Shown here piece after piece: positions 1 to 64,000 of a stretch of DNA of 64,000 nucleotides. The translations under genes and the position numbers were made by a program. Numbering within the stretch: the stretch's first letter is position 1; every line of letters starts with the position of its first letter. Under the pieces are notes generated by a model. It ran no database searches and was not told where the DNA came from. It saw only the letters and a program-made list of their open reading frames with translations. Source of the DNA: Paenibacillus sp. YPG26 (GTDB taxonomy: Bacteria > Bacillota > Bacilli > Paenibacillales > Paenibacillaceae); assembly GCF_023704175.1 (NCBI RefSeq), contig NZ_CP084530.1, positions 918,501 to 982,500 on the forward strand. The letters run 5' to 3'.

Positions 1-663
1 GGTACATTCGGTTCAAATATGGATGCTTGGGGAGCAGCGTCTAATTTGTCCTTCATTTATTTCCTTGTCTCAATCTTCTCGGTTGTCATAGCCGCCGATA
101 TTGTAGCTTCAGAATTCACCTGGGGGACTATCAAGCTGCTGCTGATCAGACCCTGGACAAGAAGCAAGGTGCTTCTATCGAAGCTGCTTGCCGTTCTCTT
201 GTTCGCGGTCGCGATAAGTGTTCTCTTTATGATTGCAACGATAGGGATCACGCAGCTCTTGTTCTCATCCGGGTCGACAGCTGCGAATATAGAACAAATG
301 AATTTTGGGGAATACAGCCTGATGATGTTCTATAGATTCATAGATCTGGTAGTCATTACGATATTCGCGTTTATGATTTCGTCTGTCTTCCGCGCAAGCG
401 GACTCGCTATTGGTCTGTCGATGTTCCTGCTGATGGCAAATAGCATTCTGAGTGCGATCCTGAATCCCTCGAGATATTCTTGGGCCAAGTATCTGCTCTT
501 CAACAATATGGACTTGTCGCAATACAAGATGAGGGAGTCAGCAGGTATTGCTGCAACGAACGGGATGTCCCTCGGTTTCTCTGCTACGGTGCTGGCTGTA
601 TATGTGGCGGTATTTCTGGTTGTCGCCTGGCTGGTATTTACAAAAAGAGACGTAGCGGCATAG
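1..663 (+). CDS. ABC-2 type transporter permease, 5' truncated by window edge
   Basis: C-terminal part of an integral membrane permease of the ABC-2 family, the membrane half of an ATP-driven exporter. The reading frame is open to base 1, so the ATG at 19 is internal and the N-terminus lies outside the window. Visible are a conserved family-like segment (ASEFTWGTIKLLLIRPWTR, about residues 37-55), which is the cytoplasmic loop after the second helix, followed by at least four hydrophobic helices and a short basic C-terminus. An ATPase partner would be expected upstream. The gene is closed by a hairpin terminator at 691. Substrate cannot be told. Confidence 0.85.
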   Translation, partial: GTFGSNMDAWGAASNLSFIYFLVSIFSVVIAADIVASEFTWGTIKLLLIRPWTRSKVLLSKLLAVLLFAVAISVLFMIATIGITQLLFSSGSTAANIEQMNFGEYSLMMFYRFIDLVVITIFAFMISSVFRASGLAIGLSMFLLMANSILSAILNPSRYSWAKYLLFNNMDLSQYKMRESAGIAATNGMSLGFSATVLAVYVAVFLVVAWLVFTKRDVAA

Positions 664-690
664 CGGTGAACCTAGCTTGCTTGAGAATTG

Positions 691-723
691 AGACTCTGGT
701 GCTTCCGGCGCCAGAGTCTTTCT
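691..723 (+). terminator. Rho-independent terminator after ABC permease
   Basis: A perfect 8-bp inverted repeat (GACTCTGG at 692-699 and CCAGAGTC at 711-718) with an 11-nt loop is followed by a T-rich run, 28 nt after the stop codon. Confidence 0.75.
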
Positions 724-773
724 TATGCATGTCCATTCATGCTTGCTTACTTAAGCACATCCACTTAAGCTTA

Positions 774-906
774 TCCACACGTGCATGTCCGCTCATGCCT
801 GCCCCCAAATTATGCATGTCCACACGTGCATGTCCGCTGAAGCCCGCCCCTAATTATGCTCGTCCACACGTGCATGTCTACTCAAGCATGCCAATCTGGC
901 ATGCTC
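774..906 (+). repeat. Three tandem copies of a 44-45 bp unit
   Basis: Units begin at 774, 819 and 863 with tccacacgtgcatgtc, the first two sharing the 20-mer ending ...ccgct exactly. The remainder of each unit (catgcctgccc / aagcccgccc / caagcatgcc, then a ttatgc-like end) is diverged. A weaker fourth unit may precede it at 732-773. The whole 664-1159 stretch has no credible gene; the frame that crosses it has no ribosome binding site and low-complexity content. Confidence 0.8.
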
Positions 907-1159
907 ACTCGAGCTAACCATTCATGCATGCAGGGACTAGCTTTCATCCCTCTGCTTGAGCTGCCCGAAAATAAGGGTCCGGCACTCACGATATAGCTCC
1001 AACTAAAGTTGCAGCCTAAGTTTAAGCCTACCCACCGCCTTCCCTTTGGTCCTTACAATATAAGTGAGAGGTCCGATATCCAAATGATTCCTGATCATAA
1101 ATAATTAGGATGTATAAGGGGGCAAGCTGCCCCTGTTAGAATTCATTTTGAGAGGGGAT

Positions 1160-2710
1160 ATGTCCTTGTTCAGGTTCATAAAAGGTATAATGGCCAGCAT
1201 ACTGGCAAGTGCCGTCATCGTATTCGGGTTCGGGTCGGAGGTGAGCTATGCGGATACATCAGGCCATACTGCCGCTCAAGCGGGTATTGAATGGTCCAGG
1301 CAGTATGGGAACAATTCCACAGCCAAATCAGTAAGTCCGACTTCAGATGGAGGATATATTATGGCTGGAGAGATTACGGAGATTGATAACTCGGGCCCTT
1401 ACCCGAATTCGGTCCGGAAGGCGTACCTGGTTAAGACTAATGCAGCTGGGGAGCTCGAATGGGAGCAGAAGGTCACTTATGGCGAGAACGAGTCCGATTC
1501 AAGTACAGCCTATAAAGCGGTCCAAACCCGCGATGGAGGATATATTGTGACTGGCTCAACCGACATAGACCGCTGGACTTATGTGCTCCTGATCAAGCTC
1601 AGCCCACAAGGTGAGGTGGAGTGGAAGAAGGCGTACGAAGGACACTTTTTCCAGTATGGACAAGCGGTTCTGGAGACGGAAGACGGAGGATTTGTTACAA
1701 CTGGGGTATCGGCCGGTTATGCGACTGGTGCCGATGCTTACGTCTTGAAGACGGATGCTCAGGGACATAAGCTGTGGATGAAATATTATCATTTTAGCGG
1801 AGACCAGTATTTCAGTGATATCATTCCTGCCCAGGATGGGGGGTATGTGGCTGTAGGGAATGTGAATATTGACGAATACAGCTCGGGTCCGGCCGATTAT
1901 TCCGTTATCCTTAAGCTTGATGAACAGGGTGAGAAGGTGTGGGAGGAGCATTATAAGCGGGCTGATGGAGCTATGAGAGCGGCTTCCGTGATTGCGGCGG
2001 GAGGTTCAGACCAAGGATATTTATTTCTACAGAATAAATGGGATGGTAAGAGCACGCCTATTCTGACCCGTACAGATCTTCAGGGCAAAGTCCTGTGGGA
2101 GAAAACCTTTGATCATTTATCCAAAGAGACTTCCTTGAGTCAAGTTGTCCGCACAGAGCGGGGTTATTCCTTGCTTGGCGGGACTTACACCGTGAGCGAT
2201 GGTCCTGTTAAGCGGAGCTATCAGCATGTGATTCTGACACTTGACGAGTCTGGCAGTCTGATCGATCAATTCACACTTGGCGAAGCAGGCAGCTATGCTC
2301 TTGGTAAAGGGATATATACCCAGGAGGGGGCCTATGTACTCTCCAGTGTAACCGGATATTCCAGCCAGCAGAGCGCGGCGATAACCAAGGTACAGGTTCC
2401 TAAGAGTGACTCTCCTGTATCGGGAAGCTTCTATCTGGATTCGGATGAGTATTCTATTTCGGCTGGAACTTCCATCGATACAGTCGCTTACTTTAAGGAC
2501 ACGGACGGGGTCGTGCATAATGTAACTAAGGATGCAGTCTTCTATAGTGAGAATCCAGAGATCGCCGAGTATGATCAGGCAGGCAATATTATTGGGCACC
2601 GTGCAGGGATCACCTATATCTCCGCTGTATACCAAGGTCAGACTTACAGGGCCAGCGTACAGGTGCTTCGTGCGTATGTGCCGCGTGGGGAACAGACGCG
2701 GGGGGAATAA
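1160..2710 (+). CDS. Secreted repeat protein with C-terminal Ig-like domain
   Basis: Function unknown. An N-terminal signal peptide (Lys/Arg start, hydrophobic core, cut near SYADTS) predicts export. The body carries at least four DGGYI/V-x-x-G motifs each followed by a Lys-Thr/Leu strand and a Trp-x-(K/E) strand (EWEQK, LWMKYY, VWEEHY, LWEKTF), the pattern of a beta-propeller of the kind often annotated as delta-60 or PQQ-like repeats. The last about 90 residues look like a bacterial Ig-like (BIG2) domain. Start is uncertain: TTG at 1148, ATG at 1160 (AGAGGGG only 2 nt upstream) and TTG at 1166 (the same site 8 nt upstream) are all in frame. Confidence 0.8.
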   Translation: MSLFRFIKGIMASILASAVIVFGFGSEVSYADTSGHTAAQAGIEWSRQYGNNSTAKSVSPTSDGGYIMAGEITEIDNSGPYPNSVRKAYLVKTNAAGELEWEQKVTYGENESDSSTAYKAVQTRDGGYIVTGSTDIDRWTYVLLIKLSPQGEVEWKKAYEGHFFQYGQAVLETEDGGFVTTGVSAGYATGADAYVLKTDAQGHKLWMKYYHFSGDQYFSDIIPAQDGGYVAVGNVNIDEYSSGPADYSVILKLDEQGEKVWEEHYKRADGAMRAASVIAAGGSDQGYLFLQNKWDGKSTPILTRTDLQGKVLWEKTFDHLSKETSLSQVVRTERGYSLLGGTYTVSDGPVKRSYQHVILTLDESGSLIDQFTLGEAGSYALGKGIYTQEGAYVLSSVTGYSSQQSAAITKVQVPKSDSPVSGSFYLDSDEYSISAGTSIDTVAYFKDTDGVVHNVTKDAVFYSENPEIAEYDQAGNIIGHRAGITYISAVYQGQTYRASVQVLRAYVPRGEQTRGE

Positions 2711-2724
2711 GGCAGGGTATAGCA

Positions 2725-2765
2725 AAGGGACACATTCTTCCAGAGAGTGTGTCCCTTGCCTATTT
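2725..2765 (+). terminator. Hairpin terminator after secreted protein gene
   Basis: A perfect 10-bp stem (AAGGGACACA at 2725-2734, TGTGTCCCTT at 2748-2757) lies 14 nt after the stop. The T-run is weak (gcctattt), so efficiency is uncertain. Confidence 0.6.
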
Positions 2766-2769
2766 GGGA

Positions 2770-2872
2770 ATGAAATCCCCGTGAGCATACCTAGACAACA
2801 AGCCAGATCGTAAGTTATTGATTGGATTGAAGAGTACGCGGATGAAATCTTCGTGCGCCTACGTAGACAACA
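2770..2872 (+). repeat. Pair of imperfect 31-bp direct repeats
   Basis: Segments 2770-2800 and 2842-2872 match at 26 of 31 positions; both start atgaaatc and end tagacaaca. They sit between the terminator at 2725 and the bactofilin gene in otherwise gene-free DNA. Origin is unknown; a duplicated operator or fragment of a dispersed repeat are both possible. Confidence 0.6.
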
Positions 2873-2911
2873 GGAGCTGCTCAGCGGCATCATTAACTCG
2901 GCCTTGCCTGG

Positions 2912-3331
2912 TTATCCAGCTTCAGATTGTGGAACTTCCTTGGAGGACTTGCCTGCTGGAGAAGGGGAAGGAACCCGGCTAACTGCAGGCCGCTCCATTA
3001 TACTGATTCCGTTCAGAACACCTCCGTCCAAAATAACCAGCGTGTGGGCAGATACGTTGCCGTCTACCTGGCCGCTCGCCGTAATCGTTAATTTGCCTTC
3101 GGTAATAATATCGCCAAATACTTTTCCCGCCACGATAATAGCATTCCCCTTGATCGTAGAATGGGCTTCTCCCGATTCTCCGATTACGATTTCACCTGTA
3201 GTCTCAATCTCCCCGTGGAACTTGCCTTCAAGTCTGAGATTGGCCTCACAGCGCAGCTTGCCTTGAATATCACTGCCCATTCCGATGAGCGTGTCCGATC
3301 CTTTTGCCGTGCGTTTGTTATCTTTGAACAT
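2912..3331 (-). CDS. Bactofilin (polymer-forming cytoskeletal protein)
   Basis: A 139-residue bactofilin, a protein that self-assembles into nucleotide-independent filaments at the inner face of the membrane and scaffolds cell-wall enzymes. The central about 95 residues are the right-handed beta-helix: regular six-residue turns rich in G/I/V such as GKFHGEIETTGEIVIGES and GNVSAHTLVILDGGVLNG. Short disordered tails flank it, the C-terminal one rich in Ser/Pro. The start has a good GGAGGATAATC-ATG site. It follows the M23 peptidase by 33 bp on the same strand, the typical bactofilin-peptidase pairing. Confidence 0.92.
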   Translation of the reverse strand: MFKDNKRTAKGSDTLIGMGSDIQGKLRCEANLRLEGKFHGEIETTGEIVIGESGEAHSTIKGNAIIVAGKVFGDIITEGKLTITASGQVDGNVSAHTLVILDGGVLNGISIMERPAVSRVPSPSPAGKSSKEVPQSEAG

Positions 3332-3364
3332 GATTATCCTCCATTCCGGGGGGTTATTTAATTA

Positions 3365-4339
3365 CTATTCCTGAGTCAGATAGGGGAGCGGATCGATGGG
3401 CTGATTCTGCTTCAGCACCTGAAAATGAAGGTGGGGCCCCGTACTTCGGCCGGTTGATCCAAGCGTGCCAATCACTGCTCCTTTTGTAACTTTGTCATCC
3501 ACGTTCACGCTAATTCGGTTTAAATGCATGTACCAGGTCTGCAGTCCGTTGGGATGCTTGATGATAATGTAGTTGCCCCGCGCAGGGGAGTGATCGGCCT
3601 GAAGTACTGTTCCAGCCCCGGCAGAGTAGATCGGATCTCCTATTTCCCCGGAAATATCCACACCGGCATGGAACGCGGATTTGTTGGTGAAAGGATCTGA
3701 GCGGTAACCAAAGCTTGAGGATAAATTCCGGGAAAGGGTTGGCCAAAATGAAGGGGTGCCGGACAATGACTGATGAAGGTGCTCCGCTTGAGCAACCAGA
3801 CCAGGAACCCTGCTCACCATGGCGTTAATTAGCTCCGAGATCTGGGCGAAGTCATCCTGGGTGTCATAGGCAAGCCTGCTTGCCGTATTCACATCATGCA
3901 CGGCAAAGAACTCGCCTCCGATATGCGGGGACTCCTCGGACTGCATAGTTGAGGCAGAGACCGCCTTGCCTGTACCAAACTTGCGAATCATGTGCCGGAG
4001 CTCGTTCTCCAGCTCGGAGACCTTCTGAACTTTATTTTTCACACTTTGGGACTCGGCTGAGAGTGTAATGATCTGGGCTTGCAGACGCTTGATTGCTTCA
4101 TCCTTATCGGTAACGACAGCCTGAAGCTGCATATTATGGCTATGCAGCTCCTGCTCGAGACTTGCAACGGTGCGGCCGGAGTGAGTCTGGAGGCTTACGA
4201 TTAGACCGGATATCGAGAGCAGGGCGGCAAGGGGGATGACAATTACCAGAGGCTTGGAGACTTGAATCTGCTTCACGGCATGGTTGGCGTCCTGAAGGAT
4301 AAGGAGGGTCATTTTGCGGGATGAGGCTGCATTTCTCAT
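3365..4339 (-). CDS. Membrane-anchored M23 family metallopeptidase
   Basis: Predicted peptidoglycan endopeptidase (LytM/LmdC-like) acting outside the membrane. Order: short basic N-terminus, one transmembrane helix (about residues 30-55), a coiled coil with many Gln/Glu/Leu heptads (about 60-130), then a complete M23 domain with the zinc ligands in FHAGVD (near residue 223) and HLHF (near 303). ATG 4339 is chosen because AAAGGAG sits 5 nt upstream; an in-frame ATG at 4354 overlaps that site. The adjacent bactofilin gene suggests that the filament positions this enzyme. Confidence 0.92.
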   Translation of the reverse strand: MRNAASSRKMTLLILQDANHAVKQIQVSKPLVIVIPLAALLSISGLIVSLQTHSGRTVASLEQELHSHNMQLQAVVTDKDEAIKRLQAQIITLSAESQSVKNKVQKVSELENELRHMIRKFGTGKAVSASTMQSEESPHIGGEFFAVHDVNTASRLAYDTQDDFAQISELINAMVSRVPGLVAQAEHLHQSLSGTPSFWPTLSRNLSSSFGYRSDPFTNKSAFHAGVDISGEIGDPIYSAGAGTVLQADHSPARGNYIIIKHPNGLQTWYMHLNRISVNVDDKVTKGAVIGTLGSTGRSTGPHLHFQVLKQNQPIDPLPYLTQE

Positions 4340-4564
4340 GGCATCTCCTTTCATTAAAGCTGATATTTGATATTTTGCTTTAATTCATCCAGCATTACTT
4401 CTATAATTTATGTATTCGCCGCTCTCTCATAACATGCTTAAATAACCAGATTTAACTATCTTCATAGTGTAGAGTCAACTGGGAGTATTACAGGTGAATA
4501 TGGTTAATGCTGAGTATACATAGATTAAAGATTTCAACTTGAATACCTTTGAAGGGGGACAACC

Positions 4565-5995
4565 ATGGTTTGGCTGATGTTTGCGCTTTTGGCATTTATT
4601 TTCCAGAGCGCTACAATACTTATTCTTGAGTTCCGCAATCCTTCCAAGACGGTTGCCTGGCTCTTCATCTTGTTCTGCTTCCCGATTATAGGATTTGTTC
4701 TGTACTATTTCGTGGCCCAGGATTACAAGAAGCGGAAGAACCTGCGCCGCAGAGGAACCCGTTTGTTCCAGGAGATGAAGGGGCGCCTGTGGAGACAGGC
4801 CCAAATTGTCGAATCTGTTCATGAGATGCATAATTCCGAATTCCATCATCAAGAGCGATTATTTAATCTATTAACTCATTTGTCAGAGAGTCCTATTACG
4901 GGATGTAACAAGACAAAGGTACTTACGAACGGCGAAGATACTTATGATGCGATCCTGACTGAGATGGAGAAGGCCAGGGACCATATTCATATTGAATACT
5001 ACATATTTAGAAGTGATGAGGTAGGCAAGAGGTTTAAGGAGGTTATGGTCCGCAAGGCCAATGAAGGTGTCAAGATCCGCATGATCTGCGATGGGCTCGG
5101 CAGCTACTACCTGAAGAATCAGTTCATAAGCGAGCTAAAGGAGGCGGGGATCGAGTTCTACTTCTTCCTGCCTCCGCTGATTGCTACGATAGACAGACGG
5201 GTGAATTACAGGAATCACCGCAAAATTGTGGTGATCGACGGGACGATCGGATTTCTGGGGGGAATCAACGTCGGCGATGATTACCTCGGTCTGTATCCGA
5301 GACTTGGGGAATGGCGGGATACGCATCTGCAGATCGAAGGGGACTCTATCTATTTCCTGCAAAATACATTTCTAACCGACTGGAGACTAGCCTCGGGTGA
5401 ACGGATTACGGACCCGGCCTTGTTCCCGGAGCACAACTGCACCGGAGATGAACAGGTGCAGATCCTGACGAGCGGTCCGGATCAGCACTGGGATGCGATT
5501 CAGGAAATGTGCTTCGAGGCGATTGCTGTAGCCAAGAAGCGGGTGTGGATCACGAGTCCTTACTTCATCCCGGATCCGAGTGTGTATACAGCGCTTAAGA
5601 CCGCCGCGGTAAGTGGAGTCGAGGTCAAGATTATTATTCCCTATCGTTCGGATAGCAAGCTGGTTCATCTGGCCTCCCTGTCCTATGTAGAAGAACTGCT
5701 TCAGGCTGGAGTCCAGTTCTACCAATACACCAAAGGCTTCATCCATGCGAAGGTGATGATTATAGATGACATGCTGGCTACGGTCGGAACGGCCAATATG
5801 GATATGCGTAGCTTCTTCTATAACTTCGAAATGACAGCCGTACTGTTCGATCAGGCTCCGATCCGGAGATTGATGAATGATTTCGAGGTGGACCTCACGC
5901 ACTGCCGTCCCATTATATTACGCGAGTTCTCCAAGAGACCAAGACTGCAGAAAGGAGCTGAAATGCTGACACGGATGCTGTCGCCGCTTTTGTAA
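4565..5995 (+). CDS. cls: Cardiolipin synthase
   Basis: Makes cardiolipin from two phosphatidylglycerol molecules at the membrane. The 476 residues are the usual length. Two N-terminal transmembrane helices (about residues 3-22 and 28-50) precede two phospholipase D domains, each with an intact HxKx4D motif: HRKIVVIDG near residue 218 and HAKVMIIDD near 394. The ATG follows GAAGGGGGACAACC. It stands alone, with no co-directional neighbour close by. Sub-type (ClsA or its paralogues) cannot be told from sequence alone. Confidence 0.95.
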   Translation: MVWLMFALLAFIFQSATILILEFRNPSKTVAWLFILFCFPIIGFVLYYFVAQDYKKRKNLRRRGTRLFQEMKGRLWRQAQIVESVHEMHNSEFHHQERLFNLLTHLSESPITGCNKTKVLTNGEDTYDAILTEMEKARDHIHIEYYIFRSDEVGKRFKEVMVRKANEGVKIRMICDGLGSYYLKNQFISELKEAGIEFYFFLPPLIATIDRRVNYRNHRKIVVIDGTIGFLGGINVGDDYLGLYPRLGEWRDTHLQIEGDSIYFLQNTFLTDWRLASGERITDPALFPEHNCTGDEQVQILTSGPDQHWDAIQEMCFEAIAVAKKRVWITSPYFIPDPSVYTALKTAAVSGVEVKIIIPYRSDSKLVHLASLSYVEELLQAGVQFYQYTKGFIHAKVMIIDDMLATVGTANMDMRSFFYNFEMTAVLFDQAPIRRLMNDFEVDLTHCRPIILREFSKRPRLQKGAEMLTRMLSPLL

Positions 5996-6050
5996 CCGCG
6001 ACTGTCACCATGACTGCGCTTCAGCTCTTGGCTTGGTCAATGCATTAGTA

Positions 6051-6947
6051 TTACGAAATCGGACTTCTTAAATGCTTAAGAATTAAATCTACAGATTGGG
6101 GCGGCACTGCTTGCAGCAGGTCGCCTTTGTGCTGTAATCGCTCTGAAATAGTAAGCAGGTTGAACTCGGAGGGATGCGGATTCCGCTTCACTTCATCCCA
6201 GGTTAAGGGGGTAGACACGCTTGCGGCAGCCTTGGCACGCGGTGTGTAGGGAGCCGCAAGCGTCTTGCCGTTGTAATGCTGGAGATAATCGAAATATATT
6301 TTGTCCCCGCGATCCTTCTTCAGCCGTTCGATGGTGAACAAGTCCGGGTAGCGTTCTGTTGCGAACCGGGCAATGAAATGCCCAAGCGTTCTTAGCTCAT
6401 CGAAGGTTACGCCGTGCTCGATAGGTACAATGATCTGAACCCCGGTTGCGCCCGAGGTCTTGGGTACAGAGGTAAGGCCGAGTGAGGTAAGGATATCGCC
6501 GACATAGGAGGCAGCTTCCATAATCCGCGGATCGTCCTCTAGTGTAGGGTCCAGATCAATCATCCACTCGCAGGGCAGGGATTCATCCACATAGTGAAGC
6601 GATGGGTGAAACTCTATGGAGGCAAGATTGCCCAGCCATAGTAGGGAAGGAAGATTATCCAGCACAACGTAATTGATGTTCTCATGAACAACGGTACGAA
6701 CATAGTCTGGCAGGGGCTCAGGGGCATTCTTCTGGTAGAAAAAAGGCCCGTGGACGCCGCCAGGGTAACGAATGGTTGTCAATAGTCGATTACGGCAGTA
6801 GGTGAGCAGATAGGGGGAGAGCTCAGCCAGCTTCTCCAGATAATCCCGCTTCGTAATCCCGGCTTCCGGCCAGAGCAGCTTGCCGGGATTGGAGATTGGG
6901 ACCTCATGTCCCTCAACAGTGATTGTGCCGCGGACAGCTTTGGGCAT
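6051..6947 (-). CDS. LigD-type NHEJ polymerase/primase domain protein
   Basis: Stand-alone polymerase domain of bacterial non-homologous end joining (LigD PolDom, archaeo-eukaryotic primase fold), which fills gaps and adds ribonucleotides at broken ends. Family features seen: an N-terminal GKLLWPEAGITKRDY segment, HGPFFYQKNAPEP, the metal-binding MIDLDP motif near residue 128, and SGATGVQIIVPI. It is 298 residues, the size of the isolated domain. ATG 6947 is preceded by GGAAGGAG. Third gene of the Ku-ligase-polymerase run on the minus strand, 139 bp after the ligase gene. Confidence 0.93.
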   Translation of the reverse strand: MPKAVRGTITVEGHEVPISNPGKLLWPEAGITKRDYLEKLAELSPYLLTYCRNRLLTTIRYPGGVHGPFFYQKNAPEPLPDYVRTVVHENINYVVLDNLPSLLWLGNLASIEFHPSLHYVDESLPCEWMIDLDPTLEDDPRIMEAASYVGDILTSLGLTSVPKTSGATGVQIIVPIEHGVTFDELRTLGHFIARFATERYPDLFTIERLKKDRGDKIYFDYLQHYNGKTLAAPYTPRAKAAASVSTPLTWDEVKRNPHPSEFNLLTISERLQHKGDLLQAVPPQSVDLILKHLRSPIS

Positions 6948-7086
6948 GTACGCCGCTCCTTCCTATTTGAAGTGAACAAGTATGGCAGGGACCAGGCTTG
7001 CAAGGCGGGGTGCAAGGAAAGGAATCATTGGGAATTGCCAAGCCGCTGCTCGAAACCTTGGGAACCGCCGCTTTCCCGCAGCAGCA

Positions 7087-8031
7087 TCAACTGGATCCGA
7101 ACTTGCATGTCGCCGGATCCACCGTGACCACAGCCTGAATACTTGGCTGACGGAGGGTGCCTCCGGGTGTCCATTCCAGGAAATTCACCTTCACCGTCAG
7201 CTGCGGCTCGACCCAGTAAGCATCTTTGCTGCGGGAGGGCTGGGTCGTAAAAGGGCGGGAGGGTCTTGTGATCGGAGCCACCTGCACGGTGATGTCCCTC
7301 CAATCCTGAACGGACAATTTGCCTGTACCGGCATGTCCGATGTACCACAGCCGTCCCTCCTCATCATAGAGACCCAGCATTAACGCGTTCACAATCCCGC
7401 CCCGCAGTGTGTATCCGCCGACGACAGCCACAAGGTCTTGAATGATCTTTTTCTTCATCCATCTCTTGTCTTTGCCATCCAGCGCATAGGAGCTGTCCAG
7501 ATTCTTGACCACGACTCCCTCCATACCATGCTTGCTCATTACTTCATACAAGACATCAGGAGACGGGAAGTCCGCAGTAACCTGAACACAGGTAGTGGGT
7601 ATGATGACTTCACGGAGGATCCGCTGACGCTCGCGCAGTGGAAGCCCGGTCAACCAGGATCCGTTATGGTACAGGATATCGAACAGCATATAAGTGACCG
7701 GCACCTCCTGCCGGGCCCGCCGGATATTCTCTGCCTTGCGTGAGCCATCCCGCCGCATCACTTCGTGGAAGGAGGGCTTGCCTCCGTGCAGCGCAATAAC
7801 TTCACCGTCCAGAATCACGGACTCAGCCCGGCAGTATTCATGTATCCGGGTAAGCTCGGGGTACTGCAGTGTCCGGTTGTTCAGCTTGCGGTTCACGAGC
7901 TGCGTCTCATGCCCGTCGAAATAAGTCAGCATCCGGACGCCGTCCCATTTAATCTGGGCGGTCCATGATTCACCTTCGGGCAGCTTGTCCGTGGAGATAG
8001 GCTCAAAAGGGACTACGGGCTGTAAATTCAC
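7087..8031 (-). CDS. ATP-dependent DNA ligase, LigD-type ligase domain
   Basis: Seals double-strand breaks in NHEJ. The 314 residues cover nucleotidyltransferase motif I (KWDGVR, Lys near residue 28 being the AMP acceptor), motif III (VTYMLFDILY), motif IV (EGVVVKN), motif V (WMKKK) and a C-terminal OB-fold. No polymerase or phosphoesterase domain is attached. The start is GTG at 8031 with GAGGAG 9 nt upstream. It lies 69 bp downstream of Ku and upstream of the separate polymerase gene. Confidence 0.93.
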   Translation of the reverse strand: MNLQPVVPFEPISTDKLPEGESWTAQIKWDGVRMLTYFDGHETQLVNRKLNNRTLQYPELTRIHEYCRAESVILDGEVIALHGGKPSFHEVMRRDGSRKAENIRRARQEVPVTYMLFDILYHNGSWLTGLPLRERQRILREVIIPTTCVQVTADFPSPDVLYEVMSKHGMEGVVVKNLDSSYALDGKDKRWMKKKIIQDLVAVVGGYTLRGGIVNALMLGLYDEEGRLWYIGHAGTGKLSVQDWRDITVQVAPITRPSRPFTTQPSRSKDAYWVEPQLTVKVNFLEWTPGGTLRQPSIQAVVTVDPATCKFGSS

Positions 8032-8100
8032 CCAGGCTCACTCCTCATAAGGTCAGTGGCTGCTAGTGCAGCTCTGGAGATTATGCAATCCGCCGCCTCC

Positions 8101-9021
8101 TTAAGAAATAGTTTTCTTGGCTTTGGATGCACTTTGCCGCTTGGGCTTGGGCGCGCCTGTTGGCGTACCGGCCGTATCCTCCTTGGCTGCAGCTGCTGCA
8201 GCTCCCCGCTTGGCCCGGGGCTTCTTGACTGCAGGTCCCGGATCCGTTGCAATAGGCTTCACAGCTTCAATGCTTGCCTGCAGGGCAGCCATCAGGTCAA
8301 TGACATTGCTCTCCGGCTTCGCGGGAGCCAGGCTGATCTCCTCACCTGCAACCTTGTGCTGGATGAGGTTCATCAGGGATTCACGGTAATCGTCCGAATA
8401 TTTGGAAGGCTCGAACGAAGTAGACAGCTGCTCAATTAGCACCTTGGCCATGCCGAGCTCTTTATCGTTCACACTGGCGGCCTCGGGAAGGTTGGGTACT
8501 TGACTGATCGGCCGAATCTCATCCGGATAGAAGATCGTCTCAATCGCAAGACACCCCTCCATGACCCGGATCGCCGCAAGACTGCTCTTGGAGCGTATGG
8601 CAATTTTGGCTATACCAATCTTGCCTGTCTGCTTCATCGCTTCAAGCAGCAGCAAATAGGCATTGGAACCGGCCTGGTCGGGGGATAAATAATACGTCTT
8701 CTGGAAATAAATCGGGTCGATGTCCTGGAGATCAACAAAATCCAGAATAGTAATTGTCCGCTCCACTTGGGCGGACAGCTGCTCCAGCTCGCTTTTCTCG
8801 AACAGGACATATCTGCCTTTCTCGTACTCGTAGCCTTTGGAGATCTCCTCCCAGTCCACATCCTTCTCACAGGAAGGACAGCGTCTCACGTAAGAGATCG
8901 GGCTACCGCAGGCTTTATGGATATATTTCATGGAGATGTCTTTATCCTCGGTTGCGGAGAACATCTTCACCGGAACGTGAACAAGACCGAAGCTGATTGC
9001 GCCTTTCCATACCGTATGCAT
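8101..9021 (-). CDS. ku: Ku, NHEJ DNA end-binding protein
   Basis: Homodimeric ring that binds DNA ends and recruits the ligase encoded next to it. The sequence opens with the family start MHTVWKGAISFGLVHVPV and continues with the beta-barrel core including a Cys pair (RRCPSCEKDV). The tail after about residue 250 is Lys/Ala/Pro-rich and probably binds DNA nonspecifically. ATG 9021 is chosen over an in-frame start at 9099 because family homology begins there and AAAGGAG precedes it. First gene of the NHEJ operon and divergent from the tsaE operon. Confidence 0.95.
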   Translation of the reverse strand: MHTVWKGAISFGLVHVPVKMFSATEDKDISMKYIHKACGSPISYVRRCPSCEKDVDWEEISKGYEYEKGRYVLFEKSELEQLSAQVERTITILDFVDLQDIDPIYFQKTYYLSPDQAGSNAYLLLLEAMKQTGKIGIAKIAIRSKSSLAAIRVMEGCLAIETIFYPDEIRPISQVPNLPEAASVNDKELGMAKVLIEQLSTSFEPSKYSDDYRESLMNLIQHKVAGEEISLAPAKPESNVIDLMAALQASIEAVKPIATDPGPAVKKPRAKRGAAAAAAKEDTAGTPTGAPKPKRQSASKAKKTIS

Positions 9022-9151
9022 ACAGGGCGGGCTCCTTTCTGAATCAATTCTTATATTTAGAGGTCGTGCACGATGCTGATTACCTTTAGTATGGGACAAA
9101 AAGGGCTATCTAATAACAATGAGGCACCGGGTACAAATAATTCCCGGTTTC

Positions 9152-9180
9152 TTGCGGGGGGGACAAGGTACCGATATAAT
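9152..9180 (+). promoter_or_regulatory. SigA-type promoter for the tsaE operon
   Basis: TTGCGG (9152-9157), a 17-nt spacer and a perfect TATAAT (9175-9180) lie about 58 bp before the tsaE start, in the divergent gap after ku. Confidence 0.6.
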
Positions 9181-9237
9181 GAGAACAGATGTATGGGTAT
9201 GTAAATGAAGGATGAATGGATAAAGGTGGTTTATCCC

Positions 9238-9729
9238 ATGGAATTTGACAAGGAAGCAGCAGATCTTATCCTGCAGGCGAATGATCTGGCAGATACCGAG
9301 AGACTGGCCGCATTTCTGGCTGATCGGGCGCAGCCTGGAACGGTTATAGCGCTCGATGGTGATCTGGGGGCAGGAAAGACCGCGTTCTCCCAGCTGTTCG
9401 CCAAGCACCTCAAGGTTGAACAGCAGGTGAACAGCCCTACTTTCACTATTATTAAGGAATATGAGGGCAGACTGCCCTTTTATCATATGGATGTATACCG
9501 GCTGTCACTGGAAGAAGCGGACGAGCTGGGGCTGGAGGAATACTTCGAAGGCCAGGGTGTCACGCTTGTGGAATGGGCGAGCCTGATTGGGGAGCTTCTG
9601 CCTTCCTGCTATCTGCAGATGTATCTTGAGGTTACGGGCATGAATGAGCGGCGGATTTATTTGAAGGCGCAGGGGGCACCTTATGGGCAATGGCTTCCGG
9701 ATCTAAAGAGAGAATGGGGAACTGTATGA
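9238..9729 (+). CDS. tsaE: TsaE, t6A tRNA modification ATPase
   Basis: P-loop ATPase that works with TsaB and TsaD to transfer threonylcarbamoyl onto A37 of ANN-decoding tRNAs. Walker A GDLGAGKT lies near residues 41-48, followed by the family stretch VNSPTFTIIKEYEG and YHMDVYRL. ATG 9238 has AAAGGTGG at proper spacing, whereas the in-frame ATG at 9205 has none, giving 163 residues. First gene of tsaE-tsaB-rimI-tsaD; only 1 bp separates its stop from the tsaB start. Confidence 0.94.
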   Translation: MEFDKEAADLILQANDLADTERLAAFLADRAQPGTVIALDGDLGAGKTAFSQLFAKHLKVEQQVNSPTFTIIKEYEGRLPFYHMDVYRLSLEEADELGLEEYFEGQGVTLVEWASLIGELLPSCYLQMYLEVTGMNERRIYLKAQGAPYGQWLPDLKREWGTV

Positions 9730-9730
9730 A

Positions 9731-10582
9731 ATGATGAGTAACAATTCAGGAGAGCCGCGTTATACGCTTACCTTCGATTCGTCTACGGCTTCGCTGGCTG
9801 TAGCCGCTATGGATGGCGGCCGGCTGCTGGCTGAGCGCAATATTACCGCCGAGCGGAATCACTCGGTGCATTTGATCACCGCGATCCAGGAGGTGCTTGC
9901 GGAGGCCGGCCTTGCGAAGAGCCAGCTTGGCGGCATCGGAACCGGAATCGGTCCGGGGTCCTACACGGGCATCCGGATCGCCGTGACCACGGCCAAGACC
10001 CTGGCGTGGTCCATGGGTCTGCCGGTGGCGGGCATCTCCAGCCTCGCCGCCCTGGGCCTTGGCGGCTGGGCCGCCGGCACGGGCCAGCCGCCCGCGGCCT
10101 TCGAAGCTGCGGCAGGGCGCCGCAGCGAGTCCCCGCCAGCAGCCGCTGCGCAGGCTGCTGCGGGCAGGGCCCCAGCGGAATGGATCATTCCGCTGATGGA
10201 TGCACGGCGCGGTCAAGTGTATACCGCGCTGTTCGAGGCGGCGCCGGGCGAGCTGCCCCGGCGCCTGGCGCCGGATGGCATCCGGCTGATGGAGCGCTGG
10301 GTTACAGCGCTTGCCGGACGCCTGGAGGCGCTCGCGCCAGAGGCGCGGCCGTCCGCCGTGTGGTTCACCGGCGAGACGGAGGTGCACGGCGCGGCCGCGG
10401 AGGCGCTCCGCCCGCTGCTGGGCGGGCGGCTTGAGACGCGGCCTTACGTGCTTGAGGGCGCTTGGGCCGGTCTGCTGGGCGCGGACCGGCTCCTGCGCGG
10501 CGAATCGGACGAGGTGCATTCGCTCGTCCCGAATTATACCCAGCTTGCGGAAGCGGAAGCGAATCTGCTTCGCGGCGTGTAA
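9731..10582 (+). CDS. tsaB: TsaB, t6A modification scaffold protein, Ala-rich insert
   Basis: Inactive ASKHA-fold partner of TsaD in the threonylcarbamoyl-transfer complex. The N-terminal half is typical: LTFDSSTASLAVA, GIGTGIGPGSYTGIRI and TAKTLAWSMGLPVAGISSL. From about residue 110 it differs from short homologues by an Ala/Pro/Gly-rich segment (about residues 112-150) before WIIPLMDARRGQVYTALF, making 283 residues. The DNA from about 10020 to 10560 is far richer in G+C than its neighbours. ATG 9731 or 9734 could be used. Confidence 0.92.
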   Translation: MMSNNSGEPRYTLTFDSSTASLAVAAMDGGRLLAERNITAERNHSVHLITAIQEVLAEAGLAKSQLGGIGTGIGPGSYTGIRIAVTTAKTLAWSMGLPVAGISSLAALGLGGWAAGTGQPPAAFEAAAGRRSESPPAAAAQAAAGRAPAEWIIPLMDARRGQVYTALFEAAPGELPRRLAPDGIRLMERWVTALAGRLEALAPEARPSAVWFTGETEVHGAAAEALRPLLGGRLETRPYVLEGAWAGLLGADRLLRGESDEVHSLVPNYTQLAEAEANLLRGV

Positions 10583-10596
10583 GGGGGGAATCGGAT

Positions 10597-11124
10597 ATGG
10601 AAGCAGAACAAGCGGGCAGCCTGCAGTCCGGTGACGGAATCCGGTTCCGTCCCATGACGCTTGAGGATATTCCGGATGTGATGATTATTGAACATGAATC
10701 CTTTACGCTGCCCTGGACGGAGAATGCGTTCCACAGCGAGATGACGCAGAATCATTTTGCCAAATATATCATTATGGAGAAGGACGGAGTTCCGATCGGT
10801 TATGCGGGCATGTGGACGGTGGTGGATGAAGCCCATGTGACCAATATTGCGGTGCGCTCCGCTTACCGCGGCCAGCATCTGGGGGAGAGGCTAATGCGGG
10901 AGATGATGCTTCTGGCCGGGAGAATAGGGATGACCAGGATGACCCTGGAAGCCCGTGTCTCCAACACGGTGGCCCAATCCCTGTACGGCAAGCTTGGCTT
11001 CCGCCCGGTAGGACTGCGCAAAGGCTATTATTCAGACAATCAGGAGGATGCGCTGATTATGTGGTGCGATCTGCCTGATGATATTGTTGCCCAACATGGG
11101 GAAGGAAGCGAATGGGACTTATGA
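10597..11124 (+). CDS. rimI: RimI-type ribosomal S18 alanine N-acetyltransferase
   Basis: GNAT-fold acetyltransferase expected to acetylate the N-terminus of ribosomal protein S18. The 175 residues carry the family start IRFRPMTLEDIPDVMIIEHE, the acetyl-CoA loop RSAYRGQHLGERLM and the C-terminal SLYGKLGFRPVGLRKGYY. ATG 10597 is set by AGGGGGGAA upstream; the frame extends further 5' through GC-rich tsaB sequence without a usable start. Its 3' end overlaps tsaD by 13 bp, so the two are probably translationally coupled. Confidence 0.93.
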   Translation: MEAEQAGSLQSGDGIRFRPMTLEDIPDVMIIEHESFTLPWTENAFHSEMTQNHFAKYIIMEKDGVPIGYAGMWTVVDEAHVTNIAVRSAYRGQHLGERLMREMMLLAGRIGMTRMTLEARVSNTVAQSLYGKLGFRPVGLRKGYYSDNQEDALIMWCDLPDDIVAQHGEGSEWDL

Positions 11125-12170
11125 GTGGATTGGATACAAAGTTAGTAGAGGACAGCTTCATTCTGGCTGTGGAGACAAGCTGTGACGAGACTTCCGTATC
11201 GGTCGTCAAGAACGGGCGGGAAGTGCTCTCCAACCTCATTTTCAGCCAGATCGAGACACACAAAGCCTTCGGCGGCGTCGTACCTGAAGTCGCCTCCCGC
11301 AAACATGTCGAGAGTATTACTATGATGCTTCAGGAGGCTGTTCAGCAGTCGGGCATCTCACCAGACAAGCTCTCCGCGGTTGCCGTGACACAGGGCCCTG
11401 GTCTGGTGGGCGCACTGCTTGTAGGGATTATGGCGGCGAAGAGTCTGGCCTTTGCACTCGACAAGCCTTTGATAGGCACCCATCATATTGCGGGGCATAT
11501 CTATGCGAACCGTCTGGTTCAGGAGATCTCGTATCCAAGCATCGCGCTGGTCGTATCCGGCGGGCATACAGAGCTTGTCCATATGGAGAGCGAAGGGCAG
11601 TTCAAATTAATCGGCCGGACACGGGATGATGCGGTAGGAGAGGCTTATGATAAAGTTGCTCGGGCGCTGGGCTTCCCTTATCCGGGTGGTCCTTATGTTG
11701 ACCGGCTTGCGCATGAGGCTGAGAATTCGGCAGAGCTTCCCCGTTCCTGGCTTGAGCCGGACTCGTTTGACTTTAGCTTCAGCGGTCTCAAGTCCGCGGT
11801 GCTGAATGTGCTCAACCAGACAAAGATGCGGGGCGAGACCCCGGATATTCCCGCCATTGCCCGCGGGTTCCAGGAATCGGTCATTGAGGTGTTGGTCGAG
11901 AAAGCGATCCGGGCCATGCGGTTAACCGGAGCTGCCGAGCTTCTGCTCTGCGGGGGAGTGGCGGCGAACCGGGGGCTGCGTGAGGCCTTGACCGCACGCT
12001 GTGAACGTGAAGGCATCACGCTGAGAATTCCGCCGCTTGCGTATTGCACGGATAATGCGGCTATGATCGGTGCGGCTGCTTACTTGAAGCTTGTGCATGG
12101 CGAGTTCGCACCGCAGACCATGAAGGCGGAGCCGGGACTATCGCTCGAAGAATGGTCGGTCGGCAATTAA
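11112..12170 (+). CDS. tsaD: TsaD, tRNA A37 threonylcarbamoyltransferase
   Basis: Catalytic subunit that moves the threonylcarbamoyl group from its adenylate to A37 of tRNA (formerly Gcp). Metal ligands are in HHIAGH (near residue 120), nucleotide binding in VVSGGHTEL and GVAANRGLR, and the N-terminus is the family ILAVETSCDETSVSVV. The length of 352 is slightly above the usual 340. ATG 11112 has GGAAGG 5 nt upstream inside rimI. Last gene of the operon; a terminator follows at 12190. Confidence 0.96.
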   Translation: MGLMSGLDTKLVEDSFILAVETSCDETSVSVVKNGREVLSNLIFSQIETHKAFGGVVPEVASRKHVESITMMLQEAVQQSGISPDKLSAVAVTQGPGLVGALLVGIMAAKSLAFALDKPLIGTHHIAGHIYANRLVQEISYPSIALVVSGGHTELVHMESEGQFKLIGRTRDDAVGEAYDKVARALGFPYPGGPYVDRLAHEAENSAELPRSWLEPDSFDFSFSGLKSAVLNVLNQTKMRGETPDIPAIARGFQESVIEVLVEKAIRAMRLTGAAELLLCGGVAANRGLREALTARCEREGITLRIPPLAYCTDNAAMIGAAAYLKLVHGEFAPQTMKAEPGLSLEEWSVGN

Positions 12171-12189
12171 ATATGAACTTACACCATGT

Positions 12190-12220
12190 CCATCCTGATC
12201 AACGCAGGATGGGCTTTTGT
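12190..12220 (+). terminator. Terminator of the tsaE-tsaB-rimI-tsaD operon
   Basis: Perfect 8-bp stem CCATCCTG (12190-12197) / CAGGATGG (12205-12212), 7-nt loop, then gcttttgt, 20 nt after the tsaD stop. Confidence 0.75.
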
Positions 12221-12267
12221 CTATATCCAGTAGGAATACAAATTCAATCTAATCGGAGGTGCTGAAT

Positions 12268-13056
12268 ATGAATCTGGGTCTATCAGGAAGATCCGTTTTT
12301 GTGGCTGCGGCAAGCAAAGGATTAGGCAGAGCCAGTGCGCTTGCTTTTGCCCGGGAAGGGGCACTTGTAACCATAGCAAGCCGAAATCAGGAGCAGCTTA
12401 GCCATGCCAGGGAGGAGATTCTCAAAGCAACCGGGTACACAGTGAATACCGTCTGTATGGACGTTACTGATGAGAAGGATATCCGCCAGGCCATCAAGAC
12501 AGCGGCAGAGTCCCAGGGAGGTCTGGATGTGGTGGTCACCAATGCCGGTGGACCGCCGGGAGGAACCTTTGCCGATATGAGCGATGAAGATTGGCAGAGA
12601 GGATTTGAACTGAATTTGCTCAGTGTAATCCGCATGATCCGGGAAGCGGTCCCTTATATGAGGTCAGCGGGTGGAGGAAGGATCGTCAATCTGGCATCGA
12701 CTTCGATCAAGCAGCCGATTCCGGGACTCATCCTGTCGAATGTGTTCCGTGCGGGTGTTCAATCACTTACTAAGACACTCGCGGAGGAGCTGGCGAAGGA
12801 TGGGATTCTAATTAATACGATTGCTCCTGGACGTATTGCTACAGACCGGATCACCGAGCTGGATACTGCCCGCGCGGAGAAGAAAGGAACTTCTCTGGAA
12901 TCCATCCAGGCTGAAGCTGCTGAGGCTATTCCACTTGGGCGGATGGGGACACCGGAGGAATTTGCCCGACTGGTTGCTTTTTACGGTTCATTTGCCAATA
13001 CCTATGTGACAGGTCAATCCATCATGGTTGATGGAGGGATGCTGAGGGGGCTATAA
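12268..13056 (+). CDS. SDR family oxidoreductase
   Basis: NAD(P)-dependent short-chain dehydrogenase/reductase of unknown substrate. The Rossmann glycine motif is slightly atypical (AAASKGLGRASALAFA), the NAG motif is present (VTNAGGP), and the C-terminal ITGQ-like substrate-loop sequence (YVTGQSIMVDGGML) is intact. The catalytic YxxxK is replaced: after the active-site serines (LASTSIKQPIPGL) the expected Tyr position reads SNVFRAGVQ, so classical catalysis may be lost, as in some divergent SDRs close to Bacillus YkvO/YxbG types. ATG 12268 has GGAGGTG 6 nt upstream. Confidence 0.85.
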   Translation: MNLGLSGRSVFVAAASKGLGRASALAFAREGALVTIASRNQEQLSHAREEILKATGYTVNTVCMDVTDEKDIRQAIKTAAESQGGLDVVVTNAGGPPGGTFADMSDEDWQRGFELNLLSVIRMIREAVPYMRSAGGGRIVNLASTSIKQPIPGLILSNVFRAGVQSLTKTLAEELAKDGILINTIAPGRIATDRITELDTARAEKKGTSLESIQAEAAEAIPLGRMGTPEEFARLVAFYGSFANTYVTGQSIMVDGGMLRGL

Positions 13057-13139
13057 TTAGCCGTCATATTTTTCAAACCTGGATACCTTATTTTACCTTT
13101 GTAGGATAGAATTATAACAAAGGCGAAAGGAGGAATATA

Positions 13140-13604
13140 ATGACCCCTGTTGTATACAAAACAGCCCGGGACCGGTTCTATGTGACTCTGTGGGTGGGCA
13201 CTCTTGTACTGATCACGTTATCGCTGTTTGTACCCCTGCTATTCACCCCAATTGTGTACCTGCAGCTCCTTGTCGTGGGTGTGATTGAGGTGCTTGTGGC
13301 TGGCCTTATCATCTGGCTGGTCGCTGATCTTAAGTATGTGCTGACCAAGGACCACCTTATTGTCAGGGGAGGCTTCATTCAATCAAAAATTAAGTACAGT
13401 GATATTACCAAGGTTACTAGACAACCGAATATCTGGGCAGGTTACCGGATGTTGTTCTCACGGGATGCTATTGAAGTACATTATAGAAATGGACTTTGGA
13501 GCAGCGTAATCATCTCTCCTTTAGAGAAGGAGGCTTTCATAGAAGAGCTTAAGAGCAGGAACTATGGAATCTATGTTGAGCCTCTGGACAATAAGCAGCT
13601 ATAG
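13140..13604 (+). CDS. Membrane protein with bacterial PH domain
   Basis: 154 residues: two hydrophobic helices (about residues 17-35 and 38-62) then a bacterial pleckstrin-homology-like domain starting LKYVLTKDHLIVRGGFIQSKIKYSDI and including the IWAGYRMLFSRDAIEVHY strand pair. This matches the YyaB/SunI-like group (bPH_6), some of which give immunity to bacteriocins; no bacteriocin gene is seen here. The ATG is preceded by AAAGGAGG. It is a single-gene unit between the SDR and GDPD genes. Confidence 0.8.
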   Translation: MTPVVYKTARDRFYVTLWVGTLVLITLSLFVPLLFTPIVYLQLLVVGVIEVLVAGLIIWLVADLKYVLTKDHLIVRGGFIQSKIKYSDITKVTRQPNIWAGYRMLFSRDAIEVHYRNGLWSSVIISPLEKEAFIEELKSRNYGIYVEPLDNKQL

Positions 13605-13681
13605 CTACTGATGATGATAATATGGATTTTACATTGAGAAGCTATAGTGGAGTAAGCATTTATACCTGAGGAGGATGAGAA

Positions 13682-14416
13682 ATGCCCGTTATTAATTTCG
13701 CACACCGGGGGGCGGCAGGTCACTGTCCCGAGAACACCATGGTGTCATTTCTGAGAAGTATTGAGCTTGGTGCTACGGGGATTGAGACCGATGTACAGAT
13801 GACCCGGGATGGCCATCTGGTCCTGATCCATGATGAGACGCTGCAGCGTACAGCCGGATCACCAGAGTGGGTGAAAGATCTGACGCTTGCACAGCTCAAG
13901 CAGAAGGAAGCGGGAGCCTGGTTTCATGAAGATTATCGTGGTGAAGCGATTCCAACGCTTGCGGAGCTGCTTGAGCTTGCGCGGGATCAGGATATTATCG
14001 TGAATCTGGAGCTTAAGAATGGGATTGTGCAGTATCCGGACATTGAGATGAAAGTGATCGAGGAGATCAGAAGGTTCGGCCTTTCCGGGCGGACTATTAT
14101 TTCCAGCTTCAATCACTATTCCCTGGCTCTGTGCAAAAAGCTGGCTCCAGACATACATACCGGTATTTTATATATGGAAGGGCTCTTTGAACCTTGGAAG
14201 TATGCGGCGGGAATTGGCGCAAATGCACTGCACGCTTTCAAGTATGCGGTTACTCCCGAGCTTGCTGCTGAGGCTGCCCGGCATGGGATGCCCTATCATC
14301 CTTTCACGGTGAATGATCCTGAGGAAATGAGGTCTCTTATTCAAGCGGGGGTATCGGGCATAATTACGGACTATCCGGATCGTCTGGCGGAGCTGCTGGC
14401 TTCTCTGGGAGGTTAA
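13682..14416 (+). CDS. Glycerophosphodiester phosphodiesterase
   Basis: Hydrolyses glycerophosphodiesters to glycerol 3-phosphate and an alcohol. The TIM-barrel catalytic set is present: HRGAAGHCPENT near residue 7, ETDVQMTRDGHLVLIHDETL near residues 37-56, and LELKNG near 118. No signal peptide is seen, so the enzyme is probably cytoplasmic. GAGGAGG precedes the ATG. The MFS transporter gene starts 3 bp after its stop, so the two are co-transcribed and the transporter may move a related polyol, phosphodiester or sugar. Confidence 0.93.
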   Translation: MPVINFAHRGAAGHCPENTMVSFLRSIELGATGIETDVQMTRDGHLVLIHDETLQRTAGSPEWVKDLTLAQLKQKEAGAWFHEDYRGEAIPTLAELLELARDQDIIVNLELKNGIVQYPDIEMKVIEEIRRFGLSGRTIISSFNHYSLALCKKLAPDIHTGILYMEGLFEPWKYAAGIGANALHAFKYAVTPELAAEAARHGMPYHPFTVNDPEEMRSLIQAGVSGIITDYPDRLAELLASLGG

Positions 14417-14419
14417 GGG

Positions 14420-15619
14420 ATGAAGAGAACCTGGCTGCTGGGACTTGGTTTTTTTAGCATTAGTCTAACCTGGGCGCTGTACAATGCTTTTGTGCCTTTA
14501 TTTCTTGATGATTATTTAACCAAAGTCTCGATGATCGGCTTTATGATGACCCTTGATAACTATCTGGCTCTGTTCATCCAGCCCTGGATCGGGCACCGAA
14601 GTGATCGGACGCGGACACGATATGGCCGGCGGATGCCTTATCTGCTGATCGGCATGCCGCTTGGAGCGGTATTTGTCACGCTGATTCCATGGTACACGAG
14701 TCTCTTCACGCTGGTGCTGTTCATGGTCCTCATGAACCTCTCGATGAGTCTGTTCCGTTCCCCTACGGTTGCTTTGATGCCGGATATTACCCCGGAGCGG
14801 CAGCGGACCAAGGCGAACGGAATCATTAATTTAATGGGCGGGCTCGGTTCCGTACTCGCATTCGGGGTTGGGTCCGAGCTGTACGGAATTGGCTCTTATG
14901 TGCCATTTGTAGGTGCCGGTGCAGTCATGCTCCTCTCCATGTTCGTACTCAAGCTTGTTATTCAGGAGCCTGAGGCTCTGCAGCAGCCTGGGAATGCGGA
15001 GAAGAAGCCGGCCGTCCGGGTCAAAGAGCAGCTGAATAGAACAACGATTCTGATCCTGCTTGCGATTTTTTTCTGGTTCGTTGCCTACCAAGGGGTTGAA
15101 GCCTTGTTCACCCTGTATGGAACCAAGCACTTGGGCATGTCCGATAAAGCGGCGTCTTCCTCGCTGACGTTCTTCTCCCTGGCCTTTCTGGCCTTTGCGC
15201 TGCCGAGCGGCTGGCTTGGTGCGAAGTATGGCAAGAAGCGGATGATCCTGGCAGGAGTGATCGGGTTGCTTCTGGTCTTCGGCGCAATCATTTTTGTACA
15301 GTCAGCCCTGGTGCTTAGAATTCTGCTTATTGTGGGGGGAATCTTCTGGGCATGCATCAACATCAACTCGTACCCCTGGGTGGTCTCGACGGGTAGGGAG
15401 GAGAGCATAGGCACAAGAACAGGTCTCTATTACCTGGTCTCCTCGCTTGCGGCTATTATCTCTCCTCCACTTCTGGGATTGCTGATGGATCTGCTCGGTT
15501 ATCAGATGCTGTTCATTGCGGCTTCCTCAGGACTTGTGCTGGCATTCATATGCCTTCTGGCTGTAAGAGAAGACTACGTTCAGCCTCATGCGGCTAAGTC
15601 TTCTGCCTCGTCGCTATGA
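14420..15619 (+). CDS. MFS transporter, SLC45/GPH-like sugar carrier type
   Basis: Twelve-helix major facilitator protein of 399 residues. The loop 2-3 signature is GHRSDRTRTRYGRRMPYLLIG, typical of the SLC45-like sugar/cation symporter branch; helix 1 has the matching SISLTWALYNAFVPLFL. A Lys-rich central loop (about residues 190-205) separates the two halves. Likely substrate is a sugar or glycoside, not proven. It directly follows the phosphodiesterase gene. Confidence 0.88.
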   Translation: MKRTWLLGLGFFSISLTWALYNAFVPLFLDDYLTKVSMIGFMMTLDNYLALFIQPWIGHRSDRTRTRYGRRMPYLLIGMPLGAVFVTLIPWYTSLFTLVLFMVLMNLSMSLFRSPTVALMPDITPERQRTKANGIINLMGGLGSVLAFGVGSELYGIGSYVPFVGAGAVMLLSMFVLKLVIQEPEALQQPGNAEKKPAVRVKEQLNRTTILILLAIFFWFVAYQGVEALFTLYGTKHLGMSDKAASSSLTFFSLAFLAFALPSGWLGAKYGKKRMILAGVIGLLLVFGAIIFVQSALVLRILLIVGGIFWACININSYPWVVSTGREESIGTRTGLYYLVSSLAAIISPPLLGLLMDLLGYQMLFIAASSGLVLAFICLLAVREDYVQPHAAKSSASSL

Positions 15620-15661
15620 ACTGGTTAATAAGGTATTACATATATAGAAAGGGTGGAGCAT

Positions 15662-16240
15662 ATGGATAGCGGTCAAATTTATCTGGATAGTATCAGAAGT
15701 CAATTCAGGTATTATAAAGAGCTTGGGGAGCAGGCCATCGAGCAGCTGGAGCCGGAACAGCTGTTCACGGCTTATAATGATGATACCAACAGTATTGCAA
15801 CGATAGTCAAGCATTTGAGCGGAAATATGCTGTCCAGATGGACTCATTTCTTGACAGAAGATGGGGAGAAGCCTTGGAGGGACCGCGACGAGGAATTTGT
15901 ACATGATATCATCGTGGACAAAGAAGAACTTATGAGAAAGTGGGAAGCTGGCTGGGCTTGCCTGTTTGGGGCATTGGATGATCTGCGCCCCGATCAACTG
16001 CTCGGGACTATCTATATCCGCAATGAAGGACAGACCGTGATGGAAGCGGTCAACCGGCAGCTGGCCCATTATCCTTACCATGTCGGGCAGATCATCTATG
16101 CGGCCAAGCTGCTCAAGCATGGAAGCTGGCTTAGCTTGACCATACCGCGGAACAGCTCCGGGTCTGATCATGCGGAGCAATTCTCTAATGATACGGTAGT
16201 TAGAAACTTCACGGTAGAAGAGCTGAAGAAGCACGAGTAG
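15662..16240 (+). CDS. DinB-like DUF1572 family protein
   Basis: Predicted four-helix-bundle protein of the DinB/YfiT superfamily, DUF1572 branch. The three metal-ligand-like histidines are at IVKHLSGNML, the MEAVNRQLAHYPYHVGQI segment (two His). Members are thought to be metal-dependent thiol transferases, but the activity here is unknown. ATG 15662 is preceded by AAAGGGTGG; a GTG 9 nt upstream lies inside that site. A strong terminator follows the stop directly. Confidence 0.85.
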   Translation: MDSGQIYLDSIRSQFRYYKELGEQAIEQLEPEQLFTAYNDDTNSIATIVKHLSGNMLSRWTHFLTEDGEKPWRDRDEEFVHDIIVDKEELMRKWEAGWACLFGALDDLRPDQLLGTIYIRNEGQTVMEAVNRQLAHYPYHVGQIIYAAKLLKHGSWLSLTIPRNSSGSDHAEQFSNDTVVRNFTVEELKKHE

Positions 16241-16254
16241 CGCCAAGAAGTATG

Positions 16255-16292
16255 ATAGACCGAAGCCCGAACAGGCTTCGGTCTATTTGCGT
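16255..16292 (+). terminator. Strong hairpin terminator
   Basis: Perfect 13-bp stem (16255-16267 with 16274-16286) around the loop cgaaca, then ttgcgtt. Confidence 0.8.
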
Positions 16293-16463
16293 TACGAAGT
16301 ATTTTATCAATATATTCTATAAATCTCACTACATAGATTACAACTCACGGAAAAACATGTATAATTATGGAAAATGGGTTAGATACTTGAATTCCTCGCT
16401 TATCATAAAGTCATTTGTAAAGTCTGATCCTGACTAATATAATGACAGAAAGGCTGTGCAGCC

Positions 16464-16880
16464 ATGGATAACACTTTCAGATTCGGACCTGATGTTTGGT
16501 TGGAGTTCCTGGATGGGGTTCCCTTGTGGTCTAAGATTTTTGGGGGTACACTGCTGGTTGTTATGATAGGCACCTTTGCGTATGCTATCATTAAAGGGTT
16601 AATGGTATGGTCGGCTAACAACAGCAAGAGCATGTTAACGAAGCAAGCTGTGGTTGTGTCGAAGAGAACGGAAGTGTGGGAAGGTGTTGGGAACACGGCT
16701 CCCTCCACGAATTACTATATAACATTTGAGCTCGAGAACGGAGCCCGGATGGAATTTCAGATGGCCGCACGCGAATTCGGTCTGCTGGTTGAGAAGGATG
16801 AAGGTGAGATTACCTATCAGGGCGGGCGATTCATGAACTTCAATCGGAGAATGAAAGGGAAATACACACAATATGTCTAA
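16464..16880 (+). CDS. DUF2500 family membrane protein
   Basis: 138 residues with one transmembrane helix (about residues 24-46) followed by a beta-rich domain; KQAVVVSKRTEVW and the TNYYITFELENGARMEF strand pair are typical of DUF2500. The domain is predicted to face outward or sit at the membrane surface; function is unknown. AGAAAGG precedes the ATG. Its last 8 bp overlap the following GNAT gene, so translation is probably coupled. Confidence 0.85.
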   Translation: MDNTFRFGPDVWLEFLDGVPLWSKIFGGTLLVVMIGTFAYAIIKGLMVWSANNSKSMLTKQAVVVSKRTEVWEGVGNTAPSTNYYITFELENGARMEFQMAAREFGLLVEKDEGEITYQGGRFMNFNRRMKGKYTQYV

Positions 16881-17340
16881 TAACTACAGAGTGTATCAGG
16901 CAACTATAGAAGATTTGAATGAACTTGCTGAATTGTTCAACAAGTATAGAGTCTTTTATGGGCAGGCCCCCGACCTAGAGGGAGCACGGAACTTCTTGTT
17001 CGATCGCTTTGAGCATCAGGAATCTATTATTCTCTGTGCGAAGGCTGACCCTGCAGAACAACTGCTTGGATTCATACAGCTGTATCCGCTGTTCTCTTCG
17101 ATCTCCATGAGACGGCTGCTGCTTCTGAACGATTTGTATGTTGATGAGTTCTGCCGGAAGCAGGGAATCGGTCAACTGCTGCTGGACGCGGCCAAGGATT
17201 ATGCGGAGAAGGTTCGTGCCAAAGGGCTGCAGTTATCCACTGCGTTAACGAATAGCACGGCACAATCTCTGTATGAGAAGAACGGATATGTCAGAGACAA
17301 CGAGTTCTATCATTACTTCCTGGGACTTCAGCCGGTATAA
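16873..17340 (+). CDS. GNAT family N-acetyltransferase
   Basis: 155-residue acetyl-CoA-dependent acetyltransferase of unknown substrate. The acetyl-CoA loop is EFCRKQGIGQLLLDAA (about residues 94-109) and the C-terminal motif is NSTAQSLYEKNGYVRD. The ATG overlaps the end of the DUF2500 gene (ATGTCTAATAA). It is convergent with the YqcI/YcgG gene; no clear hairpin is seen in the 62-bp gap. Confidence 0.9.
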   Translation: MSNNYRVYQATIEDLNELAELFNKYRVFYGQAPDLEGARNFLFDRFEHQESIILCAKADPAEQLLGFIQLYPLFSSISMRRLLLLNDLYVDEFCRKQGIGQLLLDAAKDYAEKVRAKGLQLSTALTNSTAQSLYEKNGYVRDNEFYHYFLGLQPV

Positions 17341-17402
17341 GGGAGATCTGACTCTAGCTCGAGGACCAATAAGAAGGAAGTACGTAACAGCGCCGAAGTC
17401 GC

Positions 17403-18173
17403 CTAATTGCTTGATGAGTGGGCTTTCCTTTTACCCAATCTTCCATGATTGAAGGGACACGATGGAGCGGTTGTCTCATTATCCCTCAGGAAATACTGCT
17501 TCCACTCGTAATTATCGGCATCCCCATAGAGCTTTAGATCGGGGTGCGGACCTATCGTATCGTAGGCTTCAAGTCTTTGACGGATCAGCGGCTTCATCGT
17601 GTCAGCCTGCTTCGGACGTGAATTGAATTCCACCAATACCCACCGGGGCGTTAGAGCCAGCATGAAGAAAGGGAAATGACGGCTTTGACGCCGGGTATGA
17701 GCGGGTGTAGCACAATAGACGAAATAGGATTCTGCATGGAAGCAGAACTCCCACACATGGTTCGATGGGTCAAGTGGAATATGCTGCGGCCATTCCCGCT
17801 GGTCATTCTGCCCTGTCCTGCCCAGCAGATCCCAGAACAAGGATTCATACTGTTCAACGGAGAAAGTAGTCCTAAGGTCACTCGGGGTATGAAAGAATAG
17901 AATGAGCGATGTATATTTACCATACTGGCGGGAGTTCTCTGTGTATGCTCTTACCAAATCAGCCATGGTCTGTTCCGCATCGGGGCTTCGGGGGTCGGAG
18001 ACAAATCCATACCTCAGATGGCCTAGGGAGAAACCAAGTGTGGCGGGAATGCACGGGAACTTATCTTCCTTGTTCGTCATCTTCGCAGCGAAAGCGTGAT
18101 AGGCCGCAACCTGCCAATCTTCCCGGGGAACAGAGTGGCCCTCCATCATCTGATTGTCATAAAGTATCATCAT
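17403..18173 (-). CDS. YqcI/YcgG family protein
   Basis: 256-residue cytoplasmic protein of the YqcI/YcgG family, whose function is not established. Family features seen: an N-terminal FPCIPATLGFSLGHLRYGFV block, ESLFWDLLG, a Phe/His-rich HFPFFMLALTPRWVLVEFN core and a CPFNHGRL-type C-terminus. The start follows AAAGGAGTGGTGC. It is a single-gene unit, convergent with the GNAT gene. Confidence 0.85.
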   Translation of the reverse strand: MMILYDNQMMEGHSVPREDWQVAAYHAFAAKMTNKEDKFPCIPATLGFSLGHLRYGFVSDPRSPDAEQTMADLVRAYTENSRQYGKYTSLILFFHTPSDLRTTFSVEQYESLFWDLLGRTGQNDQREWPQHIPLDPSNHVWEFCFHAESYFVYCATPAHTRRQSRHFPFFMLALTPRWVLVEFNSRPKQADTMKPLIRQRLEAYDTIGPHPDLKLYGDADNYEWKQYFLRDNETTAPSCPFNHGRLGKRKAHSSSN

Positions 18174-18334
18174 GCACCACTCCTTTATGACAGCTTATTA
18201 GAATAGAGGTAGACAGGTGACTGTCCCGCCCGGGTGAACTTTAATAAGCAGTACTCGAAGATTACTTCAAGCGGCTGCTTTTGATACCAGCGTTTAACTG
18301 CGTACGTTTACAGTCAGAAAGAGAGGTTAGTACG

Positions 18335-18709
18335 ATGTCGGTTGCCGTAATGCTCATGATTTTGCTTTTAGCAGGGGCCGTTCTGGTTCCTTTACTGGTT
18401 ATGGAGGTCAATAGAAGAAGGCAGATTACTTCGGAATTTGATCGGTCCTTCTTCAAATACACCTGGATGACTCTAGCGCTGCAGGCGCTATTCCTGGTAC
18501 TGTTTCTGACCGATACGCTGCAGCTGCTTGAAATATGGGGACATGTCATTTGGCTCCTGGCCGTGATAGCGGGGCTTTTCCTATGTGTATATGGTATTTG
18601 GAAAAGAACCAAAAACCGCAAAAATGTAGCTTTTTTTCTGCTGACAGGCGGAATTAGTATGATTCTCGGATTCCTGTACATATTAGGCTTGCTTATATCC
18701 AATATGTAA
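18335..18709 (+). CDS. Small multi-pass membrane protein, unknown function
   Basis: 124 residues with four hydrophobic segments (about residues 2-22, 45-63, 68-86 and 96-120) joined by short Arg/Lys loops. It matches no family that I recognise. ATG 18335 is chosen because AGAGAGG lies 8-9 nt upstream; the frame is open from 18281 but without a site there. A shared terminator at 18748 separates it from the convergent rhodanese gene. Confidence 0.7.
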   Translation: MSVAVMLMILLLAGAVLVPLLVMEVNRRRQITSEFDRSFFKYTWMTLALQALFLVLFLTDTLQLLEIWGHVIWLLAVIAGLFLCVYGIWKRTKNRKNVAFFLLTGGISMILGFLYILGLLISNM

Positions 18710-18747
18710 GAGGGCATGATATCTATATCTTACACTTCGCACTTAAT

Positions 18748-18795
18748 AGCCCTGAGCCGTTCTGAATGATCAGATTCGGTTCAGGGCTGTTTGCT
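18748..18795. terminator. Bidirectional hairpin terminator
   Basis: 12-bp stem with one G-T pair (18748-18759 with 18777-18788) between two convergent genes, T-rich on the plus side (gtttgct) and A-rich upstream. Confidence 0.65.
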
Positions 18796-18814
18796 ATAAT
18801 CTGGACACCATTTC

Positions 18815-19192
18815 TTAGTTCCGTTCAAGCTGCTCAGGGTTAAAGGTTACAATTACATTCTCGGGCCCGCCTGTCACTTCTTTATCCCAATTTAGCATAC
18901 CGCCTTCATAATTATGAACCTTATTGAAGCCTTGGCTCTGGAAGAATCTCGTAACCTGGAAGCTGCGTCCGCCGCTCCGGCATACAAAGACATACTCGCG
19001 GTCCTTATCGAAATCATCAATATAAGCGGCAATCTCACCCATTGGAATCAGAGGAACAGAAGGAATATGAGCGTCCTCGTATTCTTCAAGCTCTCTTACA
19101 TCAATGACCAGCACATTTCTCTCCTTGTCGTGAAGAAGCTCGTACAGCTCTTCCCGGTCCACATGGGATACACCCTCAATAACCCTACTCAT
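18815..19192 (-). CDS. Single-domain rhodanese-like protein
   Basis: 125-residue sulfurtransferase domain with the active-site loop CRSGGRS (Cys near residue 70) and the family VIDVRELEEYEDAHIPS motif. It probably carries sulfane sulfur on that Cys. It sits 26 bp downstream of cysteine synthase on the same strand, consistent with a shared sulfur-metabolism transcript. The C-terminus after GGMLNWDKEV is an extra about 17 residues. Confidence 0.92.
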   Translation of the reverse strand: MSRVIEGVSHVDREELYELLHDKERNVLVIDVRELEEYEDAHIPSVPLIPMGEIAAYIDDFDKDREYVFVCRSGGRSFQVTRFFQSQGFNKVHNYEGGMLNWDKEVTGGPENVIVTFNPEQLERN

Positions 19193-19218
19193 TATAGAAT
19201 CTCCACCTTTCTAGTGTC

Positions 19219-20139
19219 TCAAAAAATATCCATACTCAGATACCGCTCACCTGTGTCGGGAGCGATGCATAATATTCGTCTGCCGCGGCCGAGCTTCTTG
19301 GCCAGCTGTACTGCGGTCCAGACGGTTGCCCCGGCGGAAGGACCAACCAGAATACCTTCCCGGCTGGCAAGCAGGCGGGTGGTCTCCAGTGCGTCTTCAT
19401 CGGCAACCTGTACAATCTCATCATACACATCTGTATTTAGAATGGAAGGGACGAAGCCGGGGCTTGTTCCCACGAGCTTATGGGGCCCGGGTATTCCGCC
19501 GGATAGAACAGGAGATCCCTTGGGTTCCACCACATAGATCTGAATATCCGGGAGATGCTCACGCAGAACCTCACCTGTTCCCGTGATCGTACCGCCGGTT
19601 CCGGATGAGGCCACGAAGACATCCAGGCGGCCTTCCATCTGTTCAATAATCTCAAGCGCTGTAGTTCCGCGGTGAGCATCGGGATTGGCCGGGTTCTCGA
19701 ACTGCTGAGGGATGAAGCTGCCCGGAATTTGCGCCTGCAGCTCCAGCGCTTTGGCAATCGCTCCAGGCATCCGCTCGGCTGCAGGGGTCAACACAACTTC
19801 TGCCCCGTAGGCTCTCAGAATGTTGATTCGTTCCGCTGTCATATTGTCAGGCATGATCAGGATCGCACGGTAGCCCTTAGCGGCTGCGTTCATCGCCAGC
19901 CCGATTCCGGTATTCCCACTGGTCGGCTCGATCAGCGTCGAACCCGGGACAAGATGGCCTTCCTGTTCAGCCCTTGTAATCATATGATAAGCTGCCCGGT
20001 CTTTCACGCTTCGGCTTGGATTGAAATATTCAAGCTTCACGTAGACCTCGGCATCTTCCGGCCCGACAAGCCGGTTCAATCTGACTGCGGGGGTGTCCCC
20101 GATCAGATCAGTAATGCTATCTACCACTTTATTGGACAA
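19219..20139 (-). CDS. cysK: Cysteine synthase (O-acetylserine sulfhydrylase)
   Basis: PLP enzyme that makes cysteine from O-acetylserine and sulfide. The PLP lysine is in SRSVKDRAA, the substrate loop is PTSGNTGIGLA, the phosphate-binding loop is SGTGGTITGTG, and the C-terminal Ser is in VGPSAGA. The family SVKDR motif is preceded by PSR instead of the usual PGG. TTG 20139 is chosen: AAAGGCGGG lies 6 nt upstream and the 306-residue product has the family length, while the frame continues to 20214 without homology. CysK versus CysM cannot be fully separated. Confidence 0.92.
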   Translation of the reverse strand: MSNKVVDSITDLIGDTPAVRLNRLVGPEDAEVYVKLEYFNPSRSVKDRAAYHMITRAEQEGHLVPGSTLIEPTSGNTGIGLAMNAAAKGYRAILIMPDNMTAERINILRAYGAEVVLTPAAERMPGAIAKALELQAQIPGSFIPQQFENPANPDAHRGTTALEIIEQMEGRLDVFVASSGTGGTITGTGEVLREHLPDIQIYVVEPKGSPVLSGGIPGPHKLVGTSPGFVPSILNTDVYDEIVQVADEDALETTRLLASREGILVGPSAGATVWTAVQLAKKLGRGRRILCIAPDTGERYLSMDIF

Positions 20140-20259
20140 GAAGAGCCCGCCTTTCGCAGCATGGATTTGTATTATTGTATCGGTTCCGGAACAAGCATTC
20201 AAGCATGCCGCCAAAAGACTTCCTGGATCTCTATGGGGCTAAAGTCATAGTTGTCAAGT

Positions 20260-20508
20260 TGTGGACAAGGTTATCCACAGTTTACCTGAATAATGTGTAT
20301 AAAGTGATGAAACCCTTACCCAGTCTCCTTTTATATGAATCATGAAAAAGGGGACAATCTTTTCACAATCTTCTGTGTGTTTTGTGGATAATGTGGATAA
20401 TTAAGTGGATAAGAACCGTTACACTGCATAAAGTGGCTAAAAAGACGACCTGAGAGGCCGTCTGAGTAAGGACTAAATTCTTAATATTGTGGATAATCCT
20501 GTGCATAA
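20260..20508. promoter_or_regulatory. DnaA-box cluster (six perfect boxes)
   Basis: Six exact matches to TTATNCACA or its complement lie in 240 bp: 20271-20279 (forward), and 20294-20302, 20383-20391, 20392-20400, 20488-20496, 20500-20508 (reverse). One-mismatch boxes lie at 20260-20268 and 20404-20412. The two boxes at 20383 and 20392 abut with no gap. An AT-rich run follows at 20533-20567. It fills the gap between cysK and the 3' end of ydiF. Chance occurrence of this density is very unlikely; DnaA binding itself is inferred. Confidence 0.85.
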
Positions 20509-20574
20509 TTGAGGCTGATCTCAGCGGTAGTGTTAAAAAAATATTTTGGATATGAATTGAATTTAACAATTCCC

Positions 20575-22524
20575 TCAGGCAAGAAGCTCTTCCCATTCTG
20601 AATAGGCCTCGGCCAGCTGGGCCTTCAGTCCATCTATACGGGACTGCCGTTCTTGTACGGCCGCGTAATCCTGATAGACTTCCGGCTCAGCAAGCTCCGC
20701 TTCAAGTCCCGCGATGCTATCCTCATGCTGCGCAATCAGCTGCTCCAGCTGTTCAATCCGGCGCTGCCGGCTGCGTTCTTCACGTCTGGCCTGCTTGTCG
20801 GCTTCATATGATCTCGCACCTGTATTCTCTTCAGGAATATCTTCATCCGTTTTCTTGGATAAGGCAGGCTTCGCGGCAGCTTTCTCCTGGGCAAGCTCGG
20901 CCAGCTCCTGCTTCTTCTCCAGGTAATCATCATAATTGCCCAAATAGGGTTCGGCCCCGCCCGGATGAAGCTCAATAATCCGCTCGGCCATCTTGTTGAG
21001 GAAGTAACGGTCATGAGAGATGAACAGCAGGGTTCCGTCGTACTCCATCAAGGCCGCTTCCAGAACCTCCTTACTGTATAAATCCAGGTGGTTGGTCGGC
21101 TCATCCAGGATGAGCAGATTCGCCTTCAGCAGCATTAACTTGGCCAGAGCTACCCGGGCCTTCTCGCCCCCGCTTAAGGCGGCGATCCGCTTCAGAACAT
21201 CCTCGCCGCTGAATAGAAAGTTGCCCAGAACGCTGCGGATTCGGGCTTCCTCAATATGCGGAAAGGCACTCCATAGTTCTTCAAGGACCGTATTCTTCGG
21301 GTTAAGATGGGTCTGTTCCTGGTCATAATAACCCAGCTTGACCTTGGTTCCCCAGTTCAGCCGACCGGAAGTCATCTTCAGGTCACCGGTTAAGATCTTG
21401 AGCAGCGTGGATTTGCCGATCCCGTTGGGTCCTATGAGAGCCACCGTCTCTCCGCGGCGCAGGTCAAAGCTTACGTTTTGGAACAGGGGCTTTTCTTTTT
21501 CTTTGTCAAAAGAATAGGCGAGCTCATCCACCTGCAGCACTTCCTTGCCGGACATAATCCCGGCTTCGAAGGAGAAGCTCGCTTTCTTCAGATCGCCAAG
21601 AGGACGTTCCATAACCTCCATCCGATCCAGGGCTTTGCGCCGGCTTTGGGCACGCTTGGTGGTTGAGGCACGGACAATATTTTTCTGAATGAAATCCTCA
21701 AGTCTTGCAATCTCGTCCTGCTGCTTCTCATACTGCTTCATCTGACTCTCGTACTCGGCAGCCTTGAGCTCAATATACCGGCTGTAGTTGCCCGTATATT
21801 TCCGGGATTGGTGACGTTCAATCTCCACAATAGCAGTGACCAGACGATCCAGGAAATAACGGTCATGCGAGACAATCAGCAGCGCGCCGGAGTAGCTGCG
21901 AAGGTAATCCTCCAGCCAGGTCAGTGTCTGAATATCCAGATGGTTGGTCGGCTCATCGAGCATAAGGAGGTCAGGAGCTTGAAGCAGGATTCGGGCCAGG
22001 GCGAGGCGGGTCTTCTGTCCACCGCTGAGAGTCGAGATCAGGGTGTCGGGCGGGAACGAGCCAAAGCCCATACCGTGAAGGACACTGCGAATCCGGGTCT
22101 CCATTTCATATCCGCCATGATCCTTGAACCAGTCGGACTTCCGGGCATAACGCTCCAGCAGGTCTTCGAATGCCTTCGCGTTCCCGGCGGTTTCGGGATT
22201 GGCGATCTCAAGCTCCATTCGGCGGAGTTCCGCTTCTGCCTCAATTAGAGGACTGAATACATACAGCATTTCCTCCCAGATGGTGCGTTCCGATTGCAGT
22301 CCGCTGTTCTGGGCGAGGTAGCCGATGGTGGTCTCCTTGGCCTTGAAGATTTGTCCGCTGTCGTAAGATATTTCCCCAGCCAGGATCTGCAGCAGCGTGG
22401 ATTTGCCAGCGCCATTAACACCCACGAGTCCGATGCGGTCACGCTCGAGAATCTGAAGGCCGATGCCCTCAAGTATATTTGTGGTGCCATAGGATTTTCT
22501 GATATCTGTTGCTTGAAGCAGCAT
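20575..22524 (-). CDS. ydiF: ABC-F family ATPase, YdiF type
   Basis: Duplicated soluble ABC ATPase without membrane domains, acting on the ribosome in translation or quality control. Each half has a Walker A (GVNGAGKSTLLQ, GPNGIGKSTLLK), signature (LSGGQKTRLAL, LSGGEKARVAL) and Walker B (LLMLDEPTNHLD, LLILDEPTNHLD). The linker is Lys/Arg-rich, and the last about 110 residues form a Glu/Arg/Gln coiled coil like Uup. ATG 22524 begins the family sequence MLLQATDIRKSYG; an upstream ATG at 22542 overlaps the GGAGG. Position next to moaC and groESL matches Bacillus ydiF. Confidence 0.94.
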   Translation of the reverse strand: MLLQATDIRKSYGTTNILEGIGLQILERDRIGLVGVNGAGKSTLLQILAGEISYDSGQIFKAKETTIGYLAQNSGLQSERTIWEEMLYVFSPLIEAEAELRRMELEIANPETAGNAKAFEDLLERYARKSDWFKDHGGYEMETRIRSVLHGMGFGSFPPDTLISTLSGGQKTRLALARILLQAPDLLMLDEPTNHLDIQTLTWLEDYLRSYSGALLIVSHDRYFLDRLVTAIVEIERHQSRKYTGNYSRYIELKAAEYESQMKQYEKQQDEIARLEDFIQKNIVRASTTKRAQSRRKALDRMEVMERPLGDLKKASFSFEAGIMSGKEVLQVDELAYSFDKEKEKPLFQNVSFDLRRGETVALIGPNGIGKSTLLKILTGDLKMTSGRLNWGTKVKLGYYDQEQTHLNPKNTVLEELWSAFPHIEEARIRSVLGNFLFSGEDVLKRIAALSGGEKARVALAKLMLLKANLLILDEPTNHLDLYSKEVLEAALMEYDGTLLFISHDRYFLNKMAERIIELHPGGAEPYLGNYDDYLEKKQELAELAQEKAAAKPALSKKTDEDIPEENTGARSYEADKQARREERSRQRRIEQLEQLIAQHEDSIAGLEAELAEPEVYQDYAAVQERQSRIDGLKAQLAEAYSEWEELLA

Positions 22525-22778
22525 AACTTGTATATCCTCCATATCTATAAGAAACCTGGCCTGAAGTCAGGCGTTGTTAACCCTAGTGTACATGAAACAT
22601 CCCTCAAATGCACCGCCATGCAGCAGATGTATGAATATAGCCATGAAGGCCTTCCGTATCAAGTTTTCATTTTCACAGAACAGTGATAAACTAAAGAGAG
22701 ATATGATGGTGTATGGGCTGGAATTAATATGGTTAGATTGTAACCGGTACCCTAACCTGAAAGAAGGGTGATGTTCAC

Positions 22779-23408
22779 TTGGGCATACCGGATGTCAAGA
22801 GAGAGCTGCGCACCCGGATGGCAAGAGTCCGTGCTGCAATCCCTGAGGCTTCAAGAGTGGGGCAATCCGAGTCGGCCAGTCTCCTCGCCGAAGCGGAGGT
22901 TCTTGCCCCGCTGCGCGCCGACAAGGAAGATGGAAGGCTTACAGTGTTCGTCTATCTGGCCTTTCGGGACGAGCCTGCTACACTTCCGCTTATCCGAAGC
23001 TGCTGGTCCCGGGGAGACCGCATTCTGGTTCCGCGGATAACCGGGCCCGAGAGCTTCGCGCTGCATGAGCTTGACGGGGAAGAGGGCGTGGCAGCCGGCA
23101 GCTGGGGGATTCCCGAACCGGCAGAGCACCTGCCGCAGTGGGAGCCTGATCAGTATGCCAGGATTGACCTGGTTATTGTACCTGGTCTTGCGTATGATCT
23201 TGCCGGCGGCCGGATCGGCTTTGGCGGAGGATACTATGACCGGTTCATGGAGCAGCTGGGCAGACAGCGCCGGGAGGCCCGGAAGCCGATGCCTTTGCTA
23301 GCGGCCTTGGCGTTCCGGGAACAGATCATAAGCGGCATTCCGATGGAGGAGCATGACTTCAGGCTTAATCTTCTTTTTACCTCAGCAGGTGTTATTCGTA
23401 CTCAATAG
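22779..23408 (+). CDS. 5-formyltetrahydrofolate cyclo-ligase
   Basis: ATP-dependent enzyme converting 5-formyl-THF to 5,10-methenyl-THF. The 209 residues include the N-terminal KRELRTRMARVRAAI helix and the diagnostic GGRIGFGGGYYDRF motif near residue 150. It starts at TTG 22779 behind AGAAGGG. It is the first gene of a plus-strand run into moaC, moaB and tatA. Confidence 0.93.
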   Translation: MGIPDVKRELRTRMARVRAAIPEASRVGQSESASLLAEAEVLAPLRADKEDGRLTVFVYLAFRDEPATLPLIRSCWSRGDRILVPRITGPESFALHELDGEEGVAAGSWGIPEPAEHLPQWEPDQYARIDLVIVPGLAYDLAGGRIGFGGGYYDRFMEQLGRQRREARKPMPLLAALAFREQIISGIPMEEHDFRLNLLFTSAGVIRTQ

Positions 23409-23450
23409 ACAAGCACGGCATTGCAATTCACGATAAAGGTTGGGAAGATC

Positions 23451-23948
23451 TTGACAGAATCAGGTTCAGAACACGGTAAGATGACGCATTTCAATGAACA
23501 GGGCCGTGCCAAGATGGTGGATATCTCGAGCAAAGAGATTACGGTCCGCACCGGAGTGGCTGTAACAAAAGTAACCATGCTTCCATCTACGCTGCTCGCG
23601 ATTAAGGAAGGCCGGGTCGGCAAGGGGGATGTGCTTGCGGTGGCTCAAGTCGCCGGGATTCAGGCGGCCAAGCGGACTTCGGACTGGATTCCGATGTGCC
23701 ATCCTCTGCCTCTGACCGGCGTGAACATTATTTTCACCGATAATGGAGAGGACGAGCTATATATTGAGGCCTCCGTTAAGACCGAGGGCAAGACCGGGGT
23801 GGAGATGGAGGCTTTGACCTGTGCATCCGCAGCCGCCCTGACCATCTACGATATGTGCAAGGCGCTGCAGAAGGATATGGTTATCGGACCAACGCTGCTG
23901 AAATCGAAGACGGGCGGGAAGAGCGGCGATTATAACCTCGGGATATAA
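23451..23948 (+). CDS. moaC: MoaC, cyclic pyranopterin monophosphate synthase
   Basis: Second step of molybdopterin synthesis. Family blocks seen: [16 protein letters not shown], the [10 protein letters not shown] active-site segment, and [25 protein letters not shown]. The start is uncertain: TTG 23451 gives 165 residues with a weak GGGAAG site, ATG 23481 gives the family core only, and the frame is open from 23421. It sits 42 bp after the cyclo-ligase gene and 39 bp before moaB. Confidence 0.93.
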
Positions 23949-23987
23949 GCGGATAAATGTTCCAATTCGGATAAGGAGGGTGACTTC

Positions 23988-24473
23988 ATGGTATGGAAAA
24001 CAGCGATCTTGACGGCTAGCGACAAGGGAGCCCGAGGCGAACGTGAAGATACGAGCGCCCAGGTTATCCGGGAACTGGTCGAGGAAGAACTGGGCGGAGA
24101 GATTGTGGAATACCGCATTGTTCCTGACGAACAAGATGAGATTATTGCGGCTTTAATTGAGATGACCGATTACTTTCAGGCCAATCTGGTTCTGACAACC
24201 GGGGGGACGGAGCTTGCTGCCCGTGATGTAACCCCGGAAGCGACGCGCCGCATTATTGAACGGGAAGTTCCGGGGATGGCGGAAGCGATGCGGGCAAGCG
24301 CGATGCAGAAGAACCCGGCGGCCATGCTGTTCCGGGGTGTTGTAGGTATTCGGGGACGTACCTTGATTGTGAACCTTCCCGGAACCCCCAAGGGTGTGCA
24401 TGAGAATCTGGCAGCGATTATGGGCCAGTTACCCGAGGCCCTGCTGATGGTTACAGGACAGTTCCGGTTATAG
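23988..24473 (+). CDS. moaB: MoaB/MogA family molybdopterin protein
   Basis: 161-residue molybdopterin-binding protein, probably molybdopterin adenylyltransferase in this lineage. The substrate loop is LTTGGTELAARDVTPEAT, with Glu where many homologues have Gly; the C-terminal block is RGRTLIVNLPGTPKGVHENL. ATG 23988 is preceded by AAGGAGG. It is next to moaC; no other Mo-cofactor genes are in the window. Confidence 0.92.
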   Translation: MVWKTAILTASDKGARGEREDTSAQVIRELVEEELGGEIVEYRIVPDEQDEIIAALIEMTDYFQANLVLTTGGTELAARDVTPEATRRIIEREVPGMAEAMRASAMQKNPAAMLFRGVVGIRGRTLIVNLPGTPKGVHENLAAIMGQLPEALLMVTGQFRL

Positions 24474-24549
24474 TGTTAACCCGGCTGTAACTGTGATTAA
24501 CTTATGTTATGATTGGACAATAGCAAGTGACAGAACGGAGGGAATAAGG

Positions 24550-24762
24550 ATGGGCGGTGTTATCCTGATTGTAATCGCAGCCCTGCTGCTGTTTGGACCA
24601 AATAAGCTTCCGGATCTGGGAAGGGCTGTGGGCCGTACGTTCCGTGAATTCAAAGAAGCTACCCGTGATATTATGGACGATGAACCTCCGGTGAAGAAGA
24701 CGGAGCCGCTGCCACCAAGGCCAGAACAGCCGCAGGCAGCTGAACGCCGGCTTCCGGAATAA
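24550..24762 (+). CDS. tatA: TatA, twin-arginine translocase pore subunit
   Basis: 70-residue protein with one N-terminal helix (VILIVIAALLLFGPNKLP), the FGPNKLPDLGRA hinge, an amphipathic helix (VGRTFREFKEAT) and a Pro/Glu-rich tail. It oligomerises in the membrane to pass folded Tat substrates. ATG 24550 follows ACGGAGGGAATAAGG. A full terminator separates it from tatC. Confidence 0.94.
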   Translation: MGGVILIVIAALLLFGPNKLPDLGRAVGRTFREFKEATRDIMDDEPPVKKTEPLPPRPEQPQAAERRLPE

Positions 24763-24765
24763 CGG

Positions 24766-24794
24766 ACTCCTTCCCGAAGGAAGGAGTTTTTTTT
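24766..24794 (+). terminator. Terminator between tatA and tatC
   Basis: Perfect 9-bp stem ACTCCTTCC / GGAAGGAGT (24766-24774, 24779-24787) with a cgaa tetraloop and a run of eight T residues, 3 bp after tatA. Confidence 0.92.
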
Positions 24795-24906
24795 GAGGAT
24801 ATATAGGTTGACCTCAAGAATTTTGAGTTCAACGTTATCATTTTTCGCTGTTAAGCGGGCACCGGGAGGTGCTTTGTTTATGTCTGAATACAGGAGGGCG
24901 GTCTTC

Positions 24907-25668
24907 ATGCCTGACGAACAGGATGGAATGTCAGTTGTCGATCATTTATCTGAGCTTCGCAAACGTCTGTTTGTTACACTGATCTTATTTGTTTTGGTGC
25001 TTGTAGGCGGATTTTTCGTTGCCCATCCGGTATACGACTATTTGACCGCACACGGTCCCACGGGCCTGGAACTGAAGCTGAACGCATTCTCCTTCTGGGA
25101 CGGGGTCAATGTATATATGAAGATTGCCCTGATCGTGGCTTTGGCCATCACCCTGCCGTTTATGGTGTATCAGGTATGGGCCTTTGTAAGCCCGGGTCTT
25201 AAGCCTAAGGAACGCCGGGCTACCTTGAAATACATCCCGTTTGTGTTTATTTGCTTCCTGGTTGGTGTGGCTTTCGGATATTATGTTGTATTTCCTCTGG
25301 CAATGCAGTTCACCTCAAGTCTTAACCAGCAGCTCGGTCTGGTCGAGACCTATGGAATAACGGACTATTTCAAGTTCTTGACGAATATTATTCTCCCGAT
25401 CTCGCTGCTGTTCGAGCTGCCGATCGTCGTGCTGTTCCTGACCCAGCTGCGGCTTCTTAACCCCAAGCGGCTTAAGAAGATGCGCCGGGTGGCTTATTTC
25501 GCCTTGGTGGTCGTGTCCGTTATGATCACACCTCCCGATTTCTTCTCGGCTTTTCTGGTGCTGATTCCTATGATTCTTCTCTATGAATTCAGTGTCATGC
25601 TGTCAGGAAGAATGTACAGCAAGCAGCTGGCTGCTGATGCGGAGCGGAGAGCGAAATACGAGGATTGA
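24907..25668 (+). CDS. tatC: TatC, twin-arginine translocase receptor subunit
   Basis: Six-helix membrane protein that recognises twin-arginine signal peptides. The N-terminal VVDHLSELRKRLFVTLILF block and the FVSPGLKPKERR loop are diagnostic. Two in-frame starts each have a good site at 8 nt: ATG 24880 (GGGAGGTG) and ATG 24907 (AGGAGGG); the latter gives the family-typical short N-terminus. Together with tatA this forms a minimal TatAC system of the Bacillus type. Confidence 0.94.
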   Translation: MPDEQDGMSVVDHLSELRKRLFVTLILFVLVLVGGFFVAHPVYDYLTAHGPTGLELKLNAFSFWDGVNVYMKIALIVALAITLPFMVYQVWAFVSPGLKPKERRATLKYIPFVFICFLVGVAFGYYVVFPLAMQFTSSLNQQLGLVETYGITDYFKFLTNIILPISLLFELPIVVLFLTQLRLLNPKRLKKMRRVAYFALVVVSVMITPPDFFSAFLVLIPMILLYEFSVMLSGRMYSKQLAADAERRAKYED

Positions 25669-25678
25669 GCTGTAGTGT

Positions 25679-25727
25679 CCTCTTCTCTAAGGCTAGGGTT
25701 AGCCGGATGAGGGGAGGGCTATTTTTA
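25679..25727 (+). terminator. Terminator after tatC
   Basis: Outer stem CCTCTTCTC / GAGGGGAGG (two G-T pairs) encloses an inner GGCTA / TAGCC hairpin and is followed by ctattttta. Confidence 0.65.
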
Positions 25728-25820
25728 TTATGAGAATAAGCTTGAAAAAAGAGGAATATTTAGGGTGATCTTCGGATAGGATGTAAGGGGCGTGTCCAAG
25801 AAAAAAATGGTCACAGGGAC

Positions 25821-25849
25821 TTGAAATCTGAAGCAACACCTAGTATCAT
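25821..25849 (+). promoter_or_regulatory. SigA promoter of groESL
   Basis: TTGAAA (25821-25826), 17-nt spacer, TATCAT (25844-25849). The predicted start near 25856 lies just before the CIRCE element, the usual arrangement for HrcA control. Confidence 0.8.
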
Positions 25850-25860
25850 AAAGTTGGTTG

Positions 25861-25887
25861 TTAGCACTACACGATGTTGAGTGCTAA
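25861..25887 (+). promoter_or_regulatory. CIRCE operator (HrcA binding site)
   Basis: TTAGCACTA, 9-nt spacer, GAGTGCTAA; matches the CIRCE consensus except the last base of the left arm. HrcA should repress groESL here in the absence of heat stress. Confidence 0.97.
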
Positions 25888-25909
25888 CATTAACATTCAG
25901 TGTATCCTA

Positions 25910-25997
25910 TATGGAATGAACTAAAGAAAAGAACGTCAAAAACGGTCTAGGAGCAACTCTCCAAGACTCGGTTACGTAGCCTTTAGTTCAATCCATA
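25910..25997 (+). promoter_or_regulatory. Long structured hairpin in the groESL 5' leader
   Basis: Arms 25910-25926 and 25981-25997 are complementary at 16 of 17 positions. Inside, ACGT/ACGT (25933-25936, 25974-25977), AAC/GTT (25941-25943, 25971-25973), GTCT/AGAC (25945-25948, 25964-25967) and GGAG/CTCC (25950-25953, 25959-25962) continue the stem to a 5-nt loop. The whole leader folds as one 88-nt irregular hairpin ending 23 nt before the groES ribosome binding site. No known riboswitch class is recognised. Confidence 0.75.
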
Positions 25998-26035
25998 GCT
26001 TAACACAACATAACTAATTAAGGAGGCTATTTTTC

Positions 26036-26320
26036 ATGATCAGACCTTTAGGTGAACGCGTACTGGTAGAACCGATCGAACAAAACGAAACAACTTCATT
26101 CGGGATTGTACTTCCCGACTCCGCTAAGGAGAAGCCGCAAGAAGGCAAAGTAATCGCTGTCGGCAGCGGTTCCGTCAACAAGGACGGTGTTCGTGTAGCT
26201 CTTGAAGTGAAAGAGGGCGACGTAGTCTTGTTCTCCAAATATGCCGGAACAGAAATTAAGTATGAAGGTAAAGAATACTTGATTATGAAAGAAAGCGACA
26301 TTCACGCGGTCATTGGCTAA
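26036..26320 (+). CDS. groES: GroES co-chaperonin
   Basis: 94-residue heptameric lid of the GroEL folding chamber. The sequence starts [17 protein letters not shown], has the mobile-loop segment [17 protein letters not shown] and ends [21 protein letters not shown] precedes the ATG. It is the first gene of the heat-shock operon under the SigA promoter and CIRCE. Confidence 0.98.
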
Positions 26321-26383
26321 TGAGGCGTGGTCCTGAACTTCAATATAAGCGCAAGTGAAGATAATTGATTACTAAATTTATCA

Positions 26384-28019
<1,636 letters not shown>

Positions 28020-28142
28020 TAAAGGGTGCAATCTGTAAGGCATTTTGAGCCTTTCAGCTTGTCCTAAGCGGCGTGAATTTTTATCTTACTTAGATAAGGA
28101 TTTCTGAAGCTGTCACTGTTACAAATTATAAATGAAGCAACG

Positions 28143-28178
28143 ACCACTTCTTAATAATGTTATTAAGGAGTGGTTTTT
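28143..28178 (+). terminator. Terminator downstream of groEL
   Basis: 15-bp stem with one G-T pair (28143-28157 with 28160-28174) then tttttgtg. It lies 124 bp after groEL; weaker hairpins occur nearer the stop (AAGGC/GCCTT, TTATCT/AGATAA). It also marks the start of AT-rich DNA. Confidence 0.8.
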
Positions 28179-28397
28179 GTGTTGTTAAGGTTTGCTTTTC
28201 AAGATTTTCTAGATGATCGTAGGTTTAATACACAGAAGAATCTTAGGAATTATCTAACGTTACTAGGTGCGTTTATTAACTCTTGCACTGATCATGAGGT
28301 AATAAATGCTCCTCTTATTCCTTTCAAAAATCGTAATATTTTTTGGGCTACTCCGTTAATGATTCTTCTAGTTGAGCAGTTGGGGGAAGCGGTATGA
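28170..28397 (+). pseudogene. Tyrosine recombinase N-terminal remnant
   Basis: An open frame of 75 residues reads AFQDFLDDRRFNTQKNLRNY then LTLLGAFINSCTDHEVINA, which resembles the SAM-like core-binding domain of phage-type integrases. After about residue 48 the similarity stops and no catalytic R-H-R-Y domain follows. There is no ribosome binding site; the start codon lies inside the terminator. It is best read as a fragment of a lost mobile element. Confidence 0.5.
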
Positions 28398-28524
28398 TGT
28401 ACCTATAGTATCTTCCGAGTTATAGACTGTTTTTAAGCCAAATCTCTAAACTCGGAACGTTCCAATAAGAGAAAATGTCCTTGCTGTTTCACATTTCAAT
28501 CCGAACAATGAACATTTAGAGTAA

Positions 28525-28551
28525 CAAAAAAGCCACCCAATTTAGAGTGAC
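28525..28551 (-). terminator. Terminator of the Doc toxin gene
   Basis: On the minus strand GTCACTC / GGGTGGC (two G-T pairs, 6-nt loop) is followed by TTTTTTG, starting at the Doc stop codon. Confidence 0.75.
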
Positions 28552-28940
28552 TATCCAATATTTACCGTATTTTCTTGTAACCAATTGGATAATATATGTA
28601 GGTCAATGTCTTTTGTAGCTACAGAGATAGTAATATCAAACAATTCATCTTCGTCAACAACTAATTCGTAGCCATTTAAATATAAGAACGTATATGTACA
28701 AACAACTGCGGTTCTTTTGTTGCAATCATTGAAACAGTGAGCTGCTATAATTCCGTGCATTAATACTGCTGCTTTCAAGAATAAACCGGGGTATTGTTCT
28801 TCTCCGAAATAGTCTGAAAAGGGCTTTTCAGAAAGAAGTTCAACATAACCCCGGTCTTTAATCCCTGGGAGCCCACCTGTTTGCATCAGTTCTTCATCGT
28901 GTATTTCGATAATTTGTTCTGGAGTTAATTTTACATACAT
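28551..28940 (-). CDS. Doc (death-on-curing) family toxin
   Basis: 129-residue Fic-fold protein of the Doc branch, toxins that phosphorylate EF-Tu and arrest translation. The active-site motif is HCFNDCNKRTA near residue 66, matching HxFxDxNKRT of Doc with all key residues (His, Asn, Lys, Arg) present. The N-terminus VKLTPEQIIEIHDEELMQTGG is the family start. A 40-49 residue gene overlaps its start by one base (TAATG), giving the antitoxin-first layout. Base composition is more AT-rich than flanking core genes, fitting acquisition. Confidence 0.92.
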   Translation of the reverse strand: MYVKLTPEQIIEIHDEELMQTGGLPGIKDRGYVELLSEKPFSDYFGEEQYPGLFLKAAVLMHGIIAAHCFNDCNKRTAVVCTYTFLYLNGYELVVDEDELFDITISVATKDIDLHILSNWLQENTVNIG

Positions 28941-29062
28941 TAATTTTTAGCCAGTTTATTCAACGTTTTTCTATATTTTTTCATGCCCATTTTAGCAACG
29001 TTCATGACGTTTTCATTACTTGCTACTGTTGTTTTTTGTATACTTTGTTTGTTTTCGATCAT
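28940..29062 (-). CDS. Probable antitoxin of the Doc module, very short
   Basis: 40-residue basic protein starting MIENKQSIQK and ending TLNKLAKN, with AAGGAGG 8 nt before ATG 29062. An in-frame ATG at 29089 behind GAGGTGA would give 49 residues. Its stop overlaps the toxin start in TAATG, so translation is coupled. It has no recognisable Phd/YefM DNA-binding fold and is much shorter than Phd; it may contain only the toxin-neutralising segment. The antitoxin role is inferred from position. Confidence 0.7.
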   Translation of the reverse strand: MIENKQSIQKTTVASNENVMNVAKMGMKKYRKTLNKLAKN

Positions 29063-29309
29063 TTTTTTCTCCTCCTTATTATCGCTCATGGCAATCACCT
29101 CTAAAAACTTTAACTTTGTAAAAGCATTGCCCCCTGAACGATATTACATACTATTATATGGTAAAAGCATACAACTATTTTATCACGTAACACGTAACAC
29201 GTACAACGGAGAGTTGGGAACTCCCATTGAGTTTGATGTTCTACAGTTAGGGATGATGAGAGTATAATAGGTGATATGAATTAATTACCCCCGAGTTATG
29301 TAATAAATC

Positions 29310-29408
29310 TTAATCTTTGGCATCGCTTTTTGTCTTTATCCCCGCCAACGAAATCAGTTCGTTACTTATACTAGTTAGTTGCCCCGACCGTAAGACATAG
29401 TGTGCCAC
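29310..29408 (-). other. 32-codon open frame, probable gene fragment
   Basis: A minus-strand frame from GTG 29408 reads LRSGQLTSISNELISLAGIK and ends KSDAKD. It has no ribosome binding site, but it reads like real protein C-terminus, not random sequence. The rest of 29100-29510 shows no gene; a short acgtaac triplicate lies near 29186-29206. Confidence 0.25.
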
Positions 29409-29510
29409 TTAATCCGAGTAGGCTATCAATCCTATAGAACAGCAATATCAGGTTGCCAATAAGGTGCAAAATAAAAGAAGGACTGCTTTAGAAACAGGAA
29501 CGATCTCATT

Positions 29511-29720
29511 GCAGATGTTACTAGTTGCGCTGCGTTTATATTGCGTTGCTGACATGCATGGAGCCGATAAATAAGTGACCTGCTCAGGATAGGGCCAGTG
29601 CAGGTCGCTTAATCAGATTGTAAGCCGATCATAGAGAAGTAACCTCATAGAAGTTGTTGTGCAGGGGATCGGCAGACACCGATCCCTCATCAAATTATCT
29701 TATGTCTGTTGAGTATTTAA
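29511..29720 (+). pseudogene. Decayed copy of the type I toxin module
   Basis: This stretch parallels 30181-30390: gcagatgttactagttgcgc matches the toxin codons, followed by the shared gacctgctc...gtgcaggtc hairpin and the shared ttgtgcaggggatcgg terminator (stem 29665-29672 / 29679-29686). The coding part is shifted (TTTATATTGCG against TTTATTATCGCG) and stops early. The start codon and the ribosome-binding-site hairpin are missing, so it cannot make the toxin. Confidence 0.7.
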
Positions 29721-29821
29721 GATCACAGTCATATTTCCAACATTGATTTCCATAATTTCCCGGGGTATCGTAACTTATATAAGAAATGTGAAAGGGACGA
29801 GAAAGGGGAGCTGGTGAGTAA

Positions 29822-30022
29822 ATGGAATTAATAAAACTCTGCCTCTATCTACTGGGGAGCGTTGGAATGTTGGTTGCAATCCTGCACGATATCAAGGCAA
29901 AGAGGTCAAACAAGAAGGTATATTTCTCACAGAACAGTGTTATTCTTACACTACTCTTAATTTGTTACATCCTGGTTGCTTTGCATTCTATAGTTGATTT
30001 GTATTCATTTGCTTCTTCATAA
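29822..30022 (+). CDS. Small two-helix membrane protein, unknown function
   Basis: 66 residues with two hydrophobic helices (about residues 4-22 and 40-62) joined by a basic loop (HDIKAKRSNKK). GGGGAG precedes the ATG with slightly long spacing. It lies between the decayed and the intact toxin module in AT-rich DNA. No family is recognised; an immunity-like or phage-type membrane protein are possibilities only. Confidence 0.6.
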   Translation: MELIKLCLYLLGSVGMLVAILHDIKAKRSNKKVYFSQNSVILTLLLICYILVALHSIVDLYSFASS

Positions 30023-30098
30023 TTAATCGTTGGCAGCCTGGATGTGGATAATAATTAGCAACAATATATAAAGACCGTATCCATAGAATGGAACGGCC

Positions 30099-30107
30099 TG
30101 ATATAAT
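30099..30107 (+). promoter_or_regulatory. Extended -10 promoter of the type I toxin
   Basis: TGATATAAT gives a perfect -10 with the TGN extension and no good -35. Transcription from about 30114 would leave a leader of about 50 nt before the toxin ATG. Confidence 0.55.
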
Positions 30108-30136
30108 AGGCATGTACAACACACCTTGAGTGGGTG

Positions 30137-30164
30137 CGCCTTCCTCCAGAAAGGAGGTGAGGCG
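30137..30164 (+). promoter_or_regulatory. Hairpin sequestering the toxin ribosome binding site
   Basis: CGCCT-T-CCTCC (30137-30147) pairs with GGAGG-TG-AGGCG (30153-30164) across a 5-nt loop, burying the AAGGAGGTGA site directly before ATG 30166. Ten base pairs with one small internal loop should block initiation until the RNA is processed or refolded. Confidence 0.8.
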
Positions 30165-30165
30165 T

Positions 30166-30249
30166 ATGAACTTCTCTTTTGCGGATGTAATTGGTTTTGC
30201 TGCGTTTATTATCGCGCTGCTGACATACATCGAACGAAAAAAGAAGTAA
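30166..30249 (+). CDS. Probable type I toxin, holin-like small hydrophobic peptide
   Basis: 27 residues: MNFSFADVIGFAAFIIALLT then YIERKKK, one membrane helix followed by a charged tail. This is the pattern of the putative holin-like / BsrG-TxpA-type toxins of Bacillota, which damage the membrane when not silenced by an antisense RNA. Support comes from the perfect but sequestered ribosome binding site, the extended -10 promoter, the terminator at 30334 and a decayed duplicate 0.65 kb upstream. Toxicity is inferred. Confidence 0.75.
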   Translation: MNFSFADVIGFAAFIIALLTYIERKKK

Positions 30250-30400
30250 CCTGCTCTAGGTCGGCAAACCGTGCAGGTCACTTCTTCCCTTGAATCATTA
30301 TGGAGGAGTAACTCCACTCAAGCTGTTGTGCAGGGGATCGGGTGCCACCGATCCCTTATTTAATGTATCATACGTCTGTTATCTTTATACCCATATTACT
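30236..30400 (-). ncRNA. Possible antisense antitoxin RNA
   Basis: On the minus strand a hairpin GCAGGT... (30273-30278 with 30249-30254, inner ACC/GGT) would be followed by TACTTCTTTTTT inside the toxin gene, a good terminator for an RNA running convergent to the toxin mRNA. A weak promoter (TTTATG, 17 nt, TATAAA) lies at 30384-30412. Known type I modules have this convergent overlap. Exact ends are not visible. Confidence 0.35.
30334..30362 (+). terminator. Terminator of the toxin mRNA
   Basis: Perfect 8-bp stem GGGATCGG / CCGATCCC (30334-30341, 30348-30355) then ttatttaa. The same stem is conserved in the decayed copy at 29665. Confidence 0.8.
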
Positions 30401-30532
30401 ACATGCCATAAATGATGACAATTATATTGTTATATTTTCTAGGCATACGAATACCAATTGACCAAGCAAAGCTCAATCTATTAATATCTAATTTAAGTTA
30501 TTTCATTTAGTATTTGGAGGAGGTGTGTTAGA

Positions 30533-31210
30533 ATGATAACACTGAAGGAAAAAAATACTCTAATTTCCAGTTTTACCGGAAAACTCTTGCGGAACCGGTT
30601 CGGCAAAGGTCCTGAATCCGTTAACGTCTCCATAGGAGAGTGCGGAATTGCGATACATATTCGTAACTTCATCAGCCCGGTAGAACAGTTCCTGCTGGAT
30701 AAAGAAGAGGAGCAGGCCCTTAGATACACCAGAGAACTTCTAATGAAATCGCTGCTGCCTGAGCTGTCTGCTTATATGAAGGCGGAGCTTGGACTCGTAA
30801 CAGAGGAGCTGTATTACGACTGGGGTCTTCACAACGCCTCGGGAATGATCGTCGGATTATTCGAGCTGCACAGTGAGAAGTCCGCGCCTTACCGGGGACA
30901 GAAGAGCGTTCATGACCATGTTATCAAGGTAAGCGGCATGGTTCAGAAGGAGCCTGTACATATTGATTCCTGGTGGTTGAACTCCAAGACCCTCATTGTG
31001 GTTCGGGAAGGCATTCTTATTATTTTGGAGAAGGAGCTTCTTGACTTGGGATATGAGAATATACTCAAAAGTACCAAGCGCAAGATGGAGAAGCGGTATT
31101 TGGATCAGGAGACAGGTTTTACGAAAGTTCTGAACAAGACACTATCCGATATTTATGTGGATTGGGACTTCTCACAGGATCGAAGTGTGATTGCTTATAC
31201 TTTTCAATAA
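30533..31210 (+). CDS. DUF2294 family protein with two domain copies
   Basis: 225-residue cytoplasmic protein. Two related halves are visible: residues about 15-110 (NRFGKGPESVNVSIGECGIA, later ELLMKSLLPELSAYMKAELG) and about 130-225 (GMVQKEPVHIDSWWLNSKTL, later NKTLSDIYVDWDFSQDR). This is the DUF2294 fold, whose function is not known. The ATG follows GGAGGAGGTG. It marks the return to chromosomal base composition after the island, and a terminator follows at 31258. Confidence 0.8.
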   Translation: MITLKEKNTLISSFTGKLLRNRFGKGPESVNVSIGECGIAIHIRNFISPVEQFLLDKEEEQALRYTRELLMKSLLPELSAYMKAELGLVTEELYYDWGLHNASGMIVGLFELHSEKSAPYRGQKSVHDHVIKVSGMVQKEPVHIDSWWLNSKTLIVVREGILIILEKELLDLGYENILKSTKRKMEKRYLDQETGFTKVLNKTLSDIYVDWDFSQDRSVIAYTFQ

Positions 31211-31257
31211 TTACATACCGGTTGTAATGGGTCAGACATGAGAATGAGCTGGACATA

Positions 31258-31300
31258 AGCCAAAGAAAGGGTGAGTACACTCTTTTTTTGGCTATTTGTG
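31258..31300 (+). terminator. Terminator after the DUF2294 gene
   Basis: AGCCAAA / TTTGGCT (31258-31264, 31287-31293) with an inner GAGT / ACTC hairpin and a T-rich descending arm. Confidence 0.65.
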
Positions 31301-31394
31301 TTAAGCATGGTCATTTGGTTCCATGAATTATTCTTCATCCATCCTGGTCACCGTTGTTTTAATCTGCAGGCTTTACTATTAAGGAGTGAAGATA

Positions 31395-31775
31395 ATGAGC
31401 TCACCCAATTTTACGATTCTGTATGTTGAGGACAATGAATTGAACATGGCGTTAATGGATCATATCTTTAAAAAAATCCCGCACATCAGACTGATCGGCG
31501 CTGCGAGTGCGGAGGAAGGGATCGAGCTTGCCACATATGGTCAGCCGGATCTTATTTTTATGGACATTCAATTGCCAGGCATGAACGGTTATGAAGCCCT
31601 TGAAGAGCTTCGAAGCCGGGAGGAGACCCGCCATATTCCTGTATTAGCAGTGAGTTCATTTGCCCAGAAATCTGATATTGAGAAAGGTATGCAGGCGGGT
31701 TTTGCCGATTACATCACAAAGCCCTTCCATGTAAAGGCTTTCATGACCTTGATTGAACAATGGACGCGAGGCTAG
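31395..31775 (+). CDS. Stand-alone CheY-like response regulator receiver
   Basis: 126-residue receiver domain with no output domain. The acidic pair is in ILYVEDNELN, the phospho-acceptor Asp in LIFMDIQLPG (near residue 55), the switch Ser/Thr in VLAVSSFA and Lys in YITKPFH. ATG 31395 has AAGGAG 8 nt upstream. No sensor kinase is adjacent, so the partner is encoded elsewhere; it could be a hybrid kinase or a chemotaxis-like system. Confidence 0.92.
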   Translation: MSSPNFTILYVEDNELNMALMDHIFKKIPHIRLIGAASAEEGIELATYGQPDLIFMDIQLPGMNGYEALEELRSREETRHIPVLAVSSFAQKSDIEKGMQAGFADYITKPFHVKAFMTLIEQWTRG

Positions 31776-31795
31776 AGTTGCTGCTTAGATTCCCC

Positions 31796-31831
31796 GAACC
31801 AAAGAAACCCCCGTTCTTGCCAGAACAGGGG
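31796..31831 (-). terminator. Terminator of the opuA-type operon
   Basis: On the minus strand CCCC-T-GTTCT pairs with AGAAC-GGGG (31809-31817, 31822-31831) and is followed by GTTTCTTTGG. Confidence 0.75.
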
Positions 31832-31840
31832 CTGCTGCTT

Positions 31841-31874
31841 GATGCATACAGATGCATACAGATGCATACAGATA
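31841..31874. repeat. 10-bp tandem repeat gatgcataca, three copies
   Basis: Exact copies at 31841, 31851 and 31861 plus a partial gata lie between the transporter stop codon and its terminator. Copy number may vary between strains. Confidence 0.9.
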
Positions 31875-31879
31875 TACTC

Positions 31880-33637
31880 TTATTTATTCAAATCCTCAAT
31901 TGAGGAAATATCCACATAATCGGGCACAACAAGGCCTGTACGGACACCTGTCATATTCGGCCCCAGATCATCTACTTGATCTTTGTATTTATTCCAATAA
32001 TCCGCATGAGTTAACGGAAGCCAAGCTGAGGCTGTGACATCCACATCTCCACTAGCGACCCCTGTCCACATAGGACCGGCTTCTACTTGAAGAGCGGTAA
32101 CCTGATAGCCAAGCTTCTCTTGAAGAACGTACTGAAGAAGATGCGTGCTGGCGATTTCTGAATCCCAAGCCACATAGCCTAGCTTAAGCTTTTGACCAGT
32201 CACCCTGTTAAGTCCCTTCGTCCATTCCTGTATTCGATCGGGATGCTTCAGTGCCCAATTCTTCGCGGCTTCCTCAGGACTCAATCCCTCTTGAATGGCA
32301 GCCATCATCTCTCCCATTTCCTCCGCCGTCCACTTGAACCGGTCTAGAAATCCATAGGCAGCAGGCTGTTTTTGCTTAAGTCCTATACGGGCTAAAGTAT
32401 GAATCTCCTCAGATTCACCATAAGTCTTCTTAGGATCCTCCAGGTACTTAAGATTGTATTTGGTGAACATCCAGTGCGGAGTCCATCCAGTAATGATAAT
32501 TGGCTCTTTGTTCCTGATGGCTTTGTCCAGCATCGCTGTCATCGCGGTGCTTGATCCCTCAACCAGCTCCCAACTGTCCAGCTTGTAGTCCTGGATTGCC
32601 TTGGCGGTTGATTTCATAATGCCTGACCCGGGATCGATCCCGATGATCTGGTTATGGAACTTGCTTGCAACGGCGCCTCCCTCTTCAGCGCCAGCTGAAG
32701 CTCCTGAAGGAAGAAGCAGATACTGGGCAATACCGCCGACAATAACGACGGCCAGTAGAGCAGAAGCGAATACCAGGCGCCGGCGGGGCTCAGTGCGCAC
32801 AGCTGCCTTGCGCCTTCCTGTCTTGAACAGGTTCTGAGAGAACCTGTCGAGTACAATGGCCAGAACCACAACGGCAAGTCCAGCTTCGAAGCCTTGTCCG
32901 ATCTTCAGCTGGGCAACGGCGCGGTACACCTCGGCTCCGATGCCCTGTGCTCCGATCATGGAAGCAATGACGACCATGGACAGCGAGAGCATAATCGTCT
33001 GATTAATCCCCGCCATCATGGTAGGCATAGCCAGCGGCAGATCCACCTTAATGAGCTTCTGCCAAGCGGTAGAGCCGAAGGCTTCGGCAGCTTCAGTCAG
33101 CTCAGATGATACCTGCTTGATGCCAAGATAGGTCATTCGGATCGTTGGCGGGATCGCGAAGATGACCGAAGCAATAACACCCGGTACAACACCCAGACTG
33201 AAGAAGGTGACAGCAGGCAGCAAATAGACGAACGCTGGCATGGTCTGCATAAAATCAAGAATAGGCGAGACTATGCGGTGCGTGGTTCTGCTGTAAGCAC
33301 TCCAGATGCCGAGGGGAATGCCCAGCAGAATGGAGATTAGACCTGAGGTGATTACGAGGCCCAGGGTGTCCATTGTCTGTGTCCAGTAACCCAGATTCTC
33401 GATCAGCAGAAAACCGATCACAGTAAATAAAGTTAAGGGAAGACGTCCAATTGCAAAAGCCAGAATACCAAGTATGGTAATGAGAAGCAGTGGATGCGGC
33501 AGCAGGAACAGACCTGAGAAGAATCCGACAACATGCTCTATAATTATTGCTATGGCATCAAATAGACCTCCGAGATGCGAGCCCATCCAGCTCACAAGGG
33601 TCTCAATCCAATCAGCCACGGGCAGTTTGGGTAACAT
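31880..33637 (-). CDS. Glycine betaine ABC transporter permease fused to binding protein
   Basis: 585-residue fusion. Residues about 1-290 are the membrane permease with the EAA loop near TEAAEAFGSTAWQKLIKVDLP; after one more helix (about 298-318) residues about 330-585 form an OpuAC-type binding domain (IGIDPGSGIMKST, IITGWTPHWMF, YVAWDSEIASTHLL, PLTHADYWNKYKDQ) that stays tethered outside the membrane. Substrate is probably glycine betaine or another compatible solute. The start overlaps the ATPase stop in TAATG. Fusion as in lactococcal OpuABC; Bacillus keeps the two separate. Confidence 0.93.
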   Translation of the reverse strand: MLPKLPVADWIETLVSWMGSHLGGLFDAIAIIIEHVVGFFSGLFLLPHPLLLITILGILAFAIGRLPLTLFTVIGFLLIENLGYWTQTMDTLGLVITSGLISILLGIPLGIWSAYSRTTHRIVSPILDFMQTMPAFVYLLPAVTFFSLGVVPGVIASVIFAIPPTIRMTYLGIKQVSSELTEAAEAFGSTAWQKLIKVDLPLAMPTMMAGINQTIMLSLSMVVIASMIGAQGIGAEVYRAVAQLKIGQGFEAGLAVVVLAIVLDRFSQNLFKTGRRKAAVRTEPRRRLVFASALLAVVIVGGIAQYLLLPSGASAGAEEGGAVASKFHNQIIGIDPGSGIMKSTAKAIQDYKLDSWELVEGSSTAMTAMLDKAIRNKEPIIITGWTPHWMFTKYNLKYLEDPKKTYGESEEIHTLARIGLKQKQPAAYGFLDRFKWTAEEMGEMMAAIQEGLSPEEAAKNWALKHPDRIQEWTKGLNRVTGQKLKLGYVAWDSEIASTHLLQYVLQEKLGYQVTALQVEAGPMWTGVASGDVDVTASAWLPLTHADYWNKYKDQVDDLGPNMTGVRTGLVVPDYVDISSIEDLNK

Positions 33638-34839
33638 TAGGCTTCACCTCCAAGAATCTTGGTATCTCCAGCCAGAGCACCCAGTACGGCACCACGAACG
33701 ATCACGCCAAGCAGGCGGTGATTCTCATCCACGACAGCGAGTGGGACCTTCGCGGAGCTTGTAACCTCGAACAGATCGCCAAGGAGTGTATCCGGACTGA
33801 CCTCTGGCCCATCTTTGATCAGGATATCGGAGAGTCCCGTTCCCGATCTCAGCGCGGCCGAAGCATCTTCGGCTGTAATTACACCGAGTAGCCGCTTGCC
33901 GCGGTCAATCACGAAGAGGTTCGAGATTCCGCGTTCACGCATAAGCTGCAGCGCGACCCGCGGACCTTTATCCAGTGTCACGGTCTCTGGACGAATCATC
34001 ACGTGGGAAGCTGTAAGCACCTTGGATAAATCCACATCCTCTATGAAGCGCTCAACATAGCGGTTGGCAGGCTGGGTCAGCATTTCTTCCGGCGTCCCAA
34101 GCTGAACGAGCGCGCCATCCTTCATTAGCGCAATGCGGTCTCCAATACGCAGAGCCTCGTCCAGGTCATGGGTGATGAAGACAATGGTCTTCTTCATCCG
34201 TTCCTGAAGCTCAAGCAGCTCGTCCTGCATGTCTCTGCGGATGAGTGGATCAAGCGCGCTGAATGCTTCATCCATCAGCAGGACCTCGGGATCGTTCGCC
34301 AGCGCACGTGCCAGACCTACCCTCTGCTGCATGCCGCCGCTGAGCTCATCAGGCATCTTGGAGCCCCAGCCTTTAAGACCAACCAGCTCGAGCGCATTTT
34401 CTGCTTTGATTCTGCGCTCTTCCTTGCTAATCTGCTGTATTTCCATTCCATATTCCACATTCTCAAGCACCGTACGGTGCGGAAATAAGGCGAACTTCTG
34501 AAAGACCATGCTGATATTCTTGCGTCTGACTTCACGCAGCTGCGCTTTGTTCATCTTGCGCAGATCTTGTCCGTGAATAAGAATTTCACCTGATGAAGGT
34601 TCAATCAGACGGTTCAGCATGCGGACCAGTGTAGACTTGCCGCTGCCGGACAAGCCCATAATAACGAATATCTCGCCTTTGCGGATATCCAGACTTACGC
34701 GGTTCACTCCGACCGTAATTTGCTTCTCGCGGGCCAGTTGTTCTTTGGTATGCCCTTTCTCTAACAGCTGAATGCCCTGGGCAATATTCGGCCCAAACAA
34801 TTTGCTGACATTCCGCACTTCAAGAATTGTATTTTCCAA
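33637..34839 (-). CDS. Glycine betaine ABC transporter ATPase with CBS domains
   Basis: 400-residue OpuAA/ProV-type ATPase. Walker A GLSGSGKSTLVRMLNR, signature LSGGMQQRVGLARAL and Walker B LLMDEAFSALDP are intact; residues about 280-395 form two CBS domains that in OpuA sense ionic strength or nucleotides. It starts at TTG 34839 behind AAGGGGTGAG. First gene of the uptake operon, which is divergent from a GbsR-like regulator across the dyad at 34910. Confidence 0.94.
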   Translation of the reverse strand: MENTILEVRNVSKLFGPNIAQGIQLLEKGHTKEQLAREKQITVGVNRVSLDIRKGEIFVIMGLSGSGKSTLVRMLNRLIEPSSGEILIHGQDLRKMNKAQLREVRRKNISMVFQKFALFPHRTVLENVEYGMEIQQISKEERRIKAENALELVGLKGWGSKMPDELSGGMQQRVGLARALANDPEVLLMDEAFSALDPLIRRDMQDELLELQERMKKTIVFITHDLDEALRIGDRIALMKDGALVQLGTPEEMLTQPANRYVERFIEDVDLSKVLTASHVMIRPETVTLDKGPRVALQLMRERGISNLFVIDRGKRLLGVITAEDASAALRSGTGLSDILIKDGPEVSPDTLLGDLFEVTSSAKVPLAVVDENHRLLGVIVRGAVLGALAGDTKILGGEA

Positions 34840-34909
34840 ACAGGCTCACCCCTTTATTTCTGTAAGTCTTAGTCTATCAAAAAAAAAATTGTTTAATCAA
34901 ATCTTGTAT

Positions 34910-34946
34910 CTGTACATACAGTACGTACAGAAAATACTGTACATAG
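34910..34946. promoter_or_regulatory. Dyad-rich operator between opuA-type operon and GbsR-like gene
   Basis: Two overlapping inverted repeats: CTGTAC-N9-GTACAG (34910-34915, 34925-34930) and TACAGTA-N11-TACTGTA (34917-34923, 34935-34941). It lies 71 bp from the transporter start and 122 bp from the regulator start, a natural site for a MarR/GbsR-type dimer. Confidence 0.6.
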
Positions 34947-35068
34947 TTTATCAAGGGATTGCTCGCTCTAACTCCTAAATGCTGTCTAAGTCGTTTCTTT
35001 ACAATTGGGCATGCTTTTTCTAAGATAGGATACATAAGAGTACAATGAGGTTATAGGAGGCTGCAAGC

Positions 35069-35632
35069 ATGGGCTTGGAACAGCTTAATGAACAGGAACA
35101 GGCGGCTCTTCAGAAGGTCCGCAAGCGGGTAATTGAAGCAATCGGAAGAAATATGGACTTATATGGAGTGACCTTGTCCACCGGGCATTTGTATGGGCTG
35201 CTGTTCTTCGCAGACAAGCCGATGACCCTGGATGAAATGGGACAGGAGATGAAGATGAGCAAGACCAGTATGAGCACAGGAGTCAGAACGCTGCTGGATC
35301 TTAAGATGGTGAATAAAGTATGGGAGAAGGGCTCCCGCAAGGATTTGTATGAAGTGGAGTACGACTGGCATCAGACCTTCAGTGACTTCTTCGCCATCAA
35401 GTGGCGGAAGGCTGTGGAGACTAATCTGAATGTGCTTAGGCGTTCCATTCAAGAGATGGATAAGTGGATTGCCGAGACAGAGAATGAAGCGGTGAAGGGC
35501 GTGCTGAGCGAGGATCAAAGAAAGATGAGGGAAGCTGCGGAATATTACTTGTGGCTTGACCGGTTGATCGATACGCTGGAGAGCGGGGAGATTTATAATC
35601 TGGTTCCGAAGCAGCCTGAACCGGAAGCGTAG
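35069..35632 (+). CDS. GbsR/MarR family transcriptional regulator
   Basis: 187-residue winged-helix regulator of the GbsR/OpcR group that in Bacillus represses choline and betaine uptake and synthesis genes. The DNA-binding part is visible in KPMTLDEMGQEMKMSKTSMS and TGVRTLLDLKMVNKVWEKGSRKDLYEV, followed by a long C-terminal helical dimer region. GGAGG precedes the ATG. It faces the OpuA-type operon, so local control of solute uptake is the likely role. Confidence 0.9.
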   Translation: MGLEQLNEQEQAALQKVRKRVIEAIGRNMDLYGVTLSTGHLYGLLFFADKPMTLDEMGQEMKMSKTSMSTGVRTLLDLKMVNKVWEKGSRKDLYEVEYDWHQTFSDFFAIKWRKAVETNLNVLRRSIQEMDKWIAETENEAVKGVLSEDQRKMREAAEYYLWLDRLIDTLESGEIYNLVPKQPEPEA

Positions 35633-35658
35633 GCGGATAACCGCCTATGCTTTTTTTG
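35627..35658 (+). terminator. Terminator of the GbsR-like gene
   Basis: 10-bp stem GCGTAGGCGG / CCGCCTATGC with one G-T pair and an ataa loop overlaps the stop codon; seven T residues follow. Confidence 0.9.
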
Positions 35659-35676
35659 TTGTAATCGTTGAACAAA

Positions 35677-36246
35677 TTATCCGGTACCCAGCACGTCGGA
35701 AGCTAGACACAGAAGCATGAGAACGGTCAGTAAGGCACCAGAGCAGCGGGCAAAAAGTCTCGCTCCACCCGCCGTGCCGGAGACAGCGTAACGTAAATAC
35801 ATGAGGCTCCCGGCGGTGATTAACACAAGCTCGGCGGCTATGGAGAAGATAGGGCTGCTCCATAATCCCAGTCCAAGCAGTGGCAGATCGCCGAGATTGC
35901 CAGGCAGAATCGGCAGATCAGGACGGTGCACCAGCAGATCAAGAATCCAGTGGCTGAATACTACAGCTCCTATGGTCAAGCCCCCACGTCTGCCCCAGAG
36001 CTTTGAGGCCAAAAGGCCAGTCAGGAAGGCAATGATCAGTACACTCAGCAAGGAGTGGGTATAATCGGCGTGAATAATTTGATTTGCATAGCCCTCCCCC
36101 GTTTTGACTACGATCTCAACATTAGTTAGATATAAGGGGATGAAGATAACGTCAATCAACTGGGTGGACAGCATAAGCGCCCAGAGTGGAACCTCAGGAA
36201 CTTTGGCTTTGACCGCTGCCGCAAGACCAAAATGTCCGGCTAACAT
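35677..36246 (-). CDS. Membrane-bound YdjM/DUF457-like protein
   Basis: 189-residue multi-pass membrane protein annotated in relatives as membrane-bound metal-dependent hydrolase. Conserved polar residues sit in or near helices: GHFGLA at the start, QLIDVIF, HADYTHSLL and FSHWILDLLVHRPDLP. Enzymatic activity has not been shown for this family. Its start overlaps the end of a 32-codon gene by 7 bp (ATGTTAG), so it is probably translated by coupling and controlled by the palindromic promoter at 36361. Confidence 0.8.
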   Translation of the reverse strand: MLAGHFGLAAAVKAKVPEVPLWALMLSTQLIDVIFIPLYLTNVEIVVKTGEGYANQIIHADYTHSLLSVLIIAFLTGLLASKLWGRRGGLTIGAVVFSHWILDLLVHRPDLPILPGNLGDLPLLGLGLWSSPIFSIAAELVLITAGSLMYLRYAVSGTAGGARLFARCSGALLTVLMLLCLASDVLGTG

Positions 36247-36338
36247 AGCTTCTCCCCCTTAGTCTTAAGTCTGGTGATACGGGAATCAAGGTAACCGCAA
36301 AGACAGGTGAACAAGAGCAGAAACAGGATGAAACTCAT
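36240..36338 (-). CDS. 32-residue small hydrophobic protein
   Basis: Reads MSFILFLLLFTCLCGYLDSR and then a basic tail ITRLKTKGEKLC: one membrane helix plus positive cytoplasmic end. AGAGGAG lies 7 nt before the ATG, a strong site. It overlaps the following membrane protein gene by 7 bp and lies 37 bp after the predicted transcription start. No family is recognised. It may be a leader peptide for coupling or a genuine small membrane protein. Confidence 0.65.
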   Translation of the reverse strand: MSFILFLLLFTCLCGYLDSRITRLKTKGEKLC

Positions 36339-36360
36339 GGCAAATCTCCTCTCGAAAATA

Positions 36361-36409
36361 AAAACTAATATCATTAGTTTTATTATAACTAATGATATTA
36401 GTTTTGCAA
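36361..36409 (-). promoter_or_regulatory. SigA promoter built into a double palindrome
   Basis: A perfect 19-bp inverted repeat (36361-36379, 36387-36405; 7-nt centre) has arms that are each near-palindromic (ACTAAT-ATC-ATTAGT). Read on the minus strand, TTGCAA (36404-36409), a 16-nt spacer and a perfect TATAAT (36382-36387) place one palindrome in the spacer and the other over the start site near 36375. This gives tight repression by a dimeric regulator that is not identified here. Confidence 0.85.
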
Positions 36410-36428
36410 TAGGCAATTCTATATTGAC

Positions 36429-36469
36429 TAAATAAAAAAGCAGGCCTCGGTCTTATCACCGAAGCCTGC
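36429..36469 (-). terminator. Terminator of the pst operon
   Basis: 12-bp stem (36440-36451 with 36458-36469, one mismatch) followed on the minus strand by TTTTTTATTTAG, 23 bp after pstB. Confidence 0.9.
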
Positions 36470-36491
36470 GCCTGTTCACTTGTCATCTGAA

Positions 36492-37247
36492 TTATCCAAA
36501 CCGGCCGGAGATATACTCCTGGGTGTTCGGCTTGGATGGATTGGTGAAGATAATGCTTGTCTCGTTATACTCCATCAGACTTCCAAGATAGAAATAGGCC
36601 GTGTAATCCGAGACCCGGGCAGCCTGCTGCATGTTATGAGTCACGATGACGATGGTCAGCGATTTCTTCAGCTCGCCAATGAGCTCTTCGATCTTGGACG
36701 TGGAGATGGGATCCAAGGCAGAGGCGGGCTCATCCAGCAGCAGAATGTGCGGATTAACGGATAGGGCCCGGGCAATACATAATCTCTGCTGCTGGCCTCC
36801 TGAGAGGGACAGGGCAGAGGTATGCAGACGGTCCTTGACCTCATCCCAGAGGGCTGCCTTGCGAAGGCTGTCTTCCACAATCTGATCCAGCTGCTTCTTG
36901 TTCTTGACACCATGGTACTTGGGGCCGAAGGCAATATTATCATAGATAGACTTATAAAAAGGATTGGGCCGCTGCCATACCATGCCAATCTTCTGGCGCA
37001 GCACGGTCACATCGGTCTCCGGCGAATTGATGTCCTTGTCCCCGATCCAGATGTTCCCGGTCTGGCGTGAGCCGGGAATCTCGTCATTCATCCGGTTGAG
37101 TGAACGGAGGAATGTGGATTTGCCACAGCCGGAAGGGCCGATCAGAGCCGTTACACTCTGCTCGGCGAAGGTCATGTCAATGCCTTTTACCGCCTCATGC
37201 TCTCCATAAAAGACTTTAAGATTTTCAGTACGTAAGGTGTCCGTCAT
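36492..37247 (-). CDS. pstB: PstB, phosphate ABC transporter ATPase
   Basis: 251-residue ATPase of the high-affinity phosphate importer. Walker [20 protein letters not shown], signature [15 protein letters not shown] and Walker [13 protein letters not shown] are complete, and [12 protein letters not shown] is the PstB-type Q-loop. It is the last gene of pstS-pstC-pstA-pstB, 28 bp after pstA. Confidence 0.96.
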
Positions 37248-37275
37248 GAGCCGTTCTCCTCTTCCTTATCATTTA

Positions 37276-38163
37276 TCATTTGATTGATGTGAATTTACGG
37301 TATAGTGCTCTTCCGAGCCAGCGGGCCAGCAGGTTGAAGATCAGAACTAGCAGGACCAGAACGGCGGACGCGCCTGCGGCGATCTGTACGGCATCCGGTG
37401 CAAGGCCTTCACTGTTCACCTTCCAGATATGCACGGCCAGAGTCTCGGCAGGACGGAACGGGTTCAGCGGCGAGTTATGATGCAACGGGTTCCAGTCGCT
37501 GAAATTAATATGCGGCGTAGTCATCCCCGCAGTGAAGAGCAGGGCAGCGGCCTCACCGAAGACCCGGCCCGCAGCCAGAATTGTCCCGGTTACGATGATC
37601 GGCAGAGCTACCGGGAACAGGATGGAGGTAATGATCTTCCATTTGGACAAGCCCATGGCAAGACCTGCTTCCTTCTGTTCCTTGGGTACACTGCGGAAGG
37701 CCTGCTCCGTTACCCGTACCATCAAAGGCATGTTGAAGATGGTAAGTACGACAGCCCCGGAGAACAGCGAGAATCCGAAGTCGAAGTACTGAACGACAAC
37801 GAGGAGGCCGAACAGACCCACCACGATGGATGGGAAGGAGGACAGTACCTCGACAATAAGGCGGATGGCATCTGTCAGCTTGTTCGGCTTCGCATATTCA
37901 GCCATATAGATGCCGGCTCCGAGACCGAGTGGAATAGTGATGATCATGGTCAGAATAAGCAAGTATAAGGAATTGAAGAGCTGAGGCCCGATTCCTCCGC
38001 CCTCACGGATCGTCTGCGGTCCGGAAGTCAGGAAGTCCCAGCTGATATGACTAAGTCCTCTAAATAGGATAAAGCCCAGCATGCCCACGAGCACGGCTAC
38101 AATCAAGAGGGCGAAGAACACAATTATGCCGGTTGCAAGTTTATCGGCGGCTTTCGGTTTCAA
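37276..38163 (-). CDS. pstA: PstA, phosphate ABC transporter permease
   Basis: 295-residue six-helix permease. The family blocks GGGIGPQLFNSLYLL, PLGLGAGIYMAEYA and EQAFRSVPKEQKEAGLAMG (EAA loop) are present. It starts at TTG 38163, overlapping the pstC stop in TTGA, with AAAGGAG upstream, so the two are translationally coupled. Confidence 0.95.
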   Translation of the reverse strand: MKPKAADKLATGIIVFFALLIVAVLVGMLGFILFRGLSHISWDFLTSGPQTIREGGGIGPQLFNSLYLLILTMIITIPLGLGAGIYMAEYAKPNKLTDAIRLIVEVLSSFPSIVVGLFGLLVVVQYFDFGFSLFSGAVVLTIFNMPLMVRVTEQAFRSVPKEQKEAGLAMGLSKWKIITSILFPVALPIIVTGTILAAGRVFGEAAALLFTAGMTTPHINFSDWNPLHHNSPLNPFRPAETLAVHIWKVNSEGLAPDAVQIAAGASAVLVLLVLIFNLLARWLGRALYRKFTSIK

Positions 38164-39059
38164 ATTTTATGTCTCCTTTCGAGAAGCCTTACGACAAAGA
38201 CAAAGACGAAGGTCATCAGCATTAAGATCATAGCCATACTCCAAAGCGCGTTGTTCTGTACAGAACCCATCACGGTATTACTCATATTCAGCGTGATTAC
38301 ACTGGTCAAGGTTGAAGCCGATTCGAACAAGGAGGTCGGGATATGCGGAGCGTTCCCGATGACCATCTGTACCGCAAGGGCCTCACCGAAGGCGCGGGCC
38401 ATACCCAGAACAACCCCGGTCAGAATAGAAGGAAGAACTGTAGGAATAATGACCCCATAGATGGTCTGCCAGCGGGTAGCTCCAAGACCATATGAAGCTT
38501 CCTTCAGATTGCGAGGCAGAGCGCCGAGCGCATCTGTTGCAATACTGGTAATAGTCGGCAGAATCATGATGGACAATACAATGGCCCCTGCTGCCACACC
38601 GATCCCTTGGCCGGGGAAGGTGTCACGCATGAATGGAACAAGGATACTCAGTCCGATAAATCCATAGACAACAGATGGAATTCCGGCGAGCAGCTCGATA
38701 ACGGGCTGCAGTATTTTTTTGCCCCAAGAAGGAACAATTTCAGTCATGAACAAGGCGGCACACACACTCAGCGGGCTTGCGATCAACGCAGCGAGGAGAG
38801 AGGTCAGAAATGATCCATAAATGAACGGCAGGGCGCCGAATTGGTTATCATCCGGGCTCCAGGTAGTTCCGAACAAAAAGTCGGATAGACTTACGGCATC
38901 AATGGCGAAGGTGGAGATGCCCTTGGTAGCTACGAAATATACGATAGAGACGATGATTACGATGAGGAAGAGCACACAGATGGTTGTATATCCCCGCCCG
39001 ATCCACTCCTCAGTACGGTGCTTGCGCAGTAGAAGGGGGGTATCCTGGTTAGATTTCAT
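38160..39059 (-). CDS. pstC: PstC, phosphate ABC transporter permease
   Basis: 299-residue six-helix permease paired with PstA. Recognised by LFGTTWSPDDNQFGALPFIYG, the IPSVVYGFIGLSILVP segment and the EAA loop ALPRNLKEASYGLGATRWQT. It starts 91 bp after pstS; a hairpin lies between them. Overlaps pstA by 4 bp. Confidence 0.95.
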   Translation of the reverse strand: MKSNQDTPLLLRKHRTEEWIGRGYTTICVLFLIVIIVSIVYFVATKGISTFAIDAVSLSDFLFGTTWSPDDNQFGALPFIYGSFLTSLLAALIASPLSVCAALFMTEIVPSWGKKILQPVIELLAGIPSVVYGFIGLSILVPFMRDTFPGQGIGVAAGAIVLSIMILPTITSIATDALGALPRNLKEASYGLGATRWQTIYGVIIPTVLPSILTGVVLGMARAFGEALAVQMVIGNAPHIPTSLFESASTLTSVITLNMSNTVMGSVQNNALWSMAMILMLMTFVFVFVVRLLERRHKI

Positions 39060-39075
39060 GAGGTCCTTCTTTCCT

Positions 39076-39118
39076 TTCTAAATTGAAAATAGAGGCAGAA
39101 GGTTATTCTTCCGCCTCT
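39076..39118 (-). terminator. Attenuator-like hairpin between pstS and pstC
   Basis: AGAGGC and GAAG (39091-39101) pair with CTTC and GCCTCT (39108-39118); the minus strand continues TATTTTCAATTT. A partial terminator here would make more binding protein than permease. Confidence 0.65.
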
Positions 39119-39150
39119 TGGTATGAATCGTAAGCTGCCGTTACTTGATA

Positions 39151-40083
39151 TTACTTCGTAACGTTACCTGCTTCATCACGCTTCACTTGCATTTTGTTAG
39201 CAGGGATGTAACCAAGCTCAACGACATCGCCGTTTTGAACTTCGTCAGTCATGAAGTAATCCAGGAAAGCTTTCGTAGTAGCGTCAGGCTCACCTTTGGT
39301 GTACATGTGCTCGTAAGCCCATACCGGATATTTACCAGCCACCACGTTGTCAACCGTTGCGTCTACACCATCGTATTGCACAGCTTTCACTTTATCATCC
39401 AGGTAAGAAAGAGCAAGATATCCGATAGCTCCTGGAGTGTCAGTAACGAGCTTCTTAACTGTACCTGAGGAATCTTCCTGGATGGAGCCCTTCAGGTCTT
39501 CAGTCTTGGTGCCCAAAGCATATTTCTCGAAAGTGGCACGTGTACCGGAGCTGCTTGGTCTGTTCACAATCACGATGGCTTGATCCTTGCCTTGAACTTC
39601 CTTCCAGTTCGTGATCTTGCCTGTGAAGATGTCAACCAACTGCTGCTTGGTCAGGCTGGTTACGCCAACTTCCGGATTAACCACGGCAGCGATCGCTACT
39701 ACAGCTACTTGATGGTCAACCAGTTCCTTCGCAGCGGCAGCATCTTTCATCTTCTCGGTAGCGAAGACATCAGAGTTACCGATCTGTACTTGTCCGCCTG
39801 ATACTTGAGTAAGTCCTGTACCACTGCCTCCGCCTTGAACCTGTACGGATACGCCAGGGTTTTTATCCATGAATTTCTTACCAACCTGCTCAACGAGCGG
39901 TTGAAGAGCTGTGGAGCCCGAAGCAAGAATAGATCCGCTTAGTGCAGCAGTTTCGGATTTGCCAGCGTTGTTGTTCTCTGCATTAGTTGCCGAGTTAGAC
40001 GTATTGTCCTTGTTGCCACATGCTGCAAGTGATACCGCAAATGCAAGTGTTAGTGTCAAAAGGAGCAGCTTCTTTAATTTCAT
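39151..40083 (-). CDS. pstS: PstS, phosphate-binding lipoprotein
   Basis: 310-residue periplasmic-type binding protein anchored by lipid on Cys22 (lipobox LAAC after a Leu-rich signal). The phosphate pocket is recognised by SGSTALQPLVEQVGKKF, GGGSGTGLTQV and NRPSSSGTRATFEKY. A low-complexity Asn/Ser linker follows the Cys. A Pho-box-like promoter lies upstream at 40144-40205. Confidence 0.96.
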   Translation of the reverse strand: MKLKKLLLLTLTLAFAVSLAACGNKDNTSNSATNAENNNAGKSETAALSGSILASGSTALQPLVEQVGKKFMDKNPGVSVQVQGGGSGTGLTQVSGGQVQIGNSDVFATEKMKDAAAAKELVDHQVAVVAIAAVVNPEVGVTSLTKQQLVDIFTGKITNWKEVQGKDQAIVIVNRPSSSGTRATFEKYALGTKTEDLKGSIQEDSSGTVKKLVTDTPGAIGYLALSYLDDKVKAVQYDGVDATVDNVVAGKYPVWAYEHMYTKGEPDATTKAFLDYFMTDEVQNGDVVELGYIPANKMQVKRDEAGNVTK

Positions 40084-40143
40084 GGTTTGTAATCTCCCCT
40101 GTTTGTTTTTTTATTTGGTCGAATTTTGTTCTCGACTCTTAAA

Positions 40144-40205
40144 AGTATAGGGGCCATTCATTATTCTAAAATCATAACTTTGTAAAATGAATGATAAATA
40201 GTTAA
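40144..40205 (-). promoter_or_regulatory. Pho-box-like promoter of pstS
   Basis: On the minus strand five TT(A/T)ACA-like hexamers (TTAACT, TTATCA, TTTACA, TTATGA, TTTAGA) lie at 40165-40205 with 7-11 bp steps. A -10 TATACT at 40144-40149 follows without a -35, as in PhoP-activated promoters. Only TTTACA is a perfect match. Confidence 0.55.
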
Positions 40206-40276
40206 ATAGAAAACTGATGTAACCATAGATTTTATCTAATTAACTGGATATGATGGAGATCAGGAGGAGGCATTGT

Positions 40277-41164
40277 ATGAACATTGTAAAGCTGAAAATT
40301 GTCGTTTTAATAGAGAAATACAAGAAAATATCCGACGTAGCCAGGATGCTGGGGCTCAAACAGCCGACTGTCACCTTTCATATGAAGAGTCTGGAGGAGG
40401 AGCTGGGCACCGCGATCTTTGATACCCGCCGAGGCCGGGTCATCTTGACGGAGGCAGGCAGGGCGCTGCTGTATTATGCGCAGCGAATAACCTCTTTGAC
40501 AGATGAAGCAGTCAATGTTGTAGCGGATTTCGATACGCTGGAGAGAGGAACGCTGCGTATAGGCGCGGGACTGATGCCAGGCAATTATTATCTTCCGGTG
40601 GTAGCCGGGCGGTTCATGCGCCAATTCCCCGGTATTCAACTGGATATCAAGATCAGAGCGGATAATGAGATCGTACAGATGCTGCAGCAGGCGGACATTG
40701 ATTTGGCGGTCATGCATACGATTCAACCTTACACGGAAGAGAATCTGGAGTGCGAGGTGCTTGAGGATGATGAGGTTGTACTCATCTATCCGGCTGAACA
40801 TTCCTTCACGGCCTTGAAGAAGATTGAAGTGAACCAGATTGCGCAGGAGCGCTTCATTCAGCATGCTGAAGGGTCATTTATCCGCGATTTCTCTGAGCGC
40901 TGGGCGGCGGCGAATCAAGTGAACCTGTGGAACTCCGCCGGGATGGATTCGCCGGAAGCGGTGAAGCTGGCCGTTCAGTCACGGAGCGGGATTTCCTTTT
41001 ATACAAAAAGAGGGTTAATGTCCTGCGATACTCCTGATGGTGTACAGACGGCGTCACTGCCAGGCAACACGGTTCCGGGTCCGCAGATTACCCTGGTCTA
41101 CCGCAAAGACAGGCCGATTGCGGCGGCAGGAAGGGAGTTCGCCTCTTTTCTCAGGAAGATCTAA
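40277..41164 (+). CDS. LysR family transcriptional regulator
   Basis: 295-residue regulator: N-terminal winged helix (KKISDVARMLGLKQPTVTFH, MKSLEEELGTAIFDTRRGRV) and a C-terminal two-lobe effector domain. The recognition helix VTFHMKSLEEELG is unusual in that Thr-Phe-His replaces the common Ser-x-x-Ile. ATG 40277 has AGGAGGAGG 6 nt upstream. It is divergent from pstS with 193 bp between; whether it controls pst or another target is unknown. Confidence 0.92.
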   Translation: MNIVKLKIVVLIEKYKKISDVARMLGLKQPTVTFHMKSLEEELGTAIFDTRRGRVILTEAGRALLYYAQRITSLTDEAVNVVADFDTLERGTLRIGAGLMPGNYYLPVVAGRFMRQFPGIQLDIKIRADNEIVQMLQQADIDLAVMHTIQPYTEENLECEVLEDDEVVLIYPAEHSFTALKKIEVNQIAQERFIQHAEGSFIRDFSERWAAANQVNLWNSAGMDSPEAVKLAVQSRSGISFYTKRGLMSCDTPDGVQTASLPGNTVPGPQITLVYRKDRPIAAAGREFASFLRKI

Positions 41165-41170
41165 GGTCTA

Positions 41171-41197
41171 TGCAACTTTAAATCGGTGGCACGCATC
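41171..41197 (+). promoter_or_regulatory. Possible ECF-type autoregulatory promoter
   Basis: TGCAAC (41171-41176), 15 nt, then CGCATC (41192-41197) resembles the AAC / CG(T) pattern of Bacillota ECF promoters. It starts 7 bp after the LysR stop and 32 bp before the sigma gene. Confidence 0.4.
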
Positions 41198-41228
41198 TTA
41201 GGTAGGGAAGGGGGGAGCCGGTCTGGAT

Positions 41229-41777
41229 GTGGTGCAGGGATTAGTAGAGAAGAACGAAGCCGCACTGCGGCAGCTGATGGAGCAGTATGGGGATGAATTG
41301 CTGCGGACGGCGTATTTGCTGCTGAAGGATCGGCAGGCTGCAGAAGAAGCGGTGCAGGATACCTTCATCGAAGTATTCACGAAGATCAGCAAGCTCAGAG
41401 ACAGGGATAAGCTGAGAGGATGGATGTTCCGTATTATGATTAACCGCTGCCGGATGAGACAGCGAACCTGGAGCTGGCGGAATCTGTTCCCCAGCAGCGA
41501 AGTGGGGGAATGGATCGAGGATGAGCTGCAGCAAGGTCCAGAGGATCAGCTGTTATTGGAGTGGAGAAACGGACGGTTGAGTGAGGCGATTCATCAGCTG
41601 GCCTATATCTACCGTGAAGCCATCACCTTGTACTATTACAGCGAACTGTCCATCCCGGAAATTGCGGAGCAGCTGAATATAAGCGAGAATACGATCAAAA
41701 CAAGGCTGGTCAGAGGCCGGAATCAGTTAAGGAGCGTATGGGAGAAGGAGGAGCGGCAGGATGAACAGGAGACATGA
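41229..41777 (+). CDS. ECF-type RNA polymerase sigma factor
   Basis: 182-residue sigma-70 family protein with region 2 (YLLLKDRQAAEEAVQDTFIE, GWMFRIMINRCR) and region 4 (YREAITLYYYSELSIPEIAE, NISENTIKTRLVRGRNQL) and nothing else, the ECF layout. It starts at GTG 41229 behind GGGGGGAG. Its 3' end overlaps the next gene by 17 bp. The target regulon is unknown, but the co-transcribed genes point to an envelope role. Confidence 0.93.
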   Translation: MVQGLVEKNEAALRQLMEQYGDELLRTAYLLLKDRQAAEEAVQDTFIEVFTKISKLRDRDKLRGWMFRIMINRCRMRQRTWSWRNLFPSSEVGEWIEDELQQGPEDQLLLEWRNGRLSEAIHQLAYIYREAITLYYYSELSIPEIAEQLNISENTIKTRLVRGRNQLRSVWEKEERQDEQET

Positions 41778-42108
41778 TACACCCAAGCAGAAGCTTGATC
41801 AGGAGCTGGAATCGTTGCATTTTACATATCACAAGCATGTACTCAAGAGAACCCATCCCGGCAGCTGGAGTGAACAGCTTCGAAGAGTCTGGAACTACGA
41901 AATAGAAATCTCCCTCATCCCCGCGGGGGGGGCATTGGCGGTCATCGCACTAATTCTCTTTCTTCGCCCATGGAGCAGCTCTGTGCCGCCTTATAACCAT
42001 GAACAGTCCGCTGATCGCGGGCCTATGATTGAAGCCTATGGCAACACCTACTGGAAGAAGGATTACGAAAAGGCGGTGGCGAGACTTGAAGATAAGACTC
42101 AAGATTAA
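41761..42108 (+). CDS. Single-pass membrane protein, putative anti-sigma factor
   Basis: 115 residues: a soluble N-terminus of about 50 residues with basic helices, one transmembrane helix (about residues 54-70) and a short outside tail. Position directly after and overlapping an ECF sigma gene is typical of its anti-sigma factor. No zinc-binding HxxxCxxC motif is present and no family was recognised, so the assignment is by context. AAGGAGGAG precedes the ATG. Confidence 0.65.
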   Translation: MNRRHDTPKQKLDQELESLHFTYHKHVLKRTHPGSWSEQLRRVWNYEIEISLIPAGGALAVIALILFLRPWSSSVPPYNHEQSADRGPMIEAYGNTYWKKDYEKAVARLEDKTQD

Positions 42109-44350
42109 ACACTTGGTTGGATTAGTAGTTGTCGCGGCTTTGATCGTCATTCTCTTCACAGAGTACGTTATTCCAAGAATGGAGCTTACTGCGGCAGAGA
42201 AAGGGTTGGAGCAGGGACAAGTTACAGAAAAGGAGAAGCTGCTTCAGCTGATTCACAACGCTAAGGGCAGCAAGAAGTGGGAACTGATCAGCGAGCATGT
42301 AATCCATGGCACTCCAGGTCTGGATGAGCAGGATTACGATGTTGTAGTGGGACCGGGGACTACGCAGAGATCCGGGAGTGATCATGAGCAGCGGGCTAAT
42401 TTGAATAATGAGGAGAAAATTCCGCTCTTGCTGGATTATATCCGGAATGGACCGGCGGATCGCAATGAATATGGGGCGGCTGCTTCAGCACTTGCGAGAA
42501 CCTACTATATGAAGGGGAGGTCCGATGAAGCTGTAGCTATACTGAAGCAGGCGGAGGAACGAATACCGGAGTTATATGGCTTCACCCGCCTGAATCTGGC
42601 TGTGCAGCGTGCCGAGCTCCTGGACCATATAGGCGAGAGAATACAGGGTCAAGAAATTATTACCGGATTGCTGAAGGATCAGAATAACATAGGGAGTCTG
42701 GACCTAAAGGCACGTCTTACAACCTTGAGAGCCAGGTTCCTGGTCCGTGAAGATCAGGTTCAGCAGGCTGCCCATCTGGTAGATCACACGATTAGCCTAC
42801 TCAATAGTAAGAGCAGATCAACCCCGGATGGAGCGGGTATAGATTCAAATGTCTGGGACCCCATCGGCCGGCTTACCGAACTTAGCCAGAAGCTGAAGGC
42901 GGCAAGCCGGCAGACGAACCCGGCTTCAACAGTTAAGGGGAGAGTAACGCGGAGTGACGGCACTCCCCTTGCCGGGGTGGGTGTGTTCCTTCGGGAGAAG
43001 AAGGATGTTACACATAGCCTTCTTGATGCAGAACCTTATCAGACCCTGACCAACCCCAATGGGGAGTATGAATTCCCGGCGGTCCTGGCTGGAAGTTATC
43101 AGTTGTATGCGGGATTCAGCTTTGATCAGATTGATGGCTGGACCTGGCCGGTGATGATGGAAGAAAGAATCAATTTGAGCGAAGGTAGGCGCCTGGTGAA
43201 CGACATTACGTTAAGACCGTTGCTGGACTTGATCTCTCCTGTAAATAAGCAGGTCATCCGGGGCAAGGCGATTGATTTCGAGTGGGAACCTGTCCAGGGT
43301 GCCGCCTCATATAGCTTGTATATGGGGGTAGGGGATGAGGGAGGAGTGCCAGGTATACCTATTCGTTTAGGCATTCAGGGCACTCATACTCAGATCCCGG
43401 TGACAGAGCTGTATAACATGCAGACGGGGATTTATTATTACAGCAATTCAGAGAATGTGATGATTCCTGATCCCCTCACTATTCTGGGGTTCTCGAACTC
43501 GGACGCGACCTATTCCTGGAGTATTGAAGCGTATGATGCCGGGGGGAAGCTGTTGACCCGGAGCAACGGTTACCGGTTGAACAGCAGTACGCTTGGAGCA
43601 CTGCCGCTGCTTCAGATCAAGAGCCGCCCGCTTACAGATGCGGATCGTCTGCTGCTTGCCGGCAAGCTGGATGAAGCTCTTGCTGCTTATAAGCAGTCCA
43701 TCCGGCTTAATCCGTCCGATGTTCACAGTCTGATGATGGTGGTTAGAGTCCTGGACGCCCTGGACAACGGCCGAGCAGACAGGCAGAAGCTTGCTGAAGC
43801 AAAGTTCCCTTATCTTAAGCAGCTTGCAGAGCTTTATCCATCGGCAGATAACTGGTTCCGCGTAGTTGATTACTATTACAGGCATAAGGACTGGGAATCG
43901 TTCCACACTGCTTATAAGGAAATGAAGAAGTACAAGGATGCAGGCAGCGATGATTCGTATGACCGCTCTCTCTACGCCACCGTGCTGCTTAAGCAAGGGA
44001 AGCTGGAAGAAGCAGCCAAGACGTTCGAGCTTGTTATGCAGGATGATCCAAGCCACCGCTTTCTCGGGAATTATCTGGCGGCTGCGCTGCTTCGCGGAGA
44101 CTCTTTTGAAGCGGTTCAAGCGCTGGCTAGGAAATATCCAGAGGACTTTTTTGCCGGCGGGGAGAAGAATTGGGAGGAACTGGTCATTAAGCTGAGGAAA
44201 GAAGCTCAGGGCTCGGCTGACTATCGGCAGGAGCTGGATGAGAAGATCAGATGGGTACTTAGCGGGGATAAGAAGCTGGATCTCTGGCTTAAGAATACCC
44301 GCGAGCCCAGCATGAAGCGGTTTGTACAGAACTTGGCGAAGGTGGGTTAA
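42086..44350 (+). CDS. Large membrane-anchored envelope protein with TPR and carboxypeptidase-regulatory domains
   Basis: About 754 residues starting at TTG 42086 (GGTGG 7 nt upstream, 23-bp overlap with the preceding gene). Order: basic N-terminus, one transmembrane helix, a helical TPR-like region (about residues 110-280), a carboxypeptidase-regulatory-like beta domain (VKGRVTRSDGTPLAGVGVFL to NGEYEFPAVLAGSYQLYAG, about 290-365), a fibronectin-like segment (VIRGKAIDFEWEPVQGAASY), and C-terminal TPR repeats (GKLDEALAAYKQSIRLNPSD). It is probably extracytoplasmic and may act as the sensor or effector of the ECF system. No enzyme domain is seen. Confidence 0.8.
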   Translation: MKIRLKIKHLVGLVVVAALIVILFTEYVIPRMELTAAEKGLEQGQVTEKEKLLQLIHNAKGSKKWELISEHVIHGTPGLDEQDYDVVVGPGTTQRSGSDHEQRANLNNEEKIPLLLDYIRNGPADRNEYGAAASALARTYYMKGRSDEAVAILKQAEERIPELYGFTRLNLAVQRAELLDHIGERIQGQEIITGLLKDQNNIGSLDLKARLTTLRARFLVREDQVQQAAHLVDHTISLLNSKSRSTPDGAGIDSNVWDPIGRLTELSQKLKAASRQTNPASTVKGRVTRSDGTPLAGVGVFLREKKDVTHSLLDAEPYQTLTNPNGEYEFPAVLAGSYQLYAGFSFDQIDGWTWPVMMEERINLSEGRRLVNDITLRPLLDLISPVNKQVIRGKAIDFEWEPVQGAASYSLYMGVGDEGGVPGIPIRLGIQGTHTQIPVTELYNMQTGIYYYSNSENVMIPDPLTILGFSNSDATYSWSIEAYDAGGKLLTRSNGYRLNSSTLGALPLLQIKSRPLTDADRLLLAGKLDEALAAYKQSIRLNPSDVHSLMMVVRVLDALDNGRADRQKLAEAKFPYLKQLAELYPSADNWFRVVDYYYRHKDWESFHTAYKEMKKYKDAGSDDSYDRSLYATVLLKQGKLEEAAKTFELVMQDDPSHRFLGNYLAAALLRGDSFEAVQALARKYPEDFFAGGEKNWEELVIKLRKEAQGSADYRQELDEKIRWVLSGDKKLDLWLKNTREPSMKRFVQNLAKVG

Positions 44351-44442
44351 GGGAAGAGGATTAACTTGGAAGCGACCTATGCACCTAATTCTAATGTCTG
44401 GTGACGGTTCAGTACCGGTGCAAATGTATGTTATTATGGAGG

Positions 44443-44472
44443 TCTGCCGCAGCCAGCGGCAGATTTTTTTTG
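44443..44472 (+). terminator. Terminator of the ECF operon
   Basis: Perfect 8-bp stem TCTGCCGC / GCGGCAGA (44443-44450, 44456-44463) with a 5-nt loop and eight T residues, 93 bp after the stop. Confidence 0.92.
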
Positions 44473-44638
44473 GGTTTTAGGTTAATAATAGAGAGATGGA
44501 CAGGTTGAACATTATCACACAATTCATTTTATATCTGCTCATCTCCATGCTAAGATAGCTGTGAAAAAGCTGGCCTTGCCGGCAACGAGTTCACGAAGTA
44601 CTAATGAAGATAACTTTCTACAAAGGAGATTTATACGT

Positions 44639-45304
44639 ATGAATGTAGCAGCATTGATCGACCACACCCTTTTGCGTGCCGATGCCACCAAGGATGAAAT
44701 CAAGAAATTGACTGAGGAAGCGAAGAAGTATACGTTCGCCTCCGTGTGTGTGAATCCAGCCTGGGTAGCGTACTGTGCGGAGCAGCTTGCAGGCACCCCG
44801 GTTAAGGTATGTACAGTAATCGGATTCCCGCTGGGAGCCAATACTTCAGCGGTCAAAGCCTTCGAAGCTGCCAATGCCATCGAGAATGGCGCAGGTGAAG
44901 TAGATATGGTTATCAATATCGGGGCTCTTAAGGATGGGGATTACGAGCTTGTGAAGCAGGATATCAAAGCGGTTGTAGAGGCCGCAGCAGGCAAGGCGCT
45001 GGTGAAGGTCATTATTGAGACCAGTCTGCTGACAGATGAGGAGAAAGTACGCGCCTCAGAGCTTGCTGCCGAGGCAGGGGCCGACTTTGTCAAAACCTCT
45101 ACAGGCTTCTCTACGGGTGGAGCGACAACAGAGGATGTGGCGTTAATGCGCCGTACGGTAGGTGATAAGCTGGGAGTCAAGGCATCCGGAAGGGTGCGCA
45201 GTCTTGAAGATATGACCAAGATGGTCGAAGCGGGAGCCACCCGGATCGGGGCAAGCTCAGGTGTTAAAATTATGGAAGGCGGACAATCCACGTCCTCCTA
45301 TTAA
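44639..45304 (+). CDS. deoC: Deoxyribose-phosphate aldolase
   Basis: Cleaves 2-deoxyribose 5-phosphate to glyceraldehyde 3-phosphate and acetaldehyde. The Schiff-base lysine is in [12 protein letters not shown], the second Lys in [11 protein letters not shown], and [14 protein letters not shown] is the phosphate site; 221 residues is normal. ATG 44639 has AAAGGAG upstream; the frame is open further 5' without a site. A TTGAAC element at 44505 may be the -35 of its promoter. First gene of the nucleoside-salvage cluster. Confidence 0.96.
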
Positions 45305-45319
45305 TCCGCGGACGGATGA

Positions 45320-45762
<443 letters not shown>

Positions 45763-45770
45763 GCTTAAAG

Positions 45771-45784
45771 TGAAAACGCTTAAG
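45771..45784 (+). promoter_or_regulatory. Weak CcpA cre-like site before nupC
   Basis: TGAAAACGCTTAAG matches 12 of 14 positions of TGWAANCGNTNWCA, 42 bp before the nupC start. Carbon catabolite control of nucleoside uptake would be sensible but the final CA is missing. Confidence 0.3.
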
Positions 45785-45825
45785 ATAAGACTGTTGATTA
45801 CTATACTGAAAACGGGGCAGACATC

Positions 45826-47004
45826 ATGAAATATGTAATTGCTGTACTTGGCTTACTCGTCGTTTTTGCATTAACCTACTTGGGAAGTAATGACCGGAAG
45901 AGCATACGGTACAGGCCGATTATTCTCATGATCGCGCTGCAGGCTGTACTTGCTTTCCTGCTGCTGAATACAGGGATTGGCGAGTTCATGATTCAAGGCT
46001 TCGCTTCTGTATTTGAACAACTGCTTGGCTATGCTTCAGAAGGTGTGAACTTCGTATTCGGGGGATTAGCGAACGAGGGACAGATGCCGTTCTTCCTGTC
46101 GGTTCTGCTGCCCATTATTTTTATCTCGGCACTGATCGGGATCTTGCAGTATATCAAGGTTCTGCCTCTTGTTATCAGATACATTGGCCTGGTCTTGAGC
46201 AAAGTAAATGGAATGGGTAAACTGGAATCCTACAATGCTGTGGCGTCCGCGATTCTGGGACAATCAGAGGTGTTCATTTCTGTGAAAAAGCAGATTGGCA
46301 AGCTTCCGAAGCACCGTCTGTACACACTATGCGCCTCTGCCATGTCTACAGTATCCATGTCTATCGTTGGGGCGTATATGACCATGATTAACCCGAAGTA
46401 TGTGGTTACCGCGCTTGTGCTGAATCTGTTCGGCGGGTTCATTATCGCTTCGATGCTTAACCCTTATACAGTTACCAGAGAAGAGGATATACTTGAGGTA
46501 CAGGAAGAGGAGAAGCAATCGTTCTTCGAAATGCTGGGCGAGTATATTATGGATGGCTTCAAAGTAGCCATTACTGTTGCAGCGATGCTGATTGGATTCG
46601 TAGCCCTCATTGCGCTCGTCAACGGCATCTTCAGCGGGCTCTTCGGAATCTCGTTCCAGCAGCTGCTGGGTTATGGGTTCGCGCCGTTTGCTTTTGTGAT
46701 GGGAGTACCCTGGAAGGAAGCGGTTGAGGCGGGAAGTATCATGGCAACCAAGATGGTCTCGAATGAATTCGTGGCCATGCTGGACCTGGGCAAGCATACG
46801 GCATTGTCCGCGCGTACCGTGGGCATCGTGTCCGTATTCCTGGTATCATTCGCGAACTTCTCTTCTATAGGTATTATTGCCGGAGCGGTAAAAGGGCTGC
46901 ATGAGAAGCAGGGCAATGTGGTGGCCCGGTTCGGCCTGAAATTGTTATATGGAGCAACTTTGGTAAGTGTACTGTCAGCAACGGTAGCAGGATTGTTCAT
47001 TTAA
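45826..47004 (+). CDS. nupC: Concentrative nucleoside transporter NupC
   Basis: 392-residue CNT-family cation-coupled nucleoside importer. Family sequence is clear in the core: [20 protein letters not shown], the [12 protein letters not shown] segment, [17 protein letters not shown] and [18 protein letters not shown]. About nine to ten hydrophobic helices are visible. The start codon is preceded by an odd GGGGCAGACATC with weak spacing. Placed between cdd and deoB. Confidence 0.94.
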
Positions 47005-47030
47005 GACACAAGGTGAGAGGAGCCGTTAGC

Positions 47031-48209
47031 ATGGCTGAATTTAAGAGAATTCACGTAGTTGTGATGGATTCTGTAGGCATTGGAGAAGCGCCTGATGCGG
47101 CGCAGTTCGATGACTATGATGTGGATACCTTCGGACATATCGCTGAGGCGGTTGGTGGTCTGGACATGCCGAACATGGCGAAGCTCGGGTTATCCAATAT
47201 CAAGGAAGTGAAGGGTGTGCCGAAGGCGGACAAGCCGATGGCTTATTATACGAAGATGCAGGAGGCATCCAGCGGCAAGGATACGATGACAGGTCACTGG
47301 GAGATCATGGGGTTGTATATCGATACACCGTTCCGTGTATTCGAGCATGGATTCCCGGATGAATTGATTCAGCGGATTGAAGAGAAGACAGGACGGAAGG
47401 TGATCGGGAACAAGCCGGCCAGTGGAACGGAGATTATTGACGAGCTTGGAGAAGAGCATGTGAATACAGGGGCTCTGATCGTCTATACTTCGGCGGATTC
47501 GGTGCTCCAGATTGCGGCTCATGAAGAGGTTGTCCCTCTGAAGGAGCTGTATGAGATCTGCGAGTTCTGCCGTGAGATCACATTGGACGATCCGTATATG
47601 CTGGGGCGGATCATTGCCCGGCCGTTCGTAGGTGAACCCGGGAATTTCACCCGGACCGCGAACCGTCATGACTACGCGCTTAAGCCTTTCGGCCGCACGA
47701 CCATGAACGAGCTTAAAGATGCGGGTCTGGACGTGATCGCTCTTGGTAAAATTTCTGATATTTACGACGGAGAAGGGGTAACGAAGTCCGTTCGGACCGT
47801 CTCCAATATGGACGGCATGGATAAACTGGTGGAAGTGCTGGGCCAGCCTTTCACAGGACTTAGCTTCCTCAATCTGGTTGACTTCGATGCGCTGTTCGGA
47901 CACCGCCGTGATCCGGAAGGTTATGCTAAGGCGCTTGAAGAGTACGATGCCAGATTGCCGGAAGTATTCGCGAAGCTGACCGGAGAGGATCTGCTGATTA
48001 TTACCGCGGACCATGGGAATGATCCGACGTACCGTGGAACCGATCATACTCGTGAATATGTGCCGCTGCTCGTCTACTCACCGAGATTTCAGGGAGGGCA
48101 AGAGCTTCCGCTGCGCAGCACCTTCGCTGATATCGGCGCGACAGTAGCAGAGAACTTCGGCGTTAAGCTTCCTGAGCATGGAACCAGCTTCCTGGCTGAT
48201 CTGAAATAA
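47031..48209 (+). CDS. deoB: Phosphopentomutase
   Basis: Interconverts (deoxy)ribose 1- and 5-phosphate, linking the phosphorylases downstream with deoC upstream. Metal and active-site blocks seen: [15 protein letters not shown], the phospho-threonine segment [12 protein letters not shown], and [20 protein letters not shown]. 392 residues from ATG 47031, which has GAGAGGAG 8 nt upstream; the frame opens 18 nt earlier. 26 bp after nupC. Confidence 0.96.
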
Positions 48210-48273
48210 TTATAAGTAGAAATTTAGAATTATTATATAAGTAGAATTTAAGAATTACCTATAGGCAAGAGTG

Positions 48274-48364
48274 TGAAATGATTCTGGAGAAGCGGAGCGT
48301 TCGCCTTTGAGATTGGACTTCCACCTATAAAAAATTTAATGCAGCGATCGGAGGAACATTTCAT
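48274..48364. repeat. 91-bp element with imperfect terminal inverted repeats
   Basis: The ends TGAAATGATTC (48274-48284) and GAACATTTCA (48354-48363) are near-complementary. Between them are a GC-rich inner hairpin (GCGGAGCGTTCGC) and TTCCACC / GGAGGAA. It sits in the 223-bp deoB-deoD gap beside two 23-bp direct repeats of tataagtagaa at 48211 and 48236. It is unlike the surrounding AT-rich spacer and resembles a dispersed intergenic repeat. Confidence 0.45.
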
Positions 48365-48432
48365 ACGGCTGCCTCACATGTGTAAAGTCAATGTTTCAAC
48401 TTATTTAGACTATTTATTAGGGGGATTTATAC

Positions 48433-49140
48433 ATGAGTGTTCATATTAATGCGCAAAAAGGCGATATCGCCGAGACGATTCTGCTGCCGGGCGATCCGCT
48501 TCGGGCCAAGTATATCGCAGATACTTACCTTGAGGATGTTACCTGCTACAATCAGGTCCGGGGTATGCTCGGGTTCACCGGAACCTATAAGGACAAACGC
48601 ATCTCCGTTCAGGGTACCGGTATGGGCGTGCCATCCATTAGCATTTATGTGAATGAATTAATAAGCGAATACGGGGTTAAGAATCTGATCCGTGTGGGAA
48701 CCTGCGGTGCCATGCAGCAGCATATCCGTGTGCGTGATGTTATCCTTGCCCAGGCTTCTTCCACGGATTCCAGTATGAACCGCCATGTGTTCGGCGGATT
48801 TGACTTCGCGCCGGTTGCCAGCTTCCCGCTGCTTAAGGCAGCTTATGACCGTGCGGTAGACAAGGGACTTCAGCTTCATGTCGGCAACATTTTCAGCTCC
48901 GATATGTTCTACAGGGACGACAAGTCCATTACCCAGAAGCTGATGGACTATGGAGTCCTGGCCGTGGAGATGGAGACTACCGCACTCTATACGCTCGCAG
49001 CTAAATTCGGGGTGAATGCCTTGACGATTCTTACGGTAAGCGATCACCTCCTGACTGGGGAGGAGACCACTGCGGAAGAACGCCAGTCCACATTCAATGA
49101 GATGCTTGAGGTGGCCTTGGATACAGCAATCACTCTATAA
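48433..49140 (+). CDS. deoD: Purine nucleoside phosphorylase, DeoD type
   Basis: 235-residue hexameric phosphorylase cleaving purine (deoxy)nucleosides. The phosphate loop [20 protein letters not shown], the ribose-binding [15 protein letters not shown] and the catalytic Asp in [11 protein letters not shown] are all present. A GGGGG run lies 8 nt before the ATG. Confidence 0.97.
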
Positions 49141-49204
49141 GTGAATCAATAGTTCAACATACAGGCATGCAGCGTCTGCGAGATCAAGTGAGGAGAGTGC
49201 GCGT

Positions 49205-50506
49205 ATGAGAATGGTGGATTTAATCGAGAAGAAGCGTGACGGCAAGGAACTGACAACAGCTGAGATTAACTTCATTATTGAAGGTTACACCCGAGGTGAG
49301 ATTCCCGACTATCAAGTCAGTGCTATGGCTATGGCAATCTTCTTCAGGGATATGAATGACCGGGAACGTGCCGACCTGACCATGGCGATGGTGAATTCCG
49401 GTGAGACGATTGACTTGTCTGCCATCGAGGGTGTGAAGGTAGATAAGCACTCAACCGGCGGAGTCGGCGATACCACTACGCTTGTGCTCGCTCCTCTGGT
49501 CGCAGCTCTGGATATTCCAGTCGCCAAGATGTCCGGGCGCGGGCTTGGACATACCGGTGGTACAATTGACAAGCTTGAAGCCATTAAGGGATTTCATGTT
49601 GAGATCACGAAGGAAGAATTCACGAAGCTTGTGAATGATCACAAGATTGCCGTGATTGGGCAGACCGGTAACATAACCCCTGCAGACAAGAAGCTGTATG
49701 CGCTGAGGGATGTTACAGCCACGGTGAATTCAATTCCTTTGATCGCAAGCTCGATTATGAGCAAGAAGATCGCGGCTGGATCGGATGCCATTGTGCTTGA
49801 TGTGAAGACAGGAGCGGGCGCATTCATGAAGACAGCGGAGGATGCCAAAGCACTCGCCCGTGCTATGGTCAGCATTGGGAACAATGTCGGCCGAAGGACG
49901 ATGGCGGTCATCTCCGATATGAGTCAGCCTCTGGGCTTCGCTATCGGGAACTCCCTGGAAGTGAAGGAAGCGATTGATACGCTGAAAGGAACAGGTCCGA
50001 AGGATCTGGAAGAGCTCTGTCTGGCATTAGGACGTCAAATGGTATATCTGGCGGGCAAAGCCTCCTCCCTGGAAGAAGCGGAGGAGAAGCTGAAGGAAGT
50101 GATCGACAACGGGAGAGCTTTGGAGAAATTCAAAGAATTCATTACGAATCAAGGCGGAGATGCCTCGATTGTTGATCACCCGGAGAAGCTGCCACAGGCG
50201 GACTATCTGATTGAGGTTCCTGCGAAGTCAGATGGCGTGGTGGCTGAGATTGCAGCGGATGAAATCGGTACAGCGGCCATGCTGCTGGGTGCGGGAAGGG
50301 CCACCAAGGAGTCCGAGATTGATCTGGCGGTGGGCTTGAAGCTCAACAAGAAAATTGGAGACCAGGTCAAAGCGGGAGAGTCGCTGGTGACGATCCATGC
50401 GAACCGGGAGCAGGTGGATGAGATCATTACACTGATCTACGAGAGTATCCGGGTTGCGGATCACGCTGAGGCTCCCGTACTGGTACATGATATTGTAACT
50501 GAATAG
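49205..50506 (+). CDS. pdp: Pyrimidine-nucleoside phosphorylase
   Basis: 433-residue dimeric enzyme phosphorolysing uridine and (deoxy)thymidine. The signature [20 protein letters not shown], the phosphate-binding [13 protein letters not shown] and the C-terminal biotinyl-lipoyl-like domain ([16 protein letters not shown]) are intact. ATG 49205 follows GAGGAGAG; a second ATG lies 6 nt on. It closes the salvage cluster: with deoD, deoB and deoC it turns nucleosides into central metabolites. Confidence 0.96.
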
Positions 50507-50517
50507 ATTAGATAAAG

Positions 50518-50552
50518 AGTCCCCCTAGCCTATTGAAGACTAGGGGGACTTG
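50518..50552. terminator. Hairpin between pdp and convergent chemoreceptor gene
   Basis: Perfect 11-bp stem AGTCCCCCTAG / CTAGGGGGACT (50518-50528, 50540-50550). The T-run is poor on the plus side (tgtcatgtct) and partial on the minus side (ctctttatc). Confidence 0.7.
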
Positions 50553-50568
50553 TCATGTCTAAACTATA

Positions 50569-52260
50569 TTAGTTCAGCTTGAATTTGGACAGAACGCCAT
50601 GCAGATCATCTGCAAGTCTGGAAAGCTCATGCGCGGAGGAAGTAATCTCCTCCATACTTGCCAGCTGTTCTTCGGTAGAGGCTGAGTTGTTCTGGCTGGC
50701 TGCCGCGACCTCTTTGCTTGACTTGGCGACCTCTTCCATGAAGCTGACTAACTGCTGACTTTCTGAGGACAGCTTCTGGATGGTCTCCGAATTCTGATCC
50801 ACTTGGGCAGACACCTCAGCCGCTTGAGCTTCGATCGTGTGGAACTTGCGGCCCATCTCAATCGTTTTGGTCAGCCCCACACTAACCTTTTTGGTCCCCG
50901 AATGCATGGCTGTTACGGCGGTGCCTGTCTCAGAGACTATACCTTGAATAAGTTCATTAATCCGTTCAGCGGATTCCTGAGACTGTCTTGCCAACTCACG
51001 AATCTCCCCGGCTACGATTGCGAAGCCCCGTCCTTGTTCGCCTGCTCGCGCTGCTTCAATTCCTGCATTAAGCGATAATATATTTGTCCGGTTCGCGAGT
51101 TCTGTGATCATGCTGGTGATACCATTGATCTGCTGGGAACGGTCCCCTAGCAATTGAATAACCGCAGCTGCTTCCTGGACCGTGGTCTGAATCTCCTGCA
51201 TCTCAATCAGGATGTCCTGAATGGCAGAGGCGCCTTGAACCGAGGCTTCGAGGGAGGAGGCGGACAGGACGGACACTTCCTCGTTACGATCTTTAACCAT
51301 TTGAATTCCGTTATAGATTCGCTGAATGCCCTGTACGGCCATGTTCACATGAGCCTGTTCCTGCTCGGCGCTGGTGACAATCTGCCCGGTGGATTCCATG
51401 ATATTCTCCGTAGCCTTGGTCGTATGCTCTGCACTTGCGGTTAATTGTTCCGATGAGGCAGCAGCCTGAATGGCGGTGTCTTTAGCTTGAATAAGAATCG
51501 AACGCAGATTGCGAATCATATGATTATAAGATACTGCCATCTCACCCAGCTCGTCTTTGGACCGCAGCCCGATCTCACGGCTTAGATCCCCCTCGCCATC
51601 GGCAATTTCTCTCATCTGCTGGTTGATGACCCTGATAGGCTTGGTGATGGAGCGGGCGACGAGCCAAGCGGTTAACCAGGCAATAATCACAGCAGCTGCG
51701 CATAGGATGAATAGAGATATTTCCTGCTGCTGATGTACCTTCCGTCTTAACAGGCTATCGGTTGTGGTCTTTTGATCAGTCTGCCCGATAAGCTGGTTAA
51801 GAGATGACTCTAACTGCTTGCGGGCCTGACGTTCTTCATTGAAATGTATGTTCACAGCCTCCGCAGCTCGTCCTGCACGCATGCTGGATCGAACACGCTG
51901 GCTTGCTTCAGCATATGTTTTATAGCCCTGTTCCAGCTCGGTAATAAATTTCAGGGAGGAAGGATCCAGCCCCGGCTTGGCTTTGAGTGAATTGAAGAGC
52001 TTCATAATCGTGGCTTCCTTCTCAGCCATTTGCGCAGTGAAATTCTTATCCCCGTTCAATAAATAGGCACGCTCGTCGTTGGATAACCCTGCCAGACTAT
52101 ATTGGAGTGCTTTCAATGAGTATCTGAAGTTGGCGTCACGGGAAGTCTCTTGCTCAGCCACCTGCGTCTGCTTCATTTGATAGAAGGAAATTGCGGAGAT
52201 AGAGATTAGAAGGGCAATCATTACGGTAAAAGATAACAACAGTTTGTATCGAATTTTCAT
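50569..52260 (-). CDS. Methyl-accepting chemotaxis protein
   Basis: 563-residue transmembrane receptor. Order: helix 1 (about residues 7-28), an extracellular all-helical four-helix-bundle/CHASE3-like sensor (about 30-185), helix 2 (about 187-207, [20 protein letters not shown]), HAMP ([20 protein letters not shown]), and a cytoplasmic signalling hairpin with the conserved tip [28 protein letters not shown] precedes the ATG. The ligand is unknown. A weak cre-like site (52400-52413) lies upstream. Confidence 0.94.
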
Positions 52261-52592
52261 AACATTCCTCTATTCTGTTTTGAATTATAGTTAGGGAGAT
52301 ATTCGACATCATTCGCTAATATCCTCTTGTGCTGTGGTATTTCAGTGATAAATATCACAGACTATTCGCCTAATTCATGATAAGTCTATGGTCCTTTAAA
52401 TAAAGCGTTTTCAAACAAAACAGGGTCCTAAACTCGGGAATGTGAAAAATAGCCCTTTTTTCGCATAAGATCAACCCGGGGTCACGATTGGCTGTTTTTT
52501 TGACCCTAATCCCTAGCCCTTTACTCCCTATTATTGTAAAAGCTGTTTACCTTATTTCGAATTCGGGTATTGTAATAACAAATAAAAATTAA

Positions 52593-52651
52593 GTTATTTA
52601 CTGACCAGGCTGAGCGGGCTCGTCCTATGGTCTGTCCCGATATTAAATAAC
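52593..52651 (+). promoter_or_regulatory. Structured leader before a 53-residue gene
   Basis: GTTATTTA (52593-52600) pairs perfectly with TAAATAAC (52644-52651). Inside, GACCA / TGGTC (52603-52607, 52628-52632), GG / CC and GAG / CTC form a second irregular hairpin. It ends 6 nt before AAGGAGG. The rest of 52261-52592 holds no gene, only weak hairpins (GGGTCA/TGACCC at 52479 and 52501). Confidence 0.5.
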
Positions 52652-52670
52652 GAATTAAGGAGGAACTATT

Positions 52671-52832
52671 ATGAATATAAACGTACACCAAACTATGGCT
52701 TATAACTTCTACCAACCCTACAGAACCCAGAACACGAACATACAGAAGAAAGATGATAGTGATAACTCCAGAAGCTTCAAGGATATTTTGAGCGAGAAAA
52801 TGGGTTCATCAAATTCAGGACTTAGAAAATAG
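52671..52832 (+). CDS. 53-residue protein of unknown function
   Basis: Starts MNINVHQTMAYNFYQPYRTQ, is polar (Asn, Gln, Lys, Asp, Ser rich), and ends with a possible helix SFKDILSEKM and a flexible tail. AAGGAGGAACTATT is an excellent ribosome binding site. No family is recognised; the SFxxIL(S/D)EK motif is a short helix seen in several small partner proteins. It lies upstream of nothing on its strand, between a chemoreceptor and an MFS gene on the other strand. Confidence 0.65.
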   Translation: MNINVHQTMAYNFYQPYRTQNTNIQKKDDSDNSRSFKDILSEKMGSSNSGLRK

Positions 52833-53011
52833 TCTTCACCCTATACGTCACTTAGCAGCGAAGAAGATAAATACATAAGGTTCAAAGGAGGCTTGGCCCT
52901 AGCCATCTGGTGGTCCGTGCCTCTTGTTTTACTCCTCCCTGGCCTCTGTGGGCAGCCAAGATGATAATGTAATCTTGGAGCTTCGGCAGCCGATGAGGAC
53001 ATAGGATAATC

Positions 53012-53060
53012 ACAACAGCCCATTCCCTTAGTGCAGCTAGGGAATGGGCTGTTGTTCTGT
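53012..53060. terminator. Long perfect hairpin terminator, convergent
   Basis: 15-bp perfect stem (53014-53028 with 53039-53053) and T-rich end gttgttct. It can serve the 53-residue gene and the MFS gene opposite. The stretch 52833-53011 shows no gene; only a CCAAGAT/ATCTTGG inverted repeat near 52957-52979. Confidence 0.8.
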
Positions 53061-53107
53061 AATTTAGAGGCATGCAGGCAAGATAAGGTTCCAAGAGGGT
53101 TAGTCTG

Positions 53108-54262
53108 TCATTCTTCAGACCGCTGCCTTGTTCTGTAGATCCGGTTCAGCACGAGCCCGAACAGCATTCCGGTGAAGGACATGACCGAGATGGTCAGGAA
53201 GAGAAACTTGCCGCCATAGGCTTCATACAGCGCTCCCCCGGCGTAAGAGGAGATAATACCTGACACTCCGAAGAAGAGCAGAGCCAGCACGGTTTGGCTT
53301 GTCGCACGCCATTCTACAGGAGCTATCCGGTATAGATATTGAATCGCTGCCGAATAGAATATAGGAAAGGTAACGATCTGCAGTGCCTGCAGCAAGACAA
53401 GCAGATGCGGGTCGGTGACCCAAGCCGAGATGAAGAATCGAAGAAAGTAGAACGCACCTGCAATGGAGATGATCATGAGCTCCTGTCCCTTGCGCAGCCA
53501 CCAGAAGCTGAGCGCGAATACAATAATTTCGCTGCCGGCGGCGAGGAACCAGGCCTGGCCCACTAATTCGGCATTTCCACCGAGCTCCCGGATGTATACG
53601 CCCAGGAAAGTGTCATTCATTCTCGCAGGTACCGAGCTGATGAACACGAGAACCAGGAAGAGCAGGGTCTCCCGGTTGCCGAGAAATGTCTTAAGACTTG
53701 CGAGTGTGACGGGCTTGCCCGCAACAGGCGCATCTGGCATGATTAGACTGATTACGAAGCCCAGAACGCCGATAAAGACGAAGAGATAGGCCAGGCTGTG
53801 AGCCCCGTAGCCTGTCATGATATACCCGGCTGCAAGCGACATGACGGCATAGCCCAGTGCTCCATATGTCCGGATAGATCCATAGCTTACTCCTGCTGCC
53901 TCGCCTACTCTGAAGTTCAGGCTTTCAGTAAGCGGATCGATTGGCATCAGGAAGAAGTAGAGCAGCATGGCATAGGTGATCAGCAGCGTATAGCTTGAAG
54001 AGTCATAGAGCAGATAGCCAAGCAGAGTGGAGAATATCAGCAGCAGCAAGAGCACCTTGCGGATGGTCTTGGTCCTGTCGCTGATCATTCCCCATAGAGG
54101 CTGGGCGATGATGGTGATGAAGCCGCCGCTGCCAACCACAAAGCCGATTTGTGCGGGATTCAGTCCTTGCTCGCTAAGATACACGGGCAGGAAGGGAATA
54201 AATACGGCTAATAGAGCAAAATACAGAAAGTTAAATGTGCGTAAAGATACAGTTGATTTCAT
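53108..54262 (-). CDS. MFS transporter, MFS_1-like type
   Basis: 384-residue, twelve-helix carrier. The N-terminus FNFLYFALLAVFIPFLPVYL and the loop motif GMISDRTKTIRK are of the LacY/nucleoside-permease-like (MFS_1_like) group. SYGSIRTYGALGYAVMSLAAG is the helix 4-5 block. The substrate is unknown; a sugar or nucleoside would fit the group. Stands alone. Confidence 0.88.
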   Translation of the reverse strand: MKSTVSLRTFNFLYFALLAVFIPFLPVYLSEQGLNPAQIGFVVGSGGFITIIAQPLWGMISDRTKTIRKVLLLLLIFSTLLGYLLYDSSSYTLLITYAMLLYFFLMPIDPLTESLNFRVGEAAGVSYGSIRTYGALGYAVMSLAAGYIMTGYGAHSLAYLFVFIGVLGFVISLIMPDAPVAGKPVTLASLKTFLGNRETLLFLVLVFISSVPARMNDTFLGVYIRELGGNAELVGQAWFLAAGSEIIVFALSFWWLRKGQELMIISIAGAFYFLRFFISAWVTDPHLLVLLQALQIVTFPIFYSAAIQYLYRIAPVEWRATSQTVLALLFFGVSGIISSYAGGALYEAYGGKFLFLTISVMSFTGMLFGLVLNRIYRTRQRSEE

Positions 54263-54444
54263 CGTTGTCCCTGCCTTAGCTTGATTGGATGTAATGCAAT
54301 CTATTTATTGTATCACTTGTCCCCCGGATTCCAAATTCAACAATGAACTTACACGGAATCACAGGATTTTGAAAAATAATACTTGGTTGCGGCTCCTTGA
54401 AAGGTTAATATAGACATAATCAAATTCACATTTGGAGGCAGACT

Positions 54445-55845
54445 ATGCAATATGTAAGTACACGGGGGCAGGTTGCACCCAAAGGTTTCATTGATACTGT
54501 GCTCATGGGGCTGGCTGATGATGGGGGACTTATGATTCCTGCCGAGATTCCGGTAATCTCCCCTTCAACATTAGAGAGCTGGAAGAGCCTGAGCTATGAG
54601 GAATTGTTCCAGCAGATTTTCTCCTATTACATTAATGATGAGATTCCGTCCGAAGATCTTAAGGCGATGGTCAAACGGAGTTATGCGAGCTTCCGTACAC
54701 CTGAGGTTACGCCCGTGAAGAAGATCAATGATTCTCTATATATTCTGGAATTGTTCCATGGCCCTACCTTTGCTTTCAAGGACGTCGCCCTTCAGTTCAT
54801 GGGTGAGTTCTATTCCTATGTCTCCAAGAAGCAGAATGAAATTATTCATATTCTTGGTGCTACCTCCGGGGATACCGGGGCAGCCGCCATTCAAGGTGTC
54901 CGGGGCAAGGAAGGGATCAAGATCTGTATTCTGCACCCGCACCAGAAGGTGAGCAAGATCCAGGAGCTGCAGATGACCACGGTGAATGATGAGAATGTGC
55001 TCAATCTGTCGGTCAAAGGGAACTTCGATGACTGTCAGAAAGTGATCAAGGATCTGTTCGCCGATCTTGACTTCAAGGCCAAGCACCATCTGCGCGCGAT
55101 CAACTCTATTAATTTTGTGCGAATCCTGGCGCAGACCGTGTATTACTTCTATGCTTACTTCCGCTTGGATGAGGAAGCACAGGCATCCAAGAAGGTGAAC
55201 ATCAGTGTGCCATCAGGCAACTTTGGCAATATCTTCTCCGGATTTCTTGCGAAAAAAATGGGACTGCCTATCCACAAGCTCATTATCGCCACGAACGAGA
55301 ACAATATTCTGGAGCGCTTCGTACGCACAGGGGAATACAGACCCGGCGATTTCAAGAGCACGCACAGTCCTTCAATGGATATTCAGGTTGCGAGCAACTT
55401 CGAGAGATACCTGTATTACCTGCTGGATGAGAAGGTAGAGAAGGTATCCGAGTATATGAAGCAGCTGCAGACTGAAGGCAAGATTGTGGTAAGTCCAGAG
55501 CTCCTGGCACGCGTGCAGGCAGACTTTGCTGCTTATGGGGCTTCCAATGAGGAGTGTCTGCAATATATTGGCGAGTACAATCAGAAATACGACTACCTGC
55601 TTGATCCGCATACGGCTTGTGGCATTGCCGCTTATCAGGAATGCAGTGAAGCGGATGAGGTGACGATCACCTTTGCTACCGCTCATCCGGCCAAATTCGA
55701 TGAAGCCATCGCGTTGTGCATGATTGAGCAGAAATTCCCTGAGGAGATTGAAGCACTGCTTGCCAAGCCTCAGTACCAGCAAGTCGTGGAACATAATCAG
55801 GACGACATTGTCCGTGAACTGGAGACATTTTACGGGGACAACTAG
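54445..55845 (+). CDS. thrC: Threonine synthase, long form
   Basis: PLP enzyme making threonine from O-phosphohomoserine. The 466 residues and N-terminus YVSTRGQVAPKGFIDTVLMG are of the long E. coli/yeast-like class, not the about 350-residue Bacillus ThrC. The PLP lysine is in HGPTFAFKDVALQFMGEF and the phosphate loop in GATSGDTGAAAIQ. TTTGGAGGCAG precedes the ATG. No hom or thrB is adjacent; the strong terminator at 55867 ends a single-gene unit. Confidence 0.95.
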   Translation: MQYVSTRGQVAPKGFIDTVLMGLADDGGLMIPAEIPVISPSTLESWKSLSYEELFQQIFSYYINDEIPSEDLKAMVKRSYASFRTPEVTPVKKINDSLYILELFHGPTFAFKDVALQFMGEFYSYVSKKQNEIIHILGATSGDTGAAAIQGVRGKEGIKICILHPHQKVSKIQELQMTTVNDENVLNLSVKGNFDDCQKVIKDLFADLDFKAKHHLRAINSINFVRILAQTVYYFYAYFRLDEEAQASKKVNISVPSGNFGNIFSGFLAKKMGLPIHKLIIATNENNILERFVRTGEYRPGDFKSTHSPSMDIQVASNFERYLYYLLDEKVEKVSEYMKQLQTEGKIVVSPELLARVQADFAAYGASNEECLQYIGEYNQKYDYLLDPHTACGIAAYQECSEADEVTITFATAHPAKFDEAIALCMIEQKFPEEIEALLAKPQYQQVVEHNQDDIVRELETFYGDN

Positions 55846-55866
55846 ACCTTGATGAATTAGTAGAAA

Positions 55867-55913
55867 AAAACCTTCGATTCCCACTCTTGAGGCGGGATCG
55901 AAGGTTTTTTTGT
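55867..55913 (+). terminator. Terminator of thrC
   Basis: AACCTTCGAT-t-CCC pairs with GGG-ATCGAAGGTT (55869-55882, 55894-55906), then TTTTT. Confidence 0.92.
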
Positions 55914-55977
55914 TGTGTTCACTTCAACTTATCTTACCCGGACAAGCGACTCCAAACTGTTAATTGGCGTACTGCGA

Positions 55978-57701
55978 TTACAGCCGGAACCGGGAAGAGA
56001 GGCTCTGAAGCTCTGCCGCCATAAGCGTTAGGGAGTGCACAGCTGCTTCAACCTCTTTCATCGTTGCTAGCTGCTGCTCGGAGGCCGCGGCCACGTTCTG
56101 TGTCTTGGTAAATGAGGCGGTAGCGATCTCCTCGGTAACCTGCAGGGAGGAGCTGACCTCCTCAGAGCTGGCGGAGATCTGTTCGGATGCGGCGGACACT
56201 TCTTCAAGCTGCTGATTCACATCCTGAATCGACTTGTTGATCTGGTTGAAGGAGCGCTTCGCTTCTTCCATGCCTTCAAGGCCCAGATGGATCTCGGTCT
56301 TCTCCTTCTCCATCATCTTGACAGCTTCACCGGTAGAGGTCTGAATCTCCGTAATAATGGCCGAGATTTGTTCAGAAGACTGATTGGACTGCTCGGCCAG
56401 CTTGCGGACTTCGTGGGCCACGACCGCAAAGCCTCTGCCGTGCTCACCAGCCCGGGCCGCTTCAATTGAAGCGTTGAGGGCCAGCAGATTGATCTGGCCT
56501 GAGATGCCTTTGATTATACCCACAATGTTGCCGATCTCCTGCGAGTGCTCATCTAGCCTCCGGATCACCGCTTCCGAGGAACGGGAGGTCTCCAATATGG
56601 AGTCAAGCTGACTGCTGACATACTTGATCTTATCCTCTCCGAGACCGGCCTGATCTGCTGTGTATTGGGAGATCGTGGAGACATCAGCTGCGGATTCCGC
56701 TACCCGCTGAATTCCCGTGGCAACCTCTTCCATAGCCCGGCTGCATTCTCTGGAGCTGTTGTACTGGATATCCGAGCCTTCCGCCACTTCTTGGACCTCT
56801 ATCGCAATATGTCCGCTGGCTTCGCTTGTCTGCTTGGAGCTGGCAAGCAGCTCCTCTGAACTTGCCGAGAGCATCTCGGCATGGGTACCGATCTTGGATA
56901 TGATCTCCCGCAGACTGCCCAGCATATCGTTAAAGCCTTCCGTTAAACGCCGATCTCATCTTTGGAGACGTACGGGCCCTCCACAGCCAAGTTCCCGTGC
57001 TTGGCCTCCACCATGAGGGATGTGAGCTTGCCAAGTGGCCGGGTAATCATTCTGGATAAGATCAGGCTGATTGCTCCGCAGAGAAGGAGGGAGACGGTCA
57101 GCAGAATAAGGGTGCTTTGCTTGCTGTTCGCCGCATCCTTCTTATTGTTTTCGTTCAGAACGGCAGCGGCCTGATGGTTGAGTTCCTTAATCTCATTGAG
57201 CGTGTTCATGATATCAGTCCGAATCGGCATCACCTGGGAGTCAAAGATCTTATAGGCTTCCTCAATCTGATTCGCGGCAAGCTTGCCCAGCATAGCATCC
57301 CTGGCCTGGTTGCTTGTCCCGATTTTCCCTTTGAAGCTGTTGTACAGCTGCTTGGCTTCCGGAGACAGGCCAATTCCCTCAATCTGTTTCTGGGAGGCGA
57401 TGCTGCTTGAGATTAACTTTTGAATCTGGCTGCTAATCTCTTTCTGCTTCGCTTCATTCTTATTCTCTAGCATGATGAGCTCCAGCTGCAGCGTGTTAAT
57501 CTGGGCATTATTCGCAATAATTTGACTGATTAATTCGTTCGGCACCATATTGTGCGTATACATTTCTTTGGCATTGTTATTGATTTTGTCCAGGTAATAA
57601 TAGCCTGTCAGGCCAATCAGACACATAAAAAGTGTGGAAAGGCCGATCAGACCCATAATTTTAACAGAAACCTTCTGATCTACAATAAATCGCATGCTCA
57701 T
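55978..57701 (-). pseudogene. Methyl-accepting chemotaxis protein split by a frameshift
   Basis: Two frames make one receptor: 57701-56943 encodes helix 1, an all-helical sensor, helix 2 and HAMP (ITRPLGKLTSLMVEAKHGN) and stops right after SKDEIG; 56942-55978 continues with [12 protein letters not shown] and the full signalling hairpin ([20 protein letters not shown]). At 56945-56947 the run reads GGC GTT TAA; one more T would restore GTT TTA ACG GAA GGC TTT in frame. The restored protein would have 574 residues. Either a recent null mutation or a sequencing error in the short T run. Confidence 0.88.
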
Positions 57702-57840
57702 ACCCTTCTTTCATCCCGGTGTCTAAAAATTTTCGAAGTCTTTGTTCTCTATATATCGTATAATTTAGGCTGTTCCTTAAGATGATTTAGATGGTTTGTA
57801 AAAAGATGGGTTAAATTACCTAGTAGGTAGGAGAGACTAT

Positions 57841-58599
57841 ATGAAGCTGGTGTCATGGAATGTGAACGGGCTGAGAGCCTGTGTGAATAAAGGATTTCAG
57901 GATTATTTTGATGCTGAGGATGCGGATATATTTTGTGTTCAGGAGATTAAGCTTCAGGAGGGTCAGATTGACCTGAATCATTACGGAAGATACGAGCAGT
58001 ATTGGAATTACGCTGAGAAGAAGGGCTATTCAGGCACTGCGGTTTTTACCAAAAAGAAGCCTGTCTCCGTCCGATATGGCCTTGAAGAGGATTACGAGCC
58101 GGAGGGCCGTGTGCTGACCCTCGAATTCGAACAGTTCTATCTGGTGAATGTCTATACTCCAAATGCCAAGAGAGATCTGGCAAGACTGGGTTATCGGCTT
58201 GAATGGGAGGACCGCTTCAGAGACTACTTGAAGGGGCTTGACGCGTTGAAGCCAGTCATTGTCTGCGGGGATATGAATGTTGCCCATCAGGAGATCGATC
58301 TTAAGAACGCCAAAGGCAACCGCAATAATTCCGGGTTCACCCCGGAAGAGAGAGAGAAGATGACCCGGCTGCTGGATGCCGGATTCGTGGATACGTTCCG
58401 TTACTTCTATCCGGACCGGGCGGATGCTTACAGCTGGTGGTCCAATATGCCGAAGGTAAGAGAGCGGAATGTGGGCTGGCGTATTGATTATTTTCTAGCC
58501 TCGGAGAGACTTGGACCCAAGCTTGCCGATGCGCGAATTGATGCTCATATTATGGGAAGCGACCATTGTCCGGTTGTACTGCTCCTGTCTGACGACTAA
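57841..58599 (+). CDS. exoA: Exodeoxyribonuclease III
   Basis: 252-residue AP endonuclease / 3'-5' exonuclease in base excision repair. Catalytic motifs: WNVNGLRA, the Glu of CVQEIKLQ, YTPNA, CGDMNVAH, and GSDHCPV at the C-terminus. TAGGAGAG precedes the ATG. Followed 33 bp later by the aldehyde dehydrogenase gene on the same strand. Confidence 0.96.
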   Translation: MKLVSWNVNGLRACVNKGFQDYFDAEDADIFCVQEIKLQEGQIDLNHYGRYEQYWNYAEKKGYSGTAVFTKKKPVSVRYGLEEDYEPEGRVLTLEFEQFYLVNVYTPNAKRDLARLGYRLEWEDRFRDYLKGLDALKPVIVCGDMNVAHQEIDLKNAKGNRNNSGFTPEEREKMTRLLDAGFVDTFRYFYPDRADAYSWWSNMPKVRERNVGWRIDYFLASERLGPKLADARIDAHIMGSDHCPVVLLLSDD

Positions 58600-58632
58600 T
58601 CCGATACTTTACCCAGAGGAAGAGGTGCTGAT

Positions 58633-60021
58633 GTGAACAACAAAGCTGCAGAACTAGACATCCATGAATTACTCACCAGGCATAAGCTTTATTATGACTC
58701 AGGCCGCACCCGGAGCATCAGAGACCGCCTTGTATTACTGGCCCGTCTGAGGGAAGTGCTCCAATCGAGAGAAGCCGAGATTATGGCCGCGCTGCGTCAG
58801 GACCTGAATAAATCGGAGCTGGAGTCCTATAGCACTGAAATAGGAATCGTTCTGGAGGAGATCAGGCATATCTCCAGACGGCTTACCCGCTGGGCAAGAC
58901 CGCGCAAGGTGAGAACGGCCCTGACACACATTGGCTCGAAAGGCATGATTGTGCCGGAACCGTATGGAACAGTGCTGATTATTGCGCCGTGGAACTATCC
59001 ATTTCAGCTGGCCATCTCCCCACTTGTAGGAGCCATTGCGGCGGGAAATACGGTTGTTCTGAAGCCTTCGGAGCTGTCCCCGGCGGTGTCGGATCTGCTT
59101 AGACGCATCCTGGCCGAGGTGTTCCCGGAGGATTATGTCGCTGTGGTTGAAGGCGGCGTAGAGGTAAGCACCGAGCTGCTGAGGCATAAATTTGACTATA
59201 TCTTCTTCACCGGCAGTGTGAACGTGGGGCGGATTGTGATGGAAGCCGCTGCGAAGCAGCTTACCCCCGTAACCCTGGAGCTGGGAGGCAAGAGTCCTTG
59301 TATCGTGCACAAGGATGCGGATATTGCACTTGCCGCGCGAAGAATTGTCTTTGGCAAATTCACCAATGCAGGCCAGACCTGTGTTGCGCCGGATTACCTG
59401 TGGGTTCATCGGGACGTGAAGGAAGAACTGCTGCAGGAAATGGGGCGAGCGGTTCGCGGCTTTTACGGAGAGGACCCGATAAGTCATCCGGATTATGGCC
59501 GGGTGGTCAGCCGGCGTCATTTCGACAGGCTGGTTATGTTCCTGCAGGATGGACAGACCGTACTGGGCGGGCGTTCGGATGTGGAGACTCTGAAGATTGA
59601 GCCAACCATTCTGGATCAGGTAACCTGGGACATGCCTGTGATGAAAGAGGAGATCTTTGGGCCGGTATTCCCGGTGCTGGAGTATGAGCAGCTTGATGAA
59701 GTGATCGAAGGGGTTCGCAATCACCCCAAGCCTCTGGCTCTGTACTTGTTCAGCCAGGCTGAGTCCGTTCAGAAGCACGTGATCGAATCACTGTCCTTCG
59801 GCGGAGGGACAATTAACGATACGTTAATGCACCTGGCAACCCCTTATCTGCCTTTTGGTGGCGTGGGGGACAGCGGGATGGGAAGCTACCATGGCAGCGA
59901 GAGCTTCAAGACCTTCACTCACGAGAAAAGTGTACTCATTCAGACAACGCGCTTCGACTTTCCCTTCCGTTATCCATCCTCGAAGAATGCCCTGCGCATA
60001 TTGAAGAAGCTTATGAAATAA
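58633..60021 (+). CDS. Aldehyde dehydrogenase (class 3-like)
   Basis: 462-residue NAD(P)-dependent enzyme oxidising fatty or aromatic aldehydes. Catalytic Cys in [13 protein letters not shown] (near residue 249), general base Glu in LELGGKSPC (near 216), and the NAD loop [15 protein letters not shown]. The short N-terminus and [20 protein letters not shown] belong to the class 3 / YwdH group. It starts at GTG 58633 behind AGAGGAAGAGG. C-terminus ends RILKKLMK. Confidence 0.93.
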
Positions 60022-60026
60022 CAAGG

Positions 60027-60070
60027 AAGGGCCGTAACTTGAGTGATCAAGGTACGGCCCTTTATTTCTT
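60027..60070. terminator. Terminator after aldehyde dehydrogenase
   Basis: GGGCCGTA / TACGGCCC (60029-60036, 60053-60060) extended by CTTGA / TCAAG, then tttatttctt. Lies between convergent genes. Confidence 0.9.
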
Positions 60071-60079
60071 GTTATATGC

Positions 60080-60847
60080 TTATGGCTGCGTGACTCCGGT
60101 ATAGATTAGAATCGCATCTCTCAGGAACTCAGCCGTCCCAGGCTGCTTCTCATCATAGTGCGCTTTGAAGCGTTCGTCATCCACGTACATTTGCGCGAGA
60201 CCCGCATGGGCTTCCTTCGAGTACTGGCTCCAATAATACCCCAGCCACTGCTTATGCAGATCCGCAGCCCTCTGAGCCAGTTCACCCGAAGGCTCGCCCG
60301 TCTTAACGGCTTCAGCCAGGGTGGCATATAATTCATCGGTCAGCCGGGTGAGCTCTGCATGCTGTTCCTGGGTCATGTTCTTAAGCTTCGCATTTGACTG
60401 ATCAATTGCATTGTTCCCGTATTTGCTGCGAATTTCTTGACCATATTTCTGCTCATTCTCATCAATCAGCTTTTGCTTAAAGCCTTCAAATTTCTCTTGA
60501 TCGGTCATCATCGTTCTCCCTTCACGTACAGCAATTGTCTTCTCCACATTCGCGATGAGAAGGTCGAGCTGTTTTCTTTTGCCAAGGAGTTGTTCCCGGT
60601 GTTCTCTGAGTGCCTGAGCTCCGTCAAATGAATTGGCGTTCATCATTCCCCGAATTTGTTCCAGACTAAGTCCCAGCTCTCTGTAGAAAAGAATGTGCTG
60701 AAGTCTGTCTATTTCATTCTCGCCATAGATCCGATACCCTGATGAGTTGATTCTTGCCGGCTTAAGAAGATCAATCTCATCATAGTAACGAAGTGTCCGG
60801 GTACTGATTCCGGCCAGCTGACCGAGCTTGTGTATAGTGTATTCCAT
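60080..60847 (-). CDS. MerR family regulator with TipAS ligand domain
   Basis: 255-residue activator. The N-terminal MerR DNA-binding domain reads KLGQLAGISTRTLRYYDEID and the dimerisation helix follows; residues about 130-255 match the TipAS domain (ELAQRAADLHKQWLGYYW, EAHAGLAQMYVDDERFKAHYD), which in TipA and Mta binds thiopeptides or drugs. AGGAGGG precedes the ATG. No efflux gene is adjacent, so the target is unknown. Confidence 0.93.
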   Translation of the reverse strand: MEYTIHKLGQLAGISTRTLRYYDEIDLLKPARINSSGYRIYGENEIDRLQHILFYRELGLSLEQIRGMMNANSFDGAQALREHREQLLGKRKQLDLLIANVEKTIAVREGRTMMTDQEKFEGFKQKLIDENEQKYGQEIRSKYGNNAIDQSNAKLKNMTQEQHAELTRLTDELYATLAEAVKTGEPSGELAQRAADLHKQWLGYYWSQYSKEAHAGLAQMYVDDERFKAHYDEKQPGTAEFLRDAILIYTGVTQP

Positions 60848-61024
60848 CCTGGCGTCCCTCCTGACAAATTAACTGTACGCCTTAACGTAACGTGAAGGTC
60901 AATAGGTATTTTAACAAAATTGTTTGACTAGAGTTCATCAATAATCCATGGTATGGTTCTTGTTGGCTCCAGAGCAATCGGACTTACCAAAAAAGCACAT
61001 CCACTTTGCATCTGTAAGCGTAAG

Positions 61025-61063
61025 AAGAGACCACTTACCTGCATCAAGCAGGAAGGGTCTCTT
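61025..61063. terminator. Hairpin between VanZ-RDD and MerR genes
   Basis: AAGAGACC / GGTCTCTT (61025-61032, 61056-61063) continued by CTT / AAG and CCTGC / GCAGG. The T-run is weak on both strands, so it may be another structured element. Confidence 0.55.
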
Positions 61064-61113
61064 ATGAAAATAGTCTAGGTAAGCTTATGTTCCTTGTTAT
61101 TTTTGAGGTGGCC

Positions 61114-62190
61114 CTACATGATGACATAGCGTGTTTTGCTGATTTTCTCATAAAATAGCAAGGAATCCTTTTTAAATATATGAATGAGGATGTGAATGAA
61201 TAACCAGGCGTTCATGACGAAGACAACCAGCCCGAGGAACCCTCTGGCGATATCGGGAAAGGTATCCAAAGAGCCTGCTAGCAGCCTGTTCATCCCGAAG
61301 ATTAACCAGTACAGAAGACCATACCGAATGATTAAGGATGACAGGGCAATCCGTTCTCCACGATCTGTGAGTCTGATGCGAACGAGCCATTTGCCCGGAG
61401 TTAGGCCGTTGGTCAACCAAGGGACCAATATGAAATAAAGACCTGTCGCTACCCAGAAGGCTGCCGGAATCCTCAGAATAGAACACACAGTTATCAATAT
61501 GGTACAAAAAAAGAAATCGATCAGGAAAGCGATCCCCCGACGGGTATACGTTACTCTTTTCGTCGATAAGTCGACATTGGCATCGAGTTGTTCAATGCGC
61601 GGCAGAAGACCCGTTAGCCATTCGGCTGCCAAATACCCTAATACTCCGCCGAGGGTGTTCGTTATCAAATCATCCACATCGAACACGCGGTAAGGGTGGT
61701 CATACAGGCCGTAGATCCCGGTAAGCTGTGTCACTTCAAAAAAGAGAGCGAGCAGAAATGACAGTAGAACCGAGCGTTTCCATCCTGCCTGGAAGTAGTA
61801 CCTTAGGATCATTCCGAATGGGACAGTCAGCAGTACATTGAATATCACCTGTAGAAAAGCCCGTTCCTTCAGAAGCTTCAGATACGTGGAAGGATGGGCC
61901 GCAGATATGGAGGTTTCCTTCAGAATGTCATTAATGAAATTTAGTGGGAGCAGCTGCATTGTTCCGCCTGTCATGACCGCGTTATGCCTTGAAGAAGGAA
62001 GAGGGAGAATAACAAGAAAGAGAGCGTTCAGAAGATAGAGAAGGAAGAGGTACAGCACAAAGGCACGAACCTTGTTAATATAGCCGTGCTTACGGTACTG
62101 AACGATCAGGAACGGAAGCGTGAATGCCATCGCTGCAAACGGAAATGACAGGAACGCATAGGAAATTGGAAATAAATATGAGTGTAACAT
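61114..62190 (-). CDS. VanZ-RDD fusion membrane protein
   Basis: 358 residues. The N-terminal about 195 are a VanZ-like domain (four to five helices, with NVLLTVPFGMILRYYF and VDDLITNTLGGVLGYLAAEW), a family tied to teicoplanin resistance and lipophilic glycopeptide response. The C-terminal about 140 are an RDD domain (RRGIAFLIDFFFCTILI, LTPGKWLVRIRLTD). The fused form is seen in Bacillota; function is unknown, perhaps in envelope protection. No cognate regulator is adjacent. Confidence 0.9.
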   Translation of the reverse strand: MLHSYLFPISYAFLSFPFAAMAFTLPFLIVQYRKHGYINKVRAFVLYLFLLYLLNALFLVILPLPSSRHNAVMTGGTMQLLPLNFINDILKETSISAAHPSTYLKLLKERAFLQVIFNVLLTVPFGMILRYYFQAGWKRSVLLSFLLALFFEVTQLTGIYGLYDHPYRVFDVDDLITNTLGGVLGYLAAEWLTGLLPRIEQLDANVDLSTKRVTYTRRGIAFLIDFFFCTILITVCSILRIPAAFWVATGLYFILVPWLTNGLTPGKWLVRIRLTDRGERIALSSLIIRYGLLYWLIFGMNRLLAGSLDTFPDIARGFLGLVVFVMNAWLFIHILIHIFKKDSLLFYEKISKTRYVIM

Positions 62191-62287
62191 GATACTTGCA
62201 CCTACCCTGCATCAGGTTAGCATACTGAATCAGCAACCTTATAATAGGCTTATCATAGCACAGGTAGTCATGGTTTTAGTTTAAATT

Positions 62288-62337
62288 TTATTTAAAATTA
62301 AACCCTGAATTTCTCCTTGAGCAGGAGTGATCCAGGG
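62288..62337 (-). terminator. Terminator of the phytase gene
   Basis: On the minus strand CCCTG...CAGGG encloses CTCCT / AGGAG, followed by TTTAATTTTAAATAAAATTTAA. Confidence 0.8.
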
Positions 62338-62357
62338 CCTATACCATGCTTGTAGTA

Positions 62358-63500
62358 TTAGTCTTCCTCGCGCTTCTCCAAGCGGCGGGGATTCACATCG
62401 TTGTCCACATCCAGATCATCGTCAAATTTATCTTCGAAGGCATCCGAGATCAGATCCCATTTGACAATCTTGAAGTTCTGATTGATCAAGGCGCCATCCT
62501 GCATATTCTCATCGTCTTGGGCGATGAAGATACCGTTCGGATACTTGCTCCCCAATCCGAAGCTGAGGACATCAATTCCATCTGTGCCGCTTGTTCCATC
62601 AATCGATGTCCCATCTCCGATCATGAAGCTGCCTTCATATTCATTGTCGTTCTCGCGATCGTATACCGCATACGTGCTGCTTCCTTGGGAAGAGGCGATC
62701 AGATAACCATCCCCATCCTCTCCGTAATACAAGGTCAGCCCTTCAATATCCGCTGTCAAGTTACCGCCATCAGCTGCAGCGATCAAGCGTGGAGCCTGAG
62801 TGTCGCTTGGTTCAGCGCTGTATTTCCAAATGCCGACCTCTTCTTCGCCAATATATAAGTTTCCATATTCGTCATCCGCTGTCATACCTTCTGCTTGAGA
62901 GCTCAGCGTGAACTCGCGTACCTTCTTACCGTTAACTTTGCCGCTGCCATTATCGTACAGCTCATACTGCTCGAACTCGCCGTCTTTACCTACCACCATG
63001 GCATAGAACTTGCCGGTGCGCAGGCTATGGTACAGGCTGAAGCCATAGACCTCACTCATGTCTGAATGAATTGGAGTTCCGATTACGGAAGTCAAGGCTC
63101 CCGTCTCGCGGTTGATAGCGAAGATGTCCAGCGTATTGGTGGTACGGTTCGAAGCGGCCGCAATATCAACCTTTTTTCCGGCTAGCGGGAAATCATATCT
63201 GACATCAATATTGTTCATTTGACCCAGATCATAGGAGTATAACTGCTTGCCGTCCAGGTTGTATACAAGGATGCCGTTGTCCTTGTTGGTTGCAATAATC
63301 CGGCTCTTGCTGCGGTCCGTTGGGTGAACCCAGATCGATGGGTCATCGGCAGCATCACTGCCTGAGGACACAGCCTCTGTTTCGGCGGAAGCTTTCACGA
63401 CAGCGGCAGGAGCTGCAGCAAAGCTGGCGAGCGGGCTCAAGGTCAGGGCGGCGACTAAAGAAAAGGTCAGCGATAAAGGCAACTTAGTCCACTTTTGCAT
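62358..63500 (-). CDS. Secreted beta-propeller phytase (3-phytase)
   Basis: 380-residue calcium-dependent alkaline phytase of the Bacillus PhyC type that releases phosphate from phytate outside the cell. Signal peptide about residues 1-29 (core LSLTFSLVAALTLSPLASFA), then the six-blade propeller starting DAADDPSIWVHP with acidic calcium/phosphate ligands (NNIDVRYDF, QAEGMTADDEYGNLYIGEE). After the propeller comes an extra acidic tail (DAFEDKFDDDLDVDND, then NPRRLEKREED). ATG 63500 has GGGAGAG 9 nt upstream; an in-frame ATG at 63518 lacks a site. Fits with the pst operon as phosphate scavenging. Confidence 0.94.
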   Translation of the reverse strand: MQKWTKLPLSLTFSLVAALTLSPLASFAAAPAAVVKASAETEAVSSGSDAADDPSIWVHPTDRSKSRIIATNKDNGILVYNLDGKQLYSYDLGQMNNIDVRYDFPLAGKKVDIAAASNRTTNTLDIFAINRETGALTSVIGTPIHSDMSEVYGFSLYHSLRTGKFYAMVVGKDGEFEQYELYDNGSGKVNGKKVREFTLSSQAEGMTADDEYGNLYIGEEEVGIWKYSAEPSDTQAPRLIAAADGGNLTADIEGLTLYYGEDGDGYLIASSQGSSTYAVYDRENDNEYEGSFMIGDGTSIDGTSGTDGIDVLSFGLGSKYPNGIFIAQDDENMQDGALINQNFKIVKWDLISDAFEDKFDDDLDVDNDVNPRRLEKREED

Positions 63501-63740
63501 AGATTCATTCTCTCCCATCTCATTTTCAAATGTTCTAGCTTCTGCTAGATCATATCGCTGGGATATAAAGAGAAGATCAAATATAGATTACTAATTTGTA
63601 AATAATTATCTTGATTTATTGTTTTTTACATCGTCTATCAGGCAGCTTAACGGCGCATTCGTTCATAGAAGATATCCCCCGGTTCCGCGTGGTATACTGT
63701 CTGGAGCTGGAGGATGTAATTACTGCTAGGAGGAGATATT

Positions 63741-64000
63741 ATGATTTCCATTGATTTGACAGGCAGAACGGCTCTGATTACCGGAGCGAGTGGAGAACTT
63801 GGACGTGTTATGGCTCGTACACTTGCCCGCAGCGGGGCAGATATTATCATTCATTATTTCAGTAACAAGGCAAAGGCTGAATCCGTACAGCAGGAAGTGG
63901 AGCAGCTTGGCCGCAAAGCATATGTGATCTCCGCAGATATCTCCAAGCTGGATTCAGTTCTGGAGATGAGAGATTCACTTCAAAGTGAATTCAAGCTGCC
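63741..64000 (+). CDS. SDR family oxidoreductase, 3' truncated by window edge
   Basis: N-terminal 86 residues of a short-chain dehydrogenase. The nucleotide-binding motif is TGASGELGRVMAR and the Asp of the second motif is in VISADIS. AGGAGGAGATATT precedes ATG 63741. The catalytic tetrad and the substrate region lie outside the window, so no substrate can be given. Confidence 0.88.
   Translation, partial: MISIDLTGRTALITGASGELGRVMARTLARSGADIIIHYFSNKAKAESVQQEVEQLGRKAYVISADISKLDSVLEMRDSLQSEFKL

Follow-up and report, generated by a model that had tools for sequence, protein, structure and literature searches.

In Bacillus subtilis, the DNA downstream of gcp (tsaD) and downstream of ydiF is DnaA-binding region 4, defined in vitro and containing 10 predicted DnaA boxes (PMC4447404). 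Its apparent Kd is 0.15 μM for ATP-DnaA and 0.33 μM for ADP-DnaA, and at 55 nM protein 16-fold more of this DNA was recovered with ATP-DnaA (PMC4447404). Deletion of six clusters outside oriC led to early initiation, an effect that was strong only with all six gone (PMC5295017 and PMC13220808, both citing Okumura 2012), and at some B. subtilis clusters DnaA behaves as a transcription factor (PMC4447404). The clusters have been called analogous to the datA locus of Escherichia coli, or similar to it in function (PMC5742627, PMC4585315). The datA locus requires IHF and promotes ATP hydrolysis by DnaA (PMC5295017, PMC5742627), whereas B. subtilis is devoid of IHF, Hda and datA/DARS loci (PMC13220808). 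With respect to box arrangement, E. coli DnaA prefers pairs of boxes 2–3 bp apart (PMC11317965). Within the open-licence literature, DnaA, gcp and ydiF occurred together only in PMC4447404, and no title or opening of an abstract described phased or conserved DnaA-box clusters outside oriC, nor any such cluster in Paenibacillus. The element described below bears on the question of how initiation is restrained in Gram-positive bacteria, which do so without Hda, SeqA, datA or DARS.

The window, that is, the whole 64-kb stretch of the Paenibacillus sp. YPG26 genome analyzed here (C1:918501–982500), contains 9 perfect TTATNCACA sites, against a mean of 1.69 (sd 1.23, largest 5) in 100 shuffles. Six of these nine lie at 20271–20508 and two one-mismatch boxes, TTGTCCACA at 20260 and TTATCCACT at 20404, complete the cluster, which therefore holds 6 perfect and 2 one-mismatch boxes in 249 bp (20260–20508, or C1:938760–939008). 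One pair of boxes is abutting (20383–20391 and 20392–20400), and the DNA of the cluster is AT-rich (38% GC vs 50% for the window). The site scan thus bore out the initial annotation, which had described six perfect and two near-perfect boxes, with one abutting pair, within 250 bp.

The complete genome (one contig, 3,966,665 bp) has 171 perfect TTATNCACA sites. When all of them were counted and ranked per 250 bp, as the initial annotation had proposed, the cluster came first, oriC included, with 6 boxes and no equal. The next-densest stretches held 4 (at C1:3084216–3084315 and, just before dnaA, at C1:3966302–3966520), followed by 3 at C1:3960263–3960319. Since the genome mean is 0.011 sites per 250 bp, the presence of six boxes together is far beyond chance. 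The cluster was also rightly placed outside oriC; dnaA is located at C1:25–1332 (TIGR00362), and hence the distance between the two is 0.94 Mb.

By aligning clusters from relatives on box C, D or A (50 chosen clusters entered the larger consensus), we could resolve the element into three modules, A–A′, B0–B–C and E–D–F–CTTGACA, which are rigid inside and joined by variable spacers. The outer box of the first module, A (TTATGCACA, 20500–20508, minus strand), and box A′ (TTATCCACA, 20488–20496, minus), 12 bp from it, were both found by the site scan and in the consensus, which for A was the A-anchored one of 50 clusters. In the second module, the one-mismatch box B0 (20404–20412, minus), recognized from the consensus, stands 12 bp before box B (TTATCCACA, 20392–20400, minus, from the site scan); its TATCCAC was conserved at ≥90% in 12 aligned clusters and slightly less in the 50. 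Box B abuts box C (TTATCCACA, 20383–20391, minus), the anchor of our spacing analysis. The third module comprises box E (TTATACACA, 20294–20302, minus), which is a weaker box in many relatives; box D (TTATCCACA, 20271–20279, plus), 23 bp from E and opposite in orientation to the other boxes; the one-mismatch box F (20260–20268, minus), 11 bp past D; and the heptamer CTTGACA (20252–20258, minus), 21 bp past the start of D.

The internal offsets were shared by the aligned clusters: 12 bp for A–A′, 12 for B0–B, 9 for B–C, 23 for E–D and 11 for D–F, with CTTGACA at D+21. Boxes and CTTGACA stood out in the alignments, whereas most of the intervening DNA did not, except that many rows showed a weaker TGAAAA..TATCCCC-like stretch between C and E. 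The conserved region was bounded by A and, at the opposite end, by CTTGACA(AA). At the position of box F (D+11), a perfect TTGTNCACA was present in 74 of 100 distinct clusters, namely those with clear architecture. Box E is offset from C by about half a helical turn, and for this reason what we propose is a fixed phase, not a single face shared by all boxes. The A–A′ and B0–B pairs, 3 bp apart, and the D–F pair, 2 bp apart, resemble the double boxes of E. coli, but in YPG26 each pair is built into a more extensive phased array as one of its modules, and D–F is inverted.

CTTGACA(AA), the edge of the conserved region, is not a DnaA box. Among the 100 distinct clusters, CTTGACA was perfect at D+21 in 71 and had one mismatch in 8 more. 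The exact D–F–CTTGACA string (28 positions) was found in 132 of 388 family genomes, belonging to 3 of 19 genera and never more than once per genome, while the backward control gave no match. We considered the heptamer as a promoter element, given its likeness to a −35 hexamer, and discarded this possibility: no clear −10 followed it in 80 clusters, where the mean match was 1.9–2.1 of 6 at spacers of 15–18, against 1.2–2.1 at other spacers. A Spo0A site was discarded as well. A scan of the cluster for the fuller Spo0A consensus, which we take to be TTTGTCRAA, gave no site even with one mismatch allowed. The reverse complement of the heptamer, TTTGTCAAG, fits the Spo0A site TG[TA]CGAA, as published in a table of PMC4285127, at only 5 of 7 positions, a weak likeness.

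As for the genes nearby, whose names come from homology to known operons and from reading the sequences (except for tsaD, TIGR03723, and dnaA, TIGR00362), the element adjoins ydiF (20575–22542, minus), an ABC-F ATPase gene named by homology and position. On the other side lies a gene (19219–20214, minus) whose product, judging from its sequence, is presumably cysteine synthase-like; this cysM-like gene separates the element from tsaD in the YPG26 lineage. The tsaD gene (11112–12170, plus; TIGR03723 over the cut-off at C1:929660–930592) is 8.1 kb from the element, so that the 3′ ends of tsaD (gcp) and ydiF do enclose the cluster, with further genes intervening towards tsaD. In 20000–20700 an Rfam search gave no match up to an E-value of 1 and a terminator scan found nothing; by eye, a candidate hairpin can be discerned past ydiF at about 20434–20465 on the minus strand.

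The initial annotation had placed tsaD about 8 kb away, in agreement with the ends of tsaD (12170) and ydiF (20575), and had concluded that tsaD had moved. The separation is real, but it is better described as an insertion of genes between tsaD and the cluster than as a movement of tsaD. Among the 80 named relatives considered below, tsaD was found in 70 loci, at 144–9266 bp from the cluster (median 2767), and in 13 of them the gap was below 1 kb. A short gap with convergent tsaD and ydiF is the B. subtilis arrangement and therefore looks ancestral, implying that the 8.1 kb in the window reflects insertion; tsaD is the probable ancestral neighbor of the element.

These observations agree with the link to the B. 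subtilis gcp/ydiF region that had been drawn in the initial annotation: the same gene pair flanks DnaA-binding region 4 there (PMC4447404), the consensus box is the same, and many boxes occur within ~300 bp. The two loci differ in the 8.1 kb of other genes between cluster and tsaD in YPG26 and in the box layout, which in Paenibacillaceae appears to be its own. DnaA binding, and the phenotype upon deletion together with sister clusters, are those of B. subtilis. Locations were also compared as fractions of the replichore, computed for B. subtilis from the size of its genome. The B. subtilis cluster lies at ~0.3 (position from PMC4447404) and that of YPG26 at 0.47, both outside oriC.

In all 44 single-contig genomes picked, ydiF was at 0.25–0.55 of half the genome from dnaA (mean 0.39, with lengths rounded; 0.47 in YPG26). 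An element beside ydiF is consequently copied at around the first half of replication, the timing expected of a titration site. This conserved distance may nonetheless reflect general gene order alone, and the element is not always beside ydiF.

To what extent is the cluster retained in Paenibacillaceae? We compared the regions past ydiF across the family, a check suggested with the initial annotation. The named relatives were the best 80 of 329 loci (by title, 78 from Paenibacillus, 1 from Fontibacillus and 1 from Neobacillus), the nearest being from Paenibacillus, such as that of P. zeisoli with 93% in YdiF; on these grounds the family was taken as Paenibacillaceae and the class as Bacilli. 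All 80 had at least three perfect boxes in 300 bp near ydiF, and in 78 the cluster started within 600 bp of the ydiF stop (the distance was 2.1 kb in L048 and 4.8 kb in L057). Outside the clusters, the same loci contained 42 boxes in 1.67 Mb, or 0.025 per kb. Some of the titles deserve a remark. Records bearing the name Paenibacillus sp. DMB5 contain a pair of distinct ydiF loci (L084 and L085), both accompanied by a DnaA-box cluster of their own, perhaps because the assembly is mixed; L104, titled Neobacillus mesonae, has a Paenibacillus-like ydiF and cluster, and its title may be wrong.

In some other members of the family no cluster could be recognized near ydiF. Of 40 further loci, read up to 6 kb past ydiF, 26 had at least three perfect boxes in ~300 bp, starting 24 bp to 5.7 kb from ydiF; four of the remaining 14 had 1–2 boxes (L114, L123, L124 and L145) and ten had none. 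The pattern of the abutting pair matched in 20 of 36 chosen genomes, some of them among the loci missed by the three-box rule, and no perfect abutting pair was present in the other 16. No perfect box was seen past ydiF in G050 (genus g12; 6 kb) or, within 1.5 kb, in both g17 genomes and 2 of 10 g13 genomes. The g11 genome G049 gave no YdiF match at the cut-offs used and no abutting pair.

The element did not strictly follow its neighbors. In the g18 genomes G118 and G109 (L367, L368) its distances to ydiF and tsaD were 6.3 and 2.5 kb, respectively; in G206, also g18 (L371), they were 6.9 and 0.4 kb. In G092 (g4; L369) ydiF was 12 kb away from it. In three g3 genomes the cluster was on the contig of tsaD, approximately 4.4, 4.3 and 2.9 kb past that gene (L362–L364), with ydiF on another contig; no perfect box occurred in 8.2 and 9.3 kb past ydiF (L365, L366), nor in 6 kb (L118). 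In these three g3 genomes (L362–L366, L118) it is the whole tsaE–tsaB–rimI–tsaD block that is on a separate contig from ydiF, which, in the two genomes read further, was still accompanied by moaC–mog–tatC–groESL. More generally, the tsaD-side neighbor of the element differs among relatives, and the shortest gaps leave the element between the 3′ ends of two convergent genes.

From the g3, g18 and g4 placements it follows that the element depends on neither tsaD nor ydiF; it stands free of both and has persisted despite insertions to its left or right. The earlier proposal of conservation through rearrangement was supported, inasmuch as the cluster is retained in many relatives while the adjoining genes change. 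Its fixation to the ydiF 3′ end applied to 78 of the 80 named close relatives and failed in g3, where the cluster is on the tsaD side, and in g18 and G092, where it is at least 6 kb from ydiF.

To compare spacers, we searched for a pattern consisting of B–C, a free gap and D, with C–D distances of 97–127 permitted. This pattern occurred in 206 of 394 family genomes, representing 13 of 19 genera, and the backward control gave none; the exact string was absent from the other 188 genomes. Among the 150 matches listed of the 206, which are not independent because the genomes are related, C–D was either 101–104 (24) or 111–113 (126), with no other value, and both classes coexisted within g1, g13 and g14. 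The full architecture could be fitted in 120 of 179 loci, some of which are the same site twice. With a perfect D, the C–D distance in these loci was 101–104 in 42 cases, 111–113 in 70 and 115 in one (L112, in which a second D, with one mismatch, is present at 103); where D had one mismatch, the distance was 100 (1), 103 (2) or 111–113 (4). A clear A–A′ doublet (up to one mismatch) was present in 94 of the 120 loci, and in these A–C was 117–118 (8), 126–130 (74), 138–139 (5) or 147–148 (7), with nothing between. A–C was counted only in such loci because the values 108, 115, 119, 140 and 146 rest on a poor doublet and could be swaps of A and A′ (12 bp). Within the family, therefore, spacer lengths seem quantised, at steps of approximately 10 bp.

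Spacer changes were also counted on a tree of YdiF, for which we used 93 of the 139 loci that had a YdiF protein (in the others the score revealed no clear architecture). On this tree there were 12 spacer changes of at least 3 bp: 8, 9, 10 and 11 for C–D and 8, 8, 8, 9, 12, 13, 18 and 3 for A–C. Eleven of the 12 were thus of 8–13 or 18 bp, and one was of 3 bp. Changes counted in this way fit whole-turn steps, although the events are too few to be decisive on their own and steps of 8 bp match only loosely.

Outside the family, the exact B–C–D string was found in 24 of 361 genomes (398 were searched, 37 of them from the family), in five cases just past tsaD and otherwise elsewhere. The C–D values were 98–103, 108–109, 111, 113 and 121, of which 108–109 were the commonest, mostly from one genus at another locus. 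Given this spread over 98–121, the two C–D bands of Paenibacillaceae are not a class-wide rule; layouts differ in other families. We then read the DNA past tsaD in 90 of 139 non-family genomes (30 returned as loci and 60 selected so as to cover many genera). For five of the 60 (L296, L305, L307, L310 and L312) the presence of the pattern near tsaD was already known, and four of the loci end less than 1 kb past tsaD. Within 1.5 kb of tsaD, 50 of the 90 had at least three perfect boxes in ~300 bp (45 of 85 without the five pre-known loci), 62 had at least two and 28 had fewer; 24 of 36 other sampled families had a locus with at least three boxes past tsaD.

The box spacings in these clusters were periodic. 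Taking one cluster per genus (49 genera), same-strand spacings of 15–170 bp showed a period of 10.8 bp, with R = 0.59 over 175 pairs. With one cluster per family (26), the period was again 10.8 bp and R was 0.57 over 124 pairs, a strength attained by none of 1000 position-randomised sets; the lowest R upon leaving out one family was 0.54. Consecutive pairs only, in the 26 families, gave R = 0.63 over 53 pairs, and exclusion of the five pre-known loci gave R = 0.61 over 102 pairs, in both cases with 0 of 1000 randomised sets as strong. Opposite-strand pairs were also periodic. As a further control, 40 motifs of the same composition were scanned in the same DNA with the true boxes masked, at up to two mismatches so as to collect enough pairs. 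Over 24 families they reached at most R = 0.30 (median 0.19), while the true boxes gave 0.54 (perfect) and 0.52 (one mismatch). Families share ancestry and are not fully independent, yet their layouts differ from one another.

Taken together, these data lead us to favor, with a probability of roughly 0.7, a locus for titration of DnaA and timing of initiation, which would act as a helically phased, cooperative DnaA assembly and would be orthologous in position to the B. subtilis gcp–ydiF cluster. The element would bind DnaA away from oriC. As the spacers differ by about whole helical turns, the bound DnaA molecules would be kept in a fixed rotational relation, and from this phased arrangement they might assemble cooperatively into one nucleoprotein structure. 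At each replication the locus could then soak up DnaA, probably mainly ATP-DnaA, so that premature re-initiation would be held back. We infer the cooperative, rotationally fixed complex from the spacing of the A–A′, B0–B and D–F pairs and from the one-turn rule in evolution; binding of DnaA in its own cell, an effect on timing and the titration role itself are likewise deduced and presumed. The phased architecture favors a defined complex over a loose sink. What is new here is the phased three-module architecture and its spread, the B. subtilis-type cluster being of a kind already known. The element is kept through much of Paenibacillaceae and its spacers seem to follow a one-turn rule, while the box architecture provides a sequence signature for finding and comparing such loci across species.

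The phasing recalls oriC, whose DnaA boxes are helically phased; a similar rule is read for the YPG26 element from its evolution. Could the element then be a relic or secondary origin, as the density of its boxes, two of them abutting, and its AT-richness (38% GC vs 50%) might suggest? We regard this as very improbable, because dnaA and a dnaN-like gene are 0.94 Mb away and because 19950–20850 contains no DnaA-trio-like run (at least four trinucleotides), whereas one was found in the dnaA–dnaN gap by the same rule. It is just as hard to believe that the boxes have no function and are chance remnants of some ancient duplication or AT-rich repeat. Nothing speaks for this beyond the sequence that related genomes share, and against it boxes and CTTGACA stand out from most of the intervening DNA in aligned clusters, spacer lengths are quantised, and the density of boxes outside the clusters is as low as 0.025 per kb. 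A local transcription switch, by which DnaA would control the adjoining gene (cysM-like here, tsaD or ydiF elsewhere) in the manner of the B. subtilis sda promoter, deserves more attention and appears unlikely. The cysM-like gene of YPG26 begins just past the element on the same strand, CTTGACA resembles a −35 hexamer and DnaA does regulate transcription at some B. subtilis clusters (PMC4447404). Nevertheless, the tsaD-side neighbor varies, down to arrangements in which only convergent 3′ ends flank the element, the 80 clusters lack a clear −10 hexamer past CTTGACA, and a promoter scan of 20050–20700 returned 2 weak sites vs 0.9 expected. The strongest sign that the role is not tied to a neighbor is that the element stays when tsaD or ydiF is elsewhere.

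A fixed phased architecture over ~260 bp would also suit a datA- or DARS-like site, altering the nucleotide state of DnaA (by hydrolysis or reactivation) through a defined complex instead of titrating it. We deem this improbable, while acknowledging that sequence cannot separate it from titration; we know of no nucleotide-state effect of clusters of the B. subtilis type. In its favor, the B. subtilis counterpart prefers ATP-DnaA (PMC4447404) and the B. subtilis clusters have been likened to datA (PMC5742627, PMC4585315); against it, B. subtilis has no IHF, Hda or datA/DARS loci (PMC13220808). Like E. coli datA, the element is a group of DnaA boxes remote from oriC that would restrain initiation, but locus and neighbors are unrelated, and datA depends on IHF, which B. 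subtilis does not have (PMC13220808). Sites of the datA/DARS kind combine defined boxes with binding of IHF (and Fis). A bolder idea, which we put forward tentatively and consider rather doubtful, is that across Bacilli the tsaD–ydiF element is not a passive sink but a scaffold that would force DnaA into one rotationally fixed, origin-like complex with an output of its own, for instance a switch in the nucleotide state of DnaA or the recruitment of a partner via the CTTGACA edge. Gram-positive bacteria would then possess an equivalent of datA/DARS that needs no IHF and is retained whatever the neighboring genes.

Some further observations concern DnaA and its boxes elsewhere in the genomes. 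The second non-oriC cluster of YPG26 (C1:3084216–3084315; L330:3216–3315), with four perfect boxes in 100 bp, is flanked by genes that, from reading, appear ferredoxin-NADP reductase-like and ATP-grasp-like. The DnaA boxes that are normally located between rpmH and dnaA seem split in YPG26 (L329, C1:3956001–3966665; L328): three are at C1:3960263–3960319, towards yidC/jag, and the other four immediately precede dnaA; between the two groups, reading of the ORFs indicated a gntR–gntP–gntK-like operon and a secreted repeat protein. Finally, genome G196 (genus g2) has two full-length DnaA matches over the family cut-off, at C1:180161–181474 and 2974275–2975582.
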